A stretch of 64,000 bases of DNA from positions 186,001 through 250,000 of the forward strand of contig BLLK01000029.1 in NCBI GenBank assembly GCA_021927905.1, given 5' to 3'. This document shows, in pieces, positions 1 to 64,000 of the stretch. The DNA comes from Chaetoceros tenuissimus. Lineage: Eukaryota > Bacillariophyta > Thalassiosirophyceae > Chaetocerotales > Chaetocerotaceae. The notes below the pieces were generated by a model. The model did no database searches, had not been told where the DNA came from, and saw only the letters and a list, made by a program, of their open reading frames with translations. The position numbers were made by a program, and so were the translations under genes. Numbering within the stretch: position 1 is the stretch's first letter; each line of letters opens with the position of its first letter.

Positions 1-559
1 GAGATCTATGAATCTTGATTTCTGCTTGCAACTGTAAAAAGATGGGTGTATCAGTATATTCCATTGAAAAAAAGCAAAATTACATAAAAATCAAAGAACT
101 CACCTTTTGTCTTGCCCTTTGTTTTGTGAGATTAGCCTTTGGAACAATCTTTACAGCGTATTGCCTTTCAGTGTCCATTGCAGTACAAAGATAAACCTTT
201 GCGAAGCCTCCTTTTCCAAGCATCTTTCCTCTTGTGTAACGATGATAAGTGTATCCTTCTCCATCAGATCTCTTGCGTCTTTCGACAATTTCAACCGGTT
301 CACTTCTACTGCTACTGCTTGATTTGGAGGAACGATGAGACGAAGAAGATGATGGTTTCTGCGAAAACTGTTCTCTCGAAGAAGGCATTGCATTCGTCGA
401 TCTCTGTTGCAAAGGAAACTTTGCAATTGCATCCTTTCCAGAAGATGACCTTGGCTGTGAGTTCATGGACCGTTGACGAAGTGGCTCCCTTCCAGATGAT
501 GATGATTTCATTACATTGGGTTCCAAAGAATGGCTCTGACGATGAAAGATATTCTCCAT
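1..559 (-). CDS. PLK: Polo-like kinase, N-terminal part (runs off the left edge)
   Basis: Seen: exon 1 is 559-104 (152 codons from ATG at 559). A 72 bp GT-AG intron (103-32) follows, and exon 2 starts at 31 and leaves the window. The first ~100 residues are Ser/Arg-rich and probably disordered. The kinase domain then begins with RGKMLGKGGFAKVY (Gly loop, about residues 110-123) and AVKIVPKANLTK (ATP-anchoring Lys about 137), and continues over the splice as RQK-LQAEIKIHRS. This 'RGK.LGKGGFAKVY...VPK..L.K.R.RQK...EIKIH' string is the polo-kinase N-lobe. Known: PLKs are Ser/Thr kinases that control mitotic entry, centrosome maturation and cytokinesis through a C-terminal polo-box region, which lies outside the window. 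Inferred: an orthologue of PLK1/Cdc5. Aurora kinases are the nearest alternative, but they lack the GKGGFAKVY and RQK-EIKIH combination. Confidence 0.9.
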
Positions 560-1467
560 TATTAATGTGCTGTTGTTGTTTGAAATGAACTAATAACTCC
601 CCAATCTCTTTGTCTAGAGTACAACCTAACCAAAATCAAATGAATTAAACTTGTTGATTGATTCTTTGCACAACTTCTAGTACCTTTTGTGTTTGTTGTT
701 GTCGTTGTTGTTGTGAAAGAACAAAAATATCGTTTTGTTGTGAGCTTGATCGTTGGTTAGCTTTCCGCATCAACAGCCAACGACGGATTTCAGGAGAAAG
801 TCACATGTCACAAATACGGGACTGAGCAGAAGTGACAATATATTTTGTCTATTATGGTATAAAACAGACTCCTTTTGACTGTTCCCGTTCTGTTCCAATG
901 GTTAGATTTTCAGGAACCCCTATATTTCTCTGTGTGTGAGGTTATGAGGGAGATTTTGAAAACTGTGAGAGAGAGAATTGAAATTGAAAATAAAATCGAA
1001 ATAATGCCAATTTCAATTGAACTTCTGCGAGTTGATTCTAGAACAAAAGTACAAATTGCCTATTTATTTTTAAAATAAGCAAAGATGAATGAATGAAGAA
1101 TTTTGCTATTGAGTAGACGTGAAAGGAAAAAAACATTGAACTTGTTTATTCACAAAACAATCTCCAACAAAAGTCTGTGATGGAGTATTGCTATGCTGCA
1201 GGTGACAAATAGAACAAGTTGAAATATTTGTAAAGTAAAGCTACAAAGGTTTGCCTCTAGCTGGCTGTAGTATAAAATACTGATTAAATAAAATTACCCC
1301 GTAAAAAACAAATTCTTATCGCTTTTCTCGACCTTATGGTTCGTTGTATCAACCATGGAATCTAATTCTCTTTTACACCTGGCGACAAACCAAGAGTAAG
1401 GAATTCTGCAAGCGTAGACAAAATCATGATGGCACAGAAAGATGGTTTAAGTCAAATAACCATATTT
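560..1467. other. Gene-free interval: PLK promoter and MCM3 3' side
   Basis: About 900 bp, AT-rich, with no supported gene. The part near 560-900 is the upstream region of the minus-strand PLK gene and includes a GTT-repeat tract (TTGTTGTTGTCGTTGTTGTT, about 691-710). The part near 1300-1467 should be the MCM3 3' UTR. Short open frames here show no protein-like composition. Confidence 0.6.
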
Positions 1468-3941
1468 CTATTGGAGATATACCATTCCATCGTCTTCGTC
1501 AACCATGACCTTTTGTTCTTTGGCAAGCTCTTCAATAATAGCGTTTACAGAAGCGCGATCATCAATGTTCTCACAAAACTCATCTCTTGGCTTTGCACCA
1601 TCTGCTTCTTTCAATTCATCCCAAATTCTTTCCTTGAGCTCTGTAGCTGAAGATGGACTTATTTGCGAATCGTCATTTTCTGGGGCACTCTCGCTGTCGG
1701 TCTCAGACTCGTCCGTTCGCATACGTTTTCCAGGTCTTGCTTCCTCGAGATCTGGTGTATCCGGTCTATCAGATACGACCTCTCTATTCTCGTGATACAG
1801 AGCAAAGCTTAGGATATCCATTGCGGCACCTACGTCTTCTTCAGCTTCAACTATTGGACTGAGACGTGCCTTTGCATGGGCAGTGGCAAGACGAATCACA
1901 GTTTCAAGACTACGGGCTGTAACTGGCAGTGTTCTCTCGTCTTGTCTGCTTCTCATTTCAGCATACCTATTAGCAATGCATTCACGTGCCTCTTCAGTGA
2001 GCACAGGCTTGATTCTGTTCTTTGCAAAGTAGAGATACTTTCGGAGGAAGTCATGTGAGAGAACATCATTTCCACTTTCATTGTCACTATTTGTAGAAGC
2101 TTGTTCGTATCTTGACCGTTGCCAGATGGATTGAGATTTTCTATTGTAGTTGTTGTCGTCCATGTCTTCGTTGTCAGATTCATCGTCATCATCGTAATCG
2201 CTATCATGACCTGACGCGCCATGGTTAGATTTATAACGGTGTCCCTTGATAACATGTGATGCAATCTTTCTGTCAGTGTCTGGATCTAATTGATCCAAAA
2301 CAACAAATAATAAATCGAAACGACTTAGAAGAGAGTCAGGTAAACCGATATTGTCTTGAATTCTTCTCTTGCGATCGTATTGACCGTACACAGGATTCGC
2401 AGCAGCGAGTACTGAACACCTCGCATTGAGACTGGCGTGGATTCCAGCCTTTGCGATAGTCACCGTTTGCTGTTCCATAGCCTCGTGAATTGCTACACGA
2501 TCAGCTTCACTCATCTTATCAAACTCATCTACACAAACAATTCCCCTGTCTGCTAAAACCATTGCTCCTGCCTCCAATCTTCTTTCTTTGGTGTCAGGAT
2601 CTGAGGTCACTGCTGCTGTCAAACCAACACCACTAGATCCCTTTCCTGTGGTAGATACAGCTAATGGAGCAATAGTCATTACTGATCGTAGCAACTGACT
2701 CTTTGCAGTAGATGGGTCTCCCACCATAAGTATATTGATATCTCCTCTCAAATGTGTTCCATTTTCCAAGTTCTTCTCTACACCGCTCAAAAGCTGCAAA
2801 GCAAGTGCCTTTTTTATAACTTCATGTCCATGGATACTAGGTGAAAGACTGCGACCCAATACACTCAAAATATCCGGTCTCTTTGCTAAAGCCTTGATGT
2901 TTGAAATATCCTCAGCTTCCATGTTCAGCTGACTCACATCTCTTCCTAAGATCTGCACATTGTTTACCAATACAACAGTCTGGAATAATCCACTGGTGGT
3001 ACTTTGTCCATTAACCGCACTAGTAGCAAGCGCGCGATAAACTCCCATAACTTGAATTCTGTCACCAGGTTTGACTCTGTCAACAAGGTCATCGTCAAGG
3101 ACAAGCTCGATAGATCTAGGTAGTTGACCCATAGGAGCCTTCTCTGGCATTTCTTGTAGAGTAATAGTCTGATGATCTTTAAACTTACTCAATCCAAATT
3201 CAGTCTCAAGAGCATTATTCTCTTGATCTTTTTGAGGATATACTGATGAGGTGATGTTGATGATACGATCAGGAATCTCCCTTCCTTCTCCATCAACGGC
3301 AGGCAAACCTAGCTGTGGATCAGTTGCATCAATGTAATCTTTTGAAGAATGCTGATTGGTTGCTGGGCAATAATGTACACTTTGAACAATTTTAGGTTTG
3401 ATCGCTGATACTTTTGTAGCAACTCCTTCAACGCAAACAAGTTGCCGAAGGGAAGAAGATGTCAATGACCTAGGTGTTGATGGTTGAGCATTGATTGTAC
3501 CAGTGATTGCCACCTTGATTTGAGTCGGAGACTTTGCATATGATGGACGTTCTTGCTTTGCAATATCATGACAAGCTGCTTCGATGGCACGAATATGACG
3601 AAGAGGGTCTTCACGGAGCTGTCGCTCGAGGGTAGGATTAATGGATCTGAGTTCTGTCAGGTCAAACTTGAGTCTAGGGCACCCGACTCCTGTCTTTCCC
3701 TGAAGACCAGATTGATCTTGAAAGTAGTCAATAGCATTGACGATACGATCTGTGTAATTGAAATTATTCTATAGTTTTGAATTAGCATGTGAGCACCAGG
3801 TTGAAAGAGGAAAGGTCGTTCTCCAAAAATGATTCCTACTTTCAGGACAAACTATGTGTTGATAATTTCAACTGTACTTACTTCTTCACGCAGAAAGTCG
3901 GTATAGCTATCGCGAAGTCCTTCTAAAGTGTTACCCTCCAT
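1468..3941 (-). CDS. MCM3: MCM3, replicative helicase subunit
   Basis: Seen: exon 1 is 3941-3882 (MEGNTLEGLRDSYTDFLREE). A 113 bp intron (3881-3769, GTAAGT...TAG) is followed by exon 2, 3768-1468, giving 786 aa. The ATG at 3941 restores the N-terminal region; the longest single reading frame starts only at an internal GTG. The LVCVEGVATKVSAIKPKIVQ and SVHYCPAT strings are MCM3-specific. The AAA+ core has Walker A GDPSTAKSQ (~370-378), Walker B VCVDEFDKM (~432-440) and arginine finger SRFD (~502). An acidic, Asp/Asn-rich loop (~540-565) precedes the C-terminal lid and a winged-helix-like tail. Known: MCM3 is one of six subunits of the MCM2-7 ring that is loaded at origins in G1 and unwinds DNA with CDC45 and GINS. 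MCM5 was considered and excluded by the N-terminal strings. Confidence 0.95.
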
Positions 3942-4529
3942 ATTGCGTATTCAAATTTATGTATATTTTCAAAAAATTGTACAGTGGTCAAATTGTCGTT
4001 TCGTCGTTGATTCACTCAAACAAGGCTTCTTGCAAACTATTGCACAGGTGCCTTTCTAAATATACACTGCTGATATAAATCCTTCTTCAGTAAGTCTCTA
4101 GTACAATCAAAAACTTTCGTAGATATGAAAGTTTAGTTGATGAGGTAGTAGAAGAGCTTGGGAAGCTTAGACACTGACTATTTGTATCGTTGCTGTTGCT
4201 GTTGTTGTGGAAAGCTTTGAAAGCGCTGTGTGCCTTTTGCTGTGCTGTGTTTACAAGAGTCGTTTTCGCTACCGATTTCAAATCAGGGTCGTGCCACGAC
4301 TGCACAAAAATTGTGTACCAACCCGTAATTTAACTGTCATCTCAACGCTCATTCTTTACTTTGTTGTTACTATGCGTATTCCCTTTGGCCTCAATTTGAC
4401 TGAGTGTAATTGTCATTTAATGTACAAAATGGACTAGATGCAAAAACGCGAAACCTGAACTCTTTATTTTAGACGAATTACACGCCCAAACAAACTATGA
4501 ATCTAGAACTCTTTCATGACACCTATGTA
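3942..4529. other. Gene-free interval: MCM3 promoter / GCP3 3' side
   Basis: 588 bp upstream of MCM3 and downstream of the GCP3 stop. It contains TTGCTGTTGCTGTTGTTGTG (about 4189-4208), a short GCTGTT-like run. No convincing gene, RNA or recognised binding site. Confidence 0.5.
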
Positions 4530-7500
4530 TTATAGTCCATAATAAGCACTAAAATCTAATCTAAATGTCAGAAACCTCAGAGCGTCATTTTTGTTTGCTT
4601 TTGCTTTCTCTGAGACGGCAACATTTCTTGGCTTTGTCAATGAGGGAGAGCTGACATCAACATCTCGCACAGAGTTTCCATTAATTCTATTATTCAACAT
4701 TGTCAACAAAGTACGCAATGACATGTCAAAGTCTTCGGATAAACTTTCTACTTCGATCAATTGAGCTTCATCAGCCAAGTTGTAGAAATTCAAACCTTCT
4801 ACATCTGCATCAAAATGTTCGAATCCCCATTCACCATCAGAACTACGCTTTTGAGCTCCTCTTCGCTTTTCTGTTGCGCTTTGAATAGTTTCAACACCCT
4901 CGCTGAAGATCTTTTCATGCATTTTGCAGTAACGGAATGCCGCAGATAATACCATACGTAGTTGTTTTGGAAGTTCATTACCGTACCCATCTGTGCTTCC
5001 TTCTTCGTCTGAGTTCTCGTTGTGATCACTAGCCTCCCCCACAAGGCTCTTTTCAAGAATGTCATCGAGGTATTCATCATGAGAAGAAATCACTTCATCC
5101 AATGTTTTCGCACCCCTCAACTTTTGAATCAATTCTTTCCATCCACTCTCCAGAACTTCAAACATTAGGTAACTCTGAAGATTGGTCAAAAAGTGCAACA
5201 TGCATTGGCGTGTCAGTGCAAACTTGCGAAGAAGTCTGTTCATGCGGATCAAAGCATTTTCACTCTTCACAGAGGCGGTAGGACCAAGTTCAACAGTACC
5301 AAATTTTGATATCATTAGTTGCAAAGCATGGTTGAGTGTAGTGCTTTGTCGCCATGTGTTATTCATCATCCATTCAATTCTCTTTAGTTGAAACAACAGA
5401 TCAAAGACCAGTTGATATTTTTCCATAGCTTTAGGATGCACAACTGCGGTTAGAGGAGCGTCCACTATGTAGTCCAGGCGAAACATATCCCATCCTTCAA
5501 TTTCATCTTCTTTGGAACTTTGATTGTTCCAGAATGACTTAAGCTTCGAGTCTGGCGAAAGTAATTGGACATTCACACGATCAATCACGTGATTTGGTAG
5601 AAACTTTGCATTCGTTGTTCGTAGAGCGTCGTAAACAATGTTCATCAAGGATGTTACATAAATCTCATTGATATTTTTTCTTGATTCAAATTCTACATGC
5701 AAACCATCCATGAGTGCACAAATGAAATCGCCCTGTCCAAGGAATAGGATTTCCTTTAGTCCCCTAAGATGATCTACCAAATGATATTGATCAAATAGTG
5801 AACTCAAAATGTGTTTGTGTACTTGATGAGCAGCTTCGTGGACTGTCTTTTCGAGCAAAGATTGTGTGATAATTTCTCCACTCTTACCGCTAATATCATA
5901 GGAAGAGTCGCAGTCACTCCGAGAGTCGTAGTGGAATCCAAGCTTCATTTTAATATCATTCACTGTTTGTTCGTCGTTCATATCACTATCCCACATACTT
6001 CGAGACAATAAATCTTTCAGATCGAATTCCCAATCGGAATCATACAGACACTTCCTGATGAAATTAATTCCTTTGCCCACGATTAGGACCTCTCCAGCCA
6101 ATCTTTCGCTCAGAAGCCCTCCCCTTTCTCCCAAGCTTGGAAGGTGTGGGATCTGCTCTGCTTTCACTAAATATCTTCCATGCCATAGATTCTCATCAGG
6201 AATACTAGGATTTTCGACAATGAAAAATTCTTTGACATTCGAAGATTTTCCTCCTTCGTTGAGCTTACCATTAATGACCCAGTCATACAGCAAATCATAC
6301 CAAGGCGACGAAGTTTGATGTAGAATTCTATTAGCGATATTTGTAGATCTTTCATCACCGTGCATTGAGTGCAGATACAAGTTTGTCAGTAATTGACCTC
6401 CATTTATATGACATGAATTATCACTCTTGGAAACAATACCATCGACAATCATGGCCAATGTTTTCAAATGTGAAATTGGACCTCGAAGCATCACCATCAG
6501 TTTCCTCAATGACAACTTATTACTCGAGTCCTTGCTTTCCAGTGAAGATAGATGTAAACGCTCTAATGAATTCAAAAACTCATGATACGAATCCATCTCT
6601 CTTTGCAATGCTGATGCAAATGCTCGTGGGACAACTCCATAACCTTTCATTCTATTCACATCGTCGACTTGATTGCATGAATCCTGATGATCAATATACA
6701 ACATTATCCTATGATACAACCAACCTGCTTCTGCACAAACATGTATAGCATCATAACCAGCCTTTTCACTACCACCGCAAGTCCTGATATATTTATGCAA
6801 ATGACGTTTATCTGGTGTCAAATTAAACGGAAGCATGGATGAAAAATTCACTCTGATACCATCCCAATGATCATTTCTTGCTGGCTGTACAAAATTACCA
6901 TCATTCTCCCCTTTTGGATTATAAATCTGTCTTTCAGAATCTTCAAACAGTTTATATTCTTCCTGGCTAGTTTCATAAAATTGAAATAGTTCACCAGAGA
7001 CATATCGCAATGCATGAATGCATTCACGTAGAATATTCCATTCTTCATTGTGAATAGCTTGTTCTTCATGTTTACTGGATCGAAATGCTGTAGTCGTCTT
7101 TCGTTGTTGAGATGATGAAGTTGTAGTATTAGATGCAAATTCCATAGGAGTATTCACTGGAGTCGCTTTTGCATTCTCAGAGTCTGCGTTGCATCCAGCC
7201 AATTTGGAAAATAGAATCAATAGATCTGAACCAAGTGTTTGATCTACATCATTGTCATTGAGAATTTGTTGATATAATGTATTTACAGTTTTCATCGTTT
7301 CATTCACTTTGCGAGTGTTGTCCTTGTCAGGTTCCACTTGTTGTAGTTTCTTTTTGTAACTTCGTTCTAGCTTTTTCAAAAGATATGCATTGGACTTTTC
7401 AGACTTTTTGATTTGAACTAATGGTGAAGATAGAATGCGTTGTGCCATGAGGCGATGATTTACTATATCTTCAGGATTTGTATTAGATGATGACAGAGAT

Positions 7501-7550
7501 GATATGAGGGATTGTAAGGCATCCATGTTTTGTGCTGAAGCCCGAGACAT
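4530..7550 (-). CDS. GCP3: Gamma-tubulin complex component 3 (Spc98/GCP3-like)
   Basis: Seen: one uninterrupted 1,006-residue frame from ATG at 7550. The GRIP1 region (~230-560) includes the segment LPSLGERGGLL, followed by IVGKGINFIRKC. GRIP2 (~590-990) begins HLRGLKEILFLGQGDF, and the protein ends LTFRLDFSAYYGL. The 'LFLGQGDF..ALMD' string and the 'LTFRLDF' ending are closer to GCP3/Spc98 than to GCP2. Known: GCP2/GCP3 heterotetramers with gamma-tubulin form the gamma-TuSC that nucleates microtubules at spindle poles. Human GCP3 is about 900 aa; the extra length lies mainly in an acidic insert (~870-890, NENSDEEGSTDG) and in the N-terminal Ser/Asn-rich part. The gene diverges from the next one across a 541 bp spacer. 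Assignment to GCP3 rather than GCP2 is an inference from motifs. Confidence 0.85.
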   Translation of the reverse strand: MSRASAQNMDALQSLISSLSSSNTNPEDIVNHRLMAQRILSSPLVQIKKSEKSNAYLLKKLERSYKKKLQQVEPDKDNTRKVNETMKTVNTLYQQILNDNDVDQTLGSDLLILFSKLAGCNADSENAKATPVNTPMEFASNTTTSSSQQRKTTTAFRSSKHEEQAIHNEEWNILRECIHALRYVSGELFQFYETSQEEYKLFEDSERQIYNPKGENDGNFVQPARNDHWDGIRVNFSSMLPFNLTPDKRHLHKYIRTCGGSEKAGYDAIHVCAEAGWLYHRIMLYIDHQDSCNQVDDVNRMKGYGVVPRAFASALQREMDSYHEFLNSLERLHLSSLESKDSSNKLSLRKLMVMLRGPISHLKTLAMIVDGIVSKSDNSCHINGGQLLTNLYLHSMHGDERSTNIANRILHQTSSPWYDLLYDWVINGKLNEGGKSSNVKEFFIVENPSIPDENLWHGRYLVKAEQIPHLPSLGERGGLLSERLAGEVLIVGKGINFIRKCLYDSDWEFDLKDLLSRSMWDSDMNDEQTVNDIKMKLGFHYDSRSDCDSSYDISGKSGEIITQSLLEKTVHEAAHQVHKHILSSLFDQYHLVDHLRGLKEILFLGQGDFICALMDGLHVEFESRKNINEIYVTSLMNIVYDALRTTNAKFLPNHVIDRVNVQLLSPDSKLKSFWNNQSSKEDEIEGWDMFRLDYIVDAPLTAVVHPKAMEKYQLVFDLLFQLKRIEWMMNNTWRQSTTLNHALQLMISKFGTVELGPTASVKSENALIRMNRLLRKFALTRQCMLHFLTNLQSYLMFEVLESGWKELIQKLRGAKTLDEVISSHDEYLDDILEKSLVGEASDHNENSDEEGSTDGYGNELPKQLRMVLSAAFRYCKMHEKIFSEGVETIQSATEKRRGAQKRSSDGEWGFEHFDADVEGLNFYNLADEAQLIEVESLSEDFDMSLRTLLTMLNNRINGNSVRDVDVSSPSLTKPRNVAVSEKAKANKNDALRFLTFRLDFSAYYGL

Positions 7551-8091
7551 GATGGCAATGATTAGAAATTAGTGTGGGAAGGTACGTAGGGTGCTTTTAT
7601 TGTCAGTATTGTGATATGGTCCTCGCTTTCTCAAGATAACTTTTGCTCACTAATACTTATTGTGTAACTTCTCTACTGTCTTGGAACAGATTTAATTGTT
7701 GATTTTGGTTGCAAAGCTGTGGTATGTTTTCAAATTAGACAATGCGATGATTGATGATTTGAGCTTGCTCGCTTGATGAGAAGATGCGACGAATGAGAGT
7801 TAAGCAAAATTTGTTTTCAAGTTTCTTCAAATACCCTCTTACCCTCTTTCGCGTCAGCTATTTTAATAGCAGTAAAAAATATCAAATGCAAACGGTGGGA
7901 GATGCACGTTGAATGCAACGTGGAAAACCGATTGCCATAGAGCTGATGCACCAGGTGATGACAGAGTAGAAAATAATGTCATTAGATGAAAGTTGAAGCC
8001 AAGTCCATTGCTTTTCTTCTTTTTCCTGTTTCACCCTTTACTTTGATTATTTCTAGATACTTAAAGAGTAACAGATATACTTTTGTAGAAG
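7551..8091. promoter_or_regulatory. Divergent promoter between GCP3 and the HA-domain gene
   Basis: 541 bp between two start codons facing away from each other. It must contain both promoters. A CTTTCGCGTCA string at about 7848-7858 is weakly E2F-like. No gene is seen inside. Confidence 0.5.
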
Positions 8092-10485
8092 ATGGTACAT
8101 CCAATAAACACTGTGGATGAAAGCTCCATGAGGGAAGAAACTCCGAATGAACACAATGCAATGAGACAGCTTGAAATGATTCACCATGAAGAAACTAGGG
8201 CAGTCGATGCTGTGGGCCAACATCAAGCAACTGCTACTACGGTTGAAGATCCTCAAGATTTTATTTCAACCATGTTGAATGAGCAAATTCAAGATAATCA
8301 CGATGTAGCAAATGGCCAAACACATCTCCAGGAGACACATGTTCACCATCAAGATGCAGCCACTGCTGTAGAGGCAATCATTGGTGACGTACCAGCAACT
8401 AATAGGCCAGATTCTACTATAAATGCTACTTTTCAAGATAGATCTAGACCTCATGATGATAATGAACCTTTGAGTAACAAAAGGAGAAGAACTGAGATTA
8501 CTTATCAGGAGACTACAACTCCTCGCACAAATACTGGTAATTCCATGTATGGGAACGAGGTTCATGTCCAACAACAGCAAGAGCAACCTTATCTGCAACA
8601 ACAAGTGGACGTGGAACAAAACAATGCTGTACATGAGAAAGCTCAAGAGCAGCAGCAAATTCAAATGAACAATGTTGCGAATTATAGGAATACAGAAGGT
8701 GTGATGCACCAAGCACAATTGTTACCGCAACAAGCACTTAATCACATGGTGCATAGACAACAGCCACAACAAAAGCACCAAGCGCAGACAGCACAAGTCC
8801 CTGTTCAAATGCAGCAAAATGTTTATATTCAGCCTCTACCGACAATGGAGCAGAATCAGATGCAGATGAATGCTGCGGAGACAGTAGGCCGTTTGAATCT
8901 TCCAGTCTTTAATTATCCTCAAAATGGACAAAGTTTTTCCTCTGTAGCCCGACAGGAACAACTTGGAGCAGTTGGAAATGGTAATGAAAATAATGGACCG
9001 AGCCAAACATCTACAAATCACATGGGACATGGTAAAGAAGGAGAGGACGGAGCTCTGACTCGCGTTTCGACACCTTTGGCAATCACTGGAGAATTGGCTG
9101 ATAAGAATCTTCCCTGGAATGATACAAACTGGGTCTCTTCCGGTCTCTCTGATATGGTACGTGGTGCACGTGAACAAATGAATGTGTTGTTGCAACGTCG
9201 AAGGGTGGCTGAGGACGAGCTTGCAAATGCACAAATTGCCCTTGAAGTGGCTCAACAAAAAGTTGAGATGGCACACAAAAACATAAAGTTTACTGATGAT
9301 GCTATACAGCGCAGTACGGAATCTTTGACTGATGCACTGCTTCAAGAACCTACTCATTGGAATGCCATGTATCATAAGCTGCTCAGATATAAAGAGGAAC
9401 ATGGTACCATTGATGTGAAAAAGATCGATGAAACTGCAAAAAAGCCAAATGTAGATGAAGAAAAGAATGGAGATGAAAAAGATGACAATCCAGAAGAAAC
9501 CTCAGAAAATGGTTGGACTGCAGCAGAACTTGCCAAACTAAATAGCTGGATTTCAAAGGTCCGTCTTGCAGCTAAGAAAACTGGTAGTAACCCTGATGTG
9601 ATTGAGCCATACAAAATTATTGCATTAAACCGTTTAAATTTTAAATGGGATCCAAGAGAGGTTTACTGGTCTGATAGATTGGAAGAGTTTAAGAAATATT
9701 TGGCAGCACAACCTGCTGATCAAAAGCACAAAATGCCAAATCGAAAAACGCCCTTAGGAATTTGGTGTGACGGGCAAGTAATGGTAAGTACTTCTGTGTC
9801 TTTTACAATTTTGTCAAAGCATGGTTTTTCATAATAAAGTTATTCATGGTATACGTCGATACAGGAATATGGAAAGTTCAAAGCTGGAACCAAACCCTGC
9901 TATATAACCGAAAAGCGCATAAAGCTACTGACAGATGCAGGTTTTATTTTTGAGAAGAGGAATGCTGGATGGATGAATCAATATAATAAAGTGAAGGAGT
10001 TTCACAGAGTTCACGGACATTGCTCCATCTCAAGCACTCATAAAGAAAAGGCTATGCATAGATGGCTGTCAAAGCAGCGCCGAAAGTACAAGAATCTGCT
10101 ACAGAAGCAGAAACCAGACCTTACTGAAGAACAAGTAAAATTGCTGGATGAAATTGACTTTTTTGATGAATTTCATCCTGAAGCTTCGATGAAGAAGAAA
10201 AAGAAGAAGAAAAGGAAACATAAAAAGAAACATGTTGAAGAGAGGAGTAAGGAGACGGCAAAAGATACTGAAGTTGGTGAAAGCTCTGATAGCAAAGACC
10301 AGTCTCAATCTACCGGAGCTCAATCACAAGAGTCTATCCTTGCAAATGTTGAACAAATTATTGCTGAACCCTTGAATCAGCTACCAACACTAAATCACCA
10401 AGCAGAGGGTTTGGACGATATAATCGCAAACGAAGAAGTGCAACATGAGAAATCTGACGAAGCATTTGGAGTAACTATGATTTGA
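8092..10485 (+). CDS. Gln-rich protein with helicase-associated (HA) domains, no helicase core
   Basis: Seen: exon 1 is 8092-9783 and exon 2 is 9865-10485, joined over an 81 bp intron (GTAAGT...ACAG); 770 aa. Residues ~1-330 are rich in Gln, Asn and His, with runs such as HVQQQQEQPYLQQQ. A predicted coiled coil (~360-415) follows. Then come two HA-type modules: WNAMYHKLLRYKEEHGTI...PYKIIALNRLNFKWDPREVYW, and PLGIWCDGQVMEYGKFKAG...LTDAGFIFEKRNAGW, plus a third partial unit (HRVHGHCSI...RWLSKQRRKYKNL). A Lys-rich string (about 703-721) could act as a nuclear signal. Known: HA domains are Trp-anchored helical repeats, common in diatoms and often found outside helicases; their role is unproven. 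Inferred: a nuclear or chromatin-associated protein. There are no DEAD/DEAH motifs, so no helicase activity is claimed. Confidence 0.8.
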
Positions 10486-10627
10486 GTGAAGATCTTTTAT
10501 TTGTTATAGTATTTTTATTACAATGATAACGAGACGTACTATTTGATGTTAAGTAAATAAACATCATTAGATGATAGTCACAAAAAAACACAGGTCGATG
10601 CAAGACAAGTTTCGTAGTGTCTTTCTT

Positions 10628-13600
10628 CTACTTCACCCTTCTTCTCTTCACAGGTGAATCCCCATTACTCTCATTTCTGTATTCTAGTAGACGATCAACA
10701 TTCCAATCGCTGTAATGATCAAAATTTTCATACCCGTTGAAGATACAGTGCACAGTGACATCCTCATTCTCCATATCAGTAAGATTAGGTAAAAGCTTGG
10801 GAGTGATTAGAAAGTACTGACCGCAGTGAGAAGATGGATCACTCGTGTCTTCTGGAGCCCTTGTAGAATTCTCTACAATACGCTTGAACACAAGTCTTTC
10901 GTTTCTCTCGTCGAGACCTTGATTGATTTCGTCCACACATCGAAATGGACTTTTCATTAGATCTTGCATGGCCATCAGATACATAATAGTACTGACAGAT
11001 CGTTCGCCTCCAGAGTGAACTTGAGCAGATAAAGTTTGAAGTTGAGATTTCTCTCTAAATTTCACTTGAATTTGAATTCCCCAATCCTTGAAATTATCTT
11101 TCTTTTCTTCATCTCCTCTGGCTTCTTCTCCAGTATACAAAGCAACTCGACCTAGAATAAAGTACGGTAAGACTCATTATAAAGTGAGAAGAACTCCAGA
11201 TTTGTTTTAAAAACTTACCTGCGCAACCAAGATCTTTCATGTAGTTCTCAAAAAGTTCATTTACCTCATTGATAATATTTGTTAACCTCGAATGATAAGG
11301 TTGCTTCTTGGCATCCAACTCTTTCTTTCGTGTCTCCTTCGAATCTTTCAAACCATCATATTTCTCTTGCTGGATTTCAAGAGCTGCCTTTTGCTCCTCA
11401 TATCTTCTGATTGCACCATAATTCTCAACAGTGGTTTCGAGAACTTCTTTTGCTTCTACAATGAGATCTTTTAATTCATCCTTGTCTGTGGTGATTTTTT
11501 CCAATGCTTCTTTGATTTCTGTAGGTTCGTCTGGAGTTCCTAGAGGCGCCTCTCTGTCAGCTATGTCCTTGAGTTGCAACGTTCTTTCCCTCGCATGCTG
11601 GAATCTTTTCGCGAGTTCTTGAACTCTTGCTCTTAAACCTTCAGTCTGCCGTTTCATTACATCGAGTTGATCAATCAGAAGGTCCCTTTTGGAGACGAGA
11701 CCATCTTCAGATAGCTTCACCCCAGCATGTCGTGCTACAGCATCGATGTAGACGTCATAGGCGTCGTTTGCTTTCTTAATCTCCCCGATAGCCTGCTCCA
11801 TCAATTTTCGAATCTGTTGGACTGTGCGCTTTTTCTCATTCTTATTGTCCATAGCAGCTATTTCATTTGCTTGTTGCAGCTTTCTCTGAGCTCTCTCGAA
11901 ATTTTCTTGGTGCTTCTTCACCTCGTTCAGTCCAATCTGAGCATCTTTATATTCTTGTTGAATTTTCTGTGCAGACTCAACCAGCTGGTTGTGTTTTTCC
12001 AATGCCTCTAGTTTTCCAGGCTCAAGCTCCGCAATCAAGTTTTGGGCATTTTTAACCTCGTTCTCAGCACGAATTTTGTCCTCTTGTGGTACTCCAGGCG
12101 ATAGCATTTTTGCTGCAACGACTTCACTGGTGTCAATATTTCTAGAATCGTTTCTGTATCTTGATACACTTCCTGTGTACTGGAAAGGGGAAAAGTGAGA
12201 CAGATGAGAATGCAACTCAATATTATAGTGTATTCAAGATGACGACTTACTTTGTAGTCCTTGGAATTTCCATTTGGGTTTCTTTTATTCCTTTCCTTGA
12301 CAAAGATGCAGAATGCTTGAAATCCGTTGCCGTCCTCCCTTTGGAATAGGTAGTTCTCCAACTCGTCACTCAACTTCGTGTGAGGACCCCCAACCAAAAC
12401 GCTTTGCACATTAGACTGGTTTCGCAATGCCTGCATGATTGGGCCTGGAGCAGAGAAGAATTCGTCGAGATATCCAACTACACCGTACTTCTGCTTGAGC
12501 CGATTCATTTTTTGTTCTGAATACATTCGTGGCTTCTCTTCCACTTCCCCTCGTTGTACTAAATGAACGTTGATCCTTAATCCTCTCTTCTCTCTCACTT
12601 CCCTGTAAAGTAGCTGCAGGTCCTCTTTGCATTCAACGACGAATTGGCGGAAAACATTGCCTGAAACATGCTGATCAAGATAATCTGAAATTTTTGTGTC
12701 TTGAGTATCAATCTCACATACAATAGGCCCATGAACAGGGCGTCTAAATATGGTACGATTAGAGTTGATGTAATCATATACCTGCTTCAAGTTTTGATCT
12801 CTGGCAAAAATGCTCTCATTTCTTCTTGCCTTGTCATCTTTCATGGCGGCAAATCTACGTTGTTTCATATCCAAGTCCTGTTGAGCTTCTTTAAAGACAC
12901 TAGGGAAGGGGAAAATGTTGAGTTTCATTCAGTAGAGTAAATAAATTGTATATTTTGATGTACTCACGCTGTCTTTTGGTTGAGATCGTTTCTAGCATTT
13001 TGTACTTCCTTTCGAGCTACTCTTGCCTGGCTCTGGGTTTCAGCAACTTTTTCCTTCATTTCTGCTAGAGAAGGATAATCACGTAAGACTGCCTCTCTAC
13101 GTTCAAGCTGTTGCTCACAAGACTTGACATCCTGCTCTGCTTTTCTCTTGTCACTGTCAATGGTGGCCAAGTCTCCTTGTTTTTCATCGATGTCGTCATT
13201 GCACTTTTCCACCTTTGACAGTGAGTTCTCGTATATCCTCTTCTTCACTTGCATATCTCTTTCCAATGCAACCTTTTGTTCCAGTCCACGTTTGATCTCA
13301 CCATTGAGGGCTTGGAGTTGTTCATTCAAGGGTCCCATGCCATTCTCAGCTTCTGTGAGTTGTTTCTGTGCTGCTTTCTTTTCCGTCTTGAGTTCCTTTG
13401 CGGCATCACGAGCCTCTTCAAAGTCAAGCCAAAGCATCTTTTTCTTATAGAGATCTAGCTTTTCTTCCATCTCTTTTCTTTCTTCCATCAAGTCTCTTTG
13501 TCTTTCAAGCTCTTTCACTTCACTTTTTAGTCTCTCAAGTTCATCTTCAATATTCTTCAATTCACCGTCACTGTTCAAATACTCATTCTCCAGTTTGACG

Positions 13601-14272
13601 AGTTCCATATGCTTTGCATGCAGATCACCTCCTACACTCTTTTCAGTCTCCTCCAACAGCTGCTTGGAGTCAAATCCAGAAAAACTACCTACACGATCCT
13701 GTGGTAAGAAAGTACACAAGTTTTCAATTGCAATCTTGTACGTGTCACTGACAAGTTTGGACACTTGATCCACTTTCACCTCCTGTCCATTGATTTCATA
13801 AGTACTCGCAGCTTTCCCCTTTGCTTGTCTCGAATTGGACCCCTTGTTACGATCAATAGTTCTGCGAATAATGTGTGTTGGCTTATCTGGAAACGGTGCT
13901 AGTTCAATTTCAATGGTGGCAATATCTTTTTCGTGCATAATGAATGTACGTGCATCATCTGCACGACCGAGTAATGGTGGCTGGCCTCCAAGACCAAGAC
14001 AGATGGCACATAGAATGGTGGACTTTCCGGTACCATTGGGTCCAATCACCACGTTGAGTCTGACAGGGCAAAGTGAGAATTGAAAAAAATGATGAAGCAA
14101 GTAAATTAAAAAGGTATGAATATGTTCCTTACCGTGAACCGAGATGGACTTCCACATCTGCATAGGTTAGAAAGTTCTTGAGTTTAATGCGACGAATGGA
14201 TCCTGGTTTGAATTGTTTTTGACGATCTTCCAGTGGAAGACGAAGTGGTGAGACTGCTGCTGCTGGCGCCAT
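10628..14272 (-). CDS. SMC5: SMC5, subunit of the SMC5/6 complex
   Basis: Seen: five exons (14272-14133, 14059-12968, 12899-12251, 12179-11219, 11151-10628) with GT-AG introns of 73, 68, 71 and 67 bp; 1,121 aa. The N-terminus reads FKPGSIRRIKLKNFLTYADV, then Walker A GPNGTGKST (~53-61). Long coiled coils surround a hinge (~400-520). The C-terminal head has the ABC signature SGGERSVSTIMYLMA and Walker B CVDEINQGLDERNER. The 'KNFLTY' start and the 'DEINQGLDERNE' Walker B are diagnostic for SMC5 (other SMCs have 'DE..AALD'). Known: SMC5/6 with NSE subunits handles recombination intermediates, replication stress and silencing of foreign DNA. The upstream region carries an E2F-like site and, 322 bp from the start codon, an inserted LTR element. 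Confidence 0.95.
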
Positions 14273-14594
14273 TGCAAGATATTCACGTTTTGCTTCAACT
14301 ATGTAATGCTTTCTTGTGCTTCAATCAGGTAAAGCCTTTTCTCTCAAGCCTTTTTGTTGGAATACTAGAATGAAGTCTTGTACTTTACGTGAGATAGGTT
14401 TCCGAAGGCGGAGTTATGGCAACAGTCGTCTACTAGAAGCAAAATATATTGTTGGTGAGATGATCTCTTTAGATGGTTCGTCCTCTCTCTCCTCATCATT
14501 ATCACATCTCTCTCCTCCTCACTCTGTTGCGCGCCAAAATATTTACAAAATTGTCTCTCTTTGATTGAAAATGACTCTTTTAGCCAAGATTGGA
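14273..14594. promoter_or_regulatory. SMC5 upstream region, cut off by the LTR element
   Basis: 322 bp between the SMC5 start codon and the left LTR. It has a CT-rich stretch (~14487-14523) and one E2F-like site. Before the insertion the spacer to the gene now at 19636 was only about 510 bp, so this was probably a shared divergent promoter. Confidence 0.55.
14529..14539 (-). promoter_or_regulatory. E2F/DP-like site upstream of SMC5
   Basis: The sequence GCGCGCCAAAA reads TTTTGGCGCGC on the SMC5 strand, matching the TTTSSCGC core bound by E2F/DP factors, about 260 bp before the SMC5 ATG. This is a motif match only. It fits an S-phase chromosome gene. Confidence 0.4.
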
Positions 14595-14886
14595 TAGTTT
14601 AATATTGGTGTGGTCCTGTTTTTACACCCTGTTTTACGTGCTATCGTAGCGCTGTATGGGTTAGAGCGAAGGTCTGTCTCCTCACTTAATATGGCTAAGT
14701 ATTAGGCTTATCAAGCTCAGTATTATGGTTCTCGGTATCTTTTGTTGATGTTTTGGCTCTTTCAGAGTATCTTATAGTTTTAGAGGTAGTTAGAATCTAT
14801 CTAATAGTAACGAGTGTTTCAGCACCTATTCATAGCGATATCTCTCTAGTTTAGAGCTGCAGGAGCTGCACAGCGATATTTAATCA
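14595..14886 (+). repeat. Left LTR (292 bp)
   Basis: Begins TAGTTTAATATTGG and ends GATATTTAATCA. Identical by eye to 19153-19444. The start is TA rather than the usual TG; the end is the usual CA. Confidence 0.95.
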
Positions 14887-14899
14887 GTTTATCATTACC

Positions 14900-14922
14900 C
14901 ATAGCGTTTTGGATTCGCTATG
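14900..14922. repeat. Hairpin just inside the left LTR
   Basis: CATAGCG and CGCTATG form a perfect 7 bp stem with a 9-base loop, beginning 14 bases after the left LTR. It could be part of a priming or packaging structure of the element RNA; that role is inference. Confidence 0.5.
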
Positions 14923-17279
14923 AAGGGATGGTGTTGAGTTACTATCTTTTATTTGTTAATTTGAGCTTGTTGTGTTCGTAGTATTCTGATTAGGCTCTGA
15001 AACAGGGCATCAGATACAACCCCATGGCATACCGAATGGCAGCCTCATCACTGGGATTCTTCGTGTTCGAGACGTCGAGACGAAGATATAAGTTTTTGTT
15101 GAGCTGACTGATCATCAGCTACCTATTGCAAGATATGTGTAGTTGATGACACGTATACCATCTCGTGATGGATGCAAAGGATGAGAGAAGGCCTTGATGT
15201 GCCTGCACAACTACTAACATAAGCTAACATATCATTTACAACAGGATTTGAGTTATCCTTTTATGATATTTGTTTATAGCGACAGTCATAGCCTTGTTCA
15301 GGCTGCGTACATTGGGAAGAGCCCATGTAGCGTGTAAAGGGACACACGTAAAGTGTAAATTCAACGATACTTGCTACTTGCAGTATCATTTACAGTTGAA
15401 GAGTAAAGCAAGATGCAAAAGGCCGGGTGGTACTTTGCAGCAAGGTGAAAGTAGCTATTTCACAATTAAATTGTTTGCTTTACTCACTCAACCCTTTACG
15501 AAATAGCGAGATTAGAAATTGAATGTTCCATAGCTAGAAGAAGTTTATTACTTTACATCTACCATGTTTCATACCTTTAGCTCTTCAAATCAAAATGGGG
15601 GAAAGGATAGTGACAGCAAAATGTATTGACTTATGTGCTCATAGCAGAGCGATGAACGAAAATATTTCTGCGGCAAAGAGAAATGCAGGGATTGCATGTC
15701 CATTTTTGGCTGCATTGATCGTTTTGATTCTCGGTCCAAAGATATACGTATGCGTTCAAAATATAAGCATTTACTCTGGTAGAGTATTGAGTGAAAATAG
15801 TTTCATATTGTACCCTGCTTCAGTAATAGATGACATTTAAAGGAAATGAGAAGACCGTCATCTTCCATGGTAGCAGAGGCATATGCAAATTATGACACTT
15901 GGTCACGGTAACTATTCCGGGTTGCTGCTGAATATACATACATTTTATTATTTATCTCACAAACCGCTCGATAGAGTAGTAGAAAGAACTAGTCATAGCT
16001 CCAAATTGTTGCATGTGGCAGCAGATTCGCGTAGGCGAGATACCTTCTCATGCATGTTGGATAAGTACTGGATACACGATGGTATCACTTATCTAGAAAC
16101 ATGTATCGCTGACAAGTGGTCAAGTGAGGGAAAGGGTATGCACCTAGATTGTATTGGTATTACGAAGACAGAGACATACCATTATCATTGCCTGCTCCAT
16201 GTCATAGCATCGAATATTGTTAGAGATATTGTGATCTTGAATTGTGAAAGAGTCTGATCGTTAAAAAAAATGAGTTGGTGTATGCTCATCTACGGAGACT
16301 CGCATGTTGTCGGTTTGAAATTATGAACGTGTTCCTGAAAGAGGAATTGTATTACTGATGTGTAGTGTCTTGACTTCTACATGAAATGGAGGAATTGATA
16401 CAGAGATGATGATCTGTTTGGTGAAAGCCTACAATCTCCTTCACTCCTTTATTCATTTACCTTGTTGGACCACAAGACTTGTATGATTCGCACGAGTTGA
16501 CATGGTTTTGAAAGATTATTTTGTTGGTTTCACTGACGGAAACACATGCAGATGGTGATTTGTAATTGTGTTGCCAAAGCGACGACGGATACGTTTTATG
16601 GTTTATTTATTTTAAGTGTCTTGTTGTAACGCGAACGCAATTCGGATGTCTTATCATCTCATAGCTTTGTCAAAAGTGCGTCAAGAGAATGAATTACGTT
16701 GTGGGACGAAGGATTTCCCTAGATAACGATTATGAGATTACGAAAGAGTTGAGCTTGCGACTGAAAATTACATTTGGGTTAAGAGATAAGATTACGGGGT
16801 TGTTTGCGATGTATGCATGTATCGACGAGGGATCATTTTACCATCAAGATATCAAGTTGGAAAAGCATTGAGTATAGAGCGACTGAACGTATTGATTGTG
16901 AGAATGATCTCCATACGGTATAGTGCATATGCATCAGTTAAAACACGATCTGGATTTTATTATTACATCATGATATTACTCAACAAGCAGATGCTGAATT
17001 CATTACTGCATAGGTTCAAGATGTCCTGCTAACTCGCCAATTTCAGGCTTGAGGGAGAAGAAATTGATACTGCAGTGTGTGATCGCGTCACACCTAGTTC
17101 AAGCCTTCTTTGCCGAGTAACTATTGCATCGTTTACAGCTGTTTGCAGAGAAATTATTCTCAAGCTTACATAAAAGTGTGGAATGCAGAACGGTAATATG
17201 TCGAATGCAAGGGTGCCGTGGTTTCGAATGAGTGGACTTATTTGAACCTGTAGTGTCTAATGAGTTATTGTAGGCAACA

Positions 17280-17408
17280 AAGGTGGCTCCAGTGGGTATC
17301 ACAGTGAGGATACAAGATGCCAACCATAAGAAGGTGGCTCCACTGGGTATCTTGAGTAGATACATTATGCCAGCCAGGGTATCTTGAGTAGATACATTAT
17401 GCCAACCA
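17280..17408. repeat. Short tandem repeats inside the LTR element
   Basis: Three adjacent copies of a ~32 bp unit starting GGGTATC and ending near ATGCCA(A/G)CCA, at 17294-17326, 17345-17376 and 17377-17408. The first two are also preceded by the same AAGGTGGCTCCA leader (17280 and 17331). The last two copies are nearly identical. Confidence 0.85.
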
Positions 17409-19152
17409 ATGCTAGATACTTGAAGAACAGGTGAAGTCCCATCTCAGAGTTACTACTTCATCGGGCTATGCATTGATTGACTAGCTGCAGTGGATGCTAG
17501 AAAGGTCATAGATCCACAAGGCACAATAAGCATGATCCGCAAAGTGTGATAAGTATTCGTTGTCCAATTGCATTTTGTTGCTTTATTACTTTGGTGCCTA
17601 GTGTGCACTTTGACAGTTGTAGCATGGAGTTGCAACGACTGTGTCATAACCAGCAAATGTTTGCGAATAATATAATGGATTGCATTCGAAGGGAGAAGTA
17701 TACCCGAAGTTGCAATGGAGGCATTAGTGTATGTCCATTATAGGAAGTTCGAGATAAAAATCATCTTGTTGTAATAGAATGAATCGGAGATGATATTCGG
17801 ATTGTCGTAACAGAGTGAAGAATTCGAGAAGTGTACTTTCAAAGTACTCATAGAATTGTGTGAACATTTGCTTCTAACTCAAGCCAACAATAGGCGCTGA
17901 CCTTTTGTTATCGTTTGTACTGACAACGAGGGTTGAGTATGCGTTCCGTAGCATGTCTTATAGCGGCATGGCTTAGGAGACAGCATGTTCATACCATATT
18001 GTTTGAAAGTGTAAGAGGACTCAATTGAATGAGTGGACCGTCTCGTGTTTTATTTTAGCAGTCATTCCAGGGACAGGTATAGGTATAGTAGAAATTATAG
18101 CTTTGCCCCTTCAGAATGCAACTTGCGAAACCTTTAGGTGACTACTGCGTAGCGCGAGAAGCATGTAAGAGAAGAGAGACTCAGGCTGATTTAGTTCAAG
18201 ACAGCTGATTCAAGAAAGAACTGTTTAGGTTCACGACTTACGGGGAGTCAAATATGTGCTTTGTTAGATTGGATCGAAGCTGCTACTGATAGGAACAATG
18301 TTTCTTGTTGTGTGGTAGTATAGGCGATACCACAAAGGTACATGTGACTCGAGAAATAAAGTGAAGGGTATTATATCCCATCCTGAGTGATGAGAAGGAT
18401 ACTCAAGGTTTGACTTTCAATTTTGGTTTACATTTTACATTATCCATTTAATGACTGGTTCATATCTAACACTTGTAATGTCATAACGAGACTTACAACG
18501 TGATTTAATAGTGTGATGATGTGCAATTCGAAAGAGGTCAGCTTGCGTCGCGAATATGTAGATAGTGCAAGTGAGCTTCATGGTACAAGAGCATACTTCT
18601 AACGGCTGCAGAGTTAAGGTGCAGCGGTGTCCATCTCAGATGGAACAGTTGGAGTATTAGTTATCTGAAGTCTATATTGTAAATGGAACGATGAGATCTT
18701 AGTTTTTGAAGGAAGAGTTAGTTTCATAAGTAGGTGTACGACATGGTCCTGTGATATGAATGCGTGAGAACTTGAGATAGTTCTGAGGCCCTACTTGCTA
18801 TTGTAAAGACTATAGGCAATCCAAGAAGGATTAGTAAGTGCCTAGCTAGGAGAGCTAGTCTATGAGGAAATAGTAGTGGGCTTAACGCATGGGGTTATCA
18901 GGATCATGGTGGAGGTTACATCTTTGCTGTATCGATATAGATCATTATTGGAAGCCGTACAGGTAATAGTGACAGATTATTGATTGAAGTAAGTATATGC
19001 TCAATATGAGCAGAGTCAGTAATGACGAGGATGCAATTGCATGAATTGCAAGCGTAGGTCCTTCTCTTTGCAGTTGTACCTCCTGGCGTTGCGCAGAAAC
19101 CAGGTCCCCTTTTGGGTATATTAGTCCAATACGAGAATCGCATTGCGGGGAG

Positions 19153-19444
19153 TAGTTTAATATTGGTGTGGTCCTGTTTTTACACCCTGTTTTACGTGCT
19201 ATCGTAGCGCTGTATGGGTTAGAGCGAAGGTCTGTCTCCTCACTTAATATGGCTAAGTATTAGGCTTATCAAGCTCAGTATTATGGTTCTCGGTATCTTT
19301 TGTTGATGTTTTGGCTCTTTCAGAGTATCTTATAGTTTTAGAGGTAGTTAGAATCTATCTAATAGTAACGAGTGTTTCAGCACCTATTCATAGCGATATC
19401 TCTCTAGTTTAGAGCTGCAGGAGCTGCACAGCGATATTTAATCA
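19153..19444 (+). repeat. Right LTR (292 bp)
   Basis: Identical by eye to the left LTR. Preceded directly by a purine tract and followed by the TGGA target duplicate. Its end is 191 bp from the ATG of the coiled-coil gene, so it may now supply that gene's upstream promoter sequence or polyadenylation signals. Confidence 0.95.
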
Positions 19445-19635
19445 TGGAAAAGGATGTTTATCACCCTACTTTCGGAAAATAACGTCCACTTTTTTTCACT
19501 TCAAGACATTCAAGATTTCACTTTTTCTTTGAAAGAGGAGATCTTTTTATCAACTTCATCTATACAATCAGCAACTCTCTTCTCTGGTACTATCCCAACG
19601 ACAGATGATATTTGAACTCTAACAAGCAAGAGAAA

Positions 19636-21864
19636 ATGAATGAATCAGTGATGGAAGAAGATGCAGTGATCAAGGACGCAATTGAAGCAGGAAATCAGCT
19701 CATGAAAGACCTCGATGACGCTTTTGCAGAATTCAAAGAAGAAAATAATTTTGACTTTGATTCCCATTCAGAAGAATGCGATGATCCCTCTCTCTTATTT
19801 TCACAGCTAAATTTTGACAATGATAATGTTGATGATTCAAATGATCAAGATGATGTGACAGAACAGAGTGATTTCGACAAGGCGAGTGCAACCAATAGTG
19901 TTGAGGCTTCCATGTCCTCTTCCGAGTCTGTAATGAGTCAAGATGTCCATTCCAAAGCTGCTGATAGTCGTTTGAGTGATGTATCCAATACTGAAGAACA
20001 GTTAGAAATAGAATTGGAACAGCGAGTTTCGGAATGGATAGCAAAAGCTGATTCTAAGGAGGTAGGCTCTGAGGTTGACCAGATGAATGACTTGGAAAAG
20101 GAATCTGAAGTAAAAGTGCATGAGAGTATAGAGGAAGAAAAGAAGATGAACGATGTATCTCCAAATCGATATAGTCATGGATGGAACCAATTTAGGTCTG
20201 TACCAATGAGTACTGTCAAAGCTAAGCCAGAATTTGTATCACCATTGAGTTTTCATAAGCAGGACTTTGGAAATGTGACCGATCAAGATGTTGATGAGCA
20301 ACTTGGAATGGCTAGAAAATTAGATCTTGATCAAAGTACAAATGAACAATGTACAGATGTTCTTGATGATGACAAGAATATGCATACAGATTCACAAAGT
20401 GAAATGAAATCTACTCCACAAGAACAATCTTTTGAGCACAAAGACGATGACGAGATTGTAGACCAAGAAGCAAAATCAAAGAATAATGATACTGAAGAAG
20501 GAAGTGACATTGAAAATGATTTAGATGGTGAAGGTTGGGGGTTTGATGACGTTGATTCCTTACCAAGTGCAAGTGATGAAAGTCGCTCCCAATCCAATCT
20601 AGAAAACAATGATATACTACAACTTCGTGAGAGTCATGATATTGATGATTGTAATGTTTCTCCTGACTCCAAAAATTTTGATACCCAAAGTAACGCTCAA
20701 GAGGACCCTTCCATATTGTCTACTGTAGACTCTATTGAACCAAAACATGACCCTATCGTCGTCGCAACAGACTCATCTATCTCTTCCAACGAAAAACAGA
20801 AACAGATGCTTCAAAATAATTTTTCTCCAAATGATGTTACCACCATTGAATCGTCAGCTTTTTTCAAAGCAACTTTACAGCAGGAAGCAGAATCCAATGC
20901 TGAAGATGTTCTAACTTTATCACTTGAGATTCAGAAGCTCCAAGAACAGGTGGCTCTTTATCAAAGCGAGGAACGCAAGGCGCAGAGTCAACTGAAGGAG
21001 GAGGTAAAGAGGCGAGAGGAAGTAGAGGAGGAACTTCAACGTAAGAACGTAGAGTTTGAGGATGCCCAACATTCATACCGCAATGAGATTGAGAAATTAA
21101 CGGCAGAGTGTCAGCAAGAGACATTCAAAGTTCAAGCGGCTGAGGTTGATGCTCAGGAAGCACTTGATCTTGCAGAAGATGCAGCAACAAGTAGAGCCGA
21201 GATGGAAGAAATGCTGGAAGGAACCCTAGATGAACTTGAACATTTGAGACGAATCGCTCAAAATATTGAAAAGGGTCAACTTCCAATCATCACCGAGGAC
21301 TCTTCCGAAACCAATAATGACGCAACTCCTAAGTATAGCCCTCGTAGATTGGATCGACGACGTGTTATAGTTCAAGCAGGGAGAACCATACTTAGGCAAA
21401 GAATGGATGGATCAGATGATGTTTCCTTTGCATCCACCCTAGATGGAAGTTTGGGAAGTAATACAACTGATAATTCCTACTATTTGTCTTTGGTAAAGAA
21501 ATCGGCAGAAAAAAGGCAGCGTCTAGTCAACCGCTTGAAACAGGTGAGCGACAACGAAAGTCTTTCTGGGAAAGACGTGATTGTCTACTCCAGCGACCAA
21601 AAACAAGAGGTAGATTCTACGAAGAAGAAAAGTGTATTGTCAAAGGCAATGAAAACGATATCAAACCTTGTTCAAACTAGTGGAAAATCACTAAGTTTAC
21701 AAAGCAGACGGAGAAATCAGGAGAAATTTGAAGAAGAAGACATTGAAGCCATGGTAAGAAATTACTGTGTATCAGTAGAGACAATGGTTTCCAAGCAAAA
21801 AGAGGAGATCAAAGAACTCAAGTCATTTTGTAACTACTTGGAAGGCAAGATTATAGATGAATAG
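19636..21864 (+). CDS. Acidic coiled-coil protein, function unknown
   Basis: Seen: a 742-residue frame starting at ATG 19636 (an upstream in-frame TTG at 19612 is not a credible start). The first ~400 residues are very acidic and Ser/Asp/Asn-rich, with an aromatic island GEGWGFDDVDSLPS (~303-316). A long coiled coil spans ~430-560 (EIQKLQEQVALYQSEERK onward, with regular Leu/Glu/Lys heptads). A basic patch around SPRRLDRRRVIVQ (~574-586) follows, and the C-terminus has a second short coiled coil ending SFCNYLEGKIIDE. No catalytic motif or known domain is recognised. The aromatic-acidic island resembles peptides that bind trafficking adaptors, but this is speculation. Its upstream region was interrupted by the LTR element, leaving 187 bp of original sequence. 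Confidence 0.8.
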   Translation: MNESVMEEDAVIKDAIEAGNQLMKDLDDAFAEFKEENNFDFDSHSEECDDPSLLFSQLNFDNDNVDDSNDQDDVTEQSDFDKASATNSVEASMSSSESVMSQDVHSKAADSRLSDVSNTEEQLEIELEQRVSEWIAKADSKEVGSEVDQMNDLEKESEVKVHESIEEEKKMNDVSPNRYSHGWNQFRSVPMSTVKAKPEFVSPLSFHKQDFGNVTDQDVDEQLGMARKLDLDQSTNEQCTDVLDDDKNMHTDSQSEMKSTPQEQSFEHKDDDEIVDQEAKSKNNDTEEGSDIENDLDGEGWGFDDVDSLPSASDESRSQSNLENNDILQLRESHDIDDCNVSPDSKNFDTQSNAQEDPSILSTVDSIEPKHDPIVVATDSSISSNEKQKQMLQNNFSPNDVTTIESSAFFKATLQQEAESNAEDVLTLSLEIQKLQEQVALYQSEERKAQSQLKEEVKRREEVEEELQRKNVEFEDAQHSYRNEIEKLTAECQQETFKVQAAEVDAQEALDLAEDAATSRAEMEEMLEGTLDELEHLRRIAQNIEKGQLPIITEDSSETNNDATPKYSPRRLDRRRVIVQAGRTILRQRMDGSDDVSFASTLDGSLGSNTTDNSYYLSLVKKSAEKRQRLVNRLKQVSDNESLSGKDVIVYSSDQKQEVDSTKKKSVLSKAMKTISNLVQTSGKSLSLQSRRRNQEKFEEEDIEAMVRNYCVSVETMVSKQKEEIKELKSFCNYLEGKIIDE

Positions 21865-24369
21865 TAGAAACAATTATCTTCAACCTTTTGTACTTCTTTC
21901 TTGTTTGTCACTACCAGTGTATTATCTAGAAATAACTAAGAGATGTAAGTCGATAAATGGATACCATACAACTTCTGAATCAAGAAATATTCAACTCATA
22001 AAATCTTCAAACAAGCAGCCTCATTGTGGATTTTTTACATCTACAACAATGTGTACACAACCATAGTATCATAATTTGTTTGTACCTCAACCTTCCACAG
22101 GAATCTTCTTGTAACATATTCTTCTCCTCAACATTTCAATTAGCAAATATATAGCACGACATTAGTAAGATTATGAGTAGCTATACTTTCTAGACCTCGT
22201 CCTACAGCCAAAGAGATTCTTTGATACCTCATCGTTGGTACTCACACCTAGATGATCAAGCATCAACGCATAAATGCCTCGAACACTCCTCTAGACAAGC
22301 CTGATCCATTCTCGAAGAATATCATATGAGCATTCTTGGCAATTAGTGCTTTAATAGCTGGTCTCATGAAGTACGTAGGACCAGAGACTGTTATTATATG
22401 TAGTAGTTTCTTGTGATTTGAATCAAAAATAGTTGAAGTAAGTAGGCTTTAGCAGATTTCGCAGCCCTCTCTCAAGCTCCAAAGTGAAAGAGTCTCCCCA
22501 GAGTTGCTAATCCCTTGAGTTCGTCAGCTCTGGAACTCACATCTAGTTAAAATGGTGCGGAGTAGACGATTTTCATTACACGCAGTTGATGATAAAGTTC
22601 CAGGATTTCTTGACGACGTGTTTTGCCCAAGAGATACCAATTCTTGTGGGTTGAATGATCATATAATGATGGTATTGAAAAAGGATTACTTCTTCCTGAA
22701 TGAAACCGAATCATGTTGAGTACCATCCAATTTCATTCTGTTTTTGAGCAATAGGCTATCATGGTGAAGTTGACATGGAAAGAGTGCTTGTTCTGGGTCA
22801 TCTAGCCAACTCCTGATACCAGACAAGAATAATTATTGCAATTGGGGATCTTTTTGGATAGATGTCTTGAAGGCATTGAGGTCCTTAAGTAGTTTAGGAT
22901 CCAATCGGGTAAGTGAGTGGATGAGCATTTTTTCAGGACTCTTCTACGTATGGGCACAAATCAAATGAGAGTGTTATCTGACGACCAGATCGACTCCTAT
23001 CGGGAGGTAGTTAGCTGTCAGTTAATAGAAAGTATTGTAATTATTACTTTGGAGAAAGATGTAGAGTTACCGTAAGCGTCATCATCATAATGTGCGCTCT
23101 ACTGCCAAACCAATTTTAAAAACATACCATGCCCACACACAAAATCTTCGGTCGAAAACATTCTTCCATTATTTCCCTCCGTATTTTTATCGGGGGAGAA
23201 ACCTCCTTCTCAAGAGAGCATCAGGGATTGAAGTGGTATCAGAAAGCTGGTAAATTTTCGTAAAAGAGATATCGTAATCAAATCTATTCACAATTGCAAC
23301 TAGAAGGAAGGTGAGAGAAAATGAGTACGACAAATCTGGCTCAAAAACTTAGATTCTTTGTATTCTAGTTCGTTACGTTGATACCAAACAAATGAAATTC
23401 AGTCGTAGAATAGATTAGTAAAAAGCTGAAGGAGTTGAATGAAAGCTAGAGAAATTTCTTCTATTATTCCAAATGTACATAATTAGAACCTAGACCAGAC
23501 AACTACTGAGTTATAAGAAAAGAGTAAATTTCAACATGCTTTAGAAGCCTTCCATCACGTTCAGATTGAGGAACTACTTTTCAAAAGTGTGTCTCTTTTC
23601 CTTTTCTCGATTTGGAATACTTAATTAGAGGTCATTAACAATTAGAACATCTTGAGGTTGGACTCTAATTGTTCTCAGCTTGCTTGAACAAAATCATTTA
23701 TGGAGGACTCTAGTCTTGAGGATGTCCGCGTTTGTTGTCTTGTTACATTTCATTCTTTATGTATCCTCGAAGTATTTAAAATCTATGAACAGGCTATCGC
23801 TATTCTTTTTGTTTATGAAATGGAGCCAATCACATTCTCCTCAGCTCGTACCTCGGGAAAGAGTCCTTACTCGAGGAAAGAGTATCTACAAAAATTCAGT
23901 GCCTCTTTTATTAACGTCCCGACTTTCTTCTGAAAAGAACATTATTGTCGTGATTATTATATATTAACGAGACAATGCACTATCCACATTTCGTGGTTGT
24001 TGCATGTCGCGAAAGAAGAGCAATAGTTCCCTAGCTAATTTATCATATCTCGTACAGAGATGGGATAAGTATTTTTGTTATTTTCATCATGCATGCTACA
24101 AGTCTTCTTGACTCCTCAGGTTGAAAGCGATTGACCTGTTGAGTAAAAACTCACTTATCTCACCTTGATTTGTTCGCATGAAGTCTTTAGAGGCACTTAT
24201 CCAATATTAAGAAAAACCAAGTTGTCCAATCAACAAATACGTAGAGAACACCGATGACAACTCAATGATTTAGTTTAAAAAAGTGCAAATAATGATATGT
24301 GAAGGCTATTTATCCATTTTTATTTGTTTAATTCTAGTTATGACTGTCCTTCCCTAATTTACATGGTCA
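21865..24369. other. 2.5 kb gene-poor region
   Basis: Between the coiled-coil gene and the TANGO6-like 3' end. No intact gene is seen. One block (about 22260-22910, minus strand) looks like decayed coding sequence and is listed separately. The rest is AT-rich with scattered short frames that lack protein-like composition, and no terminal repeats were noticed. Confidence 0.6.
22260..22910 (-). pseudogene. Decayed coding-like relic, family unknown
   Basis: On the minus strand, several open stretches with protein-like composition follow one another: one near 22690-22835 (containing SWLDDPEQALFPCQLHHDS), one near 22550-22690 (containing LELYHQLRVMKIVYSAP), and one near 22263-22440 (containing TYFMRPAIKALIAKNAHM). 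They are not in one frame. The last stretch faintly recalls the core of CRAL-TRIO lipid-binding domains, but I cannot name a family with confidence. It is equally possible that this is a remnant of a mobile element. Confidence 0.35.
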
Positions 24370-27300
24370 TTAGAAGTTGAGCAAGCCCCTGGTAGTAGGC
24401 TCACTCTTCATTTCGCTTGCAAGGAACCTGTTGAGTGGATTGCTCGCATGTTGCTCTTGCTCTTTCAAATAAATTGTAGCTATTCTGATGTATCCATCTT
24501 CAGTTAAGCTATTACGAAATGAAATTGCCTCTTCGCATCTCGCAGAAACAACCTCGTCGTACAGACGAAGTTTGCCTGAAACTGAAGAGATAATTTGATC
24601 ATCTTGAACTTTATCAACATCTTCTGCTTTTAGACTGCGCAGCAGAGTTGCATACAGTTTCTCTTCTCCAGATCCAACAAAACTTAAAGTGAAAGCCATT
24701 TCTGAGGGTAGGTCTTTGTTAATATTCATTGAACTGCATTCTTGAAGTGAAAGGCTGTACATTTCTCTGCTCAACAAAGCGCACGCTCTACGAACAAGTC
24801 TTGAGTGATCCAACTTCAGTGCATTTACACAGAAATCTACGATTACGTGAGTGTACTTTGAAGCAGATAATGGGTCAAGTGAGCAAATGACATCTGCAAG
24901 TAGAGTTACACAAGCAGACCTAACCAGGTCGTCCTCCTCAACCTGGAAGATAGGTCCAGCGTTCAGAAGACGAATTTCTTTCTCCTCCTGTAAAGCTTCA
25001 TTCTCGTTCCATTCAGTGGATTGCGAGTCCTTACGGAAATGATGAAATGTTTGTTCTTGGATAAGCGTCGCAGTATCATAATCTTGAATGCCTCGTGCAT
25101 TTCCAATACGATCAATTCCAAATAAAATCATATTGAGTATCATGGAGGCGAAACGATTAATAGCAGGTCCTCTTCTACGCGAAATGAAGTTCAGCGCTTC
25201 TACAATCTTAACTCTTTGATTGCAGGATAAGTTCATGACTTTGTGCTCCTCATCTTCTTTCAAGACAATGGATGCATTGCAAAGAGCCTGGACAAGAATA
25301 GGGAGAAAGTATGTTGGAAACTCGTCCACAATGCAGACTAAAGTTTGTATACCTGCAAGATATACATAAGACTCTTCGTCCTCAAGTGAATGAAAGCATA
25401 ATTCCAATAATTTATTTGCAAGATGCTTCGAATCAGTTCCCGGGCTCGAGTCATCAATTTCCATGATAAGGGGAGAGCTAGAGTCAGATCTATCTTTCTT
25501 CAACTTTACAACCAACGGCTTAGAAATTTTGCGAAGCTCTGATACTGCGAATGCTCTCATTGGTACTTGATCTGAATGCAGTTGTCCTTCGATGTCCCCA
25601 AGTTTACCAGAAATAGTATAGTTTTTGTTTCTTTTCGTGGTTGGTATACCCTCTAAAGCCCTAGCCTGGATCAAAACAGCAGCATGGCTGGCCATTTCTG
25701 CAAGGGTAGTCTGTAGCGAGGAAACGGTTTCATTTACCACAGAGAAGGTAGGCACTTCAGATAATATTTTGAGGAATGGCAACATGGATTCCAAAATTTT
25801 TTCATCTTTCAGAGACCGTTTTTTCGTGCCGAGCTCGAGGATTGCTACTAGAATGGATAAAGCAATTGAGCACGTTGAAGACAGTGACTCCATATCTGCT
25901 TCAATTGTCATCGACGTTCCATTACTACCAGTTGACTGATTCTCTTCAAAGGGCATATCCACGGAATCAAATTCCATGAAAGAAATATCAGTGATTACAT
26001 CATCAGGATTTGTGCAAGTCGTTTCTTCTCCATTAGTCTGCTTTGTCAAAGTGACAGATATCGAAGATATGATCAAGGAAATGATACCTAAAATAGGACC
26101 AGACTTCGAACTACCCCCTATAAGAAGAGTTGAAGGGGAACATTTCTCACATAACTGAGGTAGAATCAACATTGACGGCAGTTTGAAATGATGGATTTTG
26201 CTCCGTATCACAAAAGGCAAGAGAGATGATTTTCTCGGAACGAAGACTTCAAAATAAATAATTAGTTGCAAGGCAAAGAATCTGCTTTGGAAGGAATCAA
26301 TTTTGCTCTGAATTCTCTCTGCGTTCGCAGATTTTATTGAGGCATCATTAACAGAATCAATTGTTTTACTGAAAATTAACTCAGACAAAACAAGCTCAGA
26401 CCTTTTCTTGATACCTTCAAATATCATGTCATCACTAATGATATCTGAGGTATTCTTAATCGTCATTGTATCACCATCTCTAAAGTATTGTAAACCTAGC
26501 ATATCAAAAGGATTGCTAATTACACTTCGAAGAATAGAAATAGCCAAGATATCTTCAGCGGATATTCTTTCACTAAATTCACAATGTAGAAGTGACACGA
26601 AGACAATGAGGTCAATTGTACTCTTTGCCTCCAACACAATATTAGAGGCAAGCACTTGGTCACCTTTTGATGTTGCAACACGAATCAACTGGCTCAACAC
26701 CGAGAAAACTCCAGGGGCACCTTTTGTGCGTGGTGTTTGGACATTTCCAACACCTGATAGAAGGCATAAGCAGAAATAATTCAAACATTTACCATTCGTA
26801 GGGGGAAACAACAGTAAAAAGTAGATTTGACGTATTGACGTTCTCAATGAGGAGCACTTATCATCTTTGCTCATCACACAATCTACTATTCCTTTTGTAA
26901 ATTTTGATAAAGAACTCGCAGGTGAGTTCTCTAGCACAGCCCATGTTGTTAGCACTGTAGCAACGACAGTATTGTCCACAACTCCGTTTCCTGCTGAAAT
27001 ATCGACGTCCTTAAATTCCAAAATGGACACGAGGATCCCTAGTATTTTTGTCAAATCATTACCATCATTTGACATTGTACACAAAGTTTGACCTAACCTT
27101 GCACTTGCCATGGATATTTCTTGAGTCGGAAGCGATGAAGCAGCAACTACAAATACATCAATGATTGCCTTCATACCATCAACACCAGAAGTCGCAAGGC
27201 TAGTCAAAATGTTGGAAACTCGAAGTTTCAACCAAGTTGAACAATTTCTACCTGAAAGCAACAAACTTTGCAACGATTTAGCCATCATATAATGGTCTAC

Positions 27301-28338
27301 TACCATACCTAAACCGTCCTCTTCTGTCCGTAACAGTACATTTCGGATATGATTCAAGCTATCTTCATTTCTATTACAGTCGAGACATGGGGGAGTTTTC
27401 AATTTAAAACCCCTTCTCAGAGATTTCAAGCGATCATATTGAAATATAATTGCAAATAAATCTGTGATGTGCCTTGGTAATAACATTGGTCGAAATCTAT
27501 CCATGAGCAGTATTTTTGAAACTACATGCAGAACATCTGATAACTCTCTCTTTGCCCCATCAATTTTCAAGGCAGCTTTATTTTGTCTTGTGTCCACATC
27601 ACCTTCAACTCTTATCTTATGAAGCATAGTGTCTGATCCCCACATGAGACATTTACGATGAAGCCTTCCTGCCAAAGATTTTGGTAATTGCTGAGCTCTT
27701 TCCTTTACAGTGACCAATACAAAACGTTCTAGTAGAGGTAACACTGAAGTCGTGATGGTTAGTTCCAACAAACAAGCTATATCTGTATACTGAAGCAACG
27801 AAAGTAATCCTTTTGGAGCATCGGGCTTCTTTTTTCTTTGTCGATTTTTGTGATGATCCCTATTCTTTGCCAATTCTTTCCCCGATGATTCACATAAAGA
27901 TAATATTCCATCAAGTTCTTTGAATGAAGATTCCACAGCATTAAGCAATGGAAGAAATATTTTGTAGACAACCATTTTCCTATCAGCTTCTATTGGATGC
28001 GATTCTTTACTGATAATACCCATCATATCTTGAAACTCTGAAGTTGAACTAAACTCCTTTCCCTTACACATATTTTCTACTTGTTTCACGAGACCCTTTT
28101 CTTCTAAAAATTTATATAAATACACTTCGTCACTTTGATTCTCAGCTTTTGATCGTGGCTTGGCTACACCAGTAACTTCATTCTTATCAATAGCCTTTCG
28201 TAAATCGACAGGCTGAAATGAAGAAATCTCACGAATCAAATCTATACATTTGGTAATACAGTTTACGATCTGTTGAGACTGACTTTCTAGCTCTAATGTC
28301 AGAATATCTGATTCTTCTTTCTGCTTTTGAATAGACAT
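24370..28338 (-). CDS. TANGO6/RTP1-like HEAT-repeat protein
   Basis: Seen: a single 1,322-residue frame from ATG at 28338 (an in-frame GTG 11 codons upstream is not used). It is helical throughout. The C-terminal third shows the family pattern: VPMRAFAVSELRKISKPLV (~930), DEESYVYLAGIQTLVCIVDE (~990), then RVKIVEALNFISRRRGPAI and EEDDLVRSACVTLLADV (~1160). The 'EDSYVYL.AI..L..L.D' box is typical of RTP1/TANGO6. Known: yeast RTP1 helps import RNA polymerase II subunits into the nucleus, and animal TANGO6 was found in screens for Golgi organisation. Inferred: the same cytosolic role in polymerase assembly or import. The N-terminal two thirds are poorly conserved, so other HEAT-repeat proteins remain possible. 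Confidence 0.7.
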   Translation of the reverse strand: MSIQKQKEESDILTLELESQSQQIVNCITKCIDLIREISSFQPVDLRKAIDKNEVTGVAKPRSKAENQSDEVYLYKFLEEKGLVKQVENMCKGKEFSSTSEFQDMMGIISKESHPIEADRKMVVYKIFLPLLNAVESSFKELDGILSLCESSGKELAKNRDHHKNRQRKKKPDAPKGLLSLLQYTDIACLLELTITTSVLPLLERFVLVTVKERAQQLPKSLAGRLHRKCLMWGSDTMLHKIRVEGDVDTRQNKAALKIDGAKRELSDVLHVVSKILLMDRFRPMLLPRHITDLFAIIFQYDRLKSLRRGFKLKTPPCLDCNRNEDSLNHIRNVLLRTEEDGLGMVVDHYMMAKSLQSLLLSGRNCSTWLKLRVSNILTSLATSGVDGMKAIIDVFVVAASSLPTQEISMASARLGQTLCTMSNDGNDLTKILGILVSILEFKDVDISAGNGVVDNTVVATVLTTWAVLENSPASSLSKFTKGIVDCVMSKDDKCSSLRTSIRQIYFLLLFPPTNGKCLNYFCLCLLSGVGNVQTPRTKGAPGVFSVLSQLIRVATSKGDQVLASNIVLEAKSTIDLIVFVSLLHCEFSERISAEDILAISILRSVISNPFDMLGLQYFRDGDTMTIKNTSDIISDDMIFEGIKKRSELVLSELIFSKTIDSVNDASIKSANAERIQSKIDSFQSRFFALQLIIYFEVFVPRKSSLLPFVIRSKIHHFKLPSMLILPQLCEKCSPSTLLIGGSSKSGPILGIISLIISSISVTLTKQTNGEETTCTNPDDVITDISFMEFDSVDMPFEENQSTGSNGTSMTIEADMESLSSTCSIALSILVAILELGTKKRSLKDEKILESMLPFLKILSEVPTFSVVNETVSSLQTTLAEMASHAAVLIQARALEGIPTTKRNKNYTISGKLGDIEGQLHSDQVPMRAFAVSELRKISKPLVVKLKKDRSDSSSPLIMEIDDSSPGTDSKHLANKLLELCFHSLEDEESYVYLAGIQTLVCIVDEFPTYFLPILVQALCNASIVLKEDEEHKVMNLSCNQRVKIVEALNFISRRRGPAINRFASMILNMILFGIDRIGNARGIQDYDTATLIQEQTFHHFRKDSQSTEWNENEALQEEKEIRLLNAGPIFQVEEDDLVRSACVTLLADVICSLDPLSASKYTHVIVDFCVNALKLDHSRLVRRACALLSREMYSLSLQECSSMNINKDLPSEMAFTLSFVGSGEEKLYATLLRSLKAEDVDKVQDDQIISSVSGKLRLYDEVVSARCEEAISFRNSLTEDGYIRIATIYLKEQEQHASNPLNRFLASEMKSEPTTRGLLNF

Positions 28339-28755
28339 ATTTTCGTGATGAGTAGGTGCGCCCTTTTTCACACACCTGCCGACAAATTCCTTTCTCTTTT
28401 AATTCAAGTTATTTTCCGTTTTTGGATTATGTTTACTGTGATTGCACAGGGAAATGGAGGAGTGATTTTCAATAGAAACAAAAACTGTGATGAAAGAGAT
28501 GAAGTGTGATTGATGATTGAGGATTGAGGATGAGAAAAGCAAAAATGAGGGTTGAATTGGCTATAGCATAGCCAATTACAGGGGAAAGTTTCATTAAAAT
28601 TTTTTGTCACGCTCGTCGCTTTGGATACCTCTGTGTATCTCTTACAATCGTAGCATAGAGTACATATCTCTTTCAGCATCATACTCCGGGCTTTTATCTA
28701 TTTCATTCACAAAAGGTCTTAGAAAAGTATCCTAAGGGAGGCAAGTGGTGGGAGG
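28339..28755. promoter_or_regulatory. Divergent promoter, TANGO6-like / BspA-LRR gene
   Basis: 417 bp between two divergent starts. It contains a near-perfect inverted repeat at 28556-28576 and no gene. Confidence 0.5.
28556..28576. repeat. 9 bp stem inverted repeat
   Basis: ATTGGCTAT, a 3-base loop AGC, then ATAGCCAAT. It lies 180 bp before the BspA-LRR start. As DNA it could be a dimeric factor site containing CCAAT (minus and plus strands); this is inference. Confidence 0.5.
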
Positions 28756-29693
28756 ATGAGGGTTGCTACTGTTGATGGTCTCGTGACTCTCTTTTACGAT
28801 GGGTCGGAAGAACTCTACAATGATGAACTGCATTGGGAGTGGGTTGCTGATGAAACCAAATACTACTTCCATCTTTATGATGATTATGATGATGGATGGG
28901 AAGAATGGGAAATGTCAAACGAATGTAGAGAGTATGTGAGAGAAAGATTGTCATGGGAGCAAGTAATCATTGAAGATGGCGTGACAGAGATTCCAAGAGA
29001 TACTTTTACATGCTGTACGAACATCAAAAGAGTCATCATGGCAAATACAGTTATTAGAATTGAAGACGCAGCTTTCAATTATTGCAGATGCCTCACTTAT
29101 ATCAAACTGTCAATAAACATTGAAGTCATTGGAGAATGTGCATTCTATGGATGTGGTCTTGTCAATGTCTTTATTTCACCAACTTGCAAAATTATCAAAA
29201 AAGAGGCATTTAGAGCTAATCCTGACCTGGCCATCTTTCATATTCATCCAAATGTACAACTTGGCAATCAACTTCTTTCTGGGACAAAATTGATAAAAGA
29301 TTCTCATTTCAAATTGGATGAAGACCATTATGATGACGAAGAAGTGCACAATTGGATCAAAAACATAAACAACGACGAAAAATACTCCCTTCATCGAGGT
29401 GTAGCTCGTTTCAACCTCTCAAGCAAGTCATCACGGCGATTATTATGAAGCAAGGAATCGGAGCATTCAATATCAAAAACGAGATGGGTATAACTCCATC
29501 ACGATACTTGAAAGAAAACCCATATGCAGATATTTCGCAGAAGGAAATCATTGAGGAGTGCATTGTGACCATGATGGGAGAATGTGAATGGGAGAATGTG
29601 AAAAAAGAAAAGGCATTATTGTCATCACTATTTTGGATTCTTTTTTCTCTGATTGTTTTACTAATTGTTGTAGTTGATAAATGCTCATCATAA
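28756..29693 (+). pseudogene. BspA-type leucine-rich-repeat gene with a frame break
   Basis: Seen: from ATG 28756, 230 codons encode MRVATVDGLVTLFYDGSEEL, a W-rich acidic segment, then BspA/LRR_5 repeats (DGVTEIPRDTFTCCTNIKRV, VIRIEDAAFNYCRCLTYIKL, NIEVIGECAFYGCGL, TCKIIKKEAF). The frame stops at 29448. The conserved C-terminal tail (SSFQPLKQVITAI, then MGITPSRYLKENPYADI and a final hydrophobic helix) continues in the next frame to 29693, overlapping from about 29400. Paralogues that I remember from Chaetoceros-like diatoms read through this point ('YSLHRACSSFQPLK'), so one base was gained or lost near 29400. The overlap shows recent damage or a sequencing error. Known: BspA-LRR proteins are expanded in several protists; the function in diatoms is unknown. 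The closing hydrophobic stretch (~20 residues) suggests a tail anchor. Confidence 0.75.
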
Positions 29694-30249
29694 ACTAAAA
29701 TACTATTGCAAGCGAATGATTGACCTTCGTTTTCATCTAGACATATAAAAATAAACTTCTTCGTTGCATCTAGGTATAATAAATAAATCCAATCTTATCA
29801 TTAAACCCTTTGCATCTGAAATAGCACGGATGTGTTATCAAATCATCTATATTGAGAGATACTACTTCTCGTGTTGAACACGCAACTCAATACGAGCATC
29901 ACTATGACTATCCAATTACTACATCAACCACTACCGCGTAACAAGATATAACATACTCACATTCCCATCAATGAAATCTTCTATTGCATTCCATCTCTTT
30001 CATACCAGCAAAAAGATTGGTCAACTCCTTTGATGACTTTTCCAGTAGTAAGATATGCGACAGCCATACGATAATGCATATCGAGAAGCCACACGAGTGG
30101 CTCAAAAACATTAACAATGACGAAAAATACGAATTTGCTACTTTTAAATGATACCATACTGAAAGAGATGTCAATATACTTATGATTAAAAACATGTCTT
30201 GTTAAAAGTGACTTCTAAGTGAACCGTCTGTGGCTTGAAGAGTTTGATC
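29694..30249. other. AT-rich interval with a second BspA-LRR relic
   Basis: 556 bp with no intact gene. A 25-codon fragment at 30077-30151 (plus strand) contains EWLKNINNDEKYEF, matching the WIKNINNDEKYSL segment of the gene just upstream. The rest shows nothing recognisable. Confidence 0.55.
30077..30151 (+). pseudogene. Fragment of a BspA-LRR paralogue
   Basis: A short in-frame piece reading HIEKPHEWLKNINNDEKYEF before a stop. It is similar to residues near 199-213 of the 28756 gene. It is too short to be a gene and is best read as the remains of a tandem duplicate. Confidence 0.55.
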
Positions 30250-33200
30250 TTATTGCATTTGTAATAACTCATTCACTTTTCTACCTTCAAAGTCAACTCT
30301 TAAATTGAGGAATGCTTTCGCATCGTTGAGACTCAAATCCCACATATTTTTCCGCTTCGAAGAAGAGATTAGATCAAGAACATCTTCCAAATCATCAACA
30401 TTCATAAGGTATGAAATTTGAGACAGACGAGCTAGTGGGTTGCATGACTTCAGTAAAGTTGAGCTCGATGTCAAGCTCTCAGCATCTACTTTTGACTTCA
30501 CATAATTTAAGAAGAAACGAATATCCGAATCAAGGGCCAAAGCTCCCAAGGCAGTAAATTGATTCTAAGTTGGAAATAACAGTGTTAGAGTGATTTCATG
30601 TTCATCACCCTCCCCTAAAATAGGAATTCAATACTCACCTTTTTGATTGCCGACTCTATACGTTTCGAAGCACCTCCTATGATCCCAAGAATCACAGCAT
30701 CAGCTAAAGAAGGGGCTAAATGTAATCGTAGAGGTTCAATGACTTCATCAAATAATTGGCATCTACAAACAGGAAAAAGAAGTTAGACAAGTAACTTTAC
30801 AATCAACGAAACAAGTGCACAATCTTTACTTACAGACGACTCATGAAACCCTCACTGATCTGGGCTAATTCATAAGCCTTGTCATCAAGATTGTAATCCA
30901 TCTTAACATTCGTCGTAACAGTTGCTCCCGCAGTCATAAAGCTTGCACTCGAAGAGCTATCTTGTCCAACACACTCACTGACAATAGAGCGCACACGTGG
31001 TATAACAATTGCCACAAGATGTTCAACAGCTTCTTTCGATGCACCTTGATAAGCTTCCATTACCCCAGAGAGACCACTAATACATTGCCTCAACTGTTCT
31101 GTCTTTTGACCTTGTGGAAAAGTACTTCCTGTTTCCTGTAACAGTTTCTCTTCTAGGCGTCTGGTGTAATCTACTGCCACCTCAAGATCATTGAGAGCTG
31201 CACACGATCTTGCAATACCCTCGTCTATTTGCCTCTGTAATGCTAGGCGTTCTTCTTCACTTCCATCTCCAAGTCCTCCTCGCCTTCCCTTTGTCGCATT
31301 CGTAAGACCCTTCTGAGCCGTTGACATAACAGATAGAGCTGCTTGCCCAAGCCCAGCAGATCCAGACAAGAGTCCATCTCCAGGTTTCAACATGGAACTT
31401 CCAGCCTCTGCTCGTTGGGCCATCGATTCTAACAGAACTCGACCCAAAATATCTGAAGAAAGATTTGCAGCGGCACAAGCTGTACCACTATGACCAGTTG
31501 CAAATGCTCTCAAAGTGGACTGTTGAGCTGCATATAGGCATTCTTCAACAAGTGATGTTTGAAGTGCAAGGGACCCTGAAGAATGTCGTGGTCTATTTGA
31601 CTTCAAAATCGTTATTGGTGTGTAGCTACGTTCATCTGGATAATTGATACTAAAGAAGGCACGCTGGAAATTTCCTAGTAAGAAAGCTCGCTCGATTCCA
31701 GATAAGTACCCACCAACTTCAGCAATGATTTCGTTCAACTGTGTTTGAGGAGGAAGTACATCTTGTACTCTTTGATTAGCTTGAATTTCAGCTTCCTGTT
31801 TGTCGAACTTTTGAGCTTCCTCTAACGTTGCATCTTTACCTTCATTTTCGAGTTGTGCAATCCATTTCTTCTTTCTATCCTCTTGATTCTGCTTTCTTCT
31901 CAAATCTCTCGCTTTGTTAACTTCATCAACAGCATGACGGATGAATCTTTCATAGGATTCCGTGTGTTGCATTAAAAGTGCAATTTCGTCAAGTTTGGAA
32001 TTCATTTGAATGAAGCTTCCGAGTTGTGCTTTGAAACCACAGTCATCCATTGTCTCAATTGCAGCAGTTTTGTCTGTAGTTGTAGACAAACTCAAGAAAT
32101 TACCTTCTTCGCCAAAGAAACCTTCGTCCAACACTTCTCCACTAATGTATTTTTCTTCAATCAAATCAGCAACTGATCTAGCTTTATTATGGAGAGATCC
32201 AAGTTGCTTCACTCCAATATGTTCTCGGATGATTTCGACAGATCGTCGCTCTACTTCAAGATGCACAAGTTGCACTAAAGCTGCATCTCCATCAGCATCA
32301 CCAAGTGAGAATGCAACCATAGGCAAATGGTGTCGCAAATGAGTCACTGCTGTATTGAAAATCTTTGCAAGCTTGGTACAGATGGTTACAGCAGACTTTT
32401 TCTGCTCTACTCTTCGTCTTTGTTCTGCTCGACTAATTCTAACTCCAGCATCTTCTTCAGCTTGCATAGCATTCTGTTTTTCTTCAACAACCTCATCTTC
32501 TTTCAGTCCTGCATTCATTATTTCATTCAAACTGTTTTGCGAATATCTTAGGTAAAGTCCAACTCCCTTATCGGCAAGTTCCAACATTCCCAACAAAGGT
32601 GTCAACTCGGATAAACCCTTCAAATCACCTTCTGCAACAGCATTTTCATATTGCTCCAGAACAGTCCTCTGCAAAACATCTTTAGTACGTTCATAGGCTC
32701 TGATAGCGTGTGGACCAGCAATAGTTTTGGCTCTATCAGATGGATCAACTCTATTGTAATCACTCACTGCCCTTGCTGCATCAGTATAACGTCTTGCGCC
32801 CAGAGCATCAGCTCCAAATGAAGCCAGTTGCCGCAATGAGAGAGCAGCCTGAACATCATTTGCTGCAGAATCAATCAAGCGTCTTTTGGTCTCTAGAGAT
32901 CTCAAGTCCGAAGAAGCCTGTGAACCTCCAGAAGCAACCTTGGTCAATGACGCAAGGATGGAATCTGCTGAAGCTTTAGCATTTTCTAGGGGATTCTCTT
33001 CTCTTTGATATTTTCGAACATTTTTTGTAGATTTTGAAAGAGATTCTGGTACTTCGATCGGGTAATAGTTTTGTTGCTGCTGTTTAGATTCCACCTTTTG
33101 TCTATCCACTTTCACATTTTTATTCAAGAGTGACTCTGCCAGTTCTTTCGCTAGACGAATGGCATTTTCCTCGGAATGACTTGAAAGCTGGAGAAGGCTT

Positions 33201-33256
33201 TCTTCGGCAGCACCCGTTGTCAGGGCTTCTGACATGTTCTTGACCACCTTCGCCAT
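30250..33256 (-). CDS. COG4: COG4, conserved oligomeric Golgi complex subunit 4
   Basis: Seen: three exons, 33256-30834, 30762-30639 and 30564-30250, with 71 and 74 bp GT-AG introns; 953 aa. Features that match COG4: an N-terminal coiled coil, LGARRYTDAARAVSDYNRVD (~155-175), SALNDLEVAVDYTRRLEEKL-type segment (~745-765; here CAALNDLEVAVDYT), and the C-terminal LARLSQISYLMNVDDLEDVL...LSLNDAKAFLNLRVDF, equivalent to the human 'LSRLSQMATILNLERVTEIL..LTPAEVRQVLALRIDF'. Known: COG4 is in lobe A of the COG tether, which captures retrograde vesicles at the Golgi and binds SNAREs and the SM protein Sly1. Human COG4 is 785 aa; the extra length is in acidic and charged inserts (~255-290 and ~440-500). 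The ATG at 33256 is in MAKVVKNMSEALTTG. Confidence 0.85.
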
Positions 33257-34081
33257 CTTTGCCTCTCCCTTTCTCTGTTGCCAATTACAAGTCTAGACGG
33301 ATGGGTTATAGTTAATGTATTGCTTGGTTTAAAATAGATGAGAAAGTATTGTAACTTTACAACATGTGTATGGTTCTGTTGAAAACTTTCCAAAGAAAAC
33401 AACATCAGTTGTTTTCGCGTCGTCGTTTGTCGTTGGATTTTGTTCTCGTGATTAGAGTGTACTCATCACTGTTTTACCGAGGATCCCCTACTTGACCTCT
33501 TGATTTTTCAAGTTTCCATTTCGGCTCTCCACATTCCAAAATATAAATTGGAACATCAAACTGGTTTCCCTAGTGTATTCATCAATAAATCATCTGTAAT
33601 TTTTATAATAAGGAAGATTGGATTCTTTCTCTACTTGACTGAAACTGACGAAATACGTGAGTAATAAGTAAAAACCATTTTATTCCATCAATAGCATGTC
33701 TCATTTTCACGAATTGAAATAGTTGGTATGGTATGGTATCTTTGGCATGGTATTGTATATCATCTTATTTCCAATTTTAATTTTTTGTCTCTTTGTCTGT
33801 TATGATGAACATCTTATCAAGATGAATTCAAAACGTAAACTTTTGTTTATCTTGGAGACCTGCCTCCACACAGAAACATAATAGACTAGACTAATTACAC
33901 TAACTACGTAAAATCTAGAAACATATGAAATTTTTTATAATGCTTACAATCATTTTCACCAATGAATTGCGCCCATTCAATCAAACAGTGAGTAACTACT
34001 ACATTCTGTTTACTTTTTTTGGAGCCTCAAATTGTGAAAGTCAAAGCAATCAACCCGACGCCTTTATCTCCCTCATTTTAT
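33257..34081. other. COG4 promoter / CAP-H 3' side
   Basis: 825 bp with no gene. It includes TTTTCGCGTCGTCG (~33412-33425) and a small tandem TGGTATGGTATGGTAT run (~33723-33740). Confidence 0.5.
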
Positions 34082-36850
34082 TTAGTTCGAAGTAGCGGTC
34101 ATATCCCTTGAAATAGTGAAATCATTTAATCCATGTTCTCCATTTGAAAGCTTCAGTCCCTTTTCATTTGCTAAATGAAGAACACAGATAAAGTAAAACG
34201 GTAGTGAGACATCTTCTTGTGATTCTGTTGCTCCAAGTTTGACGACGGTGTCCTTGAAGGAGACAGTTGGCTCCTCTGTCAAAATTCCTTCTATCGAACG
34301 ATCACAGTCTTCGATATCTTCGTCATCCTTTTCTTCGTTTTGAGTTTGTGAGAGTTGTTTTGGTGCAGTTGTTACGTCTAGTTCTTCCCAAAGCTCTTTC
34401 TTCAAACGCTTTACATCAACCTTCTTTGCAACAGTTGCATGCTTGACCCTAACCTTTTCTACCTTTCTGATACCAGCTAACTCCTCTACAACAAAATCAT
34501 CGTCCTGAGTAGGGGACTCATGGTCTTCAAAGTCTTCACCAGCAAGTTGGAAACCAGCTCCATCGTCGTATGAATCATCGACACCATCGTCAAACTGGTT
34601 ATTATCCAAGAACCCCACAGTCTTTTGATTTTGAGACTCTTGCGATGTTTGCGTGTTGGATGATTGAAGGATGTTGACATTTGGTCTCATGAAAAGATCT
34701 GTAAAATGCTTTGTGTTGATTCCAGCGTCAATAGGCAACAGATTTCTCTCCTTGTCATACTTTTGCTTCGAAGCTTTGGTCATTTGTGTGGAATCTATTT
34801 TGGCACTCCTTCCTCTTGTTTTCTTCTTTGTCAGTAATGAGTTTAGACATTCAGTACAAGTTTCTAATTCAAAGTTGATGAAGGTATCTTCTTGATCGTT
34901 TCTAGTCATCTTGCGTTTTGTGTCCTTTCTCTTCTTGTTTGTTGATTCCTGATCATTTTTGCCTTTATCCGAGGTTTTGCTTCGGCGACTGATGGTTTGG
35001 TTTTTCTTCCAATGTGAAGATCCAGCCCACTGATTTCCTGAAGTCAGCTTCTCAATTATTTCCGGATTAAAGTAATTGAACTGAGTACCTTGAGTGAGTG
35101 CATCTCCATTGCAAATTTCATCAAGGAATGTAGGGACGGAGGTCTGAGTAGCAGGAGCTGTATTCGCCAGAAAGGTTTCAGTCTCATCCATTGTGAAGTC
35201 ATTTCTAAAACTGTCAGAAGAGTACTTTTCTGCATGGTCATCCATAGCAATAAAGTTATCAAAGTCTCCATCATCACCGTCGTCATAGTCATCATATCCT
35301 GCATCGCTAAAATCATCATTTGGATTCGAATCCTCGGTAGAGGTTCTCATTAAAGACAAGTTTGTAGTCATCATAGATGTATTTGGAAGCATGTAGCTAC
35401 GATTCTGAATACCAGATGCAGTACTTCTCTCCAGTGCTTCGCGATGGATTGCTTCTTCAGCTGCTTTATCTTCTTCGGCATCATTTGCATATCTGAAGGA
35501 TTTCACAGGCATGTTTTTACCTGCTTCAACAAATCCTTCTTCCTCCAATTCGCTGTAAGTATTGCGAAGTTCCTCTAACTGTGGAACAAAAGGAACAGAT
35601 TCAATGTTGTGAAATCCTTCTTTCTTGTCCAAGCAGTCAATGAGTGATGAGATGTCAATCATCCCATCTTCTCTGGAAGCGTTTTTAACGGCTTCTTCAT
35701 CAACGAGTTCAGGTTCATTGACTTCAGCATCCTCAGCGCTTGCACTCTGTTCCTTGGAGTCAAGAACAATACGGCATCCATCATCTGCTACACCAAGATT
35801 CACAAGAAGAAGTCCCTTTGCACCACCCTCATCGAATTTTTGAGACATTTTGTGAAAGATCGGATCAATGTCATATGCAGAATCGAGCTTGCTAATGTTC
35901 AAGTTAGCTATACAAATAAAGAACGTGAGGTGAGTATAAGAATTCAAAATAATACCATGCTTTAGTAAAAATGGACACAACTGGAATTCATGCAACTTAC
36001 CCATGTTGGTCTCAATTGTCTTGACGACTGCAGTACTTGCACGTCTCTTTGCATAGGAAGTTTGATTTTCTTCACCATCTTCATTTCCATCCCCTTCAGT
36101 ATCAACAAGATCAATATTATTTTTATCCTTTTTTCCACCATCAGTTCTATTTAGATTTGCTAGTACTTTGTAGGAAGTGAGATGTGCATCATCTACACGA
36201 TAAGAATAGATCTTTACACATGCATCAATGGTGCAGCTCGCCTTTGTAAAATTAACACGTTTTCCCTTTTCCTGTCCCTCTTCCTCAACATCAATTGGTG
36301 CATTAGTGCTTGGCTCATCATCATCTCCTAGGAATTTCTCCATCTTATCAATAATATTGAGTCCCCAAGAATTTCCAGCATTGATTTTATTCGCTGCATT
36401 CAACTGAATTGCCTGAGAATACATTTCATTCAACTTTTGTCTCTGTTCCTCTTCAGGTACTTCATCTACAGGCTCATTATCCTCGTCTCCAAATCGACCC
36501 GAGAGACGCAAAAATCTAGCCGAAGATCTTCTTCTTCTCTTTTTAGCCTTTGGATTAGGAGTCTTTTTCGCTGGCTTGGAAGCAGAGATCGAATCCTTTT
36601 TCATGGAATCAGGATGTTGCTTTCTTTTGGACTCATCATTTTTCTTGAGGGGGGAAAGGTAGCCTTCATCATCGCTATTGTGGTCATCATCGCTGTCATC
36701 AGAAAGACAGAGTCCTTTCTTCTTTGGTTTTAGGCCAACTGCTGTATCGTAGTCTTCTTCCTCTTCCGAATCGCTAAGAACGAGCATACTTTTACGGCTC
36801 TTCTTTCGCACTTTGGGCGAGTTAAAGTTGATATCTTGGAGCACAGGCAT
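34082..36850 (-). CDS. NCAPH: CAP-H (Barren/BRN1), condensin kleisin subunit
   Basis: Seen: exon 1 is 36850-36001 and exon 2 is 35907-34082, separated by a 93 bp intron (GTAAGT...ATAG); 891 aa. Family strings: KLNEMYSQAIQLNAANKINA (~138), NSWGLNIIDKMEKFL (~160), CTIDACVKIYSYRVDDAH (~205), then the tryptophan/acidic belt, a SSHWKK segment, and a C-terminal winged-helix-like end (LPFYFICVLHLANEKGLKL). Known: CAP-H is the kleisin that closes the SMC2/SMC4 ring and binds CAP-D2 and CAP-G in condensin I, which compacts mitotic chromosomes. The N-terminus (LVLSDSEEEEDYD) is acidic and Ser-rich, likely phosphorylated. Oddity: the intron is a multiple of three and has no stop, so retention would give a protein with 31 extra residues. 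Condensin II CAP-H2 is excluded by the QLNAANKINA-type motif. Confidence 0.9.
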   Translation of the reverse strand: MPVLQDINFNSPKVRKKSRKSMLVLSDSEEEEDYDTAVGLKPKKKGLCLSDDSDDDHNSDDEGYLSPLKKNDESKRKQHPDSMKKDSISASKPAKKTPNPKAKKRRRRSSARFLRLSGRFGDEDNEPVDEVPEEEQRQKLNEMYSQAIQLNAANKINAGNSWGLNIIDKMEKFLGDDDEPSTNAPIDVEEEGQEKGKRVNFTKASCTIDACVKIYSYRVDDAHLTSYKVLANLNRTDGGKKDKNNIDLVDTEGDGNEDGEENQTSYAKRRASTAVVKTIETNMGKLHEFQLCPFLLKHGIILNSYTHLTFFICIANLNISKLDSAYDIDPIFHKMSQKFDEGGAKGLLLVNLGVADDGCRIVLDSKEQSASAEDAEVNEPELVDEEAVKNASREDGMIDISSLIDCLDKKEGFHNIESVPFVPQLEELRNTYSELEEEGFVEAGKNMPVKSFRYANDAEEDKAAEEAIHREALERSTASGIQNRSYMLPNTSMMTTNLSLMRTSTEDSNPNDDFSDAGYDDYDDGDDGDFDNFIAMDDHAEKYSSDSFRNDFTMDETETFLANTAPATQTSVPTFLDEICNGDALTQGTQFNYFNPEIIEKLTSGNQWAGSSHWKKNQTISRRSKTSDKGKNDQESTNKKRKDTKRKMTRNDQEDTFINFELETCTECLNSLLTKKKTRGRSAKIDSTQMTKASKQKYDKERNLLPIDAGINTKHFTDLFMRPNVNILQSSNTQTSQESQNQKTVGFLDNNQFDDGVDDSYDDGAGFQLAGEDFEDHESPTQDDDFVVEELAGIRKVEKVRVKHATVAKKVDVKRLKKELWEELDVTTAPKQLSQTQNEEKDDEDIEDCDRSIEGILTEEPTVSFKDTVVKLGATESQEDVSLPFYFICVLHLANEKGLKLSNGEHGLNDFTISRDMTATSN

Positions 36851-37316
36851 CTTGCTTGAATCCTTTGCTTTCTTACAAGATGCTATGATTCTTTGTTGCG
36901 GATCTATGTATGTCTGTATTTCTCAAGTAGTTGCAGTTGCTGATTACTACTTCAATCGATCTTTGTTGCGTGGGGTGCGTTGTTTTTGATTTCATTTTGA
37001 ATTTAGCCGTTTTTTGCAACCATAAGCATCAAGCTAATTTGGTAAAAATGGAGATTAAAATTCTACATCTAACTGTATTTTATAACGCTTTATCAAATCA
37101 TCACATACTACATAAATAGACGATCAGGTAAGTTAACCACTAATATAATCATAGTCAAATATGACGATGAAAATATCCAAATATAAACTATATTTATGAA
37201 ATGATATTTTATAATAACCATTTTGTTTCTGTTGACGTAATTTTTCCTGTAAAAGTTGGAATAGGCAAATTTCTTTTATAAAAACTCTGCTTCAAAAATA
37301 CTACCACCTAATTACG
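36851..37316. other. CAP-H promoter / HMG-box gene 3' side
   Basis: 466 bp, AT-rich. It holds the CAP-H upstream region and the 3' end of the HMG-box gene. No gene or recognised site. Confidence 0.5.
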
Positions 37317-38395
37317 CTATGTTTCTGCTGAATCCTCAGAAGTCGAAGCAACAGAAGCAGTTGCAGCTTTGGCATCTTCGACTTCCTTCAAGTATCTCTC
37401 CCTATCTTTTCTCGCCTTTTCTGTAAACTCTGCTTTTACAGAATCCGGCATTTCTCTCCATAACTTCCCAAGAAGTATACCACTCTCTGGAGGTTTGATA
37501 CCTTTTGCCTTCAATTCAGGTCCTTTGCTTATGGAAAAAAACATATATGCAGACATGCCTCTCTTGGGGGCTGTTTTTGTATTCTTTGCACTTTTTTTTG
37601 CTCTGTCCGAACCACTACTTGATTTTCGTTTTGCGCTTTTGTTCGAAGAAGATTTGTTGCTGGCTTTTTCAGAGACCGCTTCTTTATCATTCTTTGTGAA
37701 TTCCTTAATCTCATCAATGTCTGGATTGATACTGAAATCGCAAAAGGAATCGTTGTCATCAAGATTGATTAGAATCACTCTTGCAAAATCTTCCTGTTCC
37801 TCTGACCCCCCAGGACGAAAACTGCTGCGGAATTGTACCAAAGGTTTCTTGGATGGACAAACATAAATCTCTACATTTGAAGGAGAGCACGAAAGATGAG
37901 GAAGCACTTTGTCTACCAAGTATAAAAACAAAATTGAGTTTTTACGCAATCAATAGATATTTCCTTACAATAAAACATAGCATTTCGCTTACCACCATGG
38001 GGTATCATGCATACTCTACGATCACTTCTACATTCAGAAGCATCACCCATCAAAGCTCGGAAGGTAATTACACAAGAAAACACCGCACCTGTTGCGTTCG
38101 ACTTGCGTATCATAACTTTGGTGGGCATTCCATTCCCAAACTCAAGATCAATGTTGCAATTGTCATATGGACAGAATTTCCTACAAATTTAATGTAGATA
38201 TGAAATGTTATCTGTAACAACCCATCTCAAAAAAGAAGAAAATGTTTGAGACTGCTCATTCTCTGATAGTACTTTACGAATACGGAAATGCGGGGATTCG
38301 AATTGTTTGAGCTGCTGGACTTGTGTTTGATTTGTAACATCTTTCACTAAACCTGAAACAATTGCAGTTTTGTATGTTGACATGTTGAAGAGCAT
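37317..38395 (-). CDS. HMG-box protein with an unfamiliar N-terminal region
   Basis: Seen: the last exon (37912-37317) encodes an acidic linker, a Lys/Ser-rich basic tract, and an HMG box starting APKRGMSAYMFFSISKGPEL and ending with EFTEKARKDRERYLKEV (~235-290), of the NHP6/HMGB single-box type. An 80 bp intron (37992-37913) and a middle exon (38180-37993) are clear. The middle exon contains FCPYDNCNIDLEFGNGMPTK. The first exon is less sure: ATG at 38395 or 38383, with the only phase-compatible donor at 38252 (GTCTCA), giving a 72 bp intron and about 304 aa. The N-terminal part (MSTYKTAIVSGLVKDV...) is not recognised. Known: HMG-box proteins bend DNA and assist nucleosome remodelling. It does not look like full SSRP1, because the expected Pob3/SSRP1 domains are absent. 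Confidence 0.75.
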
Positions 38396-39529
38396 GGTGC
38401 TGGTGGACGTTGTTCTGCCGTTCAATTGATTTTGCTACGTAGTTTTCTATCGAAATTTTTGAGCTATGGTACACAAGTAGTATGATTGCATTCAAATATT
38501 ATTCTTGATTTGTTTGAGGAGAGTTTGATTTTGGGGCCTTTTCAGATAGGGGACTTATGCATGTGAATGTATTTTGCACAGTGAACCAGAACCTAGTTGA
38601 TTGATAGACTACTACATCTATTACTAACGAATGGAAAAATGAGCCCGTGTCTGTTTAAAAATCACCAGTAGGACGTCCTGGGCTCTAGTACGTACATTGT
38701 ACTACTAACGCAAGACAGAAGCAACCCGGAAAACAGTATCTTTTCATTGCACGTTAGACTGACGTTACAAATAGTTCATTGACTTATCAGTTTTTGACTT
38801 TTCTGCGTCTCTGTGAATTGTCAATTTCTAAGCATAGGGAAGGTAGGCAATGAGTAATTATCAAATTGATTAAATATAATATAAGCTACAAATTTAAAGC
38901 TTCCGCATGCAATTTATTTGTGCACACATTGAAGAACTGAAAAGTGGTAGGTGTTGAATTCATGTTTTGAAATTCATATCGTTATCGCTAGTTATGACTT
39001 CATGACATATATGACGTCGCAGTCCAGGGAAATGACGTAGCTAAAGAGAATAGAATTTTGGCTTCAACGCATTCTTTCACCCAACTTATCCGTATTGTTT
39101 TGATATTTCTCTCAGTCCTGTTAAATACCCTGAAAATTATTTAAGCCCCTATTTTCCCAGCTCTCTCAGCCACTCATATCTGTTAGATTTTGGAAAAGAT
39201 GTCATCTTCTCAGCTAAAAAGAAGGAAACATTCTTGAGGATGATCGCTTCACCCATCACATCAAACACTCTTGTTGACAACTTTTAGCGCAGGAATTACC
39301 TTTGTACAAGACCAATCATTTCCTTACTAAAAACTAGAGTAGTTCGCATTGCCTCAAGCCGGAGGTTGCAGCTAAAAAAACTAGTTCTGTGTTGTCATTG
39401 AACTCTCTTCTCAAACACAAACATACCTTAGGAAAGTTACTATAGGCAACACTTAATCTGCCACACATCAAGTAACAAACGTCACTAGTATTCAGAACCT
39501 GCACTAGAAGTAGTCAGTTCTTCTCTAAA
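38396..39529. other. 1.1 kb divergent upstream region with TGACGT motifs
   Basis: No gene supported. It serves as upstream region for the HMG-box gene (minus) and the unknown gene (plus). It holds three TGACGT cores, a 10 bp palindrome AGGACGTCCT (~38672-38681), and a probable long 5' leader with a short upstream frame (ATGTCATCTTCTCAGC..., from 39199, 13 codons). Confidence 0.55.
39012..39038 (+). promoter_or_regulatory. Paired TGACGT (CRE/bZIP-like) motifs
   Basis: TGACGT at 39012-39017 and again at 39033-39038, spaced 21 bp (two helical turns) in the same orientation. A third lies at 38760-38765. Known: in Phaeodactylum, CO2/cAMP-responsive elements of this core in the PtCA1 promoter bind bZIP factors. 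Inferred: a similar response for the gene starting at 39530. Confidence 0.45.
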
Positions 39530-41311
39530 ATGTCATTGCAGCAATCACAAAAAAGATCTTGCCCTAGCATGGTATCGGAATATTCCATCATTAATGAAAT
39601 TGCAGCTAAGCTAGGTACCTATCATCTCTATAAGGAGACCAAAGACTTCTATTCGACTCAGTCCTGTGTAAAGAAGCCAATTATTCCAGGTAGAAGTAGG
39701 ACTGCCAGTGTCCACAGAGAGGCAGAACTCCTCATCAATTTCATGAGCACCGCCCCAGTTTCTGACACCAATGAGATCCAATCCGAAACAAGTTCTACTC
39801 AAGTGTCTACAATTAGCCGAGAAACCGAGAGACCATCTGTGATTTCCCAGTCCTTCTCATTTGAATCAAAAAAGAATGACGATTCTCCAAAGCTAGGTTC
39901 TTGTCCACAGCTTCTATCGGTTCCCAAGAAGAGCATTTCTAGTGCTGCTGACACCAAGAATACCAATCTTGATGAGCAGCAATGCTCTCTAGAAAATACC
40001 TTCTCTTTCTATTGCCCTAGTCTATCTCTTGGCAATAACTCATCTGTATCAGTACGCACTGCACCTTCAAACTCCACACCTTCTTATCTCCTCTCTAGAC
40101 CAATTACTTCCAACCCAATTGATGTCTCTTCTATGGACATGTCCATCATTGCTGGCCAACTTAGCAACAATATCGTGCAGTCCTTCAAGGACGGCATTAA
40201 TTGGCGCATCAGAACTTGGATCAAGGGTATTTCTCACAAGCTGAATGATCGTTATCAAGCTGAGAGAAACACCATGATTAGGAATGCTTCGTACAAGATC
40301 GTAAATGAGAATATCGATTCTATCAAGAAGTCCATCAAAAATAGCCACGAAGCTAGATTGATCAGTGCTCTATCCAAAGCAAGCTCGAGCATTGTTGTGC
40401 ACGATGTGCGCACTACCTTCTTTGTACTGGAGCAGCAATCTGTGCATGGTCAGGAATTCTCCGAACCTCCATGCAAAAGAAACAGACACGTTTCAGAAGA
40501 GTCATTGGAAAAGAACTCAGAACCATATGAGCTTTCACACTCTGTTACTCTAGATGCTAAATGTTCAGTATCTACTAGTCCAAACAACAAGATTTCAGTA
40601 ACATTCCGTGCTCCAGGTGCCATCAATGCTAGTTTTATTCATGACTGTGATGGAAACTCAAAACTTAACTCTGTTTCCATCACTCTTGACACTGATGCAT
40701 TTGCAATGTCTCTTGAAGAGAATACCCGTCTAGTTGTACGTACTGCAGCGGAGGAATGGATTGCAAGACCTCCTGTGAATTACTGTACGATCTATGATAC
40801 TACATCACAGGAAACTTCTGCTTCTGATGGTGCAGCATCCGACGTGGAATCCAGCCCTAAGCCAGAAAACCCAGATAAGAAATTCTATTCTGATCGTAAA
40901 TACGAATCTTACTTTTACCCTCCAAGCAGTGAAGTTGAAGCTTCAGGGTCTCTTGTAACCCCAACTGTGACCGTTCAAGAACCAAAAACTGAGGAAGTAC
41001 CATCTGCTGTCAAGATGCCTCCACCTCCTCGCCATCTTCCATTGGAAAATGTTGGCGGAAACTCAGGATTCCGTGCTGCCTTCTTAAATCCAAGACGGGT
41101 ATCTCCTACTGAGCACTGTAGCTCTTTGGTATCTCCAAATCCTCCTTTGACTTATTTGGAGGATGGGAACGCTCCTGCGGGCACAACATACCCCCTACCA
41201 CCATCACTAGTGTCTCCATACGCAAGAATCGGAGATAGTATCTCTGACGATAAAACTGCTCCAACAATGCCGGCATTACATCAACGCAATGCGCATGCAG
41301 CATGTCGCTAA
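39530..41311 (+). CDS. Ser/Pro-rich protein of unknown function
   Basis: Seen: a 593-residue frame from ATG 39530, with a codon choice (many synonymous C/T-ending codons, e.g. CTC, ATC) that looks protein-coding. The ends are Ser/Thr/Pro-rich and probably disordered. A central basic, helix-prone segment (NWRIRTWIKGISHKLNDRYQ, ~224-243, to ~290) is followed by what may be a small folded region (SVSITLDTDAFAMSLEENTR, ~381-400, then TAAEEWIARPP). The C-terminus has PPPPRHLPLENVGGNSGFRA. No catalytic or DNA-binding motif is recognised. The upstream region has bZIP-like TGACGT sites, hinting at regulated expression. Possibly diatom-specific. Confidence 0.7.
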   Translation: MSLQQSQKRSCPSMVSEYSIINEIAAKLGTYHLYKETKDFYSTQSCVKKPIIPGRSRTASVHREAELLINFMSTAPVSDTNEIQSETSSTQVSTISRETERPSVISQSFSFESKKNDDSPKLGSCPQLLSVPKKSISSAADTKNTNLDEQQCSLENTFSFYCPSLSLGNNSSVSVRTAPSNSTPSYLLSRPITSNPIDVSSMDMSIIAGQLSNNIVQSFKDGINWRIRTWIKGISHKLNDRYQAERNTMIRNASYKIVNENIDSIKKSIKNSHEARLISALSKASSSIVVHDVRTTFFVLEQQSVHGQEFSEPPCKRNRHVSEESLEKNSEPYELSHSVTLDAKCSVSTSPNNKISVTFRAPGAINASFIHDCDGNSKLNSVSITLDTDAFAMSLEENTRLVVRTAAEEWIARPPVNYCTIYDTTSQETSASDGAASDVESSPKPENPDKKFYSDRKYESYFYPPSSEVEASGSLVTPTVTVQEPKTEEVPSAVKMPPPPRHLPLENVGGNSGFRAAFLNPRRVSPTEHCSSLVSPNPPLTYLEDGNAPAGTTYPLPPSLVSPYARIGDSISDDKTAPTMPALHQRNAHAACR

Positions 41312-41862
41312 ATCTGAAACAATTCTGTTCCTTGTATTTGCGGTCAGTTGGGCTTGATGCATACAAGAATTGTGAATCAAGTCTTCCTTCATATTCATAT
41401 AGTGTGGTCCTTTCAATGTTGTTACTTACATATTTTATTATTCAAAACATTTGGTGAAACAATTAACCCAAATTATTTTTAGTTGGGAATTAACTATTAT
41501 TAAAACACAAACTTAACGTGATTCTTACTGACTATCTTGCTTGAATGAAGCCCTGCTTCGTACATCATTTGACATTGTTCACCCTTTTACATCATAATTG
41601 GATTCCTTATCACACAATGGCCAAACATGCACTCTTTGTGTAACATAAATCTACAGTAGCAAAATAAGTTCGCTAGTTTTTTCTAAGATAATATCTACGT
41701 TTTATATAATTATATTTGTGATTGTAGGTTATTATAAAGTACATCAACGCTATCTATTAGCGACATTTTCAGCATATTTTGAAAGAGATCTATTTGACCT
41801 TACAAAGGTCAGCTCAACAACTTTATCTAATGGTTTTGAGAAAGTGCTACAATCATATAAGA
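41312..41862. other. AT-rich convergent interval
   Basis: 551 bp between the 3' ends of two convergent genes. Very AT-rich near 41440-41730. No gene or repeat recognised. It shares nothing with the 3' flank of the other pseudouridine synthase copy. Confidence 0.5.
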
Positions 41863-42639
41863 TTAAAAAGGTGCAGCACTCTCGAATGACAATTTCTCCC
41901 CAGTTACTGGATGCTCAAAGCTAATTGTCTTTGCATGTACACACATTGACTTTGCTGCAGATGCAATTGACTCCTGAAGCTCAGCAGATGCACTTGATGC
42001 AGATGTTCCTGCCTCAAGTCCTCCATTAGCTGCTGCTTCTCCATTGATTCCATATACCTGATCTCCTACAATTGGGTGTCCATAAGCTGCAAGGTGAACA
42101 TTGAGCTGGTGTGTACGTCCAGAAATACTAGTCAAAGATACACGAGTGACAGCATTTCCCTCGAGCTCTTCCTTTCCAACTACAGTGAACTTTGTCAAAC
42201 TCTCCTTTGGTCTCTCAAGAAGCTTCTTTCCAACATCCTCTACAGACAATCCAATCAATGCTTTTTGGTGCTCATCGGTAGATACACGCATGTATGGTGG
42301 GAACTCATAGTCTCTCATAAGTGGAAGATTGATGGTGCCCTCAGCCTCTTCAATGGACCCGCATGCAAGTGCCTCGTAAGTACGAGTTACACTGCGAGTA
42401 CGGAAAGCAGTATTCATGCCACGAAGAGCATCCTCGGTACGTGCAAATACAACAAGTCCGGAAGTATCCATACCAAGTCTGTGTACAACCATCTTGTCAG
42501 CACGTCCGGATTCAGATCCGAACTTGTCGAAAACAGCTTGTGAAAGGGATGGGTTGTTGTCCTTGTTTGGTACACAAAGTACTCCAGCTGGCTTATCAAC
42601 AACAACAATGTGCTCGTCCTCGAAAACAACCTTAAGATC
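41863..42639 (-). repeat. Inverted repeat arm A (exon 2 of copy A)
   Basis: 777 bp, matched in reverse orientation by 43881-44657 with about seven differences by eye. Similarity ends exactly at the intron acceptor on one side and at the stop codon on the other. Confidence 0.9.
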
Positions 42640-42940
42640 CTGTTTTGTGAAGAAAAATGGGAAAGTTAGAAAATGACCTGTGTAGACAAGTTGATTTCTT
42701 TCACATAGAAATGAAGATGTTCAATTTACTTACATCTGGATTAAGTTTTGGTGAAGTCGCATCTTTTGCTCGTAATTTTTGCATTTGTGCAGCAAGTTTT
42801 GCGTTGATGTCATCAGCAGTAACTGCTACATTGCATTGTGTTGATGAAATAGATCGCGATTGTGGGAAAGTAGATGGTGCAAAAGCACCAGCGAAGGAAG
42901 TGAAACATAAAGCAGCTATTATGGTGGATGTGAATTTCAT
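41863..42940 (-). CDS. Plastid-targeted RluA-family pseudouridine synthase, copy A
   Basis: Seen: exon 1 is 42940-42734, a 94 bp intron follows, and exon 2 is 42639-41863; 327 aa. The N-terminus is a signal peptide ending SFAGA-FAPS, the diatom plastid-type junction. Exon 2 gives the RluA fold: VVFEDEHIVVVDKPAGVLCV (~74-93), the active-site block VVHRLGMDTSGLVVFAR (~120-136), SGRTHQLNVHLAAYGHPIVG (~226-245) and a C-terminal VHAKTISFEHPVTGEKLSF. Known: RluA/RluC/RluD enzymes convert uridine to pseudouridine in rRNA or tRNA. Odd: the block reads HRLG, where the family has HRLD with the catalytic Asp. Exon 2 is ~99% identical to the copy at 43881-44657, while exon 1 and the intron differ. Inferred: plastid rRNA modification, or a non-catalytic RNA-binding role. 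Confidence 0.85.
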
Positions 42941-43330
42941 TTTTTATTTTGTTTTGAATTAGTGGAGGTGAAAATTTATGGACGAACCGTTGTGTTGTTT
43001 GAATAGAAAGATGAAGAAATTTTGTAGAATGCAATTTGTGTGGTCCTGTGCCTCTTTTCAAAAACACATCAGTGTGTTCTGATGATGTTGGATGGTGTCA
43101 ACCTTTTGTTTTAACGGTATTTCCGATAGCCGTTATAATGATGGAACCAGTGGCCTCATAACCCAAGAAAAACGCACGAACTTGGCTTACCACAAACAAT
43201 CCCTTCTTACTTAGCTTGCAATTAGTCAGCACATCAAGGTTTCTGGTCACCCATCACTCAAATACAGTTGTATTCTACTCTTATCAACAACAGCAATTTC
43301 AGCTACAAAGACTATATAATAATATTCAAT
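42941..43330. promoter_or_regulatory. Bidirectional promoter of the pseudouridine synthase pair
   Basis: 390 bp between two divergent start codons. There is no obvious symmetry between its halves, so the two promoters have diverged. It contains ACACATCAGTGTGT (~43064-43077), a small palindromic motif. Confidence 0.55.
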
Positions 43331-44657
43331 ATGCGTCTTACATTGATTGCTTCTGTTCTTCTTGCTGCAGTAAACGTTGATGCGTTTGCACCAGTCAACA
43401 CCGGACGTTCTGTAACCTCTCTTCAGAGCACTGTTGAGGCTACTGACTTCAACTCCAAGTTGGAAGCAAGCCTTGCTAAGATGGCTGCAAGAGATGCTGA
43501 GTCCAAGATCTCTGCAGATGTGAGTTTTACAAAGTTATAAAGGAGAGAGTTTCTATTTCATGAAATGAAGCAGTAGGTGAATGAGTGGTGATGGGTGGAC
43601 ATTACCGAAGAATGTTTTCAGATAGACAAAGGATTCGGAAGTGTTCAGTAGTCTGAGGACCTAATGTGCTGTACAGGGAGGTTCTGCAATTTGACAATTA
43701 TATGTTTTATAAAAAAGAAAGGAATCATGCTCTGTATATGGAAGAAGATGGAGATCAAACTTTCAAACAAGGCCTCACTCACCTACTGCTGAAAAAAGAG
43801 ACTCGGAAAAGAAATTTGATTTTGGTATGCAGAAATTTAACTTTGATTTCTTTACTAACAATAATTTTTTCCACAAACAGGATCTTAAGGTTGTTTTCGA
43901 GGACGAGCACATTGTTGTTGTTGATAAGCCAGCTGGAGTACTTTGTGTACCAAACAAGGACAACAACCCATCCCTTTCACAAGCTGTTTTCGACAAGTTC
44001 GGATCTGAATCTGGACGTGCTGACAAGATGGTTGTACACAGACTTGGTATGGATACTTCCGGACTTGTTGTATTTGCACGTACCGAGGATGCTCTTCGTG
44101 GAATGAATACTGCTTTCCGTACTCGCAGTGTAACTCGTACTTACGAGGCACTTGCATGCGGGTCCATTGAAGAGGCTGAGGGCACCATCAATCTTCCACT
44201 TATGAGAGACTATGAGTTCCCACCATACATGCGTGTATCTACCGATGAGCACCAAAAAGCATTGATTGGATTGTCTGTAGAGGATGTTGGAAAGAAGCTT
44301 CTTGAGAGACCAAAGGAGAGTTTGACAAAGTTCACTGTAGTTGGAAAGGAAGAGCTCGAGGGAAATGCTGTCACTCGTGTATCTTTGACTAGTATTTCTG
44401 GACGTACACACCAGCTCAATGTTCACCTTGCAGCTTATGGACACCCAATTGTAGGAGATCAGGTATATGGAATCAATGGAGAAGCAGCAGCTAATGGAGG
44501 ACTTGAGGCAGGAACATCTGCATCAAGTGCTTCTGCTGATCTTCAGGAGTCAATTGCATCTGCAGCAAAGTCAATGTGTGTACATGCAAAGACAATTAGC
44601 TTTGAGCATCCAGTAACTGAGGAGAAATTGTCATTCGAGAGTGCTGCACCTTTCTAA
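43331..44657 (+). CDS. Plastid-targeted RluA-family pseudouridine synthase, copy B
   Basis: Seen: exon 1 is 43331-43519, a 361 bp intron (GTGAGT...ACAG) follows, and exon 2 is 43881-44657; 321 aa. The N-terminus MRLTLIASVLLAAVNVDA-FAPV is a signal peptide with an AFAP junction. A short homologous spacer (DFNSKLEASLAKMAARDAES) matches copy A's DINAKLAAQMQKLRAKDATS at only moderate identity. The enzyme part is the same as copy A except SADLQ for SAELQ and TEEKL for TGEKL. It also has HRLG (Gly ~119) in place of the catalytic-Asp motif HRLD. The intron is almost four times longer than copy A's and unlike it. The gene is divergent from copy A and in the same direction as ZNG1. Confidence 0.85.
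43881..44657 (+). repeat. Inverted repeat arm B (exon 2 of copy B)
   Basis: Partner of 41863-42639; equal length of 777 bp. The spacer between the arms (42640-43880) holds both first exons, both introns and the shared promoter. Confidence 0.9.
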
Positions 44658-45025
44658 GTCACTATGCAAAAACAAATAAAAAAATAATCTAAACTGTAAT
44701 TTTCACATAGATTTCTGTACTGTTTTTTCTCTTTTATAACAGTAGATCAGCCAATCAGTCTTGACTTGACATGTGGATTGTGTCTAAGCTCTTCGAGTCT
44801 CGAGGAATAAATAGACTTTCTTTCAATCAATTTTCAATTTTCACTCCAAATGGAAATTGAAAGCTTCGTCTCACTTAGTCCGTACGTATTGTACATTCGC
44901 AATATTCCCAAGCATCCAACGTGGTTATCGATACAATGAGAAATGGATCCCTGATGGATTTTGGATTTCTATCATTTTTCTTTTGTTCATTACTTGAAGC
45001 AGTCTTCACCCCAAATTGATTAAAT
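44658..45025. other. Interval between copy B and ZNG1
   Basis: 368 bp with the 3' UTR of copy B and the promoter of ZNG1. A weak inverted repeat (TCAATTT ... AAATTGA, ~44833-44860) is present. No gene. Confidence 0.5.
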
Positions 45026-46441
45026 ATGAGCGATGAAAGCATATATTCAGACGACGAGATTCCAATGCTGGTTCCATTTGACGAGAACAAGGAAGAATTG
45101 GTTGAGCAACCAGTCCCATTAGGTTTACCAGCAGTACCTGTCACAATCCTGACGGGCTTTCTTGGTTCAGGGAAAACATCCCTTATTCAATATATCTTAC
45201 AGTCACCAGATCATGGCAAAAAGATAGCTGTAATAGAAAACGAATTCAGTGGGATGTCTGCAGCTAATCCTACTTCAAAAGCTAATGGTTCTTTAGCAGA
45301 GAAAGAAGGTCTAAGTATTGAAACCTTGATTGCACGCGATGGATCTGATAATAGCAATCTTACGGACTTGATTGAACTCCCAAATGGATGTATTTGTTGC
45401 ACTGTCAAAGATTCCCTTGTAGAAACATTGGAAAATCTTATTGATAAAAAGCGAGAATTGGATTATATAATTATTGAATGCTCTGGTATGGCAAACCCTG
45501 GACCTATAGCAAGTATCTTTTGGTTAGATGACACATTAGAAAGTAGAATACGACTCGACGGTATTGTCACGTGTGTAGATGCCAGGAATATAGAGATGCA
45601 ATTGCATGAAACAAGCAGTAAAATTGAGGGAAACAATGGGGGTGATGAGGCTGCTCAGCAAATTGCATACGCAGATAGAATAATTGTGAATAAAATTGAT
45701 TTGTTGCAGAAAGAAGAAGCGCAGGACCATTTGCAAAATGTCATGAACACAATCAGATCAATCAATAGCACAGCTTTGATTAAAACTACTTCATTTTCAA
45801 GAGTTGATGACCTTACATGGATCCTTGATTCTAATTGCTTTGACGTAGAGAAAGCCCAGAATTTAGAAAGTTCTTTATCAAAAGGATCTGTTTTCCAAAA
45901 TCCAGATATCGACGACGACATTCCTCTGTGTGCCCCATGTACTACAGAAAACCATTCACATACAAATACAATTACAACAATAGCCTTGATAGAAAAAGGT
46001 TCGGTCTGTATCAAGAAAATGAATACTTGGTTGGCATCCATACTTTGGCCCGACCAGGACAAAGACGATAAAATTCTTACTGCAGAATTGAAAGAATTGG
46101 AGAGATTAGGAAAAATTACGACAGAGGAACTCATGGAGCGCAACAAACGAGACGAAGTGGAAAGAACAATGATGATATTTAGAGTAAAAGGCATATTATC
46201 AGCTAATTGCTCCGAATACGCTGACATTGATGATGAGGAATACAAAGGCTTTTTGTCTGAAAATGGCGTAGATTCACGAAAATATTTAGTTCAAGGGGTG
46301 AATGATTTATGGGACATCAACCCAATGAAATTGTCGGAGGGGTGGAAAAGCGACGAAGACAGGTTATGTAAACTTGTTTTAATTGGACGCAATCTGGATT
46401 CTTCTACTCTTGGTGCAGGTTTCAAGGCATGCATTGTCTAA
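45026..46441 (+). CDS. ZNG1: ZNG1-type zinc chaperone GTPase (CobW/COG0523, G3E family)
   Basis: Seen: an intronless 471-residue frame. Walker A FLGSGKTS (~45-52), the metal-binding GCICCTVKD (CxCC Cys 122, 124 and 125), Walker B-like ECSGMANPGPIASIFW (~151-166), NKID guanine motif (VNKIDLL, ~217), and a C-terminal CobW_C domain ending RLCKLVLIGRNLDSSTLG. Collinear with human ZNG1 (formerly CBWD1). Known: ZNG1 passes zinc to methionine aminopeptidase 1, binding its zinc finger through an N-terminal CPxLVP motif. Here the equivalent site reads IPMLVP (residues 12-17), keeping PxLVP but with Ile for Cys. Cytosolic: no targeting peptide is visible. Tail to tail with GyrA, only 74 bp apart. Confidence 0.85.
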   Translation: MSDESIYSDDEIPMLVPFDENKEELVEQPVPLGLPAVPVTILTGFLGSGKTSLIQYILQSPDHGKKIAVIENEFSGMSAANPTSKANGSLAEKEGLSIETLIARDGSDNSNLTDLIELPNGCICCTVKDSLVETLENLIDKKRELDYIIIECSGMANPGPIASIFWLDDTLESRIRLDGIVTCVDARNIEMQLHETSSKIEGNNGGDEAAQQIAYADRIIVNKIDLLQKEEAQDHLQNVMNTIRSINSTALIKTTSFSRVDDLTWILDSNCFDVEKAQNLESSLSKGSVFQNPDIDDDIPLCAPCTTENHSHTNTITTIALIEKGSVCIKKMNTWLASILWPDQDKDDKILTAELKELERLGKITTEELMERNKRDEVERTMMIFRVKGILSANCSEYADIDDEEYKGFLSENGVDSRKYLVQGVNDLWDINPMKLSEGWKSDEDRLCKLVLIGRNLDSSTLGAGFKACIV

Positions 46442-46515
46442 ACTTTTACGTGAATGATTGTTCTATTTGAATTATTATCATATTTGTACAATAGAGAATA
46501 AATAATTAACAACAT

Positions 46516-49410
46516 TTATTCCTCGTCATCGTCTTTCAAAGTTGGTACTGTGCTCACACTGCTTATATAGTCACCATTATCAATGTCAACCTTTTGTACC
46601 AAAACACCTGTTGCAGATCTTCCTTGTGTAGAGATAGCATCTACCTTTTGTCTAACAATCACTCCCTTTGAAGTGATCACAAGAACCTCATCGTCATCAT
46701 TTACTGGTCTGAGACATGTTAAACCATCCTTGAATTCGATTCCCTTCTTGAACTTTGTCGCAATCACACCAACTCCTCCTCGTGCACGAGCACTGAATTC
46801 TTCAGTTTTCATTCTTTTACCATATCCACAGCTTGTTACAGCCAAGACATATTCTGGACTCTCACTGCCACTAAGAACATTAACATCTGCAAGTGTATCC
46901 CCCTTTTTCAACTTCATGGATTTCACCCCACGACTTGTTCTTCCTGTAGCACGAAGTGAAGACGACTCGAATCTGCTAGCCATACCCTTTGTTGTTCCAA
47001 TAAGAATATCATCACCATCCGCACACTTGTGACACCACTTAAGAACATCTCCCTCACTCAAAGATGCAATCGTAAGGCCTCTAGAAGATATACTTTCAAA
47101 AGCTGCAAGGGGAGTTTTCTTGATCATCCCCTGTTCTGTCGCAAGAAGGCAGTATTCATTCTTCGAGAATTTGCTCACTGGCAAAACAGATGTTATCATT
47201 TCATCCGATTTGATTGGTAAAACACTTGGAATTGGAACTCCCTTCGCAGTGCGGCCACCCGATGGCACCTGGAAAGCTCTCAAACCATAGGCGATGCCTC
47301 TTTGGGTAGTCATAAGAAGAGTATCATGATCATTACAGGAGAAACAATGTACTACTTCATCATCACTTGATGCATTTGAAGTACCTTGCTTGCCTCTTGT
47401 TCCACGTCCTTGGTTCTCAAATGTCTTTAGAGGCATACGCTTGATATATCCACCACTGGTGACTACAATTACATTTCTAGAATTTTGAACTAGATCGATA
47501 TCCTCTAGTTCTCCTTCCTCAGTAAGAATTTTGGTTTTTCTTGGTACACCGAAGTCATTCTTCAACTCTGCAAATTCTTCGATCATGAGATTACGAATAG
47601 AAGTATCATTTTCCATGAGGTCAGTGTATTTCATAATGGATTCCTTCAACGTTTTCTTTTCATCACTTAGTTTGGAATTATTCAACCTTGTCAGCTGGCC
47701 TAACTGAAGTTTCAACACTGCATTTGCTTGCTCCTGAGATAATCCTAAACCATTACTGTCGCTATTCATGAGCGTGATTCTAGCTGTATTTTGATCTGGG
47801 GCTTTGCGAATAATATCAATAACTTCGTCAACTCTTTTCAAAGCGATGAGAAGCCCATCTACAATATGCGCTCTAGCTGCTACCTTTTTCAACTGATGCT
47901 TAGTCTTACGACGAATGGTTTCAAAGCGGAAATCAAGAAAAGTATCCAACGCGTTGCGAAGAGTGAAACGCTTAGGAACAGTTCCAGAACCCATTAATGC
48001 TAAAAAGTTTCCAGAGAAACTGGTTTGAAGAGGAGTTTTCTTGAACAAATTGTTCTAATAGAATTACAGTTAGAAAATGAGTCACAAGATGAATAAAAGT
48101 TTTCGCGAGGCAACATACCTGTACAACAGCGGCTACAGCATCCCTCTTCAATTCGATAACTACGCGAATACCATCTCTGTCACTCTCATCTCTCAAGTCA
48201 GCAATCCCATCAATCTTTTTATCATTTACCAAGTCTGCAATCTTTTCCAATAAAGCTGACTTGTTAACTTGATATGGTAGCTCAGTTACAATAATAGCTG
48301 TTCTCACGGCTTTTCCTTTACCAGCCTTTATCTGTTCAATATGTGTGACTGCTCTCATTGTAATTCCGCCATTTCCAGTTTTGTAAAGCTTTTCTGCGCC
48401 ATCTTTACCCATGATAGTTGCAGCAGTTGGGAAATCTGGAGCTGGTACCAGACTAAAAAGCTTCTTATCACTCACTGGCTTTTTACCCTCCTCACGACTT
48501 TCTGTTAGTGCTATGCATGCAGATAACAATTCACCCAAGTTATGTGGAGGAACATTTGTTGCCATACCAACTGCAATTCCTGCACACCCATTTAAAAGCA
48601 ACACTGGAAGCTTTGCTGGCAAGACAGTAGGCTCAATTTCATTTCCATCAAAATTAGGAATAAAGTCAACAGTATCCAAATTTATTTCATCCAACAACGC
48701 TTCATTCGCTACTTTTGTAAGTTTACATTCTGTATAACGCATAGCTGCAGCTGGATCTGCATCAATCGAACCAAAATTTCCATGACCATCAATAAGAGGC
48801 ACATTTGTCGAAAAATCTTGTGCAAGACGAACAAGGGCATCATAAACAGCAGTATCACCATGTGGGTGATATTTTCCCAATACTTCGCCGACTACACGTG
48901 CCGACTTACGAAATCCTTGGTTTTGGTGGTGGGGATAAGACTGTCAATCACTTTCACTTGGTCAAAAGATGATACATAAAACAAGGATTCTTCAAACTTA
49001 CCACTATTTGGAGTTAAGCCAAGTCCGCTCATGGAATAAAGAATTCTTCTGTGTACAGGTTTCAATCCATCTCTTGCATCTGGTAGAGCACGTCCTAATA
49101 TAATGGAAAGTGCATACTGCATAAAAGAGTTTTCAATTTCATTTGACAATTCTATAGCGGAAGGTGACGAGGATAATAGTTCATTTGCCGCATCAAATTG
49201 TTCAGCTTCAGTCATTTCACCCTTGTTCGGATCAAATGAACCTTTTTCATCTGTGATAGTGTTGTAAATTGCAGACGATGGCTGATGTCTATTCAAACCT
49301 GTAGTGACTGTTGTTGATTGGAAAGCAATAGCAACTTTTGCCGATAAAAGCAATGCACAAAGTGCCATGACACGGAAACCTGACGATTCACGCCTCATCA
49401 TCAATAACAA
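46516..49410 (-). CDS. gyrA: DNA gyrase subunit A, plastid-targeted
   Basis: Seen: exons 49410-49002, 48915-48119 and 48054-46516 with 86 and 64 bp introns; 914 aa. The N-terminus has a signal peptide ([17 protein letters not shown]) with an Ala-Phe junction as in diatom plastid proteins. The catalytic core has [48 protein letters not shown] (active-site Tyr ~197), and then six beta-pinwheel blades from ~590 to the end, with repeats such as [10 protein letters not shown] and TTKGMASRF. The gyrase box is present in the form [11 protein letters not shown] (GyrA Q-R-R-G-G-K-G equivalent, degenerate). Known: GyrA2GyrB2 supercoils plastid and possibly mitochondrial DNA; GyrB must be encoded elsewhere. 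The divergent neighbour is UTP4. ParC/topoisomerase IV was considered, but a full pinwheel with a recognisable box favours GyrA. Confidence 0.9.
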
Positions 49411-49718
49411 AGTATTGTAATATATCTTTGAAACTCAAAGCAGGTATAGAGAAGGGAATGAAAGTGAAAGTGATGCTGTGATGTGTTTTTCTGTGTGAAA
49501 GATCGTGAAAATCATTGGTGGTGGCAGAGAGAAGAAAGATCTACCTCCCATGGGCGGCTAGACTATACTGACCAATACGTAGCTAGTGTAAGCCGGAGCC
49601 ATTGCTTTTTGAAGAAAGGACCTCATCTTTCTCTGATAGCCAATAGTCAATACGATACAAGCTAAATCAATAATTCAACTCTACTTCTTCTTGAAAATAT
49701 TACAAAATCTTATCAAGA
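49411..49718. promoter_or_regulatory. Divergent promoter, gyrA / UTP4
   Basis: 308 bp between divergent start codons. It contains GAAAGTGAAAGTGA (~49461-49474), a short GA-rich repeat. No gene. Confidence 0.5.
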
Positions 49719-52700
49719 ATGCCTCGTGGTCAACCCCAGACTCCTACAGCTAAAGGTCTAACGCCTCCAGCAAGGAGAACTAGAAGTGCTCGCAAGAAGC
49801 GGCAAAGTGTGGAAACTACAAAACAAGTAGAAGAAACACCTCAACCTGCTGTGCCAGAAACACCAACTGTAGAACCAATTATCGAGGAGGAAACACCGGT
49901 TTCAATCGAAGTTGAGGATGTTCCAGTTCAAAATCCTAAAATACGCAGTGCACGTAAAAGAGCAAAGGCTCCATTGCCACCTTTACCAGATACACCTGTC
50001 CCTCCTCCAAAGCCTTCGGCACGTAAATCTCGTCAAAACTCGAATGCATCTGAAGCTTCCATGAACGATGAAGAGGAAGCCCCTGTTTCTAGAAGAAAGA
50101 GAAAAAATAGTGTTGATCAACTTTGTGATATGAAGAAGGATACATCTCCAAAGAAGAGAGTTAAAAATCAAATGGCTGTTCGTGTCCATAGATTTCGAAG
50201 TGCAGGATATGTCCCTAAAAGTATTTTGAGACTTTGTGCTCCTCCTATGGATAGTGAAGGTAATGACTTTGCTCAGATTGCAGTTAGCCGCAATGGCGGT
50301 GCTGTGGAACTTGTGAGTGTTGAGCAGAAGTGGAGATGTGTCAGTGTTGTAGAAGGTTTGAGATCAAGAAATGTTGAAGCTATGGCATGGATTTCTGGTG
50401 CTTCTACTGAAGATACTGAAAATTCCGATATAGACCAGCAAGAAGTATTTCTCAACATTGAGCAGAAAGTTGCAGCTCAGAAACAGGACAAGAGAAGACT
50501 TTTTGGAGGTTCACCGGATGGTACCCTGTTTGAGATTGATTTCAAGACAAAACGTCAGTTAGGTGTGATTGGAAGTGGTGGTGGAGCAGTTTTTTGCATG
50601 ACAAGTCTATGCTATTCTAATTTGATTGCTGCTGGATGTGAGGACGGTTCAGTCAGAATCTACAGGGCTAAGGAGGTTGTTCAAGGTGATATTGACCAAT
50701 CGAGACTTGAATTAGTATCTACTTTGCCAACAATTGGCGATGCAATTATATCTATCGCTTGGCTTCGAGGTTCAGGGACTAATGGTATGGAAGGGAGCAT
50801 AGTCTATGTAGGTTCTTCAGATGGCACAATTAGAAAATTTCAATGCGCTTCTGCGTCGAATAAGGCTAGAGTTACTGGAAGTATTGTCCCCCATGCTGTT
50901 AGTACAGGCAACGTTTTGGTCGATGATAAATCTTCTTTCTCATCGTTACAGTGGAAAGCAGGGCCAAGAATGACAGTTGAAAGTCGGGGAAGAAAAGTAT
51001 CAACGAAAATTTGGGCTTTGAATGTCTTGGATGATGGAACGGTGGTATCAGGTGACTCTATGGGAAATGTGCAGATCTGGGACGGTAATGCATGCACATT
51101 GTTACAAAGCTTCGAACACAACCAAAATAATGCTGATGTTCTTGATATTGCAATCAGCTTGAACCAAAATAAAATTATGGCGAGTGGGGTAGACTCTAAA
51201 GTGATTTGTATCGAGAGGGTTCCATCAAACTCTTGTGCCGAATCGAAATGGGTTTTCACTTGTCAGCAAAGATGTCATACTCACGATGTGCACTCCTTAG
51301 CAATTGTTACAAGATCAGATCCAACAGGATGTATGCACAAAGGTAAAAAGAGGGAATTGCTTTGTAGTGCAGGTGTTGATACTAAAATTTGCTCCTACCT
51401 TGTGGCTAATCTGAAAAAGTACAGGCCTAAAATTGTATATAAATACCCTACCAGGGCACCAATTGCTTTGGCAAAAGGACCCAGAATACTTTCTGTGATG
51501 AAGTCGGACGAGATTGAATTTTTCCAGCTTGCAACATCTATCCAATCGCGATCATCTGAAAAGAATATCGCCCTAGATGAAAATCAAGCTTTCTTAGGTA
51601 CTCTGGGCATTAAGAGCAACAATAACCTTGTTTCATTTGATGTTAATGATGAAGGAGATTTGTTGGCAGTCAGTCATGCAGAGGGTCTTTTGATCTTTAA
51701 GCTAGATTACACAGAGGATAGTAAAAGAAAAAACAAGGTTCTTGTACCAAAGAAGTTGCTAGTTCCTCACAATGTAAATGTTGGATGCTCTGCATTGAAG
51801 TTTGGAAACGGATTCCTTCTTTGTGCTACTACTAATGGACCAATTCATATGATTCGTTTTAATAGAAACGAAACTGAAATTGTTGCATCACTCGAACACT
51901 CTTTTGCCCGTGAGAGTCAATATAAGAGCGAAGAATATCAAATCAACGAAATTGTGCTGAGTCCTGACGGAAAGTGGTTTGCAACATCTCGTAATACATT
52001 TGGGAAAGGAGCAATTCATGTTTACTCCCTAAATGATCAGAAACTTTGGTGGACGTTACCGAGTACCGAAGCTGGTCAATCTAGTGTAAATTTCTTAGGT
52101 GGAATCAATGATTCGGCCTCAGTACTTGCAGTTGCTTGTGATAATGGAGCATTTTATCTTTTCGATGTTGAAGAGAAGGGTTTGAATAACTGGAGTGGAG
52201 ACATTGGTATTCCAGTAGCACCGAAGTTACCAACAGAGATTAACGCCTGCAATGAAAGTCCAGATTGCTTGACATTCAATCCAGCCAGCCCCAACAAATT
52301 CGTGATGGTAAGTTTGTCTATATTCGTTACCGAGGACTGCATGGCTATATTTCTGCCCGTTCGACCTTTCCACTCGATGCAGTTTGTCACCCGTGCAACA
52401 TTAACATCAAAAGAAAGTTTAACTCTTCAAATCTTATGATATTTGAGAGTTTGTAGACTTTTGATTACATGACATATCCTCACTTTAAGATTTAACATAT
52501 CTCACATGTCTTTTGCTTTTTGAAGGGTGGACATTCGTGGTTTTGCTCGATTGATTTAAGTAGACCAATACCTCTCCGTGCAATGCCTTTTCCAACAGAT
52601 CATTTCAAAGCTAAACATTGGGATAAATTGTACAAAAAATCTAGAAAGAGATCAAATTCGTTCTCTGACAAATCACAGGATTGGATTCAATCGAAAATGA

Positions 52701-52864
52701 ACGAGGACAATGAAAATAGAAACTTTACAATCTGTCTTAAATATTCCGGTATCATTTTTCAGGATTTTCTCGACGAGAACGAAATGGTTATTGTAGAACA
52801 GCCTTGGTCAGCTATAGTCAATACTCTCCCTTCTGCCTTGGAGCGTCAGAGATATGGATCATAA
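49719..52864 (+). CDS. UTP4: UTP4/Cirhin, WD40 protein of the small-subunit processome
   Basis: Seen: exon 1 is 49719-52307, a 218 bp intron follows, and exon 2 is 52526-52864; 975 aa. The first ~150 residues are basic and Pro/Thr-rich (TPTAKGLTPPARRTRSARKK), probably nuclear or nucleolar targeting. WD40 repeats follow: VHRFRSAGYVPKSILRLCAP (~154), IAVSRNGGAVELVSVEQKW, SNLIAAGCEDGSVRIYRAKE, VVSGDSMGNVQIWDGNACTL, then RCHTHDVHSLAI and a second propeller. The C-terminus FLDENEMVIVEQPWSAIVNT resembles the Utp4/Cirhin tail. Known: UTP4 is in the UTP-A (t-UTP) complex needed for pre-18S rRNA transcription and early cleavage. The family is usually ~700-780 aa; the N-terminal extension explains the extra length. 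It converges with the K+ channel gene, 52 bp away. Confidence 0.85.
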
Positions 52865-52916
52865 TTTCAAATTAACAGTTACTACAAATATTTACAAGTA
52901 TACCATTTATTTTTCT

Positions 52917-55309
52917 CTACATAGAAACACTTCTCGAAGGAACTACTTGAGGAGAAGACACTATTCGCACAACTTTCTCACTTCTACTTCGCAAGGGAAT
53001 ATTCTCGTCTATTGTGCTTTCGTCACTTGCCTGATCATTGTGTTCTGAATCGATTAAGTCGTTAATTTGTCTTTGCCTCTCAGTTTCAGTCATCATGTCA
53101 ATGGAATCATGGAAAGAAGGTAATACATCACCTTTGTACAACGAAAGTCTCTTCAATCGACATTCTTGAAGTTTTTGTCGTGTCAGAATCTCCAGGTCAT
53201 CTTGCTGTAAACCACCACTCCCATCAGCGTCTAGTTTCTCGAATTGAGCGTGAAGTTCATCCAATAGTCTTTGGTCAACTTTGTTCATTACAAGGAGCAT
53301 GTGTTCCACAAATTCCAAAGGAGAAACTTCTCCATCTCCATCTGAATTCATTGCCTCAAGATCCGCAATAGTGACCTCTCTCTTTAGCATTTTTGTGTTT
53401 GCTTTCTCTATTTCTTTCTCGACAAATATGTTTGCAATACGACCAAGGGCAGCAGATAGGACTCCAACGGAAATGGGAATATAGAAAATACAAAACCAAA
53501 TTGTAGCATCCTTTGTTGGCGCAAAGTCACCATAACTTGAAATAATTGTGAGATTTTGTAAAAAACGACAAAATATTCCGTATAAAATGTGCTTCTTACC
53601 CAACTGACGTTCCAGTCATGATACACCAGTAAAATGAATCTGACCAGCTCCAACCTTCCACCACTCCTACGACAACACTTCCGATGAGGACAGAGAGGAT
53701 TATAGGAACAAAAAAGTGGAAAAGCGATTTTGCACATTCAATCAAATGAGAAAAACGCGTCTCGGATACTACTGCCTGTGTATTTTCCTTACTTCCATCA
53801 TCAGCATGATCTTCTCCCAAAGACTTTCGTTCTAATTCCTTCACCTGTGCTTGAACTATATTTTGACCCACGAAACCAAGAACGATACCAATAATACCGA
53901 CTCCCAACATCGCAAAAAAGCAAGAAAACAATCTACCACCTTGACTTTCGGGACTGACATCACCATATCCTGTTGTTGTGAAGGTTACAACTGCAAAGTA
54001 AATACTTTGCCTCACTGACCATTCTTCAAATAATGCAGAAAAGCCAATCACTGCTACAATAAGATACGCAGCAACGAGACCAAACCCTTTCACCATCGCC
54101 GACTCAAGAAACGAAGTGCTTTTTTTCTGTATTCTAAAATCTCTTATATCTTTTCGCCTATACGGATGTGGATTCTCAATTTTGAACTCGCTTTTTTCAA
54201 AATCATTTGAAGGCTTTTCTACATCCAAACTCCTGATACTGATGTGTCTCAGAGATTGAAATCCAACTGGTTTCTTTATATGGAACATCTCGCGTCTAAA
54301 CTTTGGATGGGACTCTTCAGGAGTCGGAATATCAGGACAGATACAGGACATCATTTGATCGTTGGTACTCTCAACTTCTTTGCCCCAACGCTTTAGATCT
54401 ACGCAGAAGTCTTGGAACCTTTCACCACCTGTTTGAGTGAGATTCGCAACGAAATTTCTCACATGAAATGAAGATTTCCCTAAGAAATCCCCCACTTCAA
54501 TATTTGTACTAGAAACTTGAATTGCATGCCATACTTCCAAAGTTATTGAATCACAGTATTCACAAACTGGAAATTCAAATGTCTCATCAAACCAAACTGG
54601 TTCGGTCGTATTTTGCAAAGGAAGAGTCCTACCTACTTCCTCACCATTTAACTTTATGAGGACAAAAGGGTTGAGCTTTTGACCGAATAACAAACTAGCC
54701 GAAACAGTTGTCAGGGAAGGTATATGCAAATCAAGACATTTTTCAATTTCAAGTGTGATGTACATTCTTTGCCTTGTTGTCTGATTCTCTAGGTCTTGCT
54801 TAGTTTTGAACTCAAACTCTTTATCCGATTTTGTTGAGCCAATTCCTAATGAGGATGAAATTGGAAAATTTAAAAGGGACCTATCATCTATTCCCAAACT
54901 TTCCCGTCTCCTCTTCTGACGCAATTCGAATTCATGGATTTCTTCCTCTTTGAACCCTAGTTGCGCTGAAAACTCTACCCTACCTATGACACCGCGACGC
55001 CAATCTTTCATCTTTCTTGCCCCCAATGATCTGATAGACGCAGCTATCTTGGAATCCGTCGAGCCGATAGTTCTCTGAGAGGCATTAAGGATCTTTCTTT
55101 TTCCTTCTTCTATATCGGGTAAGTGCTTTGCTGTTCCCGATCTATCCAACGTCTTTTTATTTTTATACTGAGCAAACTATAACAAATTGATGCAAATTAG
55201 ACATTGAAAACACTAAATATAACACACGCATACAAATGAAATGAGCACAGAATGCTCTTACCTGATCATGATTACCACCATTATGTGGTCGGGTAACTTC
55301 TAGCAACAT
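52917..55309 (-). CDS. Two-pore K+ channel with a C2-like domain and EF hands
   Basis: Seen: exons 55309-55262 (16 codons), 55176-53600 and 53535-52917, with 85 and 64 bp introns; 747 aa. The second intron falls inside the second selectivity filter. Order: N-terminal charged region; C2-like fold (~154-280, with LNPFVLIKLNGEEVGRT and TEPVWFDETFEFPV); a pair of TM helices flanking pore 1, TFTTTGYGDVSP (~414-425); a second TM pair flanking pore 2, MTGTSVGYGDFAP; then two EF hands, MNSDGDGEVSPLEF and LDADGSGGLQQDDL, each with the Dx[DN]G loop. Known: plant TPK channels have two pore domains and C-terminal EF hands and conduct K+ across the vacuolar or plasma membrane under Ca2+ control. Odd: an N-terminal C2 domain is not part of usual TPK proteins. 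Inferred: dual Ca2+/lipid regulation. The upstream region, 760 bp, is shared with RPS6. Confidence 0.85.
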
Positions 55310-56069
55310 CTCCCTATCTCTTTTTCATCAAGAAACTGTTTTTGACTTATTCTACTGTGGAGAGTACGCTGTGTACCTTGTTTTATGCCGTTGATTTGAA
55401 AGTAATGTACCAAGGATTGACTGCTAATAAGATAGCTCAACTAGATTCTAATTAAGGATACTACAGAGCAAAGTGCTTGCCATCATCAACTAGCAACATC
55501 TATTTGCGATCTGCGCAGCTCGTCTCCAATTAGTCAGTAATTCTCCAAGTACTCGACTATAGTAGTACTATGTAAGTACTTCGGATACTTGGCGGACTGT
55601 GTAAAAATGATCCTTTTCAGGTTTGATTCCCGATTCAAAATCTAAGTAAACCTTTCAAACGATTGTGTTTACTATATTTTTCATTGTGAAAAAGTAGTAG
55701 TGAAATTTTTTTGCACACATCAATAGTAACATAACTAGAATTTGATGAATAAACAATGTACTCTTTGCTTTACACTAACATGCATAAAGTACATGTTAAA
55801 TAACTTTGTTTGAAGAAGCAGAAAGAGAAATAATGATATTTAGTGTGCCGGCCGAAAATGTCCTCGAAGAAGAAAGGGCTTCTCATCTCAGTCTCTCAAA
55901 GTCTTGTTCATTCCTTCTCCTCCCTTTCTTATTTTTTAGCGGAAGACGGACTGACGGTCAACACTTACCGCTGATTACTTGGAAAATGGCCTTGTAGAGT
56001 AACACACTCACCAAACCCAGAGCTTTCCTGCACCACCTTTATTGGAAGATAGTATTCTAAGCAGCTACC
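55310..56069. promoter_or_regulatory. Divergent promoter, K+ channel / RPS6
   Basis: 760 bp between divergent starts. It contains an AAGTACT/AGTACT cluster (~55547-55581) and a CT-rich tract (~55868-55924) near the RPS6 start, possibly its core promoter. A short frame at 55806-55997 has no protein-like character. Confidence 0.5.
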
Positions 56070-57328
56070 ATGAAGGCAAGTTCGATGATTAGAGTAGAAA
56101 GAAACAATAGTCGAATATATGATTGATGCGTATACGTTGGTTTGCTTTGAAAGGTGTTGAAATTGGGCGGAGAGAGTACAATCGAAGAAAGTCCAACATC
56201 TATCTACACACTGAATGCAAGCAATGAAATAGTCGCTTCTACTTCAAGTTGACTGAAAAATATCTTAGATCAACTCCATGGTGTACACAATTTATCAAGA
56301 TTATAGAAAAGATGTTTGTGTCTGTTTCGGTGGGCGGGTATTCATTCAAGCCAGAGGAGGATAACGAGTTGATATATATGTTTGCTTAATTGGGATTATG
56401 AAAATAGATGGACAAAGAGATGCACATCTCTACACGCGAAAACATTGACAAGAGAGCAAGAGCTGATCAATCATGAGATCTACCACTTAGAACCTGACGT
56501 ATATGCATCATCTACACGTATCGAAACATCGATTTTGTACCTTTCGTCGACTTTTTTATGGAAAGCTTCATGACACTTTACTAACCTCATTCTTTTCCTT
56601 TACAGATCAATATTGCAGCACCAACCACTGGGCTTCAAAAGCTTGTAGAAATTGATGATGAGGTAAAGCTCCAGAACCTTTACGAGAAGCGTATGGCTCA
56701 AGAGGTTGATGGATCCACCCTCGGAGAGGAGTATGCTGGATACATCTTCCGCATCTCTGGAGGTAACGACAAGCAGGGATTCGCTATGCGTCAAGGTATC
56801 CTTACCAACACTCGTGTTCGCCTTCTTATGAAGAAGGGACACAAGTGCTACCGTCAGCGCCGTACTGGAGAGCGCAAGCGCAAGTCTGTACGTGGATGCA
56901 TCGTAGGACAAGATATTGCTGTTCTTAACCTTGTTGTAACCAAGATGGGAGAGACCCCAATTCCAGGACTTACCGACGATTCTGTACCACGTCGTCTTGG
57001 TCCAAAGCGTGCTAACAACATCCGCAAGCTTTTCAACCTTACCAAGGAGGATGATGTACGTGACTATGTAATTGCTCGTGAATTCACCAACAAGAAGGGA
57101 AAGCAGGTTCGTAAGGCACCAAAGATCCAGCGTCTTATTACCCCACTTACTCTTCAGCGCAAGAAGAACCGTAAGGAGGCTAAGATGGCATCTGTTCTTA
57201 GAAACAAGGAGGAGGCTGCTGCATACAAGAAGCTTGTTGCACAGAGACTTGCAGAACAGAAGGAGGCACGCAGATCTTTGATCTCCAAGAGAAGATCTAC
57301 CCGCAAGAGTCAGAAGGCAGCTGCATAA
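56070..57328 (+). CDS. RPS6: Ribosomal protein S6 (eS6)
   Basis: Seen: exon 1 is just six bases, ATGAAG (56070-56075). The intron is 530 bp (56076-56605) with a GC donor (GCAAGT) and a TTACAG acceptor. Exon 2 is 56606-57328. The product starts [20 protein letters not shown] and is 242 aa, close to the usual ~249. Family motifs: [57 protein letters not shown], and a basic C-terminus with [15 protein letters not shown], the S6-kinase type tail. No GT donor nearby keeps the frame, so the GC-AG reading is forced. Known: eS6 is a 40S subunit protein and a TOR/S6K phosphorylation target. Codon use is strongly biased toward C-ending codons, as expected for high expression. Confidence 0.95.
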
Positions 57329-57646
57329 GCGTAGTATATTAAGCAAATAAAACAAATAATTCACTCACATTAGTCTATCAATAAAACACGCATTTCGAAA
57401 GAAATATAAATACTCACCTCTCGAAGAGATCAGAGAACACTTCATCAAACGATTGGGAGCTGCTACAAGGTACAATTTTTGAAGTCTGAGAAAGCATTGG
57501 TTATGATAATTTTTCGCAATTTCGATAATTACTTATATGGGAGGTTAGCGCTACAAAGAAACAAGACTTTTTACTTTAGGAGATACTGACTGCAGCAGTG
57601 GGTGAGTAAGTGACCTTTTCAAAAACTATTATGTGTATCTTTTACC
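57329..57646. other. Convergent interval, RPS6 / HTH-like paralogue A
   Basis: 318 bp holding the two 3' ends. No gene or motif recognised. Confidence 0.5.
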
Positions 57647-58587
57647 CTAAAGAACTGTCGATGCTTGAGAATTGAAATTTTGCCCTAAAACATCTCTGTG
57701 GAGGAAGTTCAGTTGCCTCTGTAAATTGAAAATTTTGTCGTCAATCCTCGCTCCAAAATCATCAATTTTTCTTTCCAATGACTCAACTATCCTGTTTGTA
57801 TTGATGTCTACTTTGTTCGAAATCTCATTCAATTTTCGTCGAAGCTCATCTTCAGAGATGTTTCTTGTACTGCGCGGTGGCGTCAATGGCTTTTCTTTCA
57901 TATTCATCATTCTATTTCTAATTTGATTGCATAAGTCTTGGTCCGTACATTCCGACTCGGAATAACCCACGATCTTCATTGCGTTCTCAATGGTAAGCTT
58001 TGGATTATCAATCATAAACATAGCTGCCTCATTCATTCTGCTATGATCTTGCCCTGAATTTGATGCTTCTATGTTTATTGGAGTCCCATATTCCTGATGC
58101 GGTTGATATTTTGCTTTTTTCATAGGTGGAGCAAGTTGTTGTGGAAAGAGTAACGGGCCTGGTTGAATAGGACTTGCTGCAAACATTCCATCTGTGTACG
58201 GATAAGGTGCTGGAAACTGCTGCATTGTTGGTTGTAAATCAGGTAAAAAGGAAGAATCCGAGTGTCTCCTTATTTTGCTCCCAACTTCTTCTGACTGTAA
58301 ATTAGATTCTTCTTTTCCCTTTGAACTTTTTTTTGTCATTCTATACAGTTTCTGCCTAACACTGCTTTGTTTTTTTGTGTCTTTTGCCTCTTCTTCTGAA
58401 AAACCTGCAAGTATCATGGCACGTTCAGTGCTTAAATTAGGATCAGACATCCGAATGGTCGCAGCCTTTTCAACTCTTGGACTCCTAAGGAATAATGTAG
58501 AAGTAGTATTGTTAAATGCAAATGCACGAAGTGTTTGTAAAGAGAGACATGTCAGTCTGCAGTTCCACTCATCACTCACCCTGGCAT
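57647..58587 (-). CDS. Two-repeat HTH-like, coiled-coil protein, paralogue A
   Basis: Seen: exon 1 is eight bases (ATGCCAGG, 58587-58580). A 95 bp intron (58579-58485, GTGAGT...TTAG) is followed by exon 2, 58484-57647; 281 aa. Order: repeat 1 (~4-55: SPRVEKAATIRMSDPNLS, then AMILAGFSEEEAKD and SSVRQKLYRMTKK), a Pro/Gln-rich linker, repeat 2 (~153-198: NEAAMFMIDNPKLTIENAM, then KIVGYSESE), and a coiled coil (~213-265, LRRKLNEISNKVDINTNRIV). Each repeat reads as helix, 'P.LS.E.AM.LAGF', helix, basic stretch, which resembles Psq or CENP-B type helix-turn-helix folds; that is inference from pattern alone. A paralogue with the same intron site and order is at 61880-63041. The exact family is not known to me. 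Confidence 0.7.
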
Positions 58588-59010
58588 TGTAACGATTTTC
58601 AAATTAAAATTCCTATGTCTGTCAACACAATTTATTTATTAAAATTGAAAGTCTTCCGGGGTACCAGAAAGTTTTGCAACACTTTTGCAACTTGTGTTAT
58701 GCACTTTGGCTAGTTCTGTTATTTTCTTTGTTTCTTTTGTGACAACAGATTATTCAGTTTTCAGGCGTTGAGAGACAGATTTTAATGTAATTGACACCAT
58801 ACAAGAATGTGTATACGACCAAATTATTCTTCTTTGTCTTAATTCAAAAAGTAGAGTGTTCCTACTCTTCTCAGTTCTCTCTTTTGAGTGTTCCTACTCT
58901 TCTCGTTGATCGTCTCTCAGTTAAAAACTCCAAGAAGGGAGGAGATGGTGCGGCGATAGTGATCGAACTGATGTTCTTATTATTACATCTCACGCATCAC
59001 CAAGTTTATA
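58588..59010. promoter_or_regulatory. Divergent promoter, paralogue A / Rab escort protein
   Basis: 423 bp between divergent starts. It carries an exact 19 bp direct repeat (58854-58872 and 58886-58904), 106-157 bp before the REP start codon. No gene. Confidence 0.55.
58854..58904 (+). repeat. 19 bp direct repeat in the REP promoter
   Basis: GAGTGTTCCTACTCTTCTC occurs twice with a 32 bp period. Each copy contains an internal GAGT...ACTC inverted half-site pair. It may be a tandem factor site. Confidence 0.7.
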
Positions 59011-61149
59011 ATGAGCAGTAACCAAAAGGACGAAAATGAGACAAGTGGTGTATCGGAGGAAAAGATAGAAGAAGAGGAACAGGTTGACGAGGAAGGGCTA
59101 CTGATAAATGGATACGATGTTGTCATTTGTGGTACTGGTCTCACTCAATCTATACTTGCTGCGGCACTAGCTCGAGTTGGCAAAAAGATTCTACATTGTG
59201 ATAGTAATGATTTTTACGGAGACTTAGATGCAGTTCTTGGTCTGGATTCCATTGATGACTGGATAAACAATGTTCAAACTAGAAATGGAAGTACAGAAGA
59301 TACACAAGAATCTGATTGCTATGTAGAAGGAGAAGATTTGATACTGGAACCTTCAGAAAGCTATTCTTCTCTCCGCATAGATTCTGTTTCCGACTCTATT
59401 TTAACTATAGAGCTTGGTATTAACATGAAAGTGATTACAACATATGGATTTGGAACAATTGTTGAATTGTCTTCAAGTAAAGATATTGAATCGGAGAACA
59501 TTAACATAACAATTCAACTTGACCATTGGAAAATGGCTGATGGAAAGAGTCCTCTTGTTTATTTCAAGGGGAAATCTAATTATGAAAGTGAGATAATACC
59601 CTTTGATAAATATGTGTACGAAGAACATGTCCAAAGAAAGAAAAGGTCATTTGCATTGGATCTATCACCAGCATTACTTTATGCTAATGGAGAAGCCGTG
59701 GATGGATTAATTAATAGTGGAGTCTCTGAGTATTGCGAATTTAAATCTATAATTGGGTTGCATCTTTTCATGAAAAATCAAAGCTCAAAGTTGAAATCAA
59801 AAGGTCCTTCTGTATCATCACTTTCCAAAGTACCTTGTTCAAAGAGAGATGTTTTTCAGACCAAATTGCTTTCCCCCATGGATAAAAGGCGACTCATGAA
59901 ATTTCTTCAAACTGCTTCTGACTATGCTGTTGCAAAATCTACAAAGGAATTTCATAGTGTTAAAACCAAAGGAGACAATAAAGACGATCCGGATTTAGAC
60001 AATGAAGAAGTTGTTACATCATTAAATGAGCGGCAATTGCAACAAGGGCGCAGTTTGTATCGCCCACAAAATAAGTCAGTGGCTACAACAGATTTGGAAG
60101 ATCTCCAAACTTGCATAAATGAAAATATGAGTTTTGAATCGTACCTCAAGAGCAAGCATTCACTTTCGGATCATATGATGAAGATCGTAATACATGCAAT
60201 GGCCATGGGAGCTTGCAACGACAAACAATCATCATATACAGTTAAGGAGGGAATGGATGACCTATGTAAACATTTGCAAGCATTGGGGCGCTATGGGGGT
60301 ACTGCTTTTCTCGCAACTTTATATGGTTCTGGAGAACTGAGTCAGGCATTTTGTAGATCAGCTGCTGTTCATGGTGGCACCTACTTACTTCGTCGAGGTG
60401 CTAATTCGATCAAATTTGACTCTACTGGGAACTTGTCCACCGTGAAATTAAGTGGTTACGAATACGATGAAAGCTTTTCTTTTCCTGAAAAAGAGCTAAA
60501 AACAAAGAATGTTGTTCTGCCAGCCCAAATGCTAAAGTCCAAAGAAAACACATCAAATGCATTACGACTTCATCGTAGAATCTGCGTAATCAGAGGAAAA
60601 TTGGTTAAGAATGAATCATCGGATTTGTTTTCAGAAACAGAACAAAGGAATATTATTATTGTTCCTCCAGGCGATGATATCATTGGGAACAAGAATGTCA
60701 TTCATGGCCTTGTTCTAGATGAAAGCATGAATGTTGCACCCACTCCATTTGGTGGAGTCAGTTTCTCTATTTTATACTTATCTATGCTTCAAGAAGACTC
60801 CAAAGATGACAGTGGTACATCAACACTGGCAGAAGCATCAACTATTCTTTGCGGGGAGGATTGCTCTGAGATTTGTCACATAGCTTTTAGTCATCTTGTC
60901 GATAATGCCATTGAATCGTACCACTCTTATCCCGAGGGAGTTCATTTATCGATATCTCGAGGAATGTCGTTCACAGTAGATTCATCATTCGTAGAAGCTA
61001 GAAGAATATTTGACAGCATCTGCCCTAATGAAAATTTCTTAAAACTTTCATCAGCTATGGACGAGCTGATAAAGGAGAGAAAAATTTCTGAGGAGGAAGA
61101 TGAGGAAGTGAGAATGTTGAAGAGTGCGATGGAGATGGCAAACATTTAA
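59011..61149 (+). CDS. REP: Rab escort protein (REP/CHM/MRS6)
   Basis: Seen: an intronless 712-residue frame. After an acidic start, it has the Rossmann-type entry GYDVVICGTGLTQSILAAAL (~31-50) with KKILHCDSNDFYGD (~55-68). Next comes the conserved ALGRYGGTAFLATLYGSGEL region (~426-445), and AAVHGGTYLLRRG (~453-465), as in the GDI/REP superfamily ('YG.TPFLYPLYGLGELPQGF..L.A.YGGTY'). Known: REP presents new Rab GTPases to geranylgeranyl transferase II and delivers prenylated Rabs to membranes, while GDI only recycles them. The 712 aa length and long insert (~120-260) fit REP; GDIs are ~450 aa. Acidic and Ser-rich segments (~285-370) are probably loops. Cytosolic. It is flanked on both sides by HTH-like paralogues, with no evident functional link. 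Confidence 0.85.
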   Translation: MSSNQKDENETSGVSEEKIEEEEQVDEEGLLINGYDVVICGTGLTQSILAAALARVGKKILHCDSNDFYGDLDAVLGLDSIDDWINNVQTRNGSTEDTQESDCYVEGEDLILEPSESYSSLRIDSVSDSILTIELGINMKVITTYGFGTIVELSSSKDIESENINITIQLDHWKMADGKSPLVYFKGKSNYESEIIPFDKYVYEEHVQRKKRSFALDLSPALLYANGEAVDGLINSGVSEYCEFKSIIGLHLFMKNQSSKLKSKGPSVSSLSKVPCSKRDVFQTKLLSPMDKRRLMKFLQTASDYAVAKSTKEFHSVKTKGDNKDDPDLDNEEVVTSLNERQLQQGRSLYRPQNKSVATTDLEDLQTCINENMSFESYLKSKHSLSDHMMKIVIHAMAMGACNDKQSSYTVKEGMDDLCKHLQALGRYGGTAFLATLYGSGELSQAFCRSAAVHGGTYLLRRGANSIKFDSTGNLSTVKLSGYEYDESFSFPEKELKTKNVVLPAQMLKSKENTSNALRLHRRICVIRGKLVKNESSDLFSETEQRNIIIVPPGDDIIGNKNVIHGLVLDESMNVAPTPFGGVSFSILYLSMLQEDSKDDSGTSTLAEASTILCGEDCSEICHIAFSHLVDNAIESYHSYPEGVHLSISRGMSFTVDSSFVEARRIFDSICPNENFLKLSSAMDELIKERKISEEEDEEVRMLKSAMEMANI

Positions 61150-61879
61150 ATGACAAAACGTGAGGTTCGGTTTTGTAAGAAACACGTATCATTTCAAAGT
61201 AAAAAAAAGAATGAAGAGAAAAATTAGAAAGCACGACTTACTTCATTTCGAGAAAATAGCATAAATGATGCTAAATAAGCATAAATCAATGAAGGACCTA
61301 CTCATTCTTGATTTCAACGGTCACAAATTTGTAATGTGTTACCGGCAGACTACATTTCATGCCCTCATTTATTTGCGCTCTGTGCTATTCAACCATTTAG
61401 TCTTCAGTCTTGACTTGAACATTTTCATCCCAATAAATACTCTGCGGCTCTCAAAAGTGGAAGAGAAACCTCTATCAACCTTTAAACGAAGCTCTACAAC
61501 CCTGAGGAATCTTCAAAGATTAATTCGGTGTTTTGAGTGAATTTATGAAACTAGGAGGGACACACAATAGTAGAAGTTCCACAACAAACAATTACGATTG
61601 AACACACATCACATCACAGAGTGGTTTGCTAGTCTTTTTGCTCGCCAAACGCAGATATCTCTACTCTGTGTCGTGACGAGGGGTTGTTGCCATAAATTAT
61701 TCTTTCCCATATAATCAGCATATATGCACTAAATATCGAGCTCAACAACTCTACCAAACATATATCATCATTTAAAGTATTTTGATAGGTATTCAGTAGA
61801 CAGTCAAAGCATAATTTGAATTTTATAAAACAAGGACAAAAATATTCAAAAATTAAACCATATCTAGCAAACAGCAAAC
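61150..61879. other. REP 3' side / HTH-like paralogue B promoter
   Basis: 730 bp, AT-rich. No gene is supported. A short open frame at 61265-61540 has weak protein-like character and no homologue I recognise. Confidence 0.5.
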
Positions 61880-63041
61880 ATGCCAGGAGGGTAAGTCATA
61901 AACATGTCTACACAAACCTTTTCTCTTGTCCCTTTCCCTCATCTTTCTATATTTTTTGCACATCACGAACTTCGCACTTACTTATTGTCATTCCTCTTTG
62001 ATTCTTTCTTTTTATGATGAATTCAGATCACCTAGAGTAGAAAGAGCAGCAAATATAAGAATTCAACACCCTAACCTATCCACTGAAGATGCTATGAAAC
62101 TGGCTGGCTATACAGAAGAGGAAGCCAGAGATAGTAAACGACAAAGTAATGTTCGACAAAAAACACACAGATTAACCAAAGGACGGAAAAGAGGTTCATC
62201 CCAATTTTCTCTAAGTGGGCAAAAGAGACAATTCGAAACAATTTCTGGATTTGAACAGGATGACAGGCCCTCGTCTCGTCAAGACACGTCGTTGAATCCA
62301 TTTCCACTTGACTTTGCCCAAGGTGTTGCTACAAGTGATCCTCATTTATTTACTCCCGATCGTGAGTCTGCAGATCCTGCAGGTATGCCTTCACTCGATC
62401 GACATCGTACTCCTGGTTCAGCAAGGAGTGAAAAGGCAGCTAGAATTACCTTGGAAAATCCGAATCTTAGTATAGAAAATGCTATGAGACTTGCTGGTTT
62501 TTCCGATGAAGAAATTCAAGACACCTTCAGGCGAAATGATATAATACAAATTTCAAACATTATGAAAGTGAATTCTACGAGAGCAAAGGGCAAAAAGATA
62601 GGAGCAGGAATATCATCTGAATTGAGAGACCAACTTACAGCTATGGATCGCAAAATCGAAGCTAACTTTAGCATGTTGGAACAAAGGGTTGATATGAAGT
62701 TAAAGGAATTAGAGGGTAGACTTACTGACAGAATGAATCACTTCGATCAACAGTTTGCTTTGATAACGAAAGCATTAGGGGTGCAAAATCCAGTTCCATA
62801 CGATCAACAAGAAAAACAATCGTCAAGTGCAATGCATGTGCCTTATTCTCGCCAGTCTTATCAATATCAATATCCTTCTCAATATGGAGGTCCTCTACCC
62901 CCACACGAACAACAGCCGTATGGTATACATCCTTACAATTCTCAGAATCGCTACGGAACAAACCAACCTCTACCTCACCCACAACCGCATCCTCCAAATA
63001 GATCTGAATCACCACACCCTCCTGCTACTACAAACCTGTAA
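61880..63041 (+). CDS. Two-repeat HTH-like, coiled-coil protein, paralogue B
   Basis: Seen: exon 1 is eleven bases (ATGCCAGGAGG, 61880-61890). A 136 bp intron (61891-62026, GTAAGT...TTCAG) is followed by exon 2, 62027-63041; 341 aa. Repeat 1 (~5-56) reads SPRVERAANIRIQHPNLS, then EDAMKLAGYTEEEARD and SNVRQKTHRLTKG, closely matching paralogue A. Repeat 2 (~135-185) reads ARSEKAARITLENPNLS, then AMRLAGFSDEE. A coiled coil (~200-262, AMDRKIEANFSMLEQRVDM onward) and a Pro/Gln/His/Tyr-rich tail follow. The longer frame upstream (through the intron from 61926) is not the real start; the ATGCCAGG exon restores the same MPG(G)SPRVE opening in both genes. Inferred: a paralogous pair of putative DNA-binding, oligomerising proteins, now ~3.3 kb apart in opposite directions. 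Confidence 0.75.
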
Positions 63042-63264
63042 ATTGGTTCGTCGAGACTATTACTTGTTAAGTACATCAACTTTGTACATATTTAATATTT
63101 ATGGGGTATGTATACTGTGTAAAAGGATTGATTTTTCCGGAATAGAAAAAAGAATCATTGCGATCGGGGCTTCAGCAATACTGTAATACATACAACAAAG
63201 ATTCGTTACTTTGATATCTTTTCTTGCACAGAATATGCGAATAAAAATAGGATAAATAAGTGTA

Positions 63265-64000
63265 TTAATTCTCTATCTCGCTTTTCTCTTTCATAGTCTC
63301 TTCTTGCACTGTCAAGAGATTGAAGTTTCTGTACTCTTTTGCATTTTCTACCACAGCCATGCCACAGAGAGTTCGGCAAATTTCAATGATTATTGTATGT
63401 TTGGCATTTGATAAATCCACTTTGAACAAATCGGGACATTTATTCTCATCCTCGCTGAGCTTTGACCTTAATTCAGAATGATCTTCCCAAAATTTACTAG
63501 TTTCTGCCTCAATAATTTTGGCAATCATGTCTATGATGGTGTTTCTTCGAATTTGATTACAGTGTCGCTTCTTCAAGTCAATTTTGAACGATGGCAAAAG
63601 GGATTTGTACTCATCTCTGCCTTTCAATCTTCCTTGTTCTTCAAGCTTCTTAATATTGTCGATACCCAATGGAATAAGAAAAGTCTTGATCAATTCGCCA
63701 ACATTAGCTTCAATCTCTTCCAAGGATACAAAGCATGTCGCCTGTATTGGTATCAAACGAGTCACAAATCTACTTCTTGGTGCAGTTGTATCATTGTTTC
63801 GTACATCTTCAAAGATATCATGGACTGTTTGGATAGGATCCCATTTGTTTTTAGGTATACATTGGGTAGCTTCGCCTTTTGAAATTTCCTCTTTTTCAGT
63901 GGTACTCTCAACCTTTTGCTTCTTGGAAACTTGTACAGTATCTTCTGATATGTCTTCCTCATCTGTACTTGCTCGCTTAGTCCCCGATAAAGGTGTCTCT
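63265..64000 (-). CDS. THUMPD1: TAN1/THUMPD1, THUMP-domain tRNA acetylation cofactor (N-terminus cut off)
   Basis: Seen: a continuous frame from the right edge (64000) to the stop at 63265, about 240 codons. The beginning lies outside the window. Before the THUMP domain is an acidic/Ser-rich linker with a nuclear-like KKQKVE. The domain then reads RFVTRLIPIQATCFVSLEEI, KRHCNQIRRNTIIDMIAKII (equivalent to the NREEVI segment in human THUMPD1), and VDLSNAKHTIIIEICRTLCG with VENAKEYRNFNLLTVQEE. This order matches human THUMPD1 and yeast TAN1. Known: Tan1 binds tRNA and guides the Kre33/NAT10 acetyltransferase to form N4-acetylcytidine at position 12 of tRNA-Leu and tRNA-Ser. No methylation motif is seen, which fits TAN1 rather than THUMPD2/3. 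It converges with paralogue B across 223 bp. Confidence 0.85.
   Translation of the reverse strand, partial: ETPLSGTKRASTDEEDISEDTVQVSKKQKVESTTEKEEISKGEATQCIPKNKWDPIQTVHDIFEDVRNNDTTAPRSRFVTRLIPIQATCFVSLEEIEANVGELIKTFLIPLGIDNIKKLEEQGRLKGRDEYKSLLPSFKIDLKKRHCNQIRRNTIIDMIAKIIEAETSKFWEDHSELRSKLSEDENKCPDLFKVDLSNAKHTIIIEICRTLCGMAVVENAKEYRNFNLLTVQEETMKEKSEIEN

Follow-up and report, generated by a model that had tools for sequence, protein, structure and literature searches.

Two neighbouring genes of the diatom Chaetoceros tenuissimus, here called A and B, probably owe their nearly identical second exons to recent gene conversion, long after the duplication that produced the pair. The genes lie head to head, A on the minus strand and B on the plus strand, diverging as mirror images within the 64,000-nt stretch of DNA that we analysed (the window; G+C 39.35%). 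We assign a probability of about 85% to the reading that DNA-templated gene conversion between the inverted arms, following an old duplication, explains the identity of exon 2.

Gene A consists of exon 1 (42734-42940, 207 bp), an intron of 94 bp (42640-42733, GTAAGT..CAAAACAG) and exon 2 (41863-42639, 777 bp including the stop codon), all on the minus strand. Gene B, on the plus strand, consists of exon 1 (43331-43519, 189 bp), an intron of 361 bp (43520-43880, GTGAGT..CACAAACAG) and exon 2 (43881-44657, again 777 bp including the stop codon). Both models were drawn from sequence alone, transcripts forming no part of their basis; the intron position is identical in the two genes and both introns have GT..AG ends. 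Each first-exon translation has a hydrophobic start and an AFAP motif, a mark of diatom plastid import, and we read the two features together as a putative plastid-type presequence. The start codons are separated by 390 bp (42941-43330), presumably a divergent promoter region, whose two sides are unlike. A repeat search returned the second exons as inverted arms (41863-42655 and 43865-44657) of 793 nt, 99% complementary and 1209 nt apart. The spacer between the arms (42656-43864) is unlike on its two sides and contains the two first exons, nearly the whole of each intron and the presumed promoters of both genes. Searching the genome (41,027,912 bases in 68 contigs) at the DNA level gave two matches, the pair itself, and on this ground a third copy or a distant donor was rejected; the nearest other protein relatives in the genome are 46% and 42% identical. 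The published assembly of C. tenuissimus NIES-3715 is described as 41.0 Mb in 85 scaffolds with 38.9% G+C (PMC8613185).

Over 777 bp the second exons differ at six positions (99.2% identity). Four differences are silent (exon 2 positions 132, 222, 651 and 774) and two replace an amino acid (positions 660, E/D, and 740, G/E), leaving 2 of 258 residues different and both frames open. An earlier note on this DNA had put the identity of the 777-bp exons at about 99%, silent sites included, and had argued that selection on the protein could not explain it. Both statements hold: with codons redrawn from the genes' own usage, ~113 silent differences would be expected in the 250 comparable codons, where four are seen, and 3 of 139 four-fold sites differ. 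The similarity runs from the splice acceptor to the stop codon, as had been described. On the acceptor side of exon 2 the exact match extends for 6 bases, with 12 of 20 bases in agreement, and past the stop codon it extends for 0 bases, with 7 of the next 20 in agreement. Alignments of the 200-bp 3' and 5' flanks scored no better than shuffles, and local alignment over the 300 bp preceding exon 2 stayed at shuffle level (19.0, against a shuffle mean of 18.5). The global intron alignment (-104.5) did exceed all 300 shuffles (maximum -107.0), an excess that we ascribe to the common splice-site ends. The description of the introns (94 versus 361 bp) and 3' flanks as unlike is borne out. The clustering of the six differences (longest clean run 429 bp, p ~0.055) was not used as the mark of a sub-tract.

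The first exons tell of a much older event. The earlier note had called them unlike, which overstates the case: in alignment, 118 of 183 nucleotides and 25 of 62 residues agree, and no shuffle did as well. The amino-acid alignment reached a score of 79, where 5000 shuffles that left the AFAP motif in place gave 55.5 at most, and in a whole-genome search the two exons are each other's best non-self match (E 0.008 and 0.013). On these grounds we rejected unrelated first exons, and from their sequences the two are judged homologous. Silent divergence in exon 1 is near saturation (pS 0.68, dS ~1.8, a rough value from 46.7 silent sites), whereas dS in exon 2 is 0.022. Equal silent divergence in both exons, which the earlier note had named as evidence against its proposal, is thus far from what we found. 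With exon 1 at this dS and introns and flanks devoid of clear similarity, the duplication is older than the identity of exon 2 suggests. The two exons of one pair run on different clocks, which is how conversion of exon 2 following an old duplication shows itself. The heterozygosity of C. tenuissimus is reported as 1.56% (PMC8613185); the silent distance in exon 2 is of this order, which may place the last conversion at roughly the age of ordinary alleles.

In the mechanism that we propose, A and B would descend from an old inverted, head-to-head duplication of a gene in the nucleus that encodes an RluA-family protein of plastid type. The first exons, introns, intergenic region and 3' flanks have drifted apart, and exon 2, which codes for the whole conserved domain, would have stayed close enough for recombination to act on it. 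Intrachromosomal conversion from one inverted arm to the other would then have copied it between the genes, on one or more occasions and in recent time; with one genome compared, a single event would fit as well as many. In yeast and rodents, conversion is reported to require ~200 bp of good homology and to be much rarer at ~80% identity, and in rodents it declines with distance (PMC3924818). Exon 1 (189 and 207 bp, ~65% identical with gaps) and the unequal introns fall below this need, and exon 2 is the one stretch with homology above the ~200-bp minimum. Conversion would be confined to exon 2 because only there does enough homology persist, and the tract would end at the splice acceptor and the stop codon as the places where homology stops, with RNA processing playing no part in defining it. 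An exon-sharp border thus needs no RNA intermediate.

Codon usage points to the direction of the last transfer. We scored each codon by the log-ratio of its use in light-harvesting over ordinary genes, on a small reference of our own choosing (5 light-harvesting coding sequences versus 11 mechanically called open reading frames). The mean is -0.77 for exon 1 of A, as in ordinary genes, and +0.19 for exon 1 of B, which is shifted towards the light-harvesting genes (permutation p ~0.0006 for B versus A, from first exons that supply only 67 and 61 codons). Both second exons (A +0.09, B +0.12) resemble exon 1 of B. Since exon 1 of A leans to the ordinary side and both second exons match exon 1 of B, B is the likely donor and A the likely recipient; codon usage, with this statistical support, suggests that B overwrote A.

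We further looked at other inverted pairs in the same genome, beginning with the light-harvesting family (PF00504, 63 matches), one protein of which, compared with solved structures, most resembled fucoxanthin chlorophyll a/c proteins. The pairs were chosen by eye among the 63 matches and form no unbiased sample; eight pairs of opposite-strand neighbours were fetched, six head-to-head and two tail-to-tail. Three of the six head-to-head pairs are near-identical with the likeness limited to the coding region: L028:3052-4531 (contig C54), L030:2824-4754 (C16) and L029:2780-4838 (C14). The L028 arms (623 bp, 99.7% identical, 234 bp apart) match exactly for 23 bp upstream of the start and 3 bp past the stop. 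The L030 arms (618 bp, 98.7%, 696 bp apart) do so for 5 bp and 3 bp, the BLAST arm extending ~15 bp upstream of the start codon, and the L029 arms (746 bp, 99.9%, 567 bp apart) for 55 bp and 58 bp. Within the coding stretch the three pairs show 2, 6 and 1 nucleotide differences. Like A and B they stand head to head, with identity ending a few to 58 bp from the coding ends; unlike A and B they are single open frames in the compared stretch and have stronger codon bias, and the C14 pair keeps its 55 and 58 bp of flank. The other three head-to-head pairs (L033, L041 and L042) had no self-match of 250 bp above 85%. The head-to-head layout does not guarantee homogenisation. Of the tail-to-tail pairs, L040 likewise had no self-match of 250 bp above 85%, and L034 is 87% identical.

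Light-harvesting copies elsewhere in the genome give a scale for these values. More distant copies match at 87-89%, and one member each of the C16 and C54 loci (C16a and C54a) differ at 71 nucleotides. Dispersed copies on different contigs (L031, L032, L043 and L028; L035, L036 and L037) are alike mostly over the coding stretch, at 94.5 to 98.9%; one such pair (C14x/C58x) has alignable flanks on both sides. In eight comparisons of dispersed copies, 6 to 16 silent differences were seen against 44 to 54 expected, and codon selection may be a partial explanation for these copies. At the C44 locus (L038/L039), two copies on the same strand, ~12 kb apart, are 97.4% identical over 4930 bp, flanks included: this is a plain recent duplication, which carried its flanks along as expected.

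Coding-limited near-identity is therefore recurrent among the loci examined in this genome. Taken together, the A/B pair and the three light-harvesting pairs suggest a part for interlocus conversion within inverted pairs in shaping some gene families of this diatom. Three further families were judged by places and scores only. Heat-shock-factor domains have at least 151 matches (150 of 233 candidates scored), and among the matches listed most neighbours of equal score are on the same strand. One head-to-head pair of these domains occurs on C16 (3158865-3161941; 3158865 minus, 3161654 plus; 66.5 and 66.6 bits), and same-strand runs with nearly equal scores occur at C14:1446884-1479633 and C43:61844-70866. 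Among the 20 HSP70 matches, places and scores gave no head-to-head pair of equal score. Histones have 29 matches; a close, head-to-head pair of equal scores lies at C16:2592724-2596496 (2592724 minus, 2596179 plus), and C14:526781-550797 contains two pairs with equal scores, the members of each on opposite strands at a distance of 22-24 kb.

The earlier note had offered gene conversion, in line with our results, in two forms, templated by spliced cDNA or bounded by diverged noncoding DNA. The second is the better mechanism. In the first, the reverse-transcribed mRNA of one gene would have repaired the other, and the start of similarity at the splice acceptor speaks in its favour; the genome is also described as richer in retrotransposons than the other species compared, with mention of reverse transcriptase domains (PMC8613185). 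The exon-limited border is, however, undiagnostic by itself, because copying from either template would end at the limit of homology. The two introns remain whole and differ from each other, exon 1 has not been carried over, and we found neither intron loss nor transfer across the exon junction at A and B; a cDNA template is therefore not needed. The abrupt end of identity at the stop codon leaves no common 3' UTR or poly(A) trace, and a homologous DNA donor lies 1.2 kb away. In addition, an adjacent light-harvesting pair shows 2 differences where dispersed copies show 15-24, in five comparisons within one family, with age as a confounder. A diffusible cDNA would not be expected to give such a proximity effect, which counts further against a cDNA template. 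We consider a cDNA intermediate very unlikely.

A recent duplication of exon 2 alone, captured behind another first exon, would agree with the repeat search, in which exon 2 was the one part with clear DNA similarity. It is highly improbable: the homology of the first exons as reciprocal best non-self matches and the equal intron position speak against a foreign first exon, and it would take a coincidence for an insert to land in mirror position with each of its ends at a functional border. Plain recent duplication in this genome moreover brings flanks along, as at C44.

An assembly or polishing artefact, in which one second exon was overwritten by the other copy, has to be weighed if the source is the published assembly, a MaSuRCA hybrid of MinION and 300-bp MiSeq reads subsequently treated with HaploMerger2 (PMC8613185). 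The arms exceed one MiSeq read, and such an assembly might over-homogenise copies that were already very close. Yet the six differences remain separate in the two copies, one would not expect the short reads of an exon that had really diverged to be lost, and three light-harvesting pairs display a like pattern, so that we give this explanation very little credence. That purifying selection and codon bias kept exon 2 identical with no conversion at all has next to no chance of being right: the domain is conserved and exon 2 codon usage is mildly biased, but the deficit of silent and four-fold differences given above led us to reject codon bias as the sole cause for this pair.

What appears to have been copied is a domain lacking catalytic residues. 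The RluA-type domain encoded by exon 2 is complete (PF00849, E 6.3e-24 for B; TIGR00005, E 4.6e-47 and 160.7 bits for B, 1.7e-47 and 162.2 bits for A, both below the cut-off of 192.7). Its best solved relative is E. coli RluA (2i82, E 6.4e-25), and RluD (1prz) matches at E 3.9e-20. A and B share the domain with these enzymes and differ from them in having Gly for the catalytic Asp and Asn for the Arg of motif III. Motif II reads HRLG instead of HRLD in both (Gly codon at 44046-44048 on the plus strand in B, 42472-42474 in A). The Asp is present in 13 of 13 bacterial relatives and in each of the 11 loci, out of 14 others in the same genome, where the motif pattern was found (no match in 3). Motif III reads HQLN instead of HQxR (Asn codon at 44418-44420 on the plus strand in B, 42100-42102 in A); here the Arg is present in 13 of 13 bacterial relatives and in each of the 5 of 14 own-genome loci with a pattern match (no match in 9). 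The active-site Tyr is kept in A, B and all 13 bacterial relatives. With the catalytic Asp and the motif III Arg missing from both copies, both products are probably non-catalytic pseudoenzymes. They are perhaps RNA-binding or assembly proteins of the plastid; that they keep a role, in binding plastid rRNA or assembling ribosomes for instance, is a guess. A scan of a genome-contig collection gave 13 loci, all bacterial, at 26-33% identity. A scan of a viral-contig collection gave 4 candidate stretches, none confirmed, and no eukaryotic homologous locus was found in the two scans.

The closest precedent for A and B is the Drosophila Amylase pair, Amy-p and Amy-d, a palindromic arrangement with coding-limited concerted evolution for which the source cites Shibata and Yamazaki 1995 (PMC3924832). 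Both cases involve two linked paralogues in palindromic orientation, with near-identity, silent sites included, confined to coding DNA. Whereas species were compared for Amylase, A and B come from one genome, that of a diatom, belong to the RluA family and are near-identical in one exon of two, exon 1 having escaped. Ectopic conversion is also described for the palindromic Hsp70 pairs of Drosophila (PMC3924832). These share the orientation with A and B and represent a different gene family. An intron border is not known to be involved in the Hsp70 pairs.

Among diatoms, Synedra ulna has two silicon transporter genes, SuSIT1 and SuSIT2, with identical coding DNA; the authors who describe them raise non-crossover gene conversion, and stated in 2018 that they were aware of no case of it in a diatom genome (PMC6114903). 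These are diatom paralogues like A and B, but the SuSIT identity could reflect a very recent duplication, and the old, unlike first exons and introns of A and B speak against one that is merely recent. The 18S rDNA of Chaetoceros is the subject of a paper on concerted evolution (PMC7804092); among the best-ranked matches of a search of open papers, we found no study of interlocus conversion in other diatom protein genes. We file the A/B pair with the known coding-limited concerted evolution of inverted pairs, and what sets it apart is the exon border and the domain that we consider dead.

Conversion of this kind would mean that the pair records two histories, exon 1 keeping the age of the duplication and exon 2 that of the last conversion, and for paralogues of this sort, trees built from coding sequence and dates taken from dS would be misleading. 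Such conversion could also leave both genes of a pair lacking the same catalytic residues. A more far-reaching reading is that the inverted exon 2 arms form a maintained device, with a like layout at three light-harvesting loci, in which conversion holds both domains identical and a crossover of the arms can turn the 1.2-kb centre round without damage to either gene. We regard this as doubtful. The centre that would flip comprises both presumed promoters, the targeting exons and the introns, which would change place relative to the two 3' ends. If this were true, it would offer a recurrent way for regulation and targeting to diverge while the domains stay locked, here locking a catalytically dead domain.

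Elsewhere in the window, a direct repeat (14592-14886 and 19149-19444) is 99.7% identical between its two copies, which lie ~4.5 kb apart and enclose one open reading frame of at least 100 aa (15883-16257). The two copies may mark the ends of a young mobile element, as its terminal repeats.
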